From the NCBI GenBank assembly GCA_009924775.1, contig RFQY01000005.1, positions 1-37,200 of the forward strand: a stretch of DNA of 37,200 nt, read 5' to 3'. Source of the stretch: Paracoccaceae bacterium (GTDB lineage: Bacteria; Pseudomonadota; Alphaproteobacteria; Rhodobacterales; Rhodobacteraceae). Below are positions 1 to 37,200 of this stretch, piece by piece (the stretch's first letter is position 1; each line of letters opens with the position of its first letter). Under the pieces are notes generated by a model. That model worked only from the letters and a program-made list of their open reading frames with translations, ran no database searches and was not told the origin of the DNA. The translations under genes and the position numbers were made by a program.

Positions 1-93
1 CGCGCGCCCGAAGACTGGCCGCGCGCGCCCGATGGCAGCTTGGCCATGAACAACCAACGCCTAGATGTGGCCGCCTTGCTGGCCGAGGCATAA
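1..93 (+). CDS. C-terminal end of an unidentified protein (partial)
   Basis: The first frame is open from the window edge to a TAA at 91-93 and gives the last 30 residues of a protein, ending in LDVAALLAEA. Codon use is GC-rich and like the genes that follow, so this is probably the true 3' end of a plus-strand gene. The fragment is too short for me to name a family. No convincing terminator follows, and the next gene on the same strand starts about 100 bases later, so co-transcription is possible. Confidence 0.6.
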   Translation, partial: RAPEDWPRAPDGSLAMNNQRLDVAALLAEA

Positions 94-195
94 CACCCAG
101 ATCGCGGCTGGCCATTTGTGCGAAATTTGGGCATAGGGGCGGGGAAGGCATCGCGCCGCCCATCCTTGCCCCATTGCCGCAGAAAAGGCCGTTTC

Positions 196-1071
196 ATGAC
201 CCAAATCATTACCGCCCTCGCTGATGTCTCTAGCCGCTATCAAGCGCTTTTTGTCGATCTGTGGGGCTGTGTGCACGACGGCGTGCGCGCCATTCCTTCG
301 GCGGTCGCGGCCCTGCAGGCCTATCGCCAGCAGGGCGGTATCGTGGTGCTGGTCACCAACAGCCCCAAACCGCGCGCAGGCGTGGCCGCGCAGCTGCAGC
401 TGTTTGGTGTGCCCGATGACGCATGGGACACGATTGCCACATCGGGCGACAGCGCGCGCGCGGCCATGTTCAGCGGGGTCGCGGGCGAGAACGTGTATTT
501 CATGGGCGAATGGGAGCGCGACGCAGAATTTTTCCAGCCGCTTTCGATTATTGACAGCCCCACCCAGATCACGCGGGTGCCGCTGGATCAGGCCCAAGGG
601 ATCGTGTGCTGTGGCCCGTTTGACCCAATGGCAGACCCGGCCGTGAACCGCCCCGATTTTCTGCTGGCCAAACAGCGGGGGCTAAAACTGCTGTGCGCCA
701 ATCCCGATATCGTGGTTGATCGCGGCGAAACCCGCGAATGGTGCGCCGGCGCCTTGGCCCGGCTTTACACCGAGATGGGCGGCGAAAGCCTGTATTTCGG
801 CAAGCCCCACCCGCCAATCTATGATCTGGCCCGCCGCCGCCTGGCCGAGCTGAACAGCACCATCACCGACACGGCGATTTTGGCCATTGGCGATGGAATC
901 GCCACCGATGTGGCCGGTGCCATGGGCGAGGATATCGATTCTCTTTTCATCAGCGGCGGTCTGGCCCGCGCCGAAACCAAAACGTCGCACCAACCCGACC
1001 CAGAGGCGCTGAACAGCTATATTTCGCTGCACAAGGCCAACCCAACCTATACAATCGGGCAGCTGCGGTAA
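196..1071 (+). CDS. HAD-superfamily class IIA hydrolase (TIGR01459-like)
   Basis: The 291-residue protein has the HAD phosphatase motifs in order. Motif I is FVDLWGCVHDG with the nucleophile Asp at residue 21. Motif II is the VTNSPKP stretch. The Lys motif is in YFGKPHPP, and the acidic motif IV is IGDGIATDVAGA. The cap lies between motifs II and III, as in class IIA (NagD/4-nitrophenylphosphatase-like) enzymes. It should hydrolyse a small phosphate ester in the cytoplasm; the substrate is not evident. I chose the ATG at 196, preceded by a purine-rich AAAAGG, over an in-frame GTG at 118, because the extra 26 residues are Arg/Pro-rich and lie before the conserved start. In alphaproteobacteria this family is often found near a MaoC gene and ribF, as here. 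Confidence 0.85.
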   Translation: MTQIITALADVSSRYQALFVDLWGCVHDGVRAIPSAVAALQAYRQQGGIVVLVTNSPKPRAGVAAQLQLFGVPDDAWDTIATSGDSARAAMFSGVAGENVYFMGEWERDAEFFQPLSIIDSPTQITRVPLDQAQGIVCCGPFDPMADPAVNRPDFLLAKQRGLKLLCANPDIVVDRGETREWCAGALARLYTEMGGESLYFGKPHPPIYDLARRRLAELNSTITDTAILAIGDGIATDVAGAMGEDIDSLFISGGLARAETKTSHQPDPEALNSYISLHKANPTYTIGQLR

Positions 1072-1081
1072 CAGTTTTGTC

Positions 1082-1110
1082 TTGATTTTCTGCGCCTGCA
1101 AAGTAATAAA
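1082..1110 (+). promoter_or_regulatory. Candidate sigma-70-type promoter for the MaoC gene
   Basis: TTGATT at 1082-1087 and AATAAA at 1105-1110 are separated by 17 bases. Each box matches four of six consensus positions. They lie about 60 bases before the MaoC ATG in an AT-richer gap. Recognised by eye only. Confidence 0.35.
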
Positions 1111-1168
1111 GTTGCCAGCATAGGGGCAATAGCGCCCGAAAATTACCAGCGCCCAGACGGAGGGTGAG

Positions 1169-1612
1169 ATGTTGGACAACCTGCCGCGCGGAACAATCAC
1201 GATCGAGGAAATCGAAATGGGCATGGTGCGCCATCTGCGCAAAACCGTGACCGATGAAGATATCGAAATGTTCGCCCAAGTCTCGACCGATCGTAACCCG
1301 GTGCATCTGGATGACGACTACGCCCGCGATACCATTTTCGAGGGCCGCATTGCCCATGGAATGCTTACCGCCGGCCTGATTTCCGCCGTCATCGGCGAAC
1401 AGCTGCCCGGCCATGGCACGGTATATCTGGGTCAAAGCCTAAAGTTTCTGGCCCCCGTGCGCCCCGGCGATACGGTGGTTGCCGAGGTCGAGGTGATTGG
1501 CATCGAACATGCCAAGCGCCGCGTGCAGCTGTCGACGCGCTGCATGGTGAATGGCAAAAAGGTGTTGGTGGGCGAAGCCACTGTTCTGGCCCCCTCGGGC
1601 AAGTTCGACTAA
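1169..1612 (+). CDS. MaoC-family (R)-enoyl-CoA hydratase
   Basis: The 147-residue hot-dog-fold protein has the hydratase-2 motif: Asp41, Asn43 and His46 in TDRNPVHLDDDYA, followed by GRIAHGMLTAG. These residues are the catalytic Asp/His pair of the MaoC/PhaJ family, which hydrates trans-2-enoyl-CoA to (R)-3-hydroxyacyl-CoA. Length is typical for single-domain PhaJ-like enzymes. A strong GGAGGGTGAG ribosome-binding site directly before the ATG at 1169 fixes the start. The physiological acyl-CoA is not evident; no polyhydroxyalkanoate or fatty-acid oxidation genes are next to it. Confidence 0.88.
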   Translation: MLDNLPRGTITIEEIEMGMVRHLRKTVTDEDIEMFAQVSTDRNPVHLDDDYARDTIFEGRIAHGMLTAGLISAVIGEQLPGHGTVYLGQSLKFLAPVRPGDTVVAEVEVIGIEHAKRRVQLSTRCMVNGKKVLVGEATVLAPSGKFD

Positions 1613-1675
1613 ACCCGCTAGACGCAGACAATCACCGCCGATATCCTGCGCTGCAGGTGGTTTTGGTGTGGTTTG

Positions 1676-3049
1676 ATGCAACCGTTTTTCCGGAACAAAA
1701 ATGCGCCCACGCAGCGCGCCCTGCGCCCAACACGCCGCGCGGTGGTGGCGGGCTTGGCGGCCTTGGCAATGCCCGCGCCGCCACTCTACGCCGCAGCACG
1801 CCATGTGGTGGTGCTGGGGGCTGGGCTGGCCGGTTTGGGCGCCGCACGCCAATTGGCAGACGCTGGCCTGCAGGTCAGCGTGATCGAGGCACGCAACCGC
1901 ATTGGCGGGCGCATTCACACCGCGCGCAACTGGCCCGGCATGCCCATGGATCTGGGGGCAAGCTGGATCCATGGCACACAGGGCAACCCGCTGACCGCGC
2001 TGGCCAAAACCGCAGGCGCCCAGCTGCACGCCACCAGCTATGACGCGGGCCTGATGCTGGATGGCACGGGCCAAGAGATTGACCCAGACCTGCGTGCCGC
2101 CGAAGCGTTGATTGCCAAAGCCCTGCGCCAAGCTGAAAATGCCAGCCGCGATATCTCGGTTTTGGCAGCCCTGCAGGCCCTGCCCGGCTGGCACCGCGCG
2201 CCCCCCGCCACGCAGCGCTTGGCGCAGCATCTGCTGAACGCCACATTAGAACAGGAATATGGCGCGCCATTGGCCCAGCTTTCGGCGTGGTATGGCCAAG
2301 AGGCCGACGAATTTGACGGGCCAGACATGCTGTTCCCGGGCGGGTTTGACCAGCTATTGGCGCCATTGGCCAAGGGGCTGCGCATTCACTTGGGCCAAAC
2401 CGTGCGCGCCATAGCACCGGGGCGGGTTACGTTGGAAAGCGGCCAAACCATAAAGGCAGATCAGATCCTGTGCACGCTGCCCTTAGGCGTGCTGCAATCG
2501 GGGCGCATTGCCTTTGGCGCACCGCTATCGGCCCGCCGCCAAGCCGCGATTGACGGGCTGCAAATGGGGCTGTTGAACAAATGCTGGCTGCGCTTTGATC
2601 GGGTTGCTTGGCCAGAGGACGTAGATTGGATCGAATGGCTGGGGCCAACCCCGGGGGCATGGGCGCAGTGGGTGTCGCTGGCGCGCGCCGCCAAATGGCC
2701 GGTGCTTTTGGGCTTTCACGCAGCCGGGCGCGCCCGTGCCTTGGAAGATCTTGATGACACAGCCACAGTGGCCGAAGCCACCCATGCCCTGCGCCAAATG
2801 TTCGGCAGCGCCTTTCCGGCGCCAGTGGCGGCCCAAATCACCCGCTGGGGGCGCGACCCGTTTGCTATGGGCAGCTACAGTTTCAACGCGGTCGGCACCT
2901 CGGGGCGCAGCCGCGCGGCGCTGTTTGGGCCCGAATGGGACGGCCAGCTGTGGTTCGCAGGCGAGGCCAGCGCACCCAAATATTTCGGCACCGCCCATGG
3001 GGCGTTCCTGTCAGGGCGACAGGCGGCAGCCGGGCTGGCGGGCAAATAA
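1676..3049 (+). CDS. Flavin-containing amine oxidase with Tat-type signal
   Basis: The 458-residue protein starts with a basic stretch and a twin-arginine segment ([10 protein letters not shown]) followed by a hydrophobic run ending near an Ala-rich cleavage site at about residue 40. This suggests export of a folded, FAD-loaded enzyme. Right after it comes a Rossmann FAD-binding motif ([13 protein letters not shown], then the acidic strand end [11 protein letters not shown]). The C-terminal flavin motif is [19 protein letters not shown]. This is the amino-oxidase layout (PF01593, monoamine/polyamine oxidase-like), which oxidises amines to imine plus H2O2. I chose the ATG at 1676; a TTG directly before it also fits. 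The ribosome-binding site is weak. It sits between the MaoC gene and ribF, whose product makes its cofactor. Substrate is unknown. Confidence 0.82.
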
Positions 3050-3100
3050 CGCTGCGCGCACCATCTTGCGCCGCCCTTTGACACCCGCTAACCCTGCGGC

Positions 3101-4039
3101 ATGCGTATTGTCCGCGATTATAGTTTCGTTGCGCCCGAAGACAGGGGCGCGAGTGCCGCCATCGGCAATTTCGATGGCGTGCACCTTGGCCATCAATCGG
3201 TGATCGATATGGCGCGCACCCAAGCGCAGGCCATGGGGGCCCCCTTGGGGCTGGTCACATTCGAGCCGCACCCACGCCAGTATTTTGCCCCCGATGCCCC
3301 CGCGTTCCGCCTGATGGGCCGCGAAGCGCGCGCCAACCGCTTGGCCAAGCTGGGGGTTGCCCGGCTTTATGAGCTGAATTTCAACGCCGCTTTGGCAGGG
3401 CTTAGCCCCCGCGATTTTGCCAAAGACGTGATTGCCGATGGCTTGGGGTTGAAACACGTGGTTGTGGGGGCTGATTTCTGCTTTGGCAAAGGGCGCAGCG
3501 GCACGGCCCAAGATTTGCAGGCCTTTGGCGCTGAAATGGGCTTTGGTGTCAGCATTGCAACCTTGCTTGCGGGCAGCGCGGGCGAGGTCTCATCAACCGC
3601 GATCCGCACCGCATTGGCCGAGGGCAGGCCGCGCGATGCGGCGGCGATGTTGGGCCATTGGCACCGTATCGAGGGTGAAATCATCGGCGGCGAACAGCGC
3701 GGGCGGCAGCTGGGCTATCCCACGGCGAATATGTCAATCGACGGGCTGCACCCGCCCCGTTTTGGCGTTTACGCGGTGTTGATCGATATTCTCAATGGCC
3801 CCCATGCGGGGCAATACCATGGCGCGGCCTCTATCGGGGTGCGGCCCATGTTCAATGGCGAACAGCCCAATCTGGAAACGTTTATCTTCGATTTTTCAGG
3901 CGATCTTTACGGCGCCGATGCCTCGGTGGCATTGATCGAGTATTTGCGCCCCGAAGCGCGGTTTGATGGCCTGCCTGCGCTGATTGCCCAGATGGATGCA
4001 GATTGCGCCAAGGCCCGCAGCATTTTGGCCGCGCTATGA
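3101..4039 (+). CDS. ribF: Bifunctional riboflavin kinase / FAD synthetase
   Basis: The 312-residue protein has the two RibF modules. The N-terminal FMN adenylyltransferase carries the nucleotidyltransferase motif IGNFDGVHLGH (residues 21-31) and the SSTAIRTAL loop. The C-terminal riboflavin kinase carries GRQLGYPTANM (about 201-211). It converts riboflavin to FMN and then FAD in the cytoplasm. Length matches the family. The start at 3101 has no strong Shine-Dalgarno sequence, but homology begins directly with MRIVRDY. Its TGA overlaps the next ATG by four bases (ATGA at 4036-4039), indicating translational coupling with the UPF0260 gene. Confidence 0.95.
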   Translation: MRIVRDYSFVAPEDRGASAAIGNFDGVHLGHQSVIDMARTQAQAMGAPLGLVTFEPHPRQYFAPDAPAFRLMGREARANRLAKLGVARLYELNFNAALAGLSPRDFAKDVIADGLGLKHVVVGADFCFGKGRSGTAQDLQAFGAEMGFGVSIATLLAGSAGEVSSTAIRTALAEGRPRDAAAMLGHWHRIEGEIIGGEQRGRQLGYPTANMSIDGLHPPRFGVYAVLIDILNGPHAGQYHGAASIGVRPMFNGEQPNLETFIFDFSGDLYGADASVALIEYLRPEARFDGLPALIAQMDADCAKARSILAAL

Positions 4040-4491
4040 GCCACAAGCTGCGCCCGCGTTTTTGGGAAACCGTACCGCTGGCCAAAATGACCCGCGCCGA
4101 ATGGGAGGCGCTGTGCGACGGCTGCGGCAAATGCTGCATGAACAAGCTGGAAGATGAAGACACCGGCGAAGTGGTGCTGACAAATGTGGCCTGCCGCCTG
4201 TTTGACGATGCCACCTGCCAATGCAGCCAATACGCAATTCGCCACCAATTCGTGCCAGAATGCATCGTGCTGAAACCACAGACGATGGATAAAAACCTGT
4301 ATTGGATGCCTGAAACCTGCGCGTATAAACTGCTGTGGCAGGGCAAGCCGCTTTATGCGTGGCATCCGTTATTGTCGGGCACCCCCGACAGCGTGCATGC
4401 CGCCAATGTCTCGATGCAGGGGCGCACGGTGCCCGAATTTGAAATCGACGAAGACGACTGGGAAGACCACATCATAGAGGAGCCTGTTTGA
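4036..4491 (+). CDS. UPF0260 / YcgN-family Cys-cluster protein
   Basis: The 151-residue protein has a CxxCxxCC motif (Cys27, Cys30, Cys33, Cys34 in LCDGCGKCCMNKLE), with further cysteines in ACRLFDDATCQCSQY. This is the hallmark of the CxxCxxCC family (PF03692), which includes E. coli YcgN. The cysteines probably bind a metal or Fe-S cluster; the biochemical role is unknown. The start at 4036 overlaps the ribF stop by four bases, and its own TGA shares one base with the next ATG (TGATG at 4489-4493), so the three genes form one coupled unit. The C-terminus is unusually acidic (EIDEDDWEDH). Confidence 0.88.
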   Translation: MSHKLRPRFWETVPLAKMTRAEWEALCDGCGKCCMNKLEDEDTGEVVLTNVACRLFDDATCQCSQYAIRHQFVPECIVLKPQTMDKNLYWMPETCAYKLLWQGKPLYAWHPLLSGTPDSVHAANVSMQGRTVPEFEIDEDDWEDHIIEEPV

Positions 4492-5537
4492 TGTTTTTCG
4501 CCTCTGACAATGCCGGGCCTGCGCATCCTGCTGTGATGCAAGCGCTGATAGATGCGAATGCAGGCTTTGCCATGCCCTATGGCAAAGATGAAATCATGGC
4601 CCAGCTTACCCAAACCCTGCGCGATATTTTCGAGGCGCCAGAGGCGGCCATTTATCTGGTGGCCACGGGCACAGCCGCCAATTCGCTGGCTTTGGCCACC
4701 CTGTGCCAGCCGTTCCAAACGATCATGTGTTCGCCCGTGGCCCATATCCACGAGGATGAATGCAATGCCCCAGAATTTTACAGCAGCGGCGCCAAGCTCA
4801 CCTTGGTGGGCACGGGCGATAAAATAAGCGCCGAGGCGCTGCGCCGCGCCTATCTGGCCGAAGAAACACGCGGTGTGCACGGGCCACAGCGCGGGCCTGT
4901 GTCGATCACCCAAGTCACCGAACGCGGCCAAATCTACAGCTTGCAGGAACTGGCCGACCTGACCGCAGTGGCGCGGGAATTTGGCCAAAAGGCCCATTTG
5001 GACGGGGCGCGTTTTGCCAATGCGCTGGTGGCCTTGGGCTGCAGCCCGGCCGATATGACATGGCGCGCAGGCATTGACGTGGTCAGCTTTGGGGGCACGA
5101 AAAATGGCTGCCCGGGCGTTGAGGCGGTGATTTTCTTCAACCCCGAAAAAGCATGGGAGTTTGAGCTGCGCCGCAAACGCGGGGCGCATTTGTTTTCCAA
5201 ACATCGCTATCTGTCAGCGCAGATGGCGGCCTATCTGGCCGATGATCTGTGGCTAAACAGCGCGCGCAAGGCCAATGCCAATTGCGCACGCCTGCTGCAG
5301 GGTTTGAAAACCGTGCCGGGCTTTCACGCCACCCCCGAGCCGCAGGCGAATATGATTTTCGCCCATATGCCGCGCGCCGCACACAAACGCCTGCACGACG
5401 CGGGCGCGGTCTATTACCTGCTAGAGGGCGATTGCCACAGCGGCCCGGCAGATACGCCCCTGCCCTGCCGCTTGGTCTGCGACTGGTCGATCAGCCCCGA
5501 ACAGATCGACCAATTTATCGCCATCGCCAAGGGCTAG
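4491..5537 (+). CDS. ltaE: Low-specificity L-threonine aldolase
   Basis: This 348-residue fold-type I PLP enzyme has the Schiff-base lysine in SFGGTKNG (Lys204) and the AHLDGARFANA motif of threonine aldolases. HIHEDECNAPEF lies in the N-terminal half. It splits threonine or allo-threonine to glycine and acetaldehyde. A good AGAGGAG site at 4476-4482 and the one-base overlap with the preceding stop fix the ATG at 4491; the TTG just before it is not needed. The gene ends on a CTAG shared with the stop of the convergent hydrolase gene, so there is no room for an intergenic terminator. Confidence 0.9.
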   Translation: MFFASDNAGPAHPAVMQALIDANAGFAMPYGKDEIMAQLTQTLRDIFEAPEAAIYLVATGTAANSLALATLCQPFQTIMCSPVAHIHEDECNAPEFYSSGAKLTLVGTGDKISAEALRRAYLAEETRGVHGPQRGPVSITQVTERGQIYSLQELADLTAVAREFGQKAHLDGARFANALVALGCSPADMTWRAGIDVVSFGGTKNGCPGVEAVIFFNPEKAWEFELRRKRGAHLFSKHRYLSAQMAAYLADDLWLNSARKANANCARLLQGLKTVPGFHATPEPQANMIFAHMPRAAHKRLHDAGAVYYLLEGDCHSGPADTPLPCRLVCDWSISPEQIDQFIAIAKG

Positions 5538-6364
5538 GCCCGGACAGCGGCGGGAACTTGGCCCAGAAACGCGCGCACATGGGCGGCCACTTGGGCAGGG
5601 TGGGTTATCGGCGACATATGGCCCGCTTGTTCCACAATGGCGCGCTGGGTATTGGCAAGCCGCCGTTCTAGCGCGTCGTTGATGCGCGGGTTGTAATGCA
5701 GGGTTTGCGCCCCTTCCATCAACAGGCATGGCGCTGTGATGCGCGCCAACCGCCCCGGCGCCAGCAGCCCGGCTTGGTCTTGGTAGATTTGCGGATCGCT
5801 GGCCGCCACCAGATGAATACGCGCCACCATCGCCGCGCGCTGGCCTTCGGGAATAGCCCCCCAAGGCCGGCCATCACCGCAAAAATCGCTAAAAATGCGG
5901 GTGGCGGTTTCATGATCGCCCGCCTGCAGCGCCGCGTAAAAAGGTGCCAAATCTTGGGTGTTTTGGCGCTGCAATTCGGGGTTGTCTTGCAAAGCTGCGG
6001 CAAAAAACACCGGCTCGATCATCACCAAACTGCGCACCAAATCAGGGCGGGCATCGGCCACGCGCAGCGCCACCGTGCCGCCAAAACTGTGCCCAATCAG
6101 GTCCACCGGCCCCTCGGCCCCGATCATGCCGATGGCCTGCAGCATGGCTTGGGTTTGCAAATCTGTCTCGGGGTTCCAATCGGCGCTTTTGCCGTGGCCG
6201 GGCATGTCATAGGCCAGCATATCAAGCATATCACCCAGTTCGGCGGCAAAGCCCCCCCACGCCCCTGCATGGCCCAGCGAGCAATGAATCAGTACGGCCT
6301 TGCGCGCCCCCTGCCCCATGCGCAACCAATGGGTGGGCATGGCACCGCGCATATCAACGGGCAT
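5534..6364 (-). CDS. Alpha/beta-fold hydrolase
   Basis: The 276-residue protein has an oxyanion-hole strand (VLIHCSLGHAGAW), the nucleophile elbow GHSFGG with Ser93, and a C-terminal catalytic-His segment GHMSPITHP. The cap region between them is helical. It belongs to the general esterase/lyase-type alpha/beta hydrolases; the substrate cannot be read from sequence. Its ATG follows the upstream gene's TAA with no gap (TAAATG), so the two are translationally coupled. Stop codons of this gene and the convergent ltaE overlap on the palindrome CTAG at 5534-5537. Confidence 0.8.
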   Translation of the reverse strand: MPVDMRGAMPTHWLRMGQGARKAVLIHCSLGHAGAWGGFAAELGDMLDMLAYDMPGHGKSADWNPETDLQTQAMLQAIGMIGAEGPVDLIGHSFGGTVALRVADARPDLVRSLVMIEPVFFAAALQDNPELQRQNTQDLAPFYAALQAGDHETATRIFSDFCGDGRPWGAIPEGQRAAMVARIHLVAASDPQIYQDQAGLLAPGRLARITAPCLLMEGAQTLHYNPRINDALERRLANTQRAIVEQAGHMSPITHPAQVAAHVRAFLGQVPAAVRA

Positions 6365-6964
6365 TTACAAATTCCCTGCCAGATGGGCGGCCAGATCATC
6401 CAACCGGTCTTGGCCCCAAAACATCTGGCCGCTATCGACAATATAGAAGGGCGCACCAAACACCCCGCGGCTGACCGCCTCTTCCAAGTTGGCGGCATAG
6501 GTTTCTGCCCCGGCCAACAGGCCTTTGTCTGCCAAATCTGGGGCAAACCCCGCCGCCGACAGACAATCGCGTATCACCCCATCGTCGGAGATGTCACGCT
6601 CCTCCTGCCACGTGGCGCGCAACAGCGCATGCACCAAGGCCCCCATATCGCCGCCCCCCGCTGCCTGTGCCGCGATAATCGCATAGGACGAGGGCGCCGG
6701 GTTCACCGGCCAAAACGCGGGCTTCATATTCAGCGCCATCCCCAGTTTACGGGCTTGGCGGGGCAGCTCTTGCGCGCGGTAGGCCAGCCGTGCGGGGTGC
6801 CTGTCTGCGGGCTTTTGCCCGCCAGTCCGCGGGAAGGCCTGCAGCAAATCAAAGGGCTTATACGCTATGGTTGCGCCATGCTGGGCGGCAATCGCCTCTA
6901 GGCGGTTGCCTGCCAAATAGACATAGGGGGAAAGGGTGGAAAAATAGTAGTCTATATGGGCCAT
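6365..6964 (-). CDS. 2-hydroxychromene-2-carboxylate isomerase-like (DsbA/kappa-GST fold)
   Basis: The 199-residue thioredoxin-fold protein has the kappa-GST/HCCA isomerase start IDYYFSTLSPYVYLAG, with Ser12 where DsbA has its catalytic Cys. It also has NPAPSSYA and the cis-Pro segment GVFGAPFYIV followed by MFWGQDRLDDL. Family members are glutathione-dependent isomerases, the best-known one acting in naphthalene breakdown. Members are widespread, so a true aromatic substrate is not implied. It is the first gene of a two-gene operon with the downstream hydrolase, and is divergent from prs with a likely promoter in the gap. Confidence 0.82.
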   Translation of the reverse strand: MAHIDYYFSTLSPYVYLAGNRLEAIAAQHGATIAYKPFDLLQAFPRTGGQKPADRHPARLAYRAQELPRQARKLGMALNMKPAFWPVNPAPSSYAIIAAQAAGGGDMGALVHALLRATWQEERDISDDGVIRDCLSAAGFAPDLADKGLLAGAETYAANLEEAVSRGVFGAPFYIVDSGQMFWGQDRLDDLAAHLAGNL

Positions 6965-6997
6965 TTGCGCAGCTTCCGTATTGGAGTGGTTTGCCCG

Positions 6998-7025
6998 AAG
7001 GTATTGTAGTGGTAGGCAGTGTCAA
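6998..7025 (-). promoter_or_regulatory. Candidate promoter for the isomerase-hydrolase operon
   Basis: On the minus strand a perfect TTGACA (7025-7020) is followed after 16 bases by TACCTT (7003-6998), a weak -10 with three of six matches. It lies about 35 bases before the isomerase start. Found by eye; the -35 is the convincing part. Confidence 0.4.
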
Positions 7026-7072
7026 CGTTACGAATCTGTTGCATTCCAAATCTGCTGCCGGGGACCACAGCA

Positions 7073-8089
7073 ATGCCGAACTTCACCGAACCCAAACTTA
7101 TCTCGGGTAATGCCAACCTGCCTTTGGCAAAATCCATAGCGCGGCGCATGTCGATGCACCGCGGCACCTCGCAGCATTTGGTAGATGCCCGGGTCGAGCG
7201 GTTTAACGACCAAGAGATTTTTGTCGAAGTGTATGAAAACGTGCGTGGCGAGGATATGTTCATCATCCAGCCCACATCGAACCCTGCCAATGACAATTTG
7301 ATGGAACTGCTGATCATCACAGACGCACTGCGCCGGTCTTCGGCGGCGCGGATCACCGCGGTTGTGCCCTATTTCGGCTACGCCCGCCAAGATCGCCGTT
7401 CGAAAGCACGCACGCCGATCAGCGCAAAACTGGTGGCCAATATGATGGTCGAGGCGGGGATCGAGCGGGTTTTGACGCTGGATTTGCACGCCGCGCAAAT
7501 TCAGGGCTTTTTCGATATTCCCGTGGATAACCTTTATGCCAGCCCGATTTTTGCGCTGGATATCCAAGATCAATTCGAAGGCCGCATGGACAACCTGATG
7601 GTGGTATCGCCCGATGTCGGCGGTGTGGCGCGCGCCCGCGAATTGGCCAAGCGGATCAATGCACCGCTATCGATTGTGGACAAACGCCGCGAAAAGCCCG
7701 GCGAAGTGGCCGAGATGACCGTGATTGGCAGTGTCGAAGGTAAAACCTGTATCATTGTCGACGATATGTGCGACACCGCTGGCACCCTGTGCAAAGCCGC
7801 CGAAGTGTTGATGGAACATGGCGCGGTCGAGGTGCATGCCTATATCAGCCACGGCGTGATGTCTGGCCCAGCGGTCGAGCGGGTGACAAAATCGGTTATG
7901 AAATCGCTGGTGATTACCGATTCGATCGCCCCCACCGACGCCGTGAAAAACGCCCCCAATATTCGCATTCTGCCAACTGCGCCGATTTTTGCGCAGGCGA
8001 TTTTGAACATTTGGAACGGCACAAGCGTGTCGTCTTTGTTCGAAACCGAAAGCCTGGACCCAATTTACGAAGGCATTTTCAAGGTATAA
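7073..8089 (+). CDS. prs: Ribose-phosphate pyrophosphokinase (PRPP synthetase)
   Basis: The 338-residue protein makes PRPP from ribose 5-phosphate and ATP for nucleotide, His and Trp synthesis. Visible motifs are [56 protein letters not shown], the flexible catalytic loop DKRREKPGE, and the PRPP loop [13 protein letters not shown]. It is somewhat longer than the usual 310-320 residues because of a C-terminal tail ([18 protein letters not shown]). I chose the ATG at 7073 ([17 protein letters not shown]), where family homology begins, over an in-frame start at 7019. The ribosome-binding site is not strong. Confidence 0.95.
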
Positions 8090-8129
8090 TCACAGCCTGC
8101 GTGGCCGCCCCCGTGGTGGCCGCGCGCCG

Positions 8130-8145
8130 CAGGCCCAGGGGCCTG
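8130..8145 (+). terminator. Short GC hairpin between convergent prs and lectin genes
   Basis: CAGGCC and GGCCTG arms of 6 bp surround a CAGG loop. On the plus strand only a short TTTA follows, so this is a weak terminator candidate for prs, placed directly against the lectin stop codon at 8147-8149. Confidence 0.35.
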
Positions 8146-8146
8146 T

Positions 8147-8497
8147 TTAGAGGACATCCCAATCATCGTCATTGGGCAGCGCACCAATCGCCATCCATGC
8201 GATGCGCACCCGCGCCACGCGCGTATCCCCCCATGTGCGAAACACCACGGTAAATCCGGTGGTGGTAATGCCCTCGGCGCTGATATCGGCGCGCATGTTG
8301 GTGGCTTTGTCGATATCCCACATAGACAGGTTGCAATGCACCACAGGCGGCGTTTTGAAGGGGCTATCGAATTCGATGGTCTTGTTGCGCATGCGCGGGC
8401 CAGAGCCTGACCACATTTCGCCATCATGTTCGAAGTCAGAAAATAAAATCGTGTCGCCTTGGGCAACCCCGATTGTATGGCTGTCAATTCGCCGCAT
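8147..8497 (-). CDS. H-type lectin domain protein
   Basis: This small 116-residue protein covers one H-type lectin-like beta-sandwich (PF09458). The pattern is FDSPFKTPPVVHCNLSMWDID in the first half, then GFTVVFRTWGDTRVARVRIAWMAIG in the second, where the spaced aromatic and Trp residues are the family's signature. There is no signal peptide or membrane segment. Family domains bind carbohydrates in invertebrate agglutinins; bacterial stand-alone copies have no established role that I know of. I take the ATG at 8497; the GTG just before is possible. It lies downstream of the atp operon in the same orientation but is separated from atpC by that operon's terminator. Confidence 0.72.
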   Translation of the reverse strand: MRRIDSHTIGVAQGDTILFSDFEHDGEMWSGSGPRMRNKTIEFDSPFKTPPVVHCNLSMWDIDKATNMRADISAEGITTTGFTVVFRTWGDTRVARVRIAWMAIGALPNDDDWDVL

Positions 8498-8554
8498 CAC
8501 TTATGAACCTGCAACATTTCGCCCATAATGCGGGCAGAGGTCTTGCTTGCGCAA

Positions 8555-8588
8555 GAAAAAAGGCCCCGTTTTACGGGGGCCTTTTCGA
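8555..8588 (-). terminator. Rho-independent terminator of the atp operon
   Basis: On the minus strand a GC-rich stem (GGCCCC, GTAAAAC loop region, GGGGCC) is followed by six T residues. It lies about 17 bases past the atpC stop. Arms are at about 8562-8567 and 8575-8581. The plus strand also has a TTTT after the stem, so it may act weakly in both directions. Confidence 0.85.
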
Positions 8589-8604
8589 AACAGTGTGTCA
8601 AGTT

Positions 8605-9030
8605 TTACAGGTTGGGCGGGGTCAGGCCAATGTGGCCCCCGATGGCAACCATATCTGCCAACAGCTTGGCCGCGTCGTCGACAGCATCGCCAGCATTCGC
8701 CGCATGGGCCTGCTGGTGGGCTGCGTGGGCGCTGCGTACCATGTCGTGATACACCTCTTCGGTGATCTCAGCGGCATTCACGGCACGCTCGGCCAGCACG
8801 GTGGTTCCCTCGGCGCCGATCTGGGCAAATCCGCCCGTCACCACGTATTTGGTTTCCCCCTGCGGGCCCGAGACCGTCAGCAGACCAGGACGCAGCGTGG
8901 TGATCAGCGGGGCATGGTTAGCCATTGCTGTCATATCACCATCCGCACCCGGGATCTGAACCTGCGTCACCTCAAGCGAAGCAAGGCTCCGCTCGGGGCT
9001 GACTAGGTCGAATTGCATCAAATCTGCCAT
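8605..9030 (-). CDS. atpC: F1 ATP synthase epsilon subunit
   Basis: The 141-residue protein has the epsilon beta-sandwich ([45 protein letters not shown]) followed by a helical C-terminus that is Ala/His-rich. Epsilon connects gamma to the c-ring and can inhibit ATP hydrolysis. An AGGAGG site precedes the ATG at 9030, and the gap to atpD is 12 bases. It is the last gene of the atpHAGDC operon and is followed by a strong terminator. Confidence 0.95.
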
Positions 9031-9042
9031 GTTTGGCCCTCC

Positions 9043-10467
<1,425 letters not shown>

Positions 10468-10485
10468 CTATTCGTCTCCGTCCTC

Positions 10486-11364
10486 TTAGAGCGCCTCGGC
10501 GCCCGAGATGATTTCAATAAGCTCGTTCGTGATCACTGCTTGACGCGAACGGTTGTATTGGATCGTCAGTTTGTCGATCATGTCGCCCGCATTGCGCGTT
10601 GCGTTGTCCATTGCGGACATGCGCGCGCCCTGCTCGGATGCTGCGTTTTCCAGCAGTGCCGAGAAGATCTGCGTTGCCACACCGCGCGGCAGAAGGTCGG
10701 CCAAGATGGCCTCTTCGTCCGGTTCATAGTCGAACAGTGTGGTGTCTGCAGCCGCTTCGCCCGTTTGGTCGAAAGCGGCAGGAATGATCTGCTGCGCGGT
10801 CGGGATCTGGCTGATCACCGACTGGAAGCGGTTGAAAAAGATCGTTGCCACGTCAAACTCGCCCGCGTCAAAGCGTGCCAGCACATCGCGCGCGATGTCT
10901 TGCGCGTTGGCGTAACCCAAGCGTTTCACTTCGCTCAGATCGACGTGACCAATGAACAGGTCTGCGTAATCACGCTTCAGCTGCTCACGGCCCTTTTTAC
11001 CGACGGTCAAGATTTTAACCGTCTTGCCAGCCGCCCGCAGTTCGGCCACGCGAACGCGCGCCAGCTTCACGATCGAACTGTTGAAACCGCCGCACAGGCC
11101 ACGTTCCGACGTCATGACCACCAGCAGCTGCACTTGGTCGCTGCCCGTGCCCGACAACAAGCGCGGGGCGCTGTCCGAGCCGCCAACCGATGCAGCAAGC
11201 CCCGCCAGAACGGTGTTGAACCGTTCTGCATAGGGGCGCCCTGCCTCGGCTGCATCTTGTGCCCGCCGCAGTTTTGCGGCGGCCACCATCTGCATGGCCT
11301 TGGTGATCTTGCGGGTCGATTTGACCGACTCGATCCTGTTTTTTAGATCCTTGAGAGAAGGCAT
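10486..11364 (-). CDS. atpG: F1 ATP synthase gamma subunit
   Basis: The 292-residue protein forms the central shaft. The N-terminal coiled helix is [19 protein letters not shown] followed by [17 protein letters not shown]; the central fold has [12 protein letters not shown]; and the C-terminal helix contains [17 protein letters not shown] and [23 protein letters not shown]. All are diagnostic. Gaps to atpA and atpD are 12 and 18 bases. Confidence 0.97.
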
Positions 11365-11376
11365 CCCATCTCTCCC

Positions 11377-12915
11377 TTATGCGAAGTCAGCTGCGAATTC
11401 GTCCAGCGCTGCTTTGATACGGTCCTCGGCGTCGCCCTTCACTTTGGGGTCTTCCGTTGTGATCCAATCCAGCAGGTCGGCATGCTTGCCGCGCAGATGC
11501 GCCAGCAGGCCTTGCTCCCAGCGGCTAACGTCGCGCAGGGCAACTTTGTCCAAGTAGCCTTTGGTGCCAGCATAGATCACGCATACGATTTCCGCGTTGG
11601 TCAGCGGTGCGTATTGCGGCTGTTTCATCAGCTCGGTCAGGCGCGAACCACGGTTCAGCAGCTGCTGGGTGGCGGCATCCAGATCCGAACCAAACTGCGC
11701 AAATGCAGCCATTTCACGGTACTGAGCCAGCGACAGTTTCACTGGGCCAGCAACCGATTTCATGGCGTTGGTCTGCGCCGACGACCCCACGCGCGACACC
11801 GACAAACCGGTGTTCACAGCGGGGCGGATCCCTTGGTAGAACAGTTCCGTTTCCAAGAAGATCTGGCCATCGGTGATCGAGATCACGTTGGTCGGAATAA
11901 AGGCCGACACGTCGCCGCCTTGGGTTTCGATCACCGGCAAAGCGGTCAGCGAGCCCGAGCCGTTGTCTTCGTTCAGCTTCGCCGAACGCTCCAGCAGGCG
12001 GGAGTGCAGGTAGAACACGTCACCAGGATAGGCTTCGCGGCCCGGCGGGCGGCGCAGCAACAGCGACATCTGGCGGTAGGAAACGGCTTGCTTGGACAAG
12101 TCATCATAAATGATCAGCGCGTGCTTGCCGTTGTCGCGGAAATATTCGGCCATGGCCGTTGCGGAATAGGGCGCCAAGAACTGCATCGGTGCCGGGTCGG
12201 ATGCGGTTGCAGCCACAACCACGGTATACTCGATCGCGCCGCTTTCTTCCAACTTTTTCACCAGCTGGGCCACGGTCGAACGCTTTTGGCCGATCGCAAC
12301 ATAGATGCAATACAGTTTCTTGCTTTCGTCGTCGCCGGCCGCGTCGTTATACGACTTTTGGTTCAAAATCGCGTCCAGTGCGATCGCGGTTTTGCCGGTC
12401 TGGCGGTCGCCGATGATCAATTCGCGCTGGCCACGGCCAATCGGGATCATCGCGTCCACGGCTTTCAGGCCAGTGGCCATCGGCTCGTGCACCGATTTAC
12501 GCGGGATAATGCCGGGCGCCTTTACGTCGGCCACGCGACGCTCGGTTGCGTTGATGGCGCCTTTGCCATCCAGCGGGTTGCCCAGACCATCGACAACGCG
12601 GCCCAGCAGCTCGGGGCCGGCGGGAACGTCCACGATCGACTTGGTGCGCTTTACCGTGTCGCCTTCTTTGATCTCGCGGTCGGAACCGAAGATCACAACA
12701 CCCACGTTGTCCGACTCGAGGTTCAGGGCCATGCCCTGAATGCCGCCGGGGAATTCGACCATTTCACCGGCCTGAACATTGTCGAGGCCATACACACGGG
12801 CAATACCGTCGCCGACCGACAGCACCCGGCCGACCTCGGCCACTTCGGTTTCTTGCCCGAAGTTCTTGATCTGGTCCTTCAGGATCGCAGAAATCTCTGC
12901 CGCTTGGATACCCAT
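11377..12915 (-). CDS. atpA: F1 ATP synthase alpha subunit
   Basis: This 512-residue nucleotide-binding subunit has the P-loop GDRQTGKT at residues 169-176 and [23 protein letters not shown], which carries the arginine-finger region. The N-terminal beta-barrel begins [16 protein letters not shown]. Its ATG directly follows the atpH TAA with no gap (TAAATG), a sign of translational coupling. A purine-rich GAAAGAGG site lies in the end of atpH. Confidence 0.98.
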
Positions 12916-13476
12916 TTATCCGACCTCTTTCATTGCATTCTGGAGGGAGTTCAGCTTCGAGGCGATCGAGGTGTCGATCATCTTCGAACCCATTTTGACG
13001 ACAAGACCACCGATAAGTTTCTCATCGACGGTCGCGCTAATTTTCACCGATTTACCGACACTGGACGCCAGCGCTTTTGCCAGCTTGTCTGCCTGTGTCT
13101 TGGTCAACGCTTTGGCGCTGGTAACCTCGGCGGTGATTTCACCCTTGTCCTCGGCGATAGCAGCCCGCAGGGCCTGCACCAACTGGGGAAGGATGTACAA
13201 GCGGCGCTTGTTCGACATAAGCGCCAGAACATTCGACACGATGGTCGAAAGCCCCATTTTTTTGGCCAGCGCCGCGATGGCGCCTGCCTGTTCGTCGCGG
13301 CTGTAAACCGGCGAAGAGATCAGCGCGCGGAAATCTGCGCTGTCTGCCAATGCCGCTTCCAGCGCGTCAAGGTCGGTTTCAACCTTGGCGACAGCTTTGT
13401 CTTCTTTGGCCAACTCAAAAACGGCCTTGGCATAGCGTGCTGCAATGCCCATGGAAATCGAAGCTGGTTCGGACAC
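12916..13476 (-). CDS. atpH: F1 ATP synthase delta subunit
   Basis: The 186-residue protein carries the OSCP/delta N-terminal helical domain ([17 protein letters not shown]) and a C-terminal segment ([30 protein letters not shown], read in two parts) typical of AtpH. It links F1 to the peripheral stalk. There is no upstream ATG in the conserved position. Two GTG codons compete, at 13482 and 13476. The GGAAGG site at 13488-13483 abuts the first and is correctly spaced for the second, so I prefer 13476. It is the first gene of the operon; F0 genes are absent here, as in related bacteria where F0 and F1 operons are separate. Confidence 0.92.
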
Positions 13477-13482
13477 GTCCAC

Positions 13483-13771
13483 CCTTCCGATTGTCTGGCC
13501 CCGGTCGTTGGCCCAAGGGCCGCCGGGGGCGTTTGATCACCCTGAGTACGTCAAGGCATAGAAATTCGGCGTGGGTGTAGCAGAGCATTCCCCACCTAGC
13601 AACCTGCTAGAAAACTTTAGCATACAATAGAATACAACGTGTTTTCATATGCTTAGCCCAGGTGCGACCCTTTGCGCGCAAAAAGCTTAAAATTTTTTCT
13701 GACGAAAACACGCATATTTGCGATTCCTCGGCCCGCGCAGCGCCTAAAAGCCCGGCAAATCGTTAACGCTA
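13483..13771. other. Gene-free gap upstream of the atp operon
   Basis: This 289-base stretch should hold the atp operon promoter and leader. It is AT-rich at 13600-13720, including an AAAAAGCTTAAAATTTTTT block near 13680-13699 that could be an UP-like or bent-DNA element. I found no -35/-10 pair with good spacing. The methyltransferase upstream is on the same strand and ends at 13772 without a T-rich terminator, so readthrough from it is possible. Confidence 0.4.
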
Positions 13772-14530
13772 TCACAGATCGCGCAGCGAATTTCGCCCCG
13801 CAACAGGGCGCCCCAGCCCGTCTAATACCTGCAATGGCCGGCGCACCGCAGCCTTCAAGCCCCCACTGGGGGCATGCACGCGCTTTGAAACCTCCACCAT
13901 CAAAACACCGCCCGCCATCACAACCGAAAGCCGCTGGCCGATCCCCTCCCACATCTGGCCGGTTTTCAGCCAAAACCGCTTGGTGCTGGGGGGCTGATAC
14001 AGCAAGGCACGGTGGCGTTCGGGCATGAAATGATGGCGGCGCAATTGCGCCTCTAGCTGGCTTAGGGTGAAAGGCCGGCCAAAGCCAAACGGCGTTTTAT
14101 CGCCCCGCGACCACAACCCGCCACGGTTTGGCACGATAAACAACGCCTTGCCGCCCGGCCCCAAGACGCGAAAACATTCCTCTAGCAAGGCCGAGGGCTG
14201 TTCGCTGGTTTCCAGCCCATGCATCACCACCAGCCGATCGACATGGCCGGTTTCCAGCGGCCACAGCGTTTCCTCGCATAAGACGCTGACATTGGCCATG
14301 CCCGCAGGCCACGGCATAACCCCCTGTGGCCCCGGCATCAGCGCCACCACGCGCCGCGCCTCGGCCAGGTAGGGGCGCAGCAAGGGCACGGCAAAACCAT
14401 AGCCCACCAAGGTTTGGCCCTTGGCCTCGGGCCAGACTTGCAGCAGCGTATCGCGCACAATTTTTTGCACGGCCCGCCCCAGCGTGCTGCGATAATAAAA
14501 GTTGCGCAGATCTTGCACATCAAGATGCAT
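13772..14530 (-). CDS. Class I SAM-dependent methyltransferase-like protein
   Basis: The 252-residue protein fits a methyltransferase type 11 layout, but with a degenerate glycine loop ([16 protein letters not shown]). Better-preserved later strands are [34 protein letters not shown] and a C-terminal strand segment ([11 protein letters not shown]). A region between contains [15 protein letters not shown]. The substrate is unknown. In related alphaproteobacteria a gene like this is often divergent from gloB, as here (61-base gap). The weak SAM-binding loop leaves open loss of catalysis. Confidence 0.78.
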
Positions 14531-14591
14531 TGCGGCTGGCCCGTGCTTGCGTCACTGTGGGCCGACCATAGCAGCCAAAGGACGAAATGCC

Positions 14592-15353
14592 ATGCCCGTT
14601 GATATCGTCACCATTCCCTGCCTGTCAGATAATTACGCCTATCTGTTGAAAGGTCCCGATGGGGTTGTGTTGATAGATGCCCCCGAGGCGGCGCCGATCC
14701 AACAGGCGCTGGCGGTGCGGGGCTGGGGGCTGGATACAATCTTGATCACCCATCACCACCACGATCATGTGGGTGCCATCGCCGCGCTAAAGGCCGAATT
14801 TGGCGCCACCGTTATCGGCCCGCGGGCCGAGGCCGCCAAGATCGAGGGGCTAGATCAGCTGGTGGCCGGCGGCGATCAGGGGGGCAGCGGCGCCGGGGCA
14901 TGGCAGGTGCTGGACGTGCCGGGCCATACCTTGGGCCATGTGGCCTTTCATTTCCCGGGCGCCCATGCCGTTTTTACCGCCGATAGCTTGATGGCACTGG
15001 GCTGTGGCCGCATCTTCGAAGGCACGCCACCGATGATGTATCAAAGCCTGTGCACCTTGGCCGGCTTGCCACCCGAAACCATGGTGTATTCGGGCCATGA
15101 ATATACCCAAGCCAACGCCAGCTTTGCCGCCACGATCGACCCAGACAACCCCGCCTTGCAGGCCCGCATTGCCCGCATCACCGCCGCGCGGGCGCGCAAT
15201 TTGCCAACCGTGCCATCGCTGCTGTCCGAGGAACTGGCCACAAACCCGTTTTTACGCGCCGACCAGCCCGATTTGCAGGCCACCCTCGGCATGGCCGGTA
15301 CGCCGGCTGCAGATGTCTTTGCCCATGTGCGTGCCCTGAAAGACAAGTTTTAG
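14592..15353 (+). CDS. gloB: Hydroxyacylglutathione hydrolase (glyoxalase II)
   Basis: The 253-residue metallo-beta-lactamase-fold enzyme has the metal motif ITHHHHDHVG, then DVPGHTLGHVAF (third His), FTADSLMALGCGR (bridging Asp) and YSGHEYTQANASFA (final His). The C-terminal glutathione-binding region contains FLRADQPDLQ. It hydrolyses S-lactoylglutathione to lactate and glutathione in methylglyoxal detoxification. The ATG at 14592 is preceded by an AAAGGACG site; an in-frame upstream start at 14502 would add a non-conserved, Cys-rich segment and overlap the divergent gene. Confidence 0.94.
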   Translation: MPVDIVTIPCLSDNYAYLLKGPDGVVLIDAPEAAPIQQALAVRGWGLDTILITHHHHDHVGAIAALKAEFGATVIGPRAEAAKIEGLDQLVAGGDQGGSGAGAWQVLDVPGHTLGHVAFHFPGAHAVFTADSLMALGCGRIFEGTPPMMYQSLCTLAGLPPETMVYSGHEYTQANASFAATIDPDNPALQARIARITAARARNLPTVPSLLSEELATNPFLRADQPDLQATLGMAGTPAADVFAHVRALKDKF

Positions 15354-15517
15354 GCGGAATGCAGGCAACAAGCCGCGCAGAAAGGCCCTTAAAATCAATT
15401 CTTCGAATTTTCCCCAAGAAAATACTTGAAGCCGGGCGCATATCGACCAAACTTTAATAAGAAGACCCTAGGCTGCCGCAACATCGCGCAGCCCAACCAC
15501 AGGAAGGAGCACGCATC

Positions 15518-17848
15518 GTGCCTTCATTCTCTAGCACGCTGGAACAGGCCATTCACGCAGCTTTGGCACTTGCCAATGCACGCCGCCACGAATTTGCAAC
15601 GCTGGAGCATCTGCTTTTGGCGCTGGTCGACGAACCCGATGCCGCCCGCGTGATGAAGGCATGTTCGGTCGATACCGAAGAATTGCGCCAAACATTGGTG
15701 GAATTCATCGATGACGAGCTGGCCAACCTGATCACCGATATCGACGGCTCGGAAGCCGTGCCAACCGCCGCCTTCCAACGCGTCATCCAACGCGCCGCGA
15801 TCCACGTGCAATCGTCTGGCCGCACCGAAGTGACCGGCGCCAATGTCTTGGTGGCCATCTTCGCCGAACGCGAAAGCAACGCGGCCTATTTCCTGCAAGA
15901 ACAGGACATGACACGCTATGACGCGGTGAATTTCATCGCCCATGGCGTTGCCAAAGACCCCGCCTATGGCGAAAACCGCTCGGTGCAGGGGGCCGAAGCC
16001 GCAGAAAGCGAAGACACGCGCCCCGGCAGTTCCGACAAGGTAACCGAGGGGGAATCGGCCCTTGCCAAATATTGCGTGGATCTGAACGAAAAGGCGCGCA
16101 CCGGCGATGTAGACCCGCTGATCGGCCGCGCCTCCGAGGTTGAACGCTGCATCCAAGTGCTGTGCCGCCGGCGCAAGAACAACCCGCTGTTGGTGGGCGA
16201 TCCGGGCGTGGGCAAAACCGCCATTGCCGAAGGGCTGGCACGCAAAATCGTGCAAGGCGAAACCCCCGAAGTGCTGTCAAAAACCGTGATTTTCAGCCTT
16301 GATATGGGCGCGCTTTTGGCCGGCACCCGCTATCGTGGTGATTTCGAAGAACGGCTAAAGGCTGTGGTGACCGAATTGGAAAACCACCCCGATGCCGTAT
16401 TGTTCATCGATGAAATCCACACCGTGATCGGCGCGGGCGCCACGTCGGGCGGGGCTATGGATGCCTCGAACCTGCTCAAACCCGCGCTTCAGGGCGGCAA
16501 ATTGCGCTGCATGGGCTCGACCACCTACAAAGAGTTCCGCCAGCATTTCGAAAAAGACCGGGCGCTATCGCGGCGTTTTCAGAAAATCGACGTGAACGAA
16601 CCCTCGACCGATGACACAATCAAAATTCTCAAAGGCATCAAAAGCTATTTCGAAGAACATCACGGCGTAAAATACACCAGCGATGCCATCAAAACCGCGG
16701 TCGAACTGTCGGCCCGCTACATCAACGACCGCAAGTTGCCCGACAAGGCCATTGATGTCATCGACGAGGCCGGCGCAGCCCAGCATCTGCTGGCTGAATC
16801 AAAGCGGCGAAAAACCATTGGCACCAAGGAAATCGAGGCGGTGATCGCAAAAATTGCGCGCATTCCCCCGAAAAATGTTTCGAAAGACGATGCCGAAGTT
16901 CTGAAAGACCTTGAAAAAACGCTCAAACGCGTGGTTTTCGGCCAAGACCCCGCCATCGAGGCGCTGTCAAGCGCCATCAAACTGGCGCGCGCGGGCCTGC
17001 GCGAGCCGGAAAAACCCATCGGCAACTACCTCTTTGCTGGCCCCACCGGCGTGGGCAAAACCGAAGTGGCAAAACAGCTGGCCGATACGCTGGGCGTGGA
17101 ACTGCTGCGCTTTGACATGTCGGAATATATGGAAAAACACGCCGTATCACGCCTGATCGGTGCGCCCCCCGGCTATGTCGGCTTTGATCAGGGTGGCATG
17201 CTCACCGATGGGGTCGATCAACACCCGCATTGCGTGTTGCTGCTGGACGAGATCGAAAAAGCCCACCCCGATGTGTTCAACATTTTGCTGCAAGTGATGG
17301 ATCATGGCACATTGACCGATCACAATGGCCGCAAGGTGGATTTCCGCAATGTGATCTTGATCATGACATCGAACGCGGGCGCCGCCGATATGCAAAAGGC
17401 CGCCATCGGCTTTGGCCGTGATCGCCGCGAAGGCGAAGATACAGCCGCGATCGAACGCACCTTCACCCCTGAATTCCGCAACCGTCTGGATGCCACCATC
17501 TCGTTCCAGCCGCTGCCCAAAGGGGTGATTTTGCAAGTGGTCGAAAAATTTGTGCTGCAACTGGAAGCACAGCTGATGGACCGCAATGTGCAAATCGAAC
17601 TTACCCACCCCGCCGCCGAATGGCTGGGGGAAAAGGGCTATGACGATAAAATGGGGGCCCGCCCCTTGGGCCGGGTGATCCAAGAGCACATAAAAAAACC
17701 CCTGGCCGAGGAATTGCTGTTTGGCAAATTGGCCAAGGGCGGCGTGGTGCGGGTGGCTGTGAAAAATGGCCAAATCGATCTGCAAATCTCGGGTCCCGAC
17801 CGGCCACAGCTGTCTGGCTCTAAGCCGCCACTTTTGACAGCCGAGTGA
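15518..17848 (+). CDS. clpA: ATP-dependent Clp protease ATP-binding subunit ClpA
   Basis: The 776-residue AAA+ unfoldase has an N-terminal Clp repeat domain (LEQAIHAALALANARRHEF), which binds the adaptor ClpS in known systems. Two ATPase modules follow: Walker A GDPGVGKT (residues 227-234) with VLFIDEIHTVIGAG, and Walker A GPTGVGKT (508-515) with VLLLDEIEKAHPDV. It feeds substrates to ClpP. The start is GTG at 15518, supported by an AGGAAGGAG site 8 bases upstream. No clpS is beside it, unlike many genomes where clpS precedes clpA. The last codons overlap the next gene by four bases (GTGA). Confidence 0.96.
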   Translation: MPSFSSTLEQAIHAALALANARRHEFATLEHLLLALVDEPDAARVMKACSVDTEELRQTLVEFIDDELANLITDIDGSEAVPTAAFQRVIQRAAIHVQSSGRTEVTGANVLVAIFAERESNAAYFLQEQDMTRYDAVNFIAHGVAKDPAYGENRSVQGAEAAESEDTRPGSSDKVTEGESALAKYCVDLNEKARTGDVDPLIGRASEVERCIQVLCRRRKNNPLLVGDPGVGKTAIAEGLARKIVQGETPEVLSKTVIFSLDMGALLAGTRYRGDFEERLKAVVTELENHPDAVLFIDEIHTVIGAGATSGGAMDASNLLKPALQGGKLRCMGSTTYKEFRQHFEKDRALSRRFQKIDVNEPSTDDTIKILKGIKSYFEEHHGVKYTSDAIKTAVELSARYINDRKLPDKAIDVIDEAGAAQHLLAESKRRKTIGTKEIEAVIAKIARIPPKNVSKDDAEVLKDLEKTLKRVVFGQDPAIEALSSAIKLARAGLREPEKPIGNYLFAGPTGVGKTEVAKQLADTLGVELLRFDMSEYMEKHAVSRLIGAPPGYVGFDQGGMLTDGVDQHPHCVLLLDEIEKAHPDVFNILLQVMDHGTLTDHNGRKVDFRNVILIMTSNAGAADMQKAAIGFGRDRREGEDTAAIERTFTPEFRNRLDATISFQPLPKGVILQVVEKFVLQLEAQLMDRNVQIELTHPAAEWLGEKGYDDKMGARPLGRVIQEHIKKPLAEELLFGKLAKGGVVRVAVKNGQIDLQISGPDRPQLSGSKPPLLTAE

Positions 17849-18840
17849 GGCAAGCCGCCCACAAAGCGCGCTGGGCCCTGGCCCTTGGTTTGGGGGGCTT
17901 GGGCCTGTTGGCAGGCCATAGCGCGGCGGCAAATCCGCCGCGCTTGGGGCTGCCCGTATCGTGCAGCTTGGGCGAAACCTGCTTTATCCAACAATTCGTC
18001 GACCACGCCCCCGGCCCCACGGCCCGCGATTATACCTGCGGCGCACTCAGCTATGATGGGCATAAGGGCACCGATTTTGGCCTGCCCAACATGCAGCACA
18101 TGGCGGCGGGCGTTGATGTGCTGGCCGCCGCGCCAGGCCGCGTGGCCGGCACCCGCGATGGCATGCCCGATACCGGCTGGGCGCCCACGCTGGCCGGGCG
18201 CGAATGCGGCAATGGCGTGGTGATCCAGCATGCCGACGGCTGGGAGACGCAATATTGCCACATGAAACAAGGCAGTATCGCCGTGCAACGCGGCCAAACC
18301 GTGCAGGCAGGCACGGTTTTGGGGCAAGTGGGCTTTTCTGGGCGCACCGAATTTCCACATCTGCACCTGTCGGTGCGCCATGACGGCCAAGTGATCGACC
18401 CGTTTGATGCCGATGGCCAAATCAGTTGCTTGGGCGAAGGGCACACCAGCCTATGGGCCATGCCCCTGCCCTATCAACCCGGCGGGCTGTTGGCGGGTGG
18501 CTTTGCCGAGAATGTGCCAAGTTTCGATGCGGTCAAGGCCGGCACAGCCAGCCCCAAACCAAACCGCCTGCCCCGCCAACCAAAGGCGCTGGTGTTTTGG
18601 GCCCATGGCTTTGGTGCCAAGCCTGGCGACCAACTGGATATTGCCATCACCGCCCCCGATGGCAGCACTTTTTTCCAAACCCGTGTGACGCTGGAAAAAA
18701 CCCAAGCGCAATCTTTCCGCGCCGCCGGGCGCCGGGTTTCTGCCCCGCTGATGGCGGGGCTTTATTCGGGGCGCGCCACCTTGCTGCGCGCGGGCGAACA
18801 ATTGGGCCAAAGCGAAGGCCAGATCACAATTGCCGATTAA
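17845..18840 (+). CDS. Secreted M23-family (LytM-type) metallopeptidase
   Basis: The 331-residue protein has a signal peptide of about 29 residues (basic start, Leu/Gly-rich core, SAAAN cleavage region). A LytM fold follows with zinc ligands His73 and Asp77 in GHKGTDFG and His172/His174 in PHLHLSVR, plus the QYCHMKQGS strand. Family enzymes cut peptidoglycan peptide bridges; the active residues look complete. A C-terminal domain of about 130 residues (from about 200) is a likely beta-sandwich of unknown role. The start is GTG overlapping the clpA stop, so translation is coupled to a cytoplasmic protease subunit, an unexpected pairing. It ends three bases before the convergent OmpA-type gene. 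Confidence 0.87.
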   Translation: MRQAAHKARWALALGLGGLGLLAGHSAAANPPRLGLPVSCSLGETCFIQQFVDHAPGPTARDYTCGALSYDGHKGTDFGLPNMQHMAAGVDVLAAAPGRVAGTRDGMPDTGWAPTLAGRECGNGVVIQHADGWETQYCHMKQGSIAVQRGQTVQAGTVLGQVGFSGRTEFPHLHLSVRHDGQVIDPFDADGQISCLGEGHTSLWAMPLPYQPGGLLAGGFAENVPSFDAVKAGTASPKPNRLPRQPKALVFWAHGFGAKPGDQLDIAITAPDGSTFFQTRVTLEKTQAQSFRAAGRRVSAPLMAGLYSGRATLLRAGEQLGQSEGQITIAD

Positions 18841-18843
18841 CGC

Positions 18844-20754
18844 CTAACGTTCGGTCAGTTTCAATTCGATCCGGCGGTTTTGCGCCCGCGCTTCGGGGGT
18901 GTTTTCGGGGTTCACCGGCTGGAATTCGCCAAAGCCATTCGCCGCCAGCCGGTTGGGGGGGATACCCAAGTTGGTAATCATATGGCGCACCACCGACAAA
19001 GCCCGCGCTTGGCTAAGTTCCCAGTTATCGGCAAAATCGCCCTCGCCCGATAGGGGCACGTTGTCGGTATGGCCATCCACGCGGATGATCCAATCTATAC
19101 CCGGTGGAATTTCGCCCGCGACATTGCGCAATATGGCGGACACTTTGGCCACTTCGCCCATGCCTGCCGCGCTTAGCTCGGCATCGCCGGGGGGGAATAG
19201 CACCTCGGACGAGAAGACAAATCTGTCGCCCTCGATGCGCACCCCCTCTTGGCCACCCAAGATATCGCGCAGGCGGCCAAAAAATTCGCTGCGGTATTTT
19301 TCTAGGTCGCGTTTTTCCGCTTCAAGGCGCTGGCGTTCGGCCTCTTTTTCCGCCTCAAGGCGCAGGCGCTCGGCCTCTTTTTCCACCTCAAGGCGCTGAC
19401 GTTCGGCCTCTTCCAACAGGCGGCGGCGGCGTTCTTCTGCAGCCACACGCGCCAAAGCTGCGTTCAAATCCGAGCCTAAGGTTTGCAGCTGCACCTTATC
19501 TGCCGCAGCGCGGTCTTTGTAGTCATCCAGCAACGCTTGCAAGGCGCCCAATTGCGTGCGCAGCGCTGCCACTTGCTGGTTTAGCAGGGCCTGTTGGCGC
19601 TGCGCCTGGGTGCTTTGGGCCTCGGCGCCTTGCAGGGCTTTGTTGGCCTCGGCCAACAAGATCTGGCGCTGCTCTGCCTCGGTCAGCGCGGTTTCGGCGC
19701 GGCCTTCGGCTGCCAATTTTGCGGCCAAGGCTTGCGCCAATTGGGCGCGCAGTGCCTCGGCATTGGCGGCCAATTCTGCCTCGGTGGCATTCAAGTTTTG
19801 GTTTTCTGCCAATGCAGCGGCCAGATCTTTGGCCAAATCATCTTCGGCAGCACGGGCCGCGGCCAGCAATGTAAGCGTGTCTTCGGCCTTTTTGCGCTGC
19901 GCCTCTAGCGCCATGGTCATGGCGGTCAGTTCGGCATCGGCATTTTCCAAACGATTGCGCAGCGCTTGGGCGGCGGCGGCTTCGGCAAGCCGGGCCATTT
20001 CCGCATCAGTTAGTTGGGCATCAAGCTGCGCAACCTGCCCCTGCAAATCGCCCAGATTACTGCGCGCGCCGTCAAGATCGGATTGCAAACTGGCAATCAA
20101 GGCCTGCATTTGTTGTTCGCGCGTTTGCGCCTGCGCCGCCGCATCGCCCGCTTGCTGGCGCAAATCAGCGATCAGCGCTTCCAGCGCTTCGCGCCGTGCG
20201 GCTGCCAAACGCGCGGCTTCAGCGCTGGCATCCAGTTCCGAACGGGCGCTGGCCAAGGCGGCATTCAACGCCTCTTGCTGGGACAAAAGCGTGGTTTTCT
20301 CGCCTTGCAGCGCGGCCACATTCGCCAAGGCATCATCGCGCGCGGCCAGCAAACTGGCCACTTGCGCCTCGAAGCTGGTGATCAGGCCTTGGGCGGCCTG
20401 CAACGCGGCCTCGCGCGCGCCCAGATCGGTTTGCAAAGCGGCGATCAGCGCCTGCTGTGCCTGCGCCTCGGTGCGGGCTTGGGCCAAGGTGGCATCCAAC
20501 TCGCCCACGCGGGAAGACAGCGCTTCGCTGCGGCGCTGTTCCAACCCCAGCGCCTGTGCCAGGGCCGCAATCTCGGATGACAGGCTGTCAAGCCGCTTGT
20601 CTTGGCCAGAAATGGTTTCGCGCAGCACATATTGCATGACCATAAAGATCGTCAGCACGAAAACCAGCACCATCAACAGGCCGGTCACGGCATCCACAAA
20701 CCCCGGCCAAATAGACCCTTGCAGCCGTTGCCCAGTGCGGCGGGACAGCGCCAT
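18844..20754 (-). CDS. OmpA/MotB-type peptidoglycan-binding protein with long coiled coil
   Basis: The 636-residue protein has a short cytoplasmic start, one membrane helix (about residues 16-44, PGFVDAVTGLLMVLVFVLTI), then roughly 430 residues of Ala/Glu/Gln-rich heptads predicted to be coiled coil. Next is a highly charged 11-residue repeat, then an OmpA-like domain (about 505-636) with VDGHTDNVPLSGEGDF, NWELSQARALSV and AQNRRIELKLTER. The layout is that of MotB/TolR-type stators: membrane anchor, spacer, peptidoglycan grip. Three bases separate its start from the ExbB-like gene's stop, so the pair is one unit. Pal-like lipidation signals are absent. Its cellular task is not known to me. 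Confidence 0.85.
   Translation of the reverse strand: MALSRRTGQRLQGSIWPGFVDAVTGLLMVLVFVLTIFMVMQYVLRETISGQDKRLDSLSSEIAALAQALGLEQRRSEALSSRVGELDATLAQARTEAQAQQALIAALQTDLGAREAALQAAQGLITSFEAQVASLLAARDDALANVAALQGEKTTLLSQQEALNAALASARSELDASAEAARLAAARREALEALIADLRQQAGDAAAQAQTREQQMQALIASLQSDLDGARSNLGDLQGQVAQLDAQLTDAEMARLAEAAAAQALRNRLENADAELTAMTMALEAQRKKAEDTLTLLAAARAAEDDLAKDLAAALAENQNLNATEAELAANAEALRAQLAQALAAKLAAEGRAETALTEAEQRQILLAEANKALQGAEAQSTQAQRQQALLNQQVAALRTQLGALQALLDDYKDRAAADKVQLQTLGSDLNAALARVAAEERRRRLLEEAERQRLEVEKEAERLRLEAEKEAERQRLEAEKRDLEKYRSEFFGRLRDILGGQEGVRIEGDRFVFSSEVLFPPGDAELSAAGMGEVAKVSAILRNVAGEIPPGIDWIIRVDGHTDNVPLSGEGDFADNWELSQARALSVVRHMITNLGIPPNRLAANGFGEFQPVNPENTPEARAQNRRIELKLTER
19323..19421. 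repeat. Three imperfect 33-bp tandem repeats inside the OmpA-type gene
   Basis: Units start at 19323, 19356 and 19389, each beginning CAAGGCGC and containing CGGCCTCTT; the third is diverged at its end. On the minus strand each unit encodes an 11-residue charged repeat of the type EAERQRLEAEK. An 11-residue (hendecad) period extends a coiled-coil rod just before the peptidoglycan-binding domain. Such repeats can change copy number by slippage. Confidence 0.8.
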
Positions 20755-20757
20755 GCC

Positions 20758-21978
20758 CTAGCCTCCGCTGCCGGTGTCGTTAGGGTCGGTTTTCTGGATG
20801 GGCGCGCCAAAATGCAGCCGCACAGGCGCGGGTTTGCCCCGCCCTGCCACGGCTTGGGTCAGCGCGTTCAGCTCTTGGCGCAGCTGTTCTACGCTTTCTT
20901 GGCGACCAGCGCTGATTTCTTCCAAAATCCGCAGCAACTGCACATCGATCGAACGCAGGCGCATGCGGCTTTCGGCATCTATGCCCTCGCCCTGCCCCTG
21001 CGCGCCCACGGCCTGTGCCAATTCTGCCTGCGCATCTGCCAAGCGGCTGATCGCGTCGTGCACCGCCCCCGACCCTGCAAGCCGGTCGGTTAACCGTTCC
21101 ACCGACACCGCCAAAGACGACAGTTGCCGTTCCAATGCTTGGCGGCCATGCTCGCCCTCGGCGTGCAGCTGTTGCAGCCCCTGCATTTGGCCCGACATAC
21201 GGTCCATCAGCTGGATCATCACCGCTTGGTCGCCGCTATCGCCCTCGTGGCCAGAAAACCCCAACCGCGTGATCGAGCTTAGCCATTCTTCCAGCTCGCG
21301 GTAAAAGCGGTTTTGCCCATGGCCTGCAAACAATTCCAGCAGCCCCACCACCAGCGAGCCCGCCAAGCCCAGCAAGGACGAGCCGAAGGCCACCCCCATG
21401 CCAGACAGCTGCGCGTCAAGCCCGCTCATCAGGCGGCCAAAGACCGCCACGCCTTCCTCGCCCTCTTGCGGGGCAAGGCCGCGGATGGTGTCAACCAAGG
21501 CGGGCACCGTGGTGGCCAGCCCATAGAACGTGCCCAAAAGGCCCAAGAAAATCAGCAAGTTCACGATGTAGCGCGTAATCTCGCGGTCTTCGTCGATGCG
21601 GGTCGAAACGGAATCTAGGATCGAGCGGGTGCTGGTGGCCGCAATCTGCATCTGCGCCGCGCGCGAACGCAGCAACGTGGCCAAGGGGGCCAACAGAACA
21701 GGCGCGCGCCCCACGCTGCCGCCATCGCGGGCAAAGCCCACAATCCAGCGCACCGAGGTTAATAATTGTGCCACCTGCCAAAAACAGGCCAAGACCCCCA
21801 AGAGAAACACGAAAAAGATAAACCCGTTCAAATAGGGGTTTGCGTCGAAAATGGGCATGACGGTGGGTAAGGCCATCATCACAACCACGCCGGTCAATGC
21901 CAGCACCAGCACCATCAGAACAATCTGACGGATTGGCAGCGTGAAATGTGGCTCGGCCTCGCGGTCCGGCTGATCCAT
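20758..21978 (-). CDS. MotA/TolQ/ExbB-family proton channel protein
   Basis: The 406-residue protein has membrane helices near residues 18-38, 47-72, 133-160 and 195-222. The third and fourth (LLIFLGLLGTFYGLATTVPAL and GMGVAFGSSLLGLAGSLVVGLLE, the latter given in part) show the MotA/TolQ/ExbB channel signature. A C-terminal helical tail of about 180 residues has heptads. I chose the ATG at 21978, which has an AGGA site, over in-frame starts up to 22041. With the downstream OmpA-type gene it should form a proton-driven inner-membrane complex. The pair resembles ZorA/ZorB of Zorya defence, but no ZorC/D/E gene is present, so housekeeping envelope work is more likely. Confidence 0.85.
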   Translation of the reverse strand: MDQPDREAEPHFTLPIRQIVLMVLVLALTGVVVMMALPTVMPIFDANPYLNGFIFFVFLLGVLACFWQVAQLLTSVRWIVGFARDGGSVGRAPVLLAPLATLLRSRAAQMQIAATSTRSILDSVSTRIDEDREITRYIVNLLIFLGLLGTFYGLATTVPALVDTIRGLAPQEGEEGVAVFGRLMSGLDAQLSGMGVAFGSSLLGLAGSLVVGLLELFAGHGQNRFYRELEEWLSSITRLGFSGHEGDSGDQAVMIQLMDRMSGQMQGLQQLHAEGEHGRQALERQLSSLAVSVERLTDRLAGSGAVHDAISRLADAQAELAQAVGAQGQGEGIDAESRMRLRSIDVQLLRILEEISAGRQESVEQLRQELNALTQAVAGRGKPAPVRLHFGAPIQKTDPNDTGSGG

Positions 21979-22045
21979 AAGGTCAGTTCCTGACACTATT
22001 TTACTTTCCCACAGCTTACGCATTGGCCCGGGCCAAGCCAAGGTC

Positions 22046-22576
22046 TTATCCGCATAGGTTGCGCACCTGCTGGTCTAGCCACGCCAAATCTGGATCGTGA
22101 ATGCCCAACTGCTGCAAATGGGCAACGGTATTGTGCAAATATTCTGCATTCGGCCCACGCCCGCCGATGGCGCTGGCGATAATCTGGGCTTGCTCGTCCA
22201 AGGGCAGGCCACCGCAATATTGCACATGCAAAGGGTCGATCACATAACACACCGCCTGCACCTGCCGCCCGTCTTGCAGGTGCAGGGGCAAAACCTGTTC
22301 AAGATAGGCCGAAGACACCAGTTCACGGTCGCGCAAATAGGCCATGACCTGCGCCTCTTCGCCGCTGCGCACCTCAAACGCCACCCCGCTGCACACAGAC
22401 TGGGGGGCAGCATCTAATGCCAGCACCAGCCCAGGCGCCTGTGGCGTGCCACGATGGTGGATCGAGCGCATGCAAAACGATCGGTGCCACCCTTCCAGAC
22501 GGGCCACCACCTGCGCCTGGGGTTGAAACCCGGGGTTCCACAGCAAAGATCCATATCCAAATACCCAAAGTGTCAT
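22046..22576 (-). CDS. Glutathione-specific gamma-glutamylcyclotransferase (ChaC-like)
   Basis: The 176-residue protein begins TLWVFGYGSLLWNPGF, containing the YGSL substrate loop of the cyclotransferase fold. It continues with RSFCMRSIHHRGTPQAPGLVLAL and a segment LRDRELVSSAYLEQ that carries the likely catalytic Glu. ChaC enzymes split glutathione into 5-oxoproline and Cys-Gly in the cytosol. The ATG at 22576 is where homology begins; the open frame upstream lies antisense to the next gene and was discarded. The 3' end sits 67 bases before the ExbB-like ATG on the same strand, so co-transcription with that pair is possible. Confidence 0.85.
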   Translation of the reverse strand: MTLWVFGYGSLLWNPGFQPQAQVVARLEGWHRSFCMRSIHHRGTPQAPGLVLALDAAPQSVCSGVAFEVRSGEEAQVMAYLRDRELVSSAYLEQVLPLHLQDGRQVQAVCYVIDPLHVQYCGGLPLDEQAQIIASAIGGRGPNAEYLHNTVAHLQQLGIHDPDLAWLDQQVRNLCG

Positions 22577-22640
22577 AGCGCTGGCCCTAGTGCTTTGACC
22601 CCTGTAAACACTGCCTGAAACCGAATGGAAAGTGCCCATC

Positions 22641-23645
22641 ATGAAACGCCTCACTGCTATCGTCGTGATCGTCGCCAGCCTTTGGGCGGGGTATTGGTTC
22701 ATGGGGGCAACAGGGCTGAAACGCGGGCTAGAGGCATGGCTGCAAGAGCGCCGCGCAGCCGGGTGGCAGGCCGATGTAGCAGATCTGACGGTGATGGGCT
22801 TTCCCAACCGTTTCGATACCACGTTTGGCGAATTTGTATTGGCCGATCCCAACAGCGGCTGGGCGTGGCAAGCGCCCTTTTTCCAATTATTGGCCCTTAG
22901 CTACCGGCCCAATCATGTCATCGCGGTATGGCCAAACAGCCAAACATTAGCCACGCCTTTGCAAAAGTTTCAGATCAGCAGCGCCAGCATGCAAGCCAGC
23001 CTGCGCCTTGGCAGCAGCACCGATTTGCCGCTAGAGCGGGCCAATCTGGTGGCCGATACGCTGCTGATCACCGACGAGGCGGGCGAAAGCACGGCGATGA
23101 CTGCGCTGCGCATGGCGGTCGAGCGGGTCGAGGGCCACGCGGCCCGCTATCATTTCGGTTTTGCCGCCGAAGATCTAGAACCGGCAAAATCAGCCCGCTT
23201 GGCGCTGGATATGGGCGGCAACTTGCCCCCCCGTTTCAGCAATTTTAGCGCCGATATTACCGCCGATTTCACCCAAGCATGGGACCGCGCCGCGCTAGAG
23301 TCGCGCCGCCCCCAGCCTGTGATGGTGGATATCGCCGCCATCAACGCGCAATGGGGCCAGATGGAATTGGCCATGGCTGGGCAATTGCAAATCGATGCGG
23401 CCGGCGTGCCCACGGGGCAAGTGGTGATCAAGGCCCGCAACTGGCGCGATATTTTGGCCATGGCCGTGGCCAGCGGGGCGGTGCCACAGGCGCTGGCCAG
23501 ACAGGCCGAACAGGGCCTGCAGATGCTGGCGCAAATGTCGGGCGACCCAAACACCTTGGACCTGCCCATCGATTTTCGCGCAGGGCTGATCATGGTGGGT
23601 GGGGTGCTGCCGCTTGGCCCGGCGCCAAAACTGCAGCTGCGCTAA
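22641..23645 (+). CDS. DUF2125 protein, membrane-anchored
   Basis: The 334-residue protein has an N-terminal membrane helix or uncleaved signal (RLTAIVVIVASLWAGYWFMG) followed by a long beta-rich periplasmic part (VMGFPNRFDTTFGEFVLADP, WQAPFFQLLALSYRPNHVI, VKARN-type strands). This matches DUF2125 (PF09898), found mainly in alphaproteobacteria. The function is unknown; its repeated beta-strand pattern is reminiscent of envelope AsmA-like proteins, which is only my inference. A GGAAAG site precedes the ATG at 22641. It converges on tyrC with five bases between the stops. Confidence 0.75.
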   Translation: MKRLTAIVVIVASLWAGYWFMGATGLKRGLEAWLQERRAAGWQADVADLTVMGFPNRFDTTFGEFVLADPNSGWAWQAPFFQLLALSYRPNHVIAVWPNSQTLATPLQKFQISSASMQASLRLGSSTDLPLERANLVADTLLITDEAGESTAMTALRMAVERVEGHAARYHFGFAAEDLEPAKSARLALDMGGNLPPRFSNFSADITADFTQAWDRAALESRRPQPVMVDIAAINAQWGQMELAMAGQLQIDAAGVPTGQVVIKARNWRDILAMAVASGAVPQALARQAEQGLQMLAQMSGDPNTLDLPIDFRAGLIMVGGVLPLGPAPKLQLR

Positions 23646-23650
23646 CCGCT

Positions 23651-24571
23651 TTAGCCGTCTTTCTTGGTGCGGCCAAAATCGGGGGCATCGGTATCTTGAC
23701 CCGCCTCGATAATGCCACGGCGAATGGCGCGGGTGCGGGTGAAATAATCAAACAGCAAGGCGCCATCGCCTTGGCGGATGGCGCGCTGCAGGGCAAATAG
23801 TTCTTCGGTGAACCGCCCCAAAATTTCCAATGTGGCGTCTTTGTTTGTCAAAAACACATCGCGCCACATCGTTGGGTCCGAGGCCGCAATGCGCGTAAAA
23901 TCGCGAAAGCCTGCAGCGGAATATTTGATCACTTCGCTATCTGTCACGCGGCGCAAATCATCGGCCACACCCACCATTGTATAGGCAATCAGGTGGGGCG
24001 TATGGCTGGTGACCGCCAAGACAAGATCGTGGTGATCGGCGTCCATTTGATCAACATTGGCACCCATGCCCTGCCACAGCGCTTGAAGCTGTGCCACCGC
24101 GTGGGGGTCGGCGCCGTCTTGGGGCACAATCAGGCACCAGCGGTTATCAAACAGCGTGGCAAAGCCAGATTCGGGGCCAGAATGCTCGGTTCCGGCCAAG
24201 GGGTGCGCTGGGACAAAATGCACATGATCCGGCATATGCGGCTGCACCGCGTCAATCACCGCGCGTTTCACCGAGCCTACATCGCTGAGCGTGGCGCCCG
24301 GCTTGAGATGCGGGGCGATTTCTTGGGCCACGTCGCCCATCGCGCCCACCGGCACGCACAGCACCACCAGATCAGCCTCTTTCACCGCCTCGATGGCCGT
24401 GTCGCAAACCCGGTCTACCAGATTGATCCGGCGCGCCGTATCGCGGGTGGCGGGGGTGCGGGCATAGCCTGTGACCTCGGCGGCCAGACCCCGGCGGCGG
24501 ATGGCCAGCGCCATCGAGCCCGCAATCAGCCCCAGCCCGATCAGCGCAACGCGATTATAGATAACGCTCAT
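23651..24571 (-). CDS. tyrC: Prephenate/arogenate (cyclohexadienyl) dehydrogenase
   Basis: The 306-residue protein has an N-terminal NAD-binding Rossmann motif ([17 protein letters not shown]), the TyrA signature stretches [15 protein letters not shown] and [15 protein letters not shown], and the helical dimerisation domain with [15 protein letters not shown] and [19 protein letters not shown]. It oxidatively decarboxylates prephenate or arogenate in tyrosine synthesis. No chorismate mutase or ACT domain is fused. Its start overlaps the hisC stop by four bases. Whether it uses NAD or NADP, and prephenate or arogenate, cannot be told. Confidence 0.9.
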
Positions 24572-25653
24572 GCGCGGCCTGCCAAAAACTGGCCAATCCC
24601 ATGGGCCACCCGGCGGCAGGCCGCCTCGTCGCCCACAGTGATGCGCAGGGCATTTGGCAATTGATAGCCCGCCACAGCGCGCACGATAATGCCATCAGCG
24701 CGCAAAGCCGCGTCGCAGTCTTTGGCGGTCTGTGCATCATGAAAGCGGGCCAGCACGAAATTGGCATGGCTTTCGTCGCACTCCAGCCCGTGGCCCAGCA
24801 GCGCCTCGCGCAGCCAATGGCGCCATTTGGCGTTCTCGCTTTGGCATCGCGCGGTAAACTCGGTGTCGCGCACAGCCGCCTCGGCTGCGGCCATTTGCGG
24901 CTCGGACAGGTTAAAGGGCTGGCGCAAGCGGTTGAGCACATCGATCACCGGGCGCGCGGCATAGCCCCAGCCAATGCGCAAACCACCCAAACCATAAATC
25001 TTGGAAAAGGTCCGCGTCATGATCACATTGGGGAACTGATCGGTCAGCGCCGCGCCGCCATCGAACCCATCGACAAATTCGGTATAGGCACCATCATGCA
25101 CCAGCACCACGGTTTCGGGCAGGCCAGCGGCCAAGCGCAGCACCTCGTCTTTTTCCAGATAGGTGCCAGTGGGGTTGGCCGGGTTGGCCACAAACACAAT
25201 ACGCGTGCGGGGTGTGAGCGCCGCCAAAATGGCATCGACGTCAATCTTGCGGTTCTTTTCGGGCACTTCCACCGGGGTTGCCCCCACCGCACGGGCCAGA
25301 ATGGGATACATGGAAAACCCATGCTGGGTGGTGATAACCTCGTCGCCCGGGCCGGCATAGGCCTGCGCCACGAATTGCAGCACCTCGTCAGATCCTACGC
25401 CGCAGATAATGCGCCCGGCATCCAGCCCATGCACTTCGGCGATGGCGGTGCGCAAGGCAGCATGATCGGTGTTTGGATAGCGATGCAGGCTATGGGCTGC
25501 GCGGGTGAATGCCTCGCGTGCTTTGTCGCTGCAACCTGCCGGGTTCTCATTTGCTGACAGTTTCAATACGTCAGAGCGGCCCGCCAAAGTGCTTTCGCCG
25601 CTGACATAAAGCGCGATGTCCATAATTCCGGGCTGCGGCACAAGTTTCGTCAT
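24568..25653 (-). CDS. hisC: Histidinol-phosphate aminotransferase
   Basis: This 361-residue fold-type I aminotransferase has [15 protein letters not shown] contacts [10 protein letters not shown] and DGAYTEF (Asp187, Tyr190), and the Schiff-base lysine Lys218 in [18 protein letters not shown]. It converts imidazole-acetol phosphate to histidinol phosphate. Because it is translationally coupled to tyrC, it may also transaminate prephenate or hydroxyphenylpyruvate, a side activity known for HisC homologues. A GAGGAG site precedes the ATG at 25653. The 197-base gap upstream contains the rpsD terminator. Confidence 0.93.
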
Positions 25654-25792
25654 GATGTTCTCCTCAACCCCCTATTAGCGGCGGGTTTTGAGATAGGAAA
25701 GATCATTCCGCACGTAAAAATATAGCGCATGGCGCGCGGTGCAGAATGGCCACGCGCAGCGCCACCACCACCCGCCACAGGGGTAAGTCAAA

Positions 25793-25824
25793 GAAAAACC
25801 CCACCATTTTCGCAAATGATGGGG
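25793..25824 (-). terminator. Rho-independent terminator of rpsD
   Basis: On the minus strand CCCCATCATTT pairs with AAATGGTGGGG across a short GCGA loop (arms 25814-25824 and 25799-25809, one G-T pair) and is followed by five T residues. It lies 27 bases past the rpsD stop and insulates hisC. Confidence 0.85.
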
Positions 25825-25850
25825 CCAATTTCTGCGTGGAGCGGCGAAGA

Positions 25851-26471
25851 TTAGTTCTTCGCGTAGAATTCCACCACCAAGTTCGGTTCCATGATCACCG
25901 GGTAAGGCACATCTGCCAGCGAGGGCGTGCGCACGAATGTGGCGGTCATTTTCGAATGGTCGGCATCGATGTAATCGGGCACGTCACGCTCGGCCAATTG
26001 CACGGCTTCCAGCAGAACGGTCATCTGCTTGGAACGATCACGCACTTCGATCACGTCACCCTCTTTCACGCGGTACGAGGGGATGTTCACGCGCTGGCCG
26101 TTCACCAGCACATGGCCGTGGTTCACGAACTGGCGTGCGGCAAAGACGGTTGCCACGAATTTTGCGCGGTACACAACTGCGTCCAAGCGGCGCTCGAGCA
26201 GGCCAATCAGGTTTTCACCGGTGTCGCCTTTAACGCGCTCGGCTTCGGCATAGATGCGGCGGAACTGTTTTTCGGTCAGGTCGCCGTAGTAGCCTTTCAG
26301 CTTCTGCTTGGCGCGCAGCTGGGTGCCGAAATCCGACAGTTTTGCCTTGCGGCGCTGGCCGTGCTGGCCGGGGCCATATTCGCGGCGGTTGACGGGCGAT
26401 TTGGGGCGGCCCCAAATGTTTTCGCCCATGCGGCGGTCGATTTTGTACTTGGCAGACGTGCGTTTGGTCAC
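25851..26471 (-). CDS. rpsD: 30S ribosomal protein S4
   Basis: The 206-residue S4 begins [20 protein letters not shown], continues with the long-form zincless N-terminal region ([17 protein letters not shown]), and has the S4 RNA-binding domain ([40 protein letters not shown]). It nucleates 30S assembly by binding 16S rRNA. The start is GTG at 26471, with a GGAAGGA site nine bases upstream. The gene stands alone rather than in the alpha operon, with its own promoter and terminator. Confidence 0.97.
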
Positions 26472-26496
26472 GGCTGATATCCTTCCTATAAATGCA

Positions 26497-26583
26497 GGCC
26501 TTGCGGCCAGTGTGAAGGGCGTTGTCCTTTGGTTTTGCCCATGCAAGCGCATAGCAATACCCGACAGGCGTCCCCTTGCGGGG
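26497..26583 (-). ncRNA. Structured rpsD leader: two GCAA tetraloop hairpins
   Basis: On the minus strand two short stems each closed by a GCAA (GNRA) tetraloop occur in the untranslated leader: CCCC-GCAA-GGGG at 26583-26572 and GGCC-GCAA-GGCC at 26508-26497. S4 is known to repress its own operon through leader RNA in E. coli and Bacillus. Similar feedback here is my inference. Confidence 0.35.
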
Positions 26584-26606
26584 GCCACCAACACCAATAA
26601 AGCGGG

Positions 26607-26635
26607 CTAATGGCGAATGCCCGCCGCAGTGTCAA
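26607..26635 (-). promoter_or_regulatory. Likely rpsD promoter
   Basis: On the minus strand a perfect TTGACA (26635-26630) is followed at 17 bases by CATTAG (26612-26607), three of six to consensus. It starts 18 bases past the Hint gene's stop and gives a leader of about 130 bases before the GTG. Confidence 0.55.
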
Positions 26636-26652
26636 GCAGATTCGCCCCCGCC

Positions 26653-27726
26653 CTAGGCCGCTTTGTGCAACAATATCGCGGCATCCGTGGCGCTAAGGCT
26701 GCGGCGCGCAAAGCCGCCATAGCTGCTTGTGTCATGCTCTAGCATCGGTTGCAGGGCAAACAGGCGCTGGCGATCTGCGTCTGACAGGGTGGACAGGGCC
26801 GTGCTGGCGGGATGGAAGCTTTCGCATTCCACGCCATTGGCCCAAACCACATGATGCGCGGGCAACATCAGGTGAATATAGGTCACTTCGCGCATGGCCG
26901 TATCCACCACCACCGTGCGACCATTCACCAAATCGGCGGCGCGCACCAGAACCTCGGGGGTGTTAAACAACGCCCGCGCCGAGGGGCCCGTGACCAGCAG
27001 GCGATGTTCGGGCGAAAGCACCAGTTCCTGATCTGGCCGTTCAATGCCAAAGGCCCCCGCCCGCACCCGCACAGGGCGCAGGTGTGGCATGGCAAACAGC
27101 CGTGCCCCCGTCATGCGGCGCTGGCCGATCCACAAGATATCTTGCGGGCCGCTGTCTTTGGTGTTCACCTGCTGGCCCTCGCGCAGCGCCTCGACGGGGC
27201 GGGGGCCTTGTGGTGTTTGAACCATGGTGCCGGGGGTGAAACAAATCACCCCCCCGCTGGCAGGGCCCATGGGGTTTGACTGGGCTTGGTTGCCCAAATT
27301 ATGGTGCACCACCCACAAGTCGCGCTGGCGTGGCGGCACTGGGCCCGAGAACATCACCAAGGGCTGCGCCCCTTGGCCCACCGGTATCAATGTCAGCGTG
27401 TAGGTCTTCAACCCATCGCTGACGATAATGGCATAATCGTCTGAAAGCATGGCAGCGTCATCTGCTGCCTGTTGCCGCGCCGGCGTGGTGCCCAGGGCAA
27501 CCCCTACCAAGCGGCGTACCGCACGCGCAGCGCGCTTGCGGCTATCTTCTTGCATGTCTGCATCTTCCAGCCGCAACAACGAGGCGGGCCCATCCACACG
27601 GATCAGCTCGCCCCCCCACGACCAAGCAGCGCCCACAGTAAGAATATCAATTGGGGCGGCTTGAAAGCCGTCTAGTGCCGTTTGCGACCAAGAGATGACA
27701 AACGTGCCCCCACAGCCCGTTTTCAT
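26653..27726 (-). CDS. Hint-domain protein (hedgehog/intein-like)
   Basis: The 357-residue protein has an N-terminal part of about 160 residues with no motif I recognise. A Hint module then starts at Cys162 (ICFTPGTMVQTPQGPRPVEA) and contains SPEHRLLV with His241, in the place of the block-B histidine, and ends around AHHVVWANGVECESFHP. This is the bacterial Hint_2-type domain (PF13403), common in Rhodobacteraceae. No clear C-terminal splice junction (HN plus nucleophile) is seen, so splicing is unlikely; cleavage or a structural role are both possible. No signal peptide is visible. The start at 27726 has only a weak AGG site. Confidence 0.78.
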   Translation of the reverse strand: MKTGCGGTFVISWSQTALDGFQAAPIDILTVGAAWSWGGELIRVDGPASLLRLEDADMQEDSRKRAARAVRRLVGVALGTTPARQQAADDAAMLSDDYAIIVSDGLKTYTLTLIPVGQGAQPLVMFSGPVPPRQRDLWVVHHNLGNQAQSNPMGPASGGVICFTPGTMVQTPQGPRPVEALREGQQVNTKDSGPQDILWIGQRRMTGARLFAMPHLRPVRVRAGAFGIERPDQELVLSPEHRLLVTGPSARALFNTPEVLVRAADLVNGRTVVVDTAMREVTYIHLMLPAHHVVWANGVECESFHPASTALSTLSDADRQRLFALQPMLEHDTSSYGGFARRSLSATDAAILLHKAA

Positions 27727-27834
27727 ATCTTTGCCTGTCTGTCTGCCTCAATTTTTTTGTTACCCTTAGGTTAGCAGAACCGCGCTGACGGGAAAAGTTT
27801 TTTTGTGATCAGCGATAAACCTTTGATTGCAGGG

Positions 27835-28536
27835 TCATACCGACAGATAGGCATCGCGAATTTCTGGCTGGGCATTCAGCGCCTCTAATGTGCCCACGAA
27901 TTTCTGGCTGCCCCCTTCGATAATCACCGCGCAATCGGCCACAGCGCGGGCAAAATGCAGGTTTTGTTCAGATAGCAGAACTGTCAGCCCCTCGGCCTTT
28001 AGCTGTTGGATGACCCGCGCCATCTGTTCAACAATCACAGGCGCGATGCCCTCGCTGGGTTCGTCCAGCAACACAAAGCTGGGGTTGCCCATCAAGGTGC
28101 GCGCGATGGTCAGCATTTGCTGCTCGCCACCTGAAAGCGCCTTGCCGCGGTTGCCCCGCCGTTCGGCAAGGTTGGGAAACAGGTCAAACAACATGTCTTG
28201 GGTCCATGTCACCGTGCCTGCCCGTGGGCTTTGGCGCCCGACCTCTAGGTTTTCCAGCACGGTCAGATCGGTGAAAATGCGCCGTTCTTCGGGCACATAG
28301 CCAAGGCCCAGCTTGGCCACGCGGTGGGCAGGCCAGCCGGTGATGTTTTGCCCCTGAAAGGTCACTTGGCCCGATTTAGGCTGCACCAGCTGCATGATCG
28401 ATTTCATGGTGGTGGTTTTGCCCGCGCCATTGCGCCCCAACAAGGCCACCACTTGGCCACGCGCCACCTGAAAGCTGAGGTTGTTCAGCACATGGGCCTT
28501 GCCATAAAAGCTGTTGATGTCCGCCAGCTCAAGCAT
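27835..28536 (-). CDS. livF: Branched-chain amino acid-type ABC transporter ATPase LivF
   Basis: The 233-residue ATPase has Walker A LGRNGAGKTT, signature LSGGEQQM, Walker B FVLLDEPSEG and a switch region SEQNLHFA. The ending EIRDAYLSV is typical of LivF. It powers a HAAT-family importer. The ATG at 28536 overlaps the livG stop by eight bases. It is the last gene of the transporter cluster; a good terminator is not evident in the 108 bases that follow. Confidence 0.92.
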   Translation of the reverse strand: MLELADINSFYGKAHVLNNLSFQVARGQVVALLGRNGAGKTTTMKSIMQLVQPKSGQVTFQGQNITGWPAHRVAKLGLGYVPEERRIFTDLTVLENLEVGRQSPRAGTVTWTQDMLFDLFPNLAERRGNRGKALSGGEQQMLTIARTLMGNPSFVLLDEPSEGIAPVIVEQMARVIQQLKAEGLTVLLSEQNLHFARAVADCAVIIEGGSQKFVGTLEALNAQPEIRDAYLSV

Positions 28537-29305
28537 CTTGCACCTCGTCGGATTTAAAGACCGTGCCGCCGCCCAAATACACCTCTTGCACCCTAGGGTC
28601 GGCGCGCACCTCGGCCACGCTGCCATCGGCGATCAGCTGGCCCCGGTTCAGCACCATGATCCGGTGCGAATGGGCGAAAACAACATCCATGTCATGTTCG
28701 GTAAACAGCACAGATACGCCGCGCTCGCGCACGATATCGGCGGTCAATTGCATCAGCCCCACGCGTTCGCGCGGTGCCATGCCGGCAGTGGGCTCGTCCA
28801 TCAGCAGCACGTCGGGGGCGTGGGCCAAGGCGATGGCCAGCTCTAGCCGCTTAAGATCGCCATAGGCCAGCACCGCGCAATGGCGTTCGGCCTGATCGGC
28901 CATGCCCACCATCTGCAACAGCGCCAGCGCCTCGGCGCGATACATGCGGTGGGCGTAGGGCAGAACACTAAACACCTGCCGATGGTGCGACAGCAGCGCC
29001 ATTTGCACGTTTTCGATAACCGTCATCGACGAATAGGTCGCGGTAATCTGAAAGGTGCGCCCCACCCCCAGCCGCCAAATGCGGCGGGGCGACAGGCCGG
29101 TAATGGTGCGCCCATTCAGATGCACGGTGCCTTTGCTGGGCTGCAACTGCCCCATCAGCATGTTGAAACACGTACTTTTGCCCGCACCGTTGGGGCCGAT
29201 CAACGCCAGCAATTCCCCCTTGGCCAAGCTGAAACTGACGTTATCAACCGCCAAGATGCCTCCAAAAGATTTGGTCAGGCCGCGGGTTTCCAAAACTGTG
29301 GTCAT
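28529..29305 (-). CDS. livG: Branched-chain amino acid-type ABC transporter ATPase LivG
   Basis: The 258-residue ATPase has Walker A GPNGAGKST, a signature-type LAYGDLKRLELA, Walker B VLLMDEPTAGM and the LivG segment ITGLSPRRIWRLGVGRTFQI. It pairs with LivF. Its ATG overlaps the permease stop by four bases and its stop lies inside livF, so the three are coupled. Confidence 0.92.
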   Translation of the reverse strand: MTTVLETRGLTKSFGGILAVDNVSFSLAKGELLALIGPNGAGKSTCFNMLMGQLQPSKGTVHLNGRTITGLSPRRIWRLGVGRTFQITATYSSMTVIENVQMALLSHHRQVFSVLPYAHRMYRAEALALLQMVGMADQAERHCAVLAYGDLKRLELAIALAHAPDVLLMDEPTAGMAPRERVGLMQLTADIVRERGVSVLFTEHDMDVVFAHSHRIMVLNRGQLIADGSVAEVRADPRVQEVYLGGGTVFKSDEVQDA

Positions 29306-31164
29306 TTTTGGTCCTCCGTCTGGCGCAACAGGCCCAGCCGTTCGCCCGCCTTGCGCAGCGATCCCACGATGCCATCAGGCGCCAGAATAACCACGCCGAT
29401 AATCAGCAAGCCCAAGGCCAAGCGCCAATATTCAAAGCGCACCAGCACCTCTTCAACACCCTTAAAGAAGGCGCCCCCTACCAGCCCGCCAGCCAGCGTT
29501 TTCACACCGCCCAAAAACACCACGATCAGCGCATCGAAACTGCGGGCGATTTCCAATTCGTTTGGAAAAACACTGCCCTTTGAGAACACAAACAAGCCCC
29601 CCGCCAAACCGGCGATCATGCCGGCAAACCCAAAGGCCAATAGCTGCACACGCTTGGTGTTAATGCCTGTGGCCTCGGCTTGGCGGGCGCTGTCGCGCGC
29701 GGCGCGCAGGGCATAGCCAAAGGGCGAATGCGCCACATGGCGCAGCGCCAGCATGCCCCCCACGGATAAAATAAGTGCAAAGTAGAAAAAGATCGTGGTG
29801 TCATTCAGCCAATCGGCTGGCCAAATATTGACCAACCCATCATCGCCGCCGGTCACATCGCCCCATTGGAACACCAAACTCCAGATGAGTTGGGCAAAGG
29901 CCAGGGTGAGCATGGCAAAATACACCCCCGTTAGGCGCAAACACACCCAGCCGATGGCCAAGGCCGCCAAGCCCGCGCCAATGGGCGCCAAGACAAAGGC
30001 CAGCTCCATCGGCGATTGCGCATGCGTCACCATCAGCGCCGCAACATAAGCACCCCCGCCGAAATAGGCCGCATGCCCAAAGCTAACCAACCCCCCCAAG
30101 CCCAACAAGAAATGCAGCGAGGCGGCAAAAAGGCAGAAAATCAAGATATCGGTGGCCAGCACCTGCGAAAAGCTAGAGCCATAAAGCGGCAGCGCCGCCA
30201 AGGCCGCAACGCCCGCCGCCACCAGCAACCGCACCTGCAGGCCTGCCGGTTTGATCGGGCGCTCTGGCTCGCCCACTTGGCCATGCTCGCCCGCCACCTC
30301 TTCGCGGCCAAACAGGCCATAGGGGCGGATCATCAGCACCAGCACCATCACCACAAACATCAGCACCAGCGTGGATTGTGGCAGGTAGGTCACGCCAAAA
30401 ACGTTCAACACCGAAATGATCACCGCCGCCAAATAGGCGCCCGGAAGCGAGCCCATGCCGCCAATCACCACCACCACGAACACGGCTGTCAGAATGTTGA
30501 AATCCATCATCAGATCGGCGCCACCTTTGGGCAGCTGCAACGCCCCGCCCAAACCGGCCAGCGCGGTGCCCAGCGCAAAAACGCCGGTGAAAAGCCATGC
30601 TTGGTTCACGCCCAAGGCGCCCACCATCTCGCGGTCTTGGGTGGCGGCGCGCACCAAGATGCCCAGCCGGGTTTTGGTAATCAAATACCACAGGCCAAGC
30701 GCCACAAAGGGGGTGATCACCAGCAAGGCAATATCGTATTTCGGGATCGGCTCGCCCAAAATAAACACCACGCCCCGCAGCCCCGGGGCACGCGGGCCCA
30801 GCAGGTCTTCGGGGCCCCAAATCATCAGCGCCAGATCTTGGATCACCAAAATCACGCCAAAGGTGGCCACAAGCTGAAACAATTCAGGCGCGCGATAGAC
30901 GGGGCGCAATACCAGCATTTCCACGATCATGCCCAACAGACCCACGGCCAAACCAGCCAGCAAAATGGCGCCCCAAAACCCCACGGCCCCCGGCAAGACC
31001 TGCATCAATGTATAGCCCACATAGGCACCGATCATGTAAAACGATCCATGGGCAAAATTTACAATGCGCGTGACGCCAAAAATCAGGCTTAGCCCTGATG
31101 CCACCATGAAAAGGGCGCCCGCATTGGCAAGCCCCGTCAACAGCTGTGCGATGAACAGCCCCAT
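29302..31164 (-). CDS. Fused LivH-LivM ABC permease
   Basis: The 620-residue protein joins two permeases normally made separately. Residues 1 to about 290 match LivH (GLSLIFGVTRIVNFAHGSFY, GGMGSLPGAYLAAV). A hydrophilic, acidic linker near 290-320 (EEVAGEHGQVGEPERP) leads to a LivM half (SLHFLLGLGGLVSFGHAAYF, EATGINTKRVQLLAFGFAGM, FLGGVKTLAGGLVGGAFF). Many membrane helices are obvious in both halves. It forms the channel for LivG/LivF and the binding protein. A GGGGGGAATT site precedes the ATG. The reading frame is unbroken through the linker, so this is a true fusion. Confidence 0.9.
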   Translation of the reverse strand: MGLFIAQLLTGLANAGALFMVASGLSLIFGVTRIVNFAHGSFYMIGAYVGYTLMQVLPGAVGFWGAILLAGLAVGLLGMIVEMLVLRPVYRAPELFQLVATFGVILVIQDLALMIWGPEDLLGPRAPGLRGVVFILGEPIPKYDIALLVITPFVALGLWYLITKTRLGILVRAATQDREMVGALGVNQAWLFTGVFALGTALAGLGGALQLPKGGADLMMDFNILTAVFVVVVIGGMGSLPGAYLAAVIISVLNVFGVTYLPQSTLVLMFVVMVLVLMIRPYGLFGREEVAGEHGQVGEPERPIKPAGLQVRLLVAAGVAALAALPLYGSSFSQVLATDILIFCLFAASLHFLLGLGGLVSFGHAAYFGGGAYVAALMVTHAQSPMELAFVLAPIGAGLAALAIGWVCLRLTGVYFAMLTLAFAQLIWSLVFQWGDVTGGDDGLVNIWPADWLNDTTIFFYFALILSVGGMLALRHVAHSPFGYALRAARDSARQAEATGINTKRVQLLAFGFAGMIAGLAGGLFVFSKGSVFPNELEIARSFDALIVVFLGGVKTLAGGLVGGAFFKGVEEVLVRFEYWRLALGLLIIGVVILAPDGIVGSLRKAGERLGLLRQTEDQK

Positions 31165-31190
31165 AATTCCCCCCAGTCAGGCAGGCGTGG

Positions 31191-31224
31191 AAAAAGAAAA
31201 ACAGCCCCCACAGTGCAGGGGCTG
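31191..31224 (-). terminator. Hairpin with U-tract between binding protein and permease genes
   Basis: On the minus strand CAGCCCC pairs with GGGGCTG (arms 31218-31224 and 31202-31208, 9-base loop) and is followed by GTTTTTCTTTTT. It lies directly after the binding-protein stop and before the permease ribosome-binding site, so it would make the binding protein more abundant than the membrane parts. Confidence 0.75.
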
Positions 31225-31240
31225 CTGGGTGTGGCGTGGA

Positions 31241-32449
31241 TCAGTCGGTTTGCGGGCGCAGGGTGCGCACCACCTCGTCAGATGGCAGATAGTTGGCGCC
31301 ATCTTTATAGGTCCAATCCACCATCACGCCTTTGCCATCTTGCACCGTGGTGCGGCCCACATAGGCGCCCATGGTGGATTGATGATCAATCGCGCGATAG
31401 GTGATCTGGCCCATGGGGGTATCTACGTTCAGCCCTTTGAACGCAGCGCGAATGGCATCGGTTTCTGTAGAGCCCGCTTTTTGCAGCACCGCAGCAATGG
31501 ATTGCGCGGTCATGTAGCCCACGATCGAGCCCAGACGCGGGTAATCATTCCAACGCGCCTGATAGGCATCGACAAAGGTTTTGCCCGGCCCATCGGTGAT
31601 GGCATACCAAGGATAGCCCGTTACGATCCAGCCTTCGGGGGCCTCGGCGCCCAGCGGGTCCAGATATTCTGGCTCGCCCGACAACAGCCCCAAAACGGTG
31701 CGGTTTTGGAACAGGCCGCGGTCGCCACCTTCGCGCACCAGCTTGGCCAAATCGGGGCCAAACGTCACGTTATAGATGGCATCTGGCTTGGCGCGCTCCA
31801 GCGCTTGCACCTCGGCACCGGCGTCGATTTTGAACAGCGTGGGCCATTGCTCGGCCACGAATTCGGCGTCGGGCTGCAGGCGCAGCAAGTTTTCTTTGAA
31901 GGCGGCAACAGCGTCTTTGCCATAGGCATAGTTGGGCGCGATGGTGGCATAGCGTTTTGCCCCGGTTTTCGCCGCCTCTTCTGCCAGCATCGCCGCCTGC
32001 ATATAGGTCGAGCTGCGCAGACGGAACGTATAGGCATTGCCCGATGCCCAAGTGATAGAATCTGCCAGCGGTTCGGATGCCAGATAGACATAGCCTTTTT
32101 CTGCCGCCAGCGACGAAATCGCCAAGCCGACGTTCGACAAAATTGTGCCGGTGATCATGACAGCGCCATCGCGCGTCATCAGCTCTTCGGCGATCTTCAC
32201 GGCTTCGCTGGGTTTGCCCTGATCGTCGCGGTAAATAAACTCTAGCGGGCGCCCCAACACACCGCCGGCTGCGTTGATTTCCTCGAGCGCCAGTTCGATG
32301 CCGTTTTTATAAGGCTCGGCAAAGGCTGCCATGCGTTTATAGTGGTTGATCTCGCCAATCTTGATCGGATCCGCCGCAAAACTGACCACAGGTGCCAGCG
32401 CCAGTGCCGCAGCCCCCATCAGGCCTTTTAGGAAAGTTTTCCGTTTCAT
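31241..32449 (-). CDS. ABC transporter periplasmic substrate-binding protein (LivJ-like)
   Basis: The 402-residue protein has a signal peptide (KRKTFLKGLMGAAALALAPV, cut near residue 25), then the type-1 periplasmic binding fold: PIKIGEINHYKRMAAFAEPYKNG, LEEINAAGGVLGRPLEFIYRD, GYVYLASEPLADSITW and KRYATIAPNYAYGKDAV. The tail matches members whose known ligands include organic and aromatic acids as well as amino acids; the ligand here is unknown. A GAGAGGGAAAA site precedes the ATG. It lies 42 bases downstream of the oxygenase gene on the same strand. Confidence 0.88.
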   Translation of the reverse strand: MKRKTFLKGLMGAAALALAPVVSFAADPIKIGEINHYKRMAAFAEPYKNGIELALEEINAAGGVLGRPLEFIYRDDQGKPSEAVKIAEELMTRDGAVMITGTILSNVGLAISSLAAEKGYVYLASEPLADSITWASGNAYTFRLRSSTYMQAAMLAEEAAKTGAKRYATIAPNYAYGKDAVAAFKENLLRLQPDAEFVAEQWPTLFKIDAGAEVQALERAKPDAIYNVTFGPDLAKLVREGGDRGLFQNRTVLGLLSGEPEYLDPLGAEAPEGWIVTGYPWYAITDGPGKTFVDAYQARWNDYPRLGSIVGYMTAQSIAAVLQKAGSTETDAIRAAFKGLNVDTPMGQITYRAIDHQSTMGAYVGRTTVQDGKGVMVDWTYKDGANYLPSDEVVRTLRPQTD

Positions 32450-32491
32450 CGTTTTCCCTCTCTGTTGTCTCTGGTTGCTTTGCCCTTGGCC

Positions 32492-33559
32492 TTAATCCAG
32501 CTGGACAAATGTTGGCCTTTCCGGCTCTCCAAGGTCTTCTGTTGCCTCGGCTTCTATTAAGTCGCGAATACGCTTGCGATACACGTTTGGTGCCTTGTCT
32601 ATGGCAATGCGGATCGGTTTGCGCTTTTGCGGGCGCTGCTCTTCAATGTGAATGGCCTCTAACACCTCTTTGTCTTCGGCAAAGGCCACGCGGAACATCG
32701 CATCCATCTGCTCCGAGGCCGCATGATCGCCCACAGCCGTGTTGCGCAGGTGCATCCAGTAATCGATGGTGTAATCTTCGGTCACCGGGGTGACGAAATG
32801 CAGCGCAAAAATGCGCACGCCTTGGTCGCGCTGCTCTTCGGGCAGGTTCAACGCGGCATCGGCACTGCCAAAATCAATCACCGCGGTGGATGGCAGATGC
32901 AGGTAATAATAATGCCAGCGATCGACATTGCCGCTGAACCCACCAAATTTTTGGAAAAACCCAACCGGCGGCGCGTTGCGTATCCACCGCCATGCCGCAA
33001 TCACCTCGCCGCTGGTAGACACATGCACCGGCACATCCTCAGACGCCGCACTGCCCAGCGTTGTGGGGTGCACGAAACTAACATGCGCCGGATCTACAAG
33101 GTTTTCGGCCACGTTCAGGTAATGGCCCCGAATATGCAGCCCGTCGCCGTGATGCACGTGCCAATTCGGGTCAGAAAATTCAGGCATATCGAAGATTTTG
33201 CTGGTATCGGCCTTGTGCCGATCGCCCATCCAAACCCAAACGATGCCGTGGCGCTCTTCCACTGGGAAGGCTTCGACATAGGCGCTTTTGGGCAGGTTGT
33301 CTTGGCCCGGGACACGCACGCATTTGCCATCGCGCCCGAAGGTCATGCCGTGATAGCCGCATTGAATGGTATCGCCGATACGCTTGCCACGCGAAAGCGG
33401 CAGCAATTTATGCGGGCAGCGATCTTCTAGCGCCACCAATTCACCGTCGCTGGCGCGGAAAAAGACCAACGTCTCGCCCACAATTGTAAGCGCGCGTAAA
33501 GCGGCGTCAAAATCGCGCGACCACCCTGCGACATACCAGGCATTTTTCACAAAGCTCAT
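32492..33559 (-). CDS. Rieske non-heme iron oxygenase (VanA-like)
   Basis: The 355-residue protein has the Rieske 2Fe-2S ligands Cys48/His50 (DRCPHKLLPLS) and Cys67/His70 (QCGYHGMTF). The mononuclear iron motif is NLVDPAHVSFVH, with Asn153, Asp156, His159 and His164. Size and start (FVKNAWYVAGWSRDF) fit the vanillate demethylase oxygenase subgroup, which O-demethylates or hydroxylates aromatic acids. A reductase such as VanB is not in the window, so electrons must come from elsewhere. I chose the ATG at 33559 where homology begins. The divergent MarR gene is the probable regulator. Confidence 0.87.
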   Translation of the reverse strand: MSFVKNAWYVAGWSRDFDAALRALTIVGETLVFFRASDGELVALEDRCPHKLLPLSRGKRIGDTIQCGYHGMTFGRDGKCVRVPGQDNLPKSAYVEAFPVEERHGIVWVWMGDRHKADTSKIFDMPEFSDPNWHVHHGDGLHIRGHYLNVAENLVDPAHVSFVHPTTLGSAASEDVPVHVSTSGEVIAAWRWIRNAPPVGFFQKFGGFSGNVDRWHYYYLHLPSTAVIDFGSADAALNLPEEQRDQGVRIFALHFVTPVTEDYTIDYWMHLRNTAVGDHAASEQMDAMFRVAFAEDKEVLEAIHIEEQRPQKRKPIRIAIDKAPNVYRKRIRDLIEAEATEDLGEPERPTFVQLD

Positions 33560-33622
33560 GGCGAACTTGCCCCTGCTGTCTGCGGCAACCCACATTGCCC
33601 TAGCGTTAGTGGGCACCAAAAT

Positions 33623-33642
33623 ATTGTTTGCTGTCAAACAAT
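33623..33642. promoter_or_regulatory. Perfect 8-4-8 palindrome, probable MarR operator
   Basis: ATTGTTTG and CAAACAAT flank CTGT in the AT-rich gap between the divergent oxygenase and MarR genes, about 64 and 81 bases from their starts. A minus-strand TTGACA (33637-33632) is embedded in it, so binding would block an oxygenase promoter. The T-run after it also resembles a terminator, but no gene reads into it from the left. Confidence 0.6.
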
Positions 33643-33723
33643 TTTTTCAGGAAAGCATCGGAAAGATGGACCAAAGGTAACTTTCATGAAAAAGTGGCAC
33701 CAAGCAGGGACCATAGGACCACA

Positions 33724-34146
33724 ATGACCGCAGCAGAGCAACATCCCTACCAGCTGGAAGACCAGATCGGTTTCAAATTGCGGTTGGCAAACCAGCGGCA
33801 CCTAGAGCTGTTTGCGCGCATGATGCCCCAGGTCACGCCAACGCAATTCGCGATTCTTGCGCGGCTGCGCGAAACAGGCCCGCTGTCGCAAAACCACCTG
33901 GGGCGGTTGGTGGGCATGGATGCCGCAACAACCAAGGGCGTGATTGACCGGCTGAAAACCAAAGGTTTGGTGGAAAGCAGGCGCAACGAAACCGATATGC
34001 GGCGGCTGGATATTTCGCTTAGCCCAGCGGGGGCGGCATTTGTGGAAGACGCCGTGGAAACCGCCCGCGCAATTACCCAAGCCACCCTGCGCAACCTAAC
34101 ACCGCGCGAACAAGAGCGGCTGCTGGCGCTTCTAGACAAGCTGTAG
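33724..34146 (+). CDS. MarR-family transcriptional regulator
   Basis: The 140-residue winged-helix protein has the MarR core: TPTQFAILARLRETGPLSQNHLGRLVGMDAATTKGVIDRLKTKG (in segments) and the wing ESRRNETDMRRLDISLSPAG. MarR dimers usually repress a divergent gene and release DNA on binding a small, often phenolic, ligand. The ATG at 33724 follows an AGGA site; an open frame runs further upstream but crosses the palindrome. It likely controls itself and the oxygenase/transporter cluster. Confidence 0.87.
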   Translation: MTAAEQHPYQLEDQIGFKLRLANQRHLELFARMMPQVTPTQFAILARLRETGPLSQNHLGRLVGMDAATTKGVIDRLKTKGLVESRRNETDMRRLDISLSPAGAAFVEDAVETARAITQATLRNLTPREQERLLALLDKL

Positions 34147-34292
34147 GGGTTTAAAGTGACGGGCAAAAACCGGCCTCAGGCCAGCGTCGCAGATACCGCG
34201 ATGCAGCTATGGTGCGGTTGGCGGGCAATCAACACAAGCGGCGCGTCAGCGCGCAGCGCCGCCCCAGGGCAGCCACCTAGGGGCGGCAAAAG

Positions 34293-34312
34293 GCGGGGCG
34301 CGCGCGCCCCGC
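34293..34312. repeat. 20-bp perfect GC palindrome between MarR gene and broken oxidoreductase
   Basis: GCGGGGCGCG and its reverse complement abut with no spacer, just before the convergent pseudogene's end. No T-run is present on either side. It may be a transcription barrier between convergent genes. The rest of the 174-base gap shows nothing I recognise. Confidence 0.5.
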
Positions 34313-34320
34313 AAGTGGCC

Positions 34321-35165
34321 TTAGCCAATCGCGGCGGCGACCACCTTGGAAAGCGGCGTCGTCGGGCGGCCGATCAGGGCCGATAGCTGCGTATCTTCAT
34401 CAAACAGCACCCCCTTTGCGGCCTCGGCATCGCAATGGGCCAGAAACCCCGCCAGATCGGCAGGCAGGCCCGCGCCGCTGAGCGCCGCGGCATAGTCGGC
34501 CTCGGGCATGTCGATGTAAGGCACCTCTTTGCCCACTTGCGCAGAAAGCGTGGCCGCTAGTTCGGCCGGGGTAAAGCTTTCATCGCCGGACAGTTCATAG
34601 GTTTTGCCCTGAAGACCCGCATCCAGCAGAACGGCGGCGGCGGCCTCGGCATAATCTTGGCGCGCAGCCGCCGAGATCTGCCCATCCTTGGCAGCCCCGA
34701 TCAGGGCGTTGTGTTCCAGCGCCGCGGGCAGGCCCATGGCGTAGTTTTCTGTATACCAGCCATTGCGCAGCACGGTATGGCCGATGCCCGACGCGGCCAA
34801 CAGCTTTTCCGTCTCGACATGCTCTGCGGCAAGGCCAAGCGTGCTGTGGGGCGCCTTCAGAAGGCTGGTTATACTATATGGCGAACCCCGGCGGCCTTGG
34901 CGGCTGCGATCACAGCGCCATGTTGCGCCACACGGCGGCCGATGTCGCTGCCCGAGATCAGCAGCAGCGTGTCGATCCCCTCTAGCGCGGCGGCAAGGGT
35001 TTCGGGGGCGTCATAATCGAACAGGCGCGCCGGCAAGCCCAAATCTGCGGCCTTGTCCAAAGCGCGGGCCAGCGCGACGATGCCGCCCGGTGCAGTCTTG
35101 GTTTTCAGGGTGTTGATCACAAGGCGGCCAAGCTGGCCAGTTGCGCCGGTGATTGCAAGGGTCAT
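34321..35165 (-). pseudogene. NmrA/QorB-like NAD(P)H:quinone oxidoreductase, frameshifted
   Basis: The first 98 codons (TLAITGATGQLGRLVINTL Rossmann start, ending AAGVRHIV) run into TAA at 34871-34869. Skipping one base restores a frame that continues naturally with YTSLLKAPHSTLG and LRNGWYTENYAMGLP to the stop at 34321. Adding one base after GTATA would give VYTSLL and a total of 281 residues, close to QorB (YtfG) size. The family reduces quinones with NADPH. Single-base loss means a recent pseudogene or a sequencing error. It is divergent from an HxlR regulator, as in E. coli ytfG-ytfH. Confidence 0.85.
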
Positions 35166-35212
35166 GGTGTATCTTTCTGCTTCTGGTTGCGATGGCAGAG
35201 AGTTAGGCGCTT

Positions 35213-35231
35213 TACTTACCAATAGTAAGTA
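35213..35231. promoter_or_regulatory. 19-bp inverted repeat, probable HxlR operator
   Basis: TACTTAC and GTAAGTA arms of 7 bp flank CAATA, in the gap between the divergent oxidoreductase pseudogene (48 bases away) and the HxlR gene (40 bases away). The position and symmetry fit a dimer site shared by both promoters. Confidence 0.65.
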
Positions 35232-35270
35232 CATACATTTTTGTTAGTTTAAATTTTTTCCGAGGTCCCC

Positions 35271-35660
35271 ATGCCAAAACTCAGCGATGCCGTCCGGTCG
35301 GGCCAGCTGGTGGGCAACCTGCAAGCGCAGGAATGCCCATCGCGCGATATCCTCAAACATGTCACCGGCCGCTGGGCCGTTTTGACACTGATGGCCGTGC
35401 AGGGGCGCACGATCCGCTTTGCCGCGCTTCGGCGCACGATTGGAGGGGTCAGCGACCGGATGCTTACACAGACGCTGCAAACGCTAGAGGCAGACGGCCT
35501 CGTGCATCGGCAGGCCTTTAATGTCGTGCCGCCGCATGTGGAATATAGCCTAACCCCGATGGGCGAAGAGGTGGCACACCATGTGCGCGTGCTGGCCGAT
35601 TGGATCGAAGACAACACCAGCACAATCCTATCAACGCGCGAAAAGATTGCAGCAGAGTGA
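35271..35660 (+). CDS. HxlR-family transcriptional regulator (QorR/YtfH-like)
   Basis: The 129-residue winged-helix protein has ECPSRDILKHVTGRWAVLTL, in which Cys22 is the conserved HxlR cysteine used for redox or electrophile sensing in studied members. It continues RFAALRRTIGGVSDRMLTQTLQ, TLEADGLVHRQAF and PPHVEYSLTPMGEEV. It should repress the divergent quinone-reductase gene via the 19-bp repeat. The regulator is intact although its presumed target is frameshifted. The ribosome-binding site (CGAGG) is moderate. Confidence 0.87.
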   Translation: MPKLSDAVRSGQLVGNLQAQECPSRDILKHVTGRWAVLTLMAVQGRTIRFAALRRTIGGVSDRMLTQTLQTLEADGLVHRQAFNVVPPHVEYSLTPMGEEVAHHVRVLADWIEDNTSTILSTREKIAAE

Positions 35661-35922
35661 CCAGCCCTAACCGGGCAGCCCCCGTGCAAAGCCCACGATC
35701 ACGCGACACGGGCGGCGGGGCCAAGCGGGCATGCGTTGCGGAAAGGATGAGGAATAGAGCGGGGTTTGGCAGGGTTTGGCAGCGCCAGAGCGCATGGCCG
35801 CGCGAGGCCTATCTCTGACCTTCGAATGAATTGCGACTAATGGCGAAAATCAACCCAGGTTTGTCTTTAGACTCGCCTTAGATTGATGGCTAGCCTAATC
35901 CCAACGAAACGGGAGACGAGCG
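35661..35922. other. Gene-free gap at change of base composition
   Basis: The left part is GC-rich, with a doubled GGGTTTGGCAG near 35762-35782. From about 35820 it becomes AT-richer. Small open frames here have no ribosome-binding site or recognisable sequence. I see no tRNA, terminator or attachment repeat. Confidence 0.4.
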
Positions 35923-36240
35923 ATGAGAGGCAGATTCCTCGATGGCTTGGCGCTAGGCTTGCTTCTAGGTTTTGTTATCAGCACAGGAACACTTTGGCTA
36001 ATTGACAGCACGCAGGCTGTGGTACACGAATTTTTCGACGACCACCTCACACACTTCTTCACACTGAGCGCTGCCGGACTCGCGCTTTGGGGTGTCTCTC
36101 GTCAGATTCAAAGCAACTTTGACCTCGCCGAGCATCATCGAAAAGCCAAACTAGATGCGGCCCGCAGCAGTCTACCCATCGTGCTCTCGAACATTCACGA
36201 GATGTGCGAAGCGCGGAAACGGAATATACACCACGCTTGA
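35923..36240 (+). CDS. Small two-helix membrane protein, unknown function
   Basis: The 105-residue protein has a membrane helix at about residues 8-28 (GLALGLLLGFVISTGTLWLI), a second near 43-60 (FFTLSAAGLALWGVSRQ) and a charged tail (IQSNFDLAEHHRKAKLDAAR, then IHEMCEARKRNIHHA). A GGGAGA site precedes the ATG. I do not recognise the family. The tail looks like the start of a longer cytoplasmic domain cut off by the TGA, so a truncation is possible. Codon use is less GC-rich than in the core genes. Confidence 0.55.
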   Translation: MRGRFLDGLALGLLLGFVISTGTLWLIDSTQAVVHEFFDDHLTHFFTLSAAGLALWGVSRQIQSNFDLAEHHRKAKLDAARSSLPIVLSNIHEMCEARKRNIHHA

Positions 36241-36260
36241 ATGAGTGGAGTTCTAACGCA

Positions 36261-36950
36261 TTACGCAGTTTTACTTTGCACTCCAGCAAAATTACTTGCC
36301 CCGATCCATTCCTCAAAAGTACCGATCAACTCTGGTTCACCAGCAATAATGAAATGATCTGAAGCGATAGCTTCGCTTACACTTTCCTCTCCCAGCCACA
36401 CTTTTGTGAGCGCGGGCAACGTAGTTTCCAAGTACAAATCAACATCTAAATTTGGGTCAATTGGGCCAACATCTGGAGCATCAATCCCAGAAAAAATAAA
36501 CCACCAATTCGCTGACTTGGAAGGACTTCCACGAAACCTGATTTGCATCACCGCGTTTCTTTTTGGGAAATTCTCTAAATTTAAGTTTCGGCGGATATCC
36601 CACACCAAAAGCCCCTCATCTGAACTTTCTAAATGGTGTTTATGGCTAATCCACTTCTTCCCCCAACTTCCGATACTAACGATTACATCCAGCAGTTCCT
36701 TGCCCGCATCCGTTAGAACGTACTCTGATTTGTTATTGGCACTTCTTGTGATGGTTAGTATCCCGTGGTCTTCAAGTTCGCGTAATCTTTTTGATAAGAG
36801 TGTCGGCGACATCTTTGGAACACCGCGCCTAAGTTCGTTGAAGTGCTTAGACCCCAAGCACAGTTCGCGAATGATTAATAATGTCCAACGTGTCTCTAAC
36901 ACTTCAGCTGCCATCGCAACTGGGCAAAATTGTTTGTAAGAGGCTACCAT
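36261..36950 (-). CDS. HxlR-family regulator with C-terminal extension
   Basis: The 229-residue protein has an HxlR winged helix: QFCPVAMAAEVLETRWTLLI (Cys9), FNELRRGVPKMSPTLLSKRL, RELEDHGILTI and SEYVLTDAGKELLDVI. About 120 extra residues (WWFIFSGIDAPDVGPIDP, VDLYLETTLPALTKVWLG, HFIIAGEPELIG) look like an SCP2-type ligand-binding fold, which is inference. An AAGGAGG site six bases before the ATG at 36950 fixes the start over the longer frame to 36995. The gene is visibly AT-richer (25 G/C of 60 at 36601-36660). Its target is unknown. Confidence 0.83.
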   Translation of the reverse strand: MVASYKQFCPVAMAAEVLETRWTLLIIRELCLGSKHFNELRRGVPKMSPTLLSKRLRELEDHGILTITRSANNKSEYVLTDAGKELLDVIVSIGSWGKKWISHKHHLESSDEGLLVWDIRRNLNLENFPKRNAVMQIRFRGSPSKSANWWFIFSGIDAPDVGPIDPNLDVDLYLETTLPALTKVWLGEESVSEAIASDHFIIAGEPELIGTFEEWIGASNFAGVQSKTA

Positions 36951-37017
36951 GGAAACCCTCCTTAGAGGTTTGTCTTGCATCATTGTAATTATCACATTGC
37001 GACAAAAGCAAAGAAAA

Positions 37018-37048
37018 TTGACAAATAGATGACATTGCTCAGTTTTAT
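37018..37048 (+). promoter_or_regulatory. Possible promoter for the right-edge gene
   Basis: A perfect TTGACA at 37018-37023 is followed by TTTTAT at 37043-37048, but with a long 19-base spacing. The region is AT-rich, so chance is likely. It may instead serve as part of the control region of the divergent HxlR gene. Confidence 0.25.
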
Positions 37049-37105
37049 GCCTAAACTTTGTGCAATCTCATTAAGTTTTGATTTCTGATGTGGTAAGATA
37101 CGCTC

Positions 37106-37200
37106 ATGAAAAACGGCAGAAATACGGCTGGTCAATTCACAGCGGATAACTCTGGCAGACCAAAGGGTTCGCGCAACAAAGCTACCATTGCCATTGAGAG
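37106..37200 (+). CDS. DUF5681-like protein, N-terminal part (runs off the window)
   Basis: Only about 31 residues are present, reading KNGRNTAGQFTADNSGRPKG then SRNKATIAIE. The pattern GxFxxxNxGRPKGxRNKAT is the start of DUF5681, a family I associate with phage and mobile-element regions. Function unknown. The ATG at 37106 has a poor ribosome-binding site (GGTAAG), so the start is provisional. It supports an island or prophage edge to the right. Confidence 0.6.
   Translation, partial: MKNGRNTAGQFTADNSGRPKGSRNKATIAIE

Follow-up and report, generated by a model that had tools for sequence, protein, structure and literature searches.

How could ion-driven force reach the cell wall at a distance, and what envelope or division role might such a motor have beside Tol-Pal? 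This question is raised by two adjacent genes in a stretch of 37,200 nucleotides from a Paracoccaceae bacterium (contig RFQY01000005.1; hereafter the window), which encode a putative channel subunit (A) and a wall-anchor subunit (B) with a long coiled coil (Table 1). Of the alphaproteobacterial genomes sampled, some two thirds have the channel, and the literature searched yielded a single study of function in a probable member, there named motA and motB. An arm that can be longer than the periplasm is deep, and whose length changes mostly in steps that keep the register, makes this a testable structural question.

Table 1. Features of the gene pair and its upstream flank, in window coordinates
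Feature	Position	Strand	Description
ChaC-type gene	22046..22852	-	upstream of the pair; flanking, outside the proposed motor
Channel (A) subunit gene	20758..21978	-	406 aa; MotA/TolQ/ExbB/ZorA-type core and cytoplasmic helical tail
Channel core helices	21253..21933	-	residues 16-242; AlphaFold2 model and VIA-align
Pore T150 codon (GLLGTF motif)	21529..21531	-	conservation and alignment
Pore S201 codon	21376..21378	-	conservation and alignment
Channel cytoplasmic helical tail	20842..21234	-	residues 249-379; AlphaFold2 and conserved motif
Wall-anchor (B) subunit gene	18844..20754	-	636 aa; NCBIfam NF006542 'peptidoglycan -binding protein'
Pore aspartate D21 codon (WPGFVD)	20692..20694	-	conservation and alignment
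Proline-free heptad coiled coil	19315..20616	-	B residues ~47-480
33-bp tandem repeat	19312..19412	-	3.1 copies, 89% matches; 11-residue units, C-terminal coil end
OmpA/MotB-type peptidoglycan-binding domain	18847..19242	-	residues 505-636; Pfam and VIA-align

The two subunits

Three bases (20755-20757) separate the stop of the channel gene from the start of the OmpA-type gene, and both open reading frames are found where the first-pass annotation of this DNA had read an ExbB/MotA-type channel and its OmpA-type partner. For the ChaC-type gene, homology with the protein of locus L077 begins only at codon 93, so that its true start may lie near 22576; the same-strand family that includes the L077 protein lies directly upstream of the pair in at least 47 of 81 Rhodobacteraceae loci, a lower bound set by strict clustering. 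No promoter was found by a promoter scan, which carries little information here.

The Pfam MotA_ExbB profile gives the channel 14.4 bits (E 0.032), under the curated gathering score of 22.9, and we regard the protein, on sequence grounds, as a divergent branch of the MotA/TolQ/ExbB/ZorA superfamily that this profile misses. Its AlphaFold2 model (mean pLDDT 77.6 over the whole chain) aligns with TolQ (8vlw) in VIA-align at Z 12.2 and rmsd 3.6, with 187 aligned. The best rows reach Z 11-12.2 for TolQ/ExbB, 10-10.8 for ZorA and 9.6-10 for MotA, all of them values at which a helical bundle can fit by shape alone: a designed three-helix bundle gives Z 10.8, the same value as ZorA. The leading Foldseek ranks are all TolQ/ExbB/ZorA chains (best E 5.3e-3, none at 0.001), and the channel profile, run against solved structures, returned mostly coiled-coil matches of the tail, together with one ZorA chain (8vvi, E 0.54). 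T150 is invariant in the 28 class and the 52 Rhodobacteraceae-locus homologues aligned and coincides with the Thr of TolQ, ExbB and ZorA, with no match in E. coli MotA; S201, also invariant in the homologues aligned, stands opposite Thr in TolQ/ExbB and Ser in ZorA. The Rhodobacteraceae alignments, of 52 and 42 sequences, consist of the window together with 51 and 41, respectively, of the 77 two-gene loci. The channel tail, of ~130 residues, is predicted to be helical with moderate to low confidence (block pLDDT ~55-75), and its motif SRxxLRxxDVxLxRxxEE is kept in most class homologues, the shortest of which lack most of the tail. In a deep channel-family tree, only a ZorA3-like clade was resolved, and 10 of 18 inner branches stayed open.

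The B protein scores 793.3 bits (E 2.3e-238) against a cut-off of 388 for NF006542 (PRK09039.1), and also matches the sister models NF006543-NF006546. A transmembrane segment leads into the coil, which is followed by the OmpA domain. D21 is invariant in all homologues aligned and matches the transmembrane Asp of TolR, ExbD, MotB and ZorB. The Pfam OmpA profile (PF00691) covers residues 519-627 (60.5 bits, cut-off 27.2, E 2.1e-16), the model of the end domain aligns with H. pylori MotB in VIA-align at Z 17.0 and rmsd 1.9 (124 aligned), and its wall-binding positions (D564, R584 and N626-R628) have aligned counterparts in MotB, ZorB3 and Pal. The parts of a motor can thus be read from the sequence: a multi-helix channel with pore Thr/Ser, and a single-TM partner with pore Asp, coil and MotB-type domain, together very probably an ion-motor architecture. 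The first-pass annotation had staked its motor reading on the pore residues and the coil; T150, S201 and D21 have aligned counterparts in TolQR, ExbBD and ZorAB, the coil proves to be a true coiled coil (see below), and a motor-type channel with a wall-binding partner is supported.

Distribution and genomic setting

Of 289 alphaproteobacterial genomes, 189 contain a match to the channel, mostly a single copy; some of the 100 genomes without a match may be false negatives, because at most six candidates were scored per genome. The two genes are adjacent and co-directional in all 40 class loci (the window and 39 hand-picked among the channel matches). Conservation of the neighbourhood, proposed at first pass as a check within Rhodobacterales, is borne out in Rhodobacteraceae, where the pair is adjacent in 77 of 81 loci; three of the exceptions (L094, L137, L149) are without one partner, the locus sequence ending 0.7-1.9 kb past the channel, and in the fourth (L135) the genes overlap by 29 bases. 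The subunits also occur together: among 48 hand-picked genomes, the 24 with the channel all contain B-family matches at E≤1.1e-60, and the best match in the 24 without it is 3.9e-14.

The neighbours are often housekeeping genes, namely EF-P, an inositol-phosphatase family, transketolase and GAPDH, in at least 8-14 of 40 class loci. Next to the pair no third gene is conspicuous, the most frequent other families being found in at least 14 of 40 class loci; these counts are lower bounds because the strict clustering brought together no more than 27 of the 40 channels. A flanking ClpA-like gene matches other AAA-domain defence models, which is expected of a Clp ATPase. TolB was found in all 24 A-positive genomes and in 23 of the 24 A-negative ones, on which ground we reject the pair as a substitute for Tol-Pal. 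MreB showed no link: 2 of the 24 A-positive genomes lack it, as do 4 of the 24 A-negative ones. As judged from these genomes, the pair is an ordinary, widely inherited alphaproteobacterial component, almost unstudied, and no private oddity of one genome.

A coiled-coil arm of variable length

Prolines are almost absent from the coil: there are 0 in 38,231 residues of 77 Rhodobacteraceae homologues (the window included; 77 of 78 B proteins, L139 being left out) and 1 in 8,834 residues of 36 other homologues. In the window, the power at period 3.5 is 3.97 (shuffle mean 0.65) and was equalled in 0 of 200 shuffles; such single-sequence tests covered the window and five homologues drawn at random, the remaining homologues entering only the mean spectrum. 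By both measures, the coil of about 430 residues noticed on the OmpA partner at first pass is a genuine heptad coiled coil. The word 'extreme' then applied to it is apt against MotB and ZorB, but not within the family: the window coil, at 447 residues, is the median of the 77 Rhodobacteraceae homologues (range 326-968), and homologues outside Rhodobacteraceae have coils of 117-411 residues. With a rise of 0.1485 nm per coiled-coil residue, the window arm would measure ~66 nm if straight (447 residues x 0.1485 nm), and straight arms across the family would span 17-144 nm, many of them exceeding the periplasm depth of some 20-30 nm.

What is new here is that the lengths of the coil are quantised, in steps of 3.5 or 7 residues: the resultant at period 3.5 is 0.85 for the 25 distinct lengths outside Rhodobacteraceae and 0.46 for the 63 within. 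Among nearest relatives that are one hypervariable segment apart, the segment difference is a multiple of 7 in 53 of 59 cases; for the C-D segment, which spans 31-646 residues among homologues, this is true of 9 of 27 pairs only. The segment comparison used the 74 of 78 B proteins with the coil motifs in order, placed by best match, and a placement could slip by one repeat within the repetitive coil; the total-length tests are independent of motif placement and are therefore unaffected by such slips. Repeat slippage, instead of selection, could account for part of the heptad steps.

The heptad phase, averaged over homologues, keeps within ~55 degrees between residue 47 and residue ~290 (46 homologues) and within ~42 degrees in the region of motif C (78 homologues), and jumps by >100 degrees across motif E. 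It is less steady in the window alone, where it drifts from -99 degrees at residue 173 to -183 at residue 215, reaches as far as -214 by residue 341, with one weak stretch at -253, and shifts by >100 degrees beyond ~residue 435. In the AlphaFold2 model of B, the coil is interrupted at 174-180, 293-297 and 419-427 (pLDDT <50), close to conserved motifs B, C and E, which leaves four helices (three with 154, 114 and 123 residues, the fourth with 73), and real hinges or hairpins at these breaks are possible on this model.

Proposed mechanism and relation to known motors

We see about an even chance that the pair is an ion-driven inner-membrane motor of the MotAB/TolQR/ZorAB kind with a housekeeping role in the envelope. 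By homology, five A subunits would surround two B subunits, ions would pass D21 and T150/S201, and A would turn relative to B. The two B chains would form one parallel coiled coil; because ~66 nm exceeds the periplasm depth, this arm would lie at a low angle along the envelope, so that the wall grip would fall tens of nm sideways of the motor, and torque or tension could be passed between wall and membrane across that distance. Such a motor would act alongside Tol-Pal, not replace it, and a use in envelope remodelling or cell division is a tentative suggestion that falls somewhat short of an even prospect. The fullest version of this reading, which we put forward as rather doubtful in its entirety, is a class-wide ion motor whose wall anchor rides on a register-locked coiled-coil arm (17-144 nm if straight, by lineage) lying along the envelope, with a length free to change mostly in steps that keep the pore-anchor angle. 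If true, the arm would couple membrane and wall by torque or tension over a long range, a design that we do not know for MotAB, TolQR, ExbBD or ZorAB.

Whether the coil is an extended single rod is evenly poised. With the other parts of the motor standing, it may instead be folded in hairpins of about periplasm depth and serve as a compact spacer, a reading that we take seriously while leaning against it. The predicted helix lengths, the breaks close to conserved motifs and the window phase, which moves by ~80 degrees near the first break and >100 near the last, point this way, but the averaged phase shifts by <55 degrees at the first break and ~40 at the second, the coil has almost no prolines, and the model is that of a single chain with a low pTM of 0.36; moreover, the wide span of the C-D segment means that no fixed hairpin set would fit. 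A different use of the arm is proposed by a Tol/Ton-like energiser, in which the motor would drive an outer-membrane partner via the B coil or a third protein and the wall-binding domain would be an anchor only. We find this unlikely: TolQ/ExbB rank first by structure, but the Z gaps are ~1-2, all within the helical-bundle range, no third gene is prominent beside the pair, and Tol-Pal is already there in the A-positive genomes. With TolQR the pair shares the pore Thr and may share the channel core fold (with the caution on helical-bundle shape). The pair is separate from Tol-Pal and coexists with it, no tolA, tolB or pal being found near it among the window proteins scanned with Pfam; to our knowledge, TolR lacks an OmpA domain, and E. 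coli TolR and ExbD, the genes of which are both short, lack a comparably long coil. A wall sensor or passive tether, the channel reporting wall strain or damage instead of doing work, would suit a wall-binding domain on a long arm with no obvious driven partner; the invariance of T150, S201 and D21 is as expected with ion passage, though this does not separate sensing from work, and we consider the sensor or tether distinctly unlikely.

ZorA/ZorB of Zorya resemble the pair in combining a channel with a pore-Asp partner that has a wall-binding domain, in the GT pore motif and, in the accessible part of the source, in a channel with a cytoplasmic tail (PMC11890865). The contrast with Zorya drawn in the first-pass annotation holds only in part, because the channel here also bears such a tail; the long coil on the periplasmic OmpA partner does set the pair apart, as do its ordinary genomic setting and the effectors, of which none were found. 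PADLOC profiles match both proteins (ZorA1 at 7.3e-11 for the channel, ZorB3 at 1.4e-19 for the partner), but the best channel score is 39.5 bits against 815-1088 for three ZorA3 controls (L167, L168, L171), and no ZorC/D/E-type match at 1e-5 was found among the 10 flanking proteins scanned, in line with the earlier remark that no nuclease or helicase lies nearby. In the channel-family tree, five ZorA3-like rows group in a separate clade of their own (100/100); of these rows PADLOC confirmed those three controls, L169 and L170 being outside the scan; L172, labelled 'zorlike', has no PADLOC match at 1e-10 and falls outside the clade. On the low profile score and the lack of effectors found we reject membership of Zorya, and these, with the mostly single copy per genome and the often housekeeping neighbours, make an anti-phage system of this type or a derivative of it very improbable. 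An alternative flagellar stator is scarcely credible, even though the wall-binding domain is nearest MotB in fold, the pore Asp is shared and there are MotB-type NCBIfam matches: the channel keeps the TolQ/ExbB/ZorA GT pore motif, absent from E. coli MotA in the alignment, and the pair occurs without FliG, which is missing in 8 of 24 A-positive genomes and present in 19 of 24 A-negative ones, a pattern on which we reject the stator reading. MotB, in the accessible part of a further source, has a short plug and linker (PMC12505986).

At first pass the motor had been suggested to be an undescribed one; this we withdraw, since the partner belongs to the catalogued family NF006542, the pair is widespread in the class, and probable orthologues have been studied in Komagataeibacter hansenii. 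Among papers naming PRK09039, titles and abstract openings revealed no functional test. The main text of a Sinorhizobium paper on Rgs and Tol-Pal contains no mention of MotA, MotB, ExbB or OmpA, and so offers no link (PMC7327166); a MotA/TolQ/ExbB member is named once in passing in the accessible part of a report on Azospirillum (PMC4264754). The accessible part of the K. hansenii study describes motA and motB as an adjacent pair of 348 and 321 aa in a non-flagellated genus, with an OmpA-like domain at the C-terminus of the MotB-like partner, and reports neighbouring motA/motB pairs for other Alphaproteobacteria (PMC6570709). These genes are probably orthologues of the pair, judging by what that part describes, and would supply the nearest phenotype known, one that speaks for an envelope or division role; the K. 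hansenii B coil must be short, because the protein has 321 aa. Overexpression of the K. hansenii genes caused no change in E. coli, and their overexpression in Komagataeibacter is described as giving elongated, chained cells with polar GFP (PMC6570709).

The gene pair and its residues

The two genes reported in the first-pass annotation were confirmed as minus-strand open reading frames three bases apart (see table). The OmpA-type partner, B, matches NCBIfam NF006542 at 793 bits, a family named just "peptidoglycan -binding protein", and Pfam OmpA at 60.5 bits. Judged by its sequence, the channel, A, is divergent: it scores under the cut-off of Pfam MotA_ExbB, and the best PADLOC ZorA profile gives 39.5 bits.

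We aligned both proteins with E. coli TolQ, ExbB, MotA, TolR, ExbD, MotB and Pal and with ZorA3/ZorB3. Channel residues T150 (GT motif) and S201 share columns with Thr/Ser of TolQ, ExbB and ZorA, while E. coli MotA differs at the T150 column; D21 of B shares a column with the transmembrane Asp of TolR, ExbD, MotB and ZorB, and its residues D564, R584 and N626-R628 occupy wall-binding columns of MotB, ZorB3 and Pal. All of these residues are unchanged across 28 class-wide homologues and invariant in 52 channel and 42 partner sequences of a Rhodobacteraceae-centred set. In the AlphaFold2 model the channel core is helical (mean pLDDT 77.6), with a predicted helical cytoplasmic tail of lower confidence (residues 249-379). 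TolQ, ExbB and ZorA chains lead the Foldseek matches (best E 5.3e-3, none at 0.001), and VIA-align Z-scores are 12.2 for TolQ, 11.7 for ExbB, 10.8 for ZorA and 10.0 for MotA. Because the Foldseek E-value is weak and a designed three-helix bundle also scores 10.8, equal to ZorA, the predicted fold is compatible with a motor channel rather than decisive. The end domain of B compares with MotB at Z 17.0 (rmsd 1.9). The earlier proton-motor-like reading is supported. It would have failed had the channel lacked the conserved pore residues or had the coil not been a coiled coil; both points were checked, and the pore residues align with those of TolQ, ExbB and ZorA, while the coil has a hydrophobic period of 3.5 residues.

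Distribution and genomic setting

Of 289 alphaproteobacterial genomes, 189 have a channel match, as do 161 of the 235 rated good; by our count from the table of matches, seven of the 189 carry two or three and the rest one. A and B are adjacent, co-directional and in the same order in 40/40 class loci, made up of the window and 39 loci hand-chosen among the matches, with -4 to 74 bases between the two genes, and in 77 of 81 Rhodobacteraceae loci. Among 48 hand-picked genomes, the B family is strong in all 24 with a channel match (E 1.1e-60 or better), whereas the best E in the 24 without one is 3.9e-14; none of 14 control genomes exceeded the B-family model's cut-off. Three clear pairs come from other classes of the phylum; their B proteins are short (355-361 aa). 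The pair is missing from some genomes. One of them is G444, which belongs to the same family as the window and is 100% complete: searches there yielded neither A nor B, a natural loss whose phenotype would be worth comparing. Genome G131 has two strong B-family matches, and G015 has a second one (contig C23:681-1565, 1.6e-91) inside a 1276-aa open frame, possibly a giant B paralogue. At L172:2021-3807 (genome G433), a 333-aa channel-like protein and its 263-aa downstream neighbour, neither matching a PADLOC family at 1e-10, are perhaps another uncharacterised pair.

Features of the window and of pairs outside Alphaproteobacteria
Feature	Location	Strand	Remark
ATP synthase genes	window 9043-13482
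clpA	window 15518-17848		end overlapped 4 bases by M23 peptidase start
M23 peptidase	window 17845-18840		convergent with B gene; nearby in 36/81 Rhodobacteraceae loci
OmpA-type gene B	window 18844-20754	minus	636 aa
33-bp tandem repeat	window 19312-19412		11-residue units, coil end
Channel gene A	window 20758-21978	minus	406 aa
Clear pair member	L173:5543-7441
Clear pair member	L174:4744-7002
Clear pair member	L175:4040-5851

The setting is a housekeeping one. Same-strand upstream genes in the 40 class loci include an inositol-phosphatase-family gene (at least 14), EF-P and a thiamine-phosphate synthase-type gene (at least 13 each), transketolase (at least 11) and GAPDH (at least 8), lower bounds from a strict clustering that grouped only 27 of the 40 channels themselves. 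Common neighbours in the 81 Rhodobacteraceae loci, likewise lower bounds from strict clustering, are DUF2125 (53), clpA (52), a glyoxalase-II-type gene (47), ChaC (47) and the M23 peptidase; where clpA and the peptidase neighbour the pair they are, with few exceptions, encoded on the other strand, indicating synteny rather than an operon. No Zorya-like effector was found among the 10 flanking window proteins scanned. A Hint domain (PF13403, 3.2e-54) is present in a further window protein, of 357 aa (26653-27726).

Length and register of the coil

The coil had been called extreme, an overstatement: its 447 residues are the median of 77 Rhodobacteraceae homologues including the window (326-968). 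These hold no proline in 38,231 residues, and the hydrophobic spectrum averaged over them has its maximum at a period of 3.50; the window coil reaches a power of 3.97, where shuffles average 0.65 (0/200 shuffles as high). In 36 other class loci the coil spans 117-411 residues; a single proline occurs among 8,834 residues, and the period lies between 3.50 and 3.54 in all 36.

Between disjoint nearest relatives, differences in coil length are quantised in units of 3.5 residues, with a mean cosine of 0.52 that 0 of 20,000 random draws reached; of the 34 non-zero differences, 16 are divisible by 7. Outside Rhodobacteraceae, the 25 distinct lengths give a resultant of 0.85 at period 3.5, and 16 of them fall into a single residue class modulo 7. 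The effect is weaker inside Rhodobacteraceae, where the resultant is 0.46 and the same class takes 20 of 63 distinct lengths. Between conserved motifs, two segments are invariant in length, and differences in others are multiples of 7 in 11/11, 12/13, 14/18 and 16/17 pairs (53/59 together). The exception is segment C-D, 31 to 646 residues long, with just 9/27. Motifs E and F are 61 residues apart in the window, against a modal 39, and the tandem repeat is consistent with this excess of 22 residues.

In the average over homologues, the heptad phase varies by no more than about 55 degrees between residue 47 and roughly residue 290 (46 homologues); around motif C (78 homologues) the spread is about 42 degrees at most, and across motif E there is a shift of over 100 degrees. 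The window-only phase is less steady than this average: it drops from -99 degrees to -183 over residues 173-215, falls to -214 by residue 341 with one weak stretch at -253, and shifts widely after about 435. Length quantisation and phase together suggest largely one coiled coil, changing length by whole-heptad or half-heptad steps, in which motif E is special. Either selection or repeat slippage may set the step size.

Arm geometry and function

With a rise of 0.1485 nm per residue, the window arm would, if straight, reach ~66 nm (family range 17-144 nm), whereas the periplasm is some 20-30 nm deep; Rhodobacteraceae arms must therefore be strongly tilted, run along the envelope or be folded back. 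The single-chain AlphaFold2 model breaks the coil, at low confidence, at 174-180, 293-297 and 419-427; the averaged phase passes the first two breaks without a large jump but does jump at the third. We regard hairpins as the less probable arrangement, if a sizeable possibility, and favour an extended arm, to which we give an even chance. Since the pore and wall-binding residues are kept, the simplest model would have ions drive an A ring to turn relative to a B dimer held by the wall, with the arm setting the wall grip at a distance from the motor.

The sole functional study that we found concerns K. hansenii 'motA/motB', probable orthologues by size, layout and class-wide matches. That study (PMC6570709) describes adjacent genes for 348 and 321 aa from a genus that lacks flagella. 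It reports that overexpression made cells longer and often chained, with regions indicative of septum formation, sped up colony spreading and loosened the cellulose; C-terminal GFP fusions were polar, and overexpression in E. coli caused no change. On this basis we give an envelope or division role for the pair somewhat less than an even chance. With an NCBIfam entry for B, a class-wide spread and this study, "undescribed" was too strong a word for the pair; what is new is how widely the class carries it, and an arm that is locked in register and varies hugely in length. Among the hand-picked genomes, we saw no tie between MreB and the pair; FliG is missing in 8 of the 24 with a channel match, and TolB accompanies the pair in all 24.
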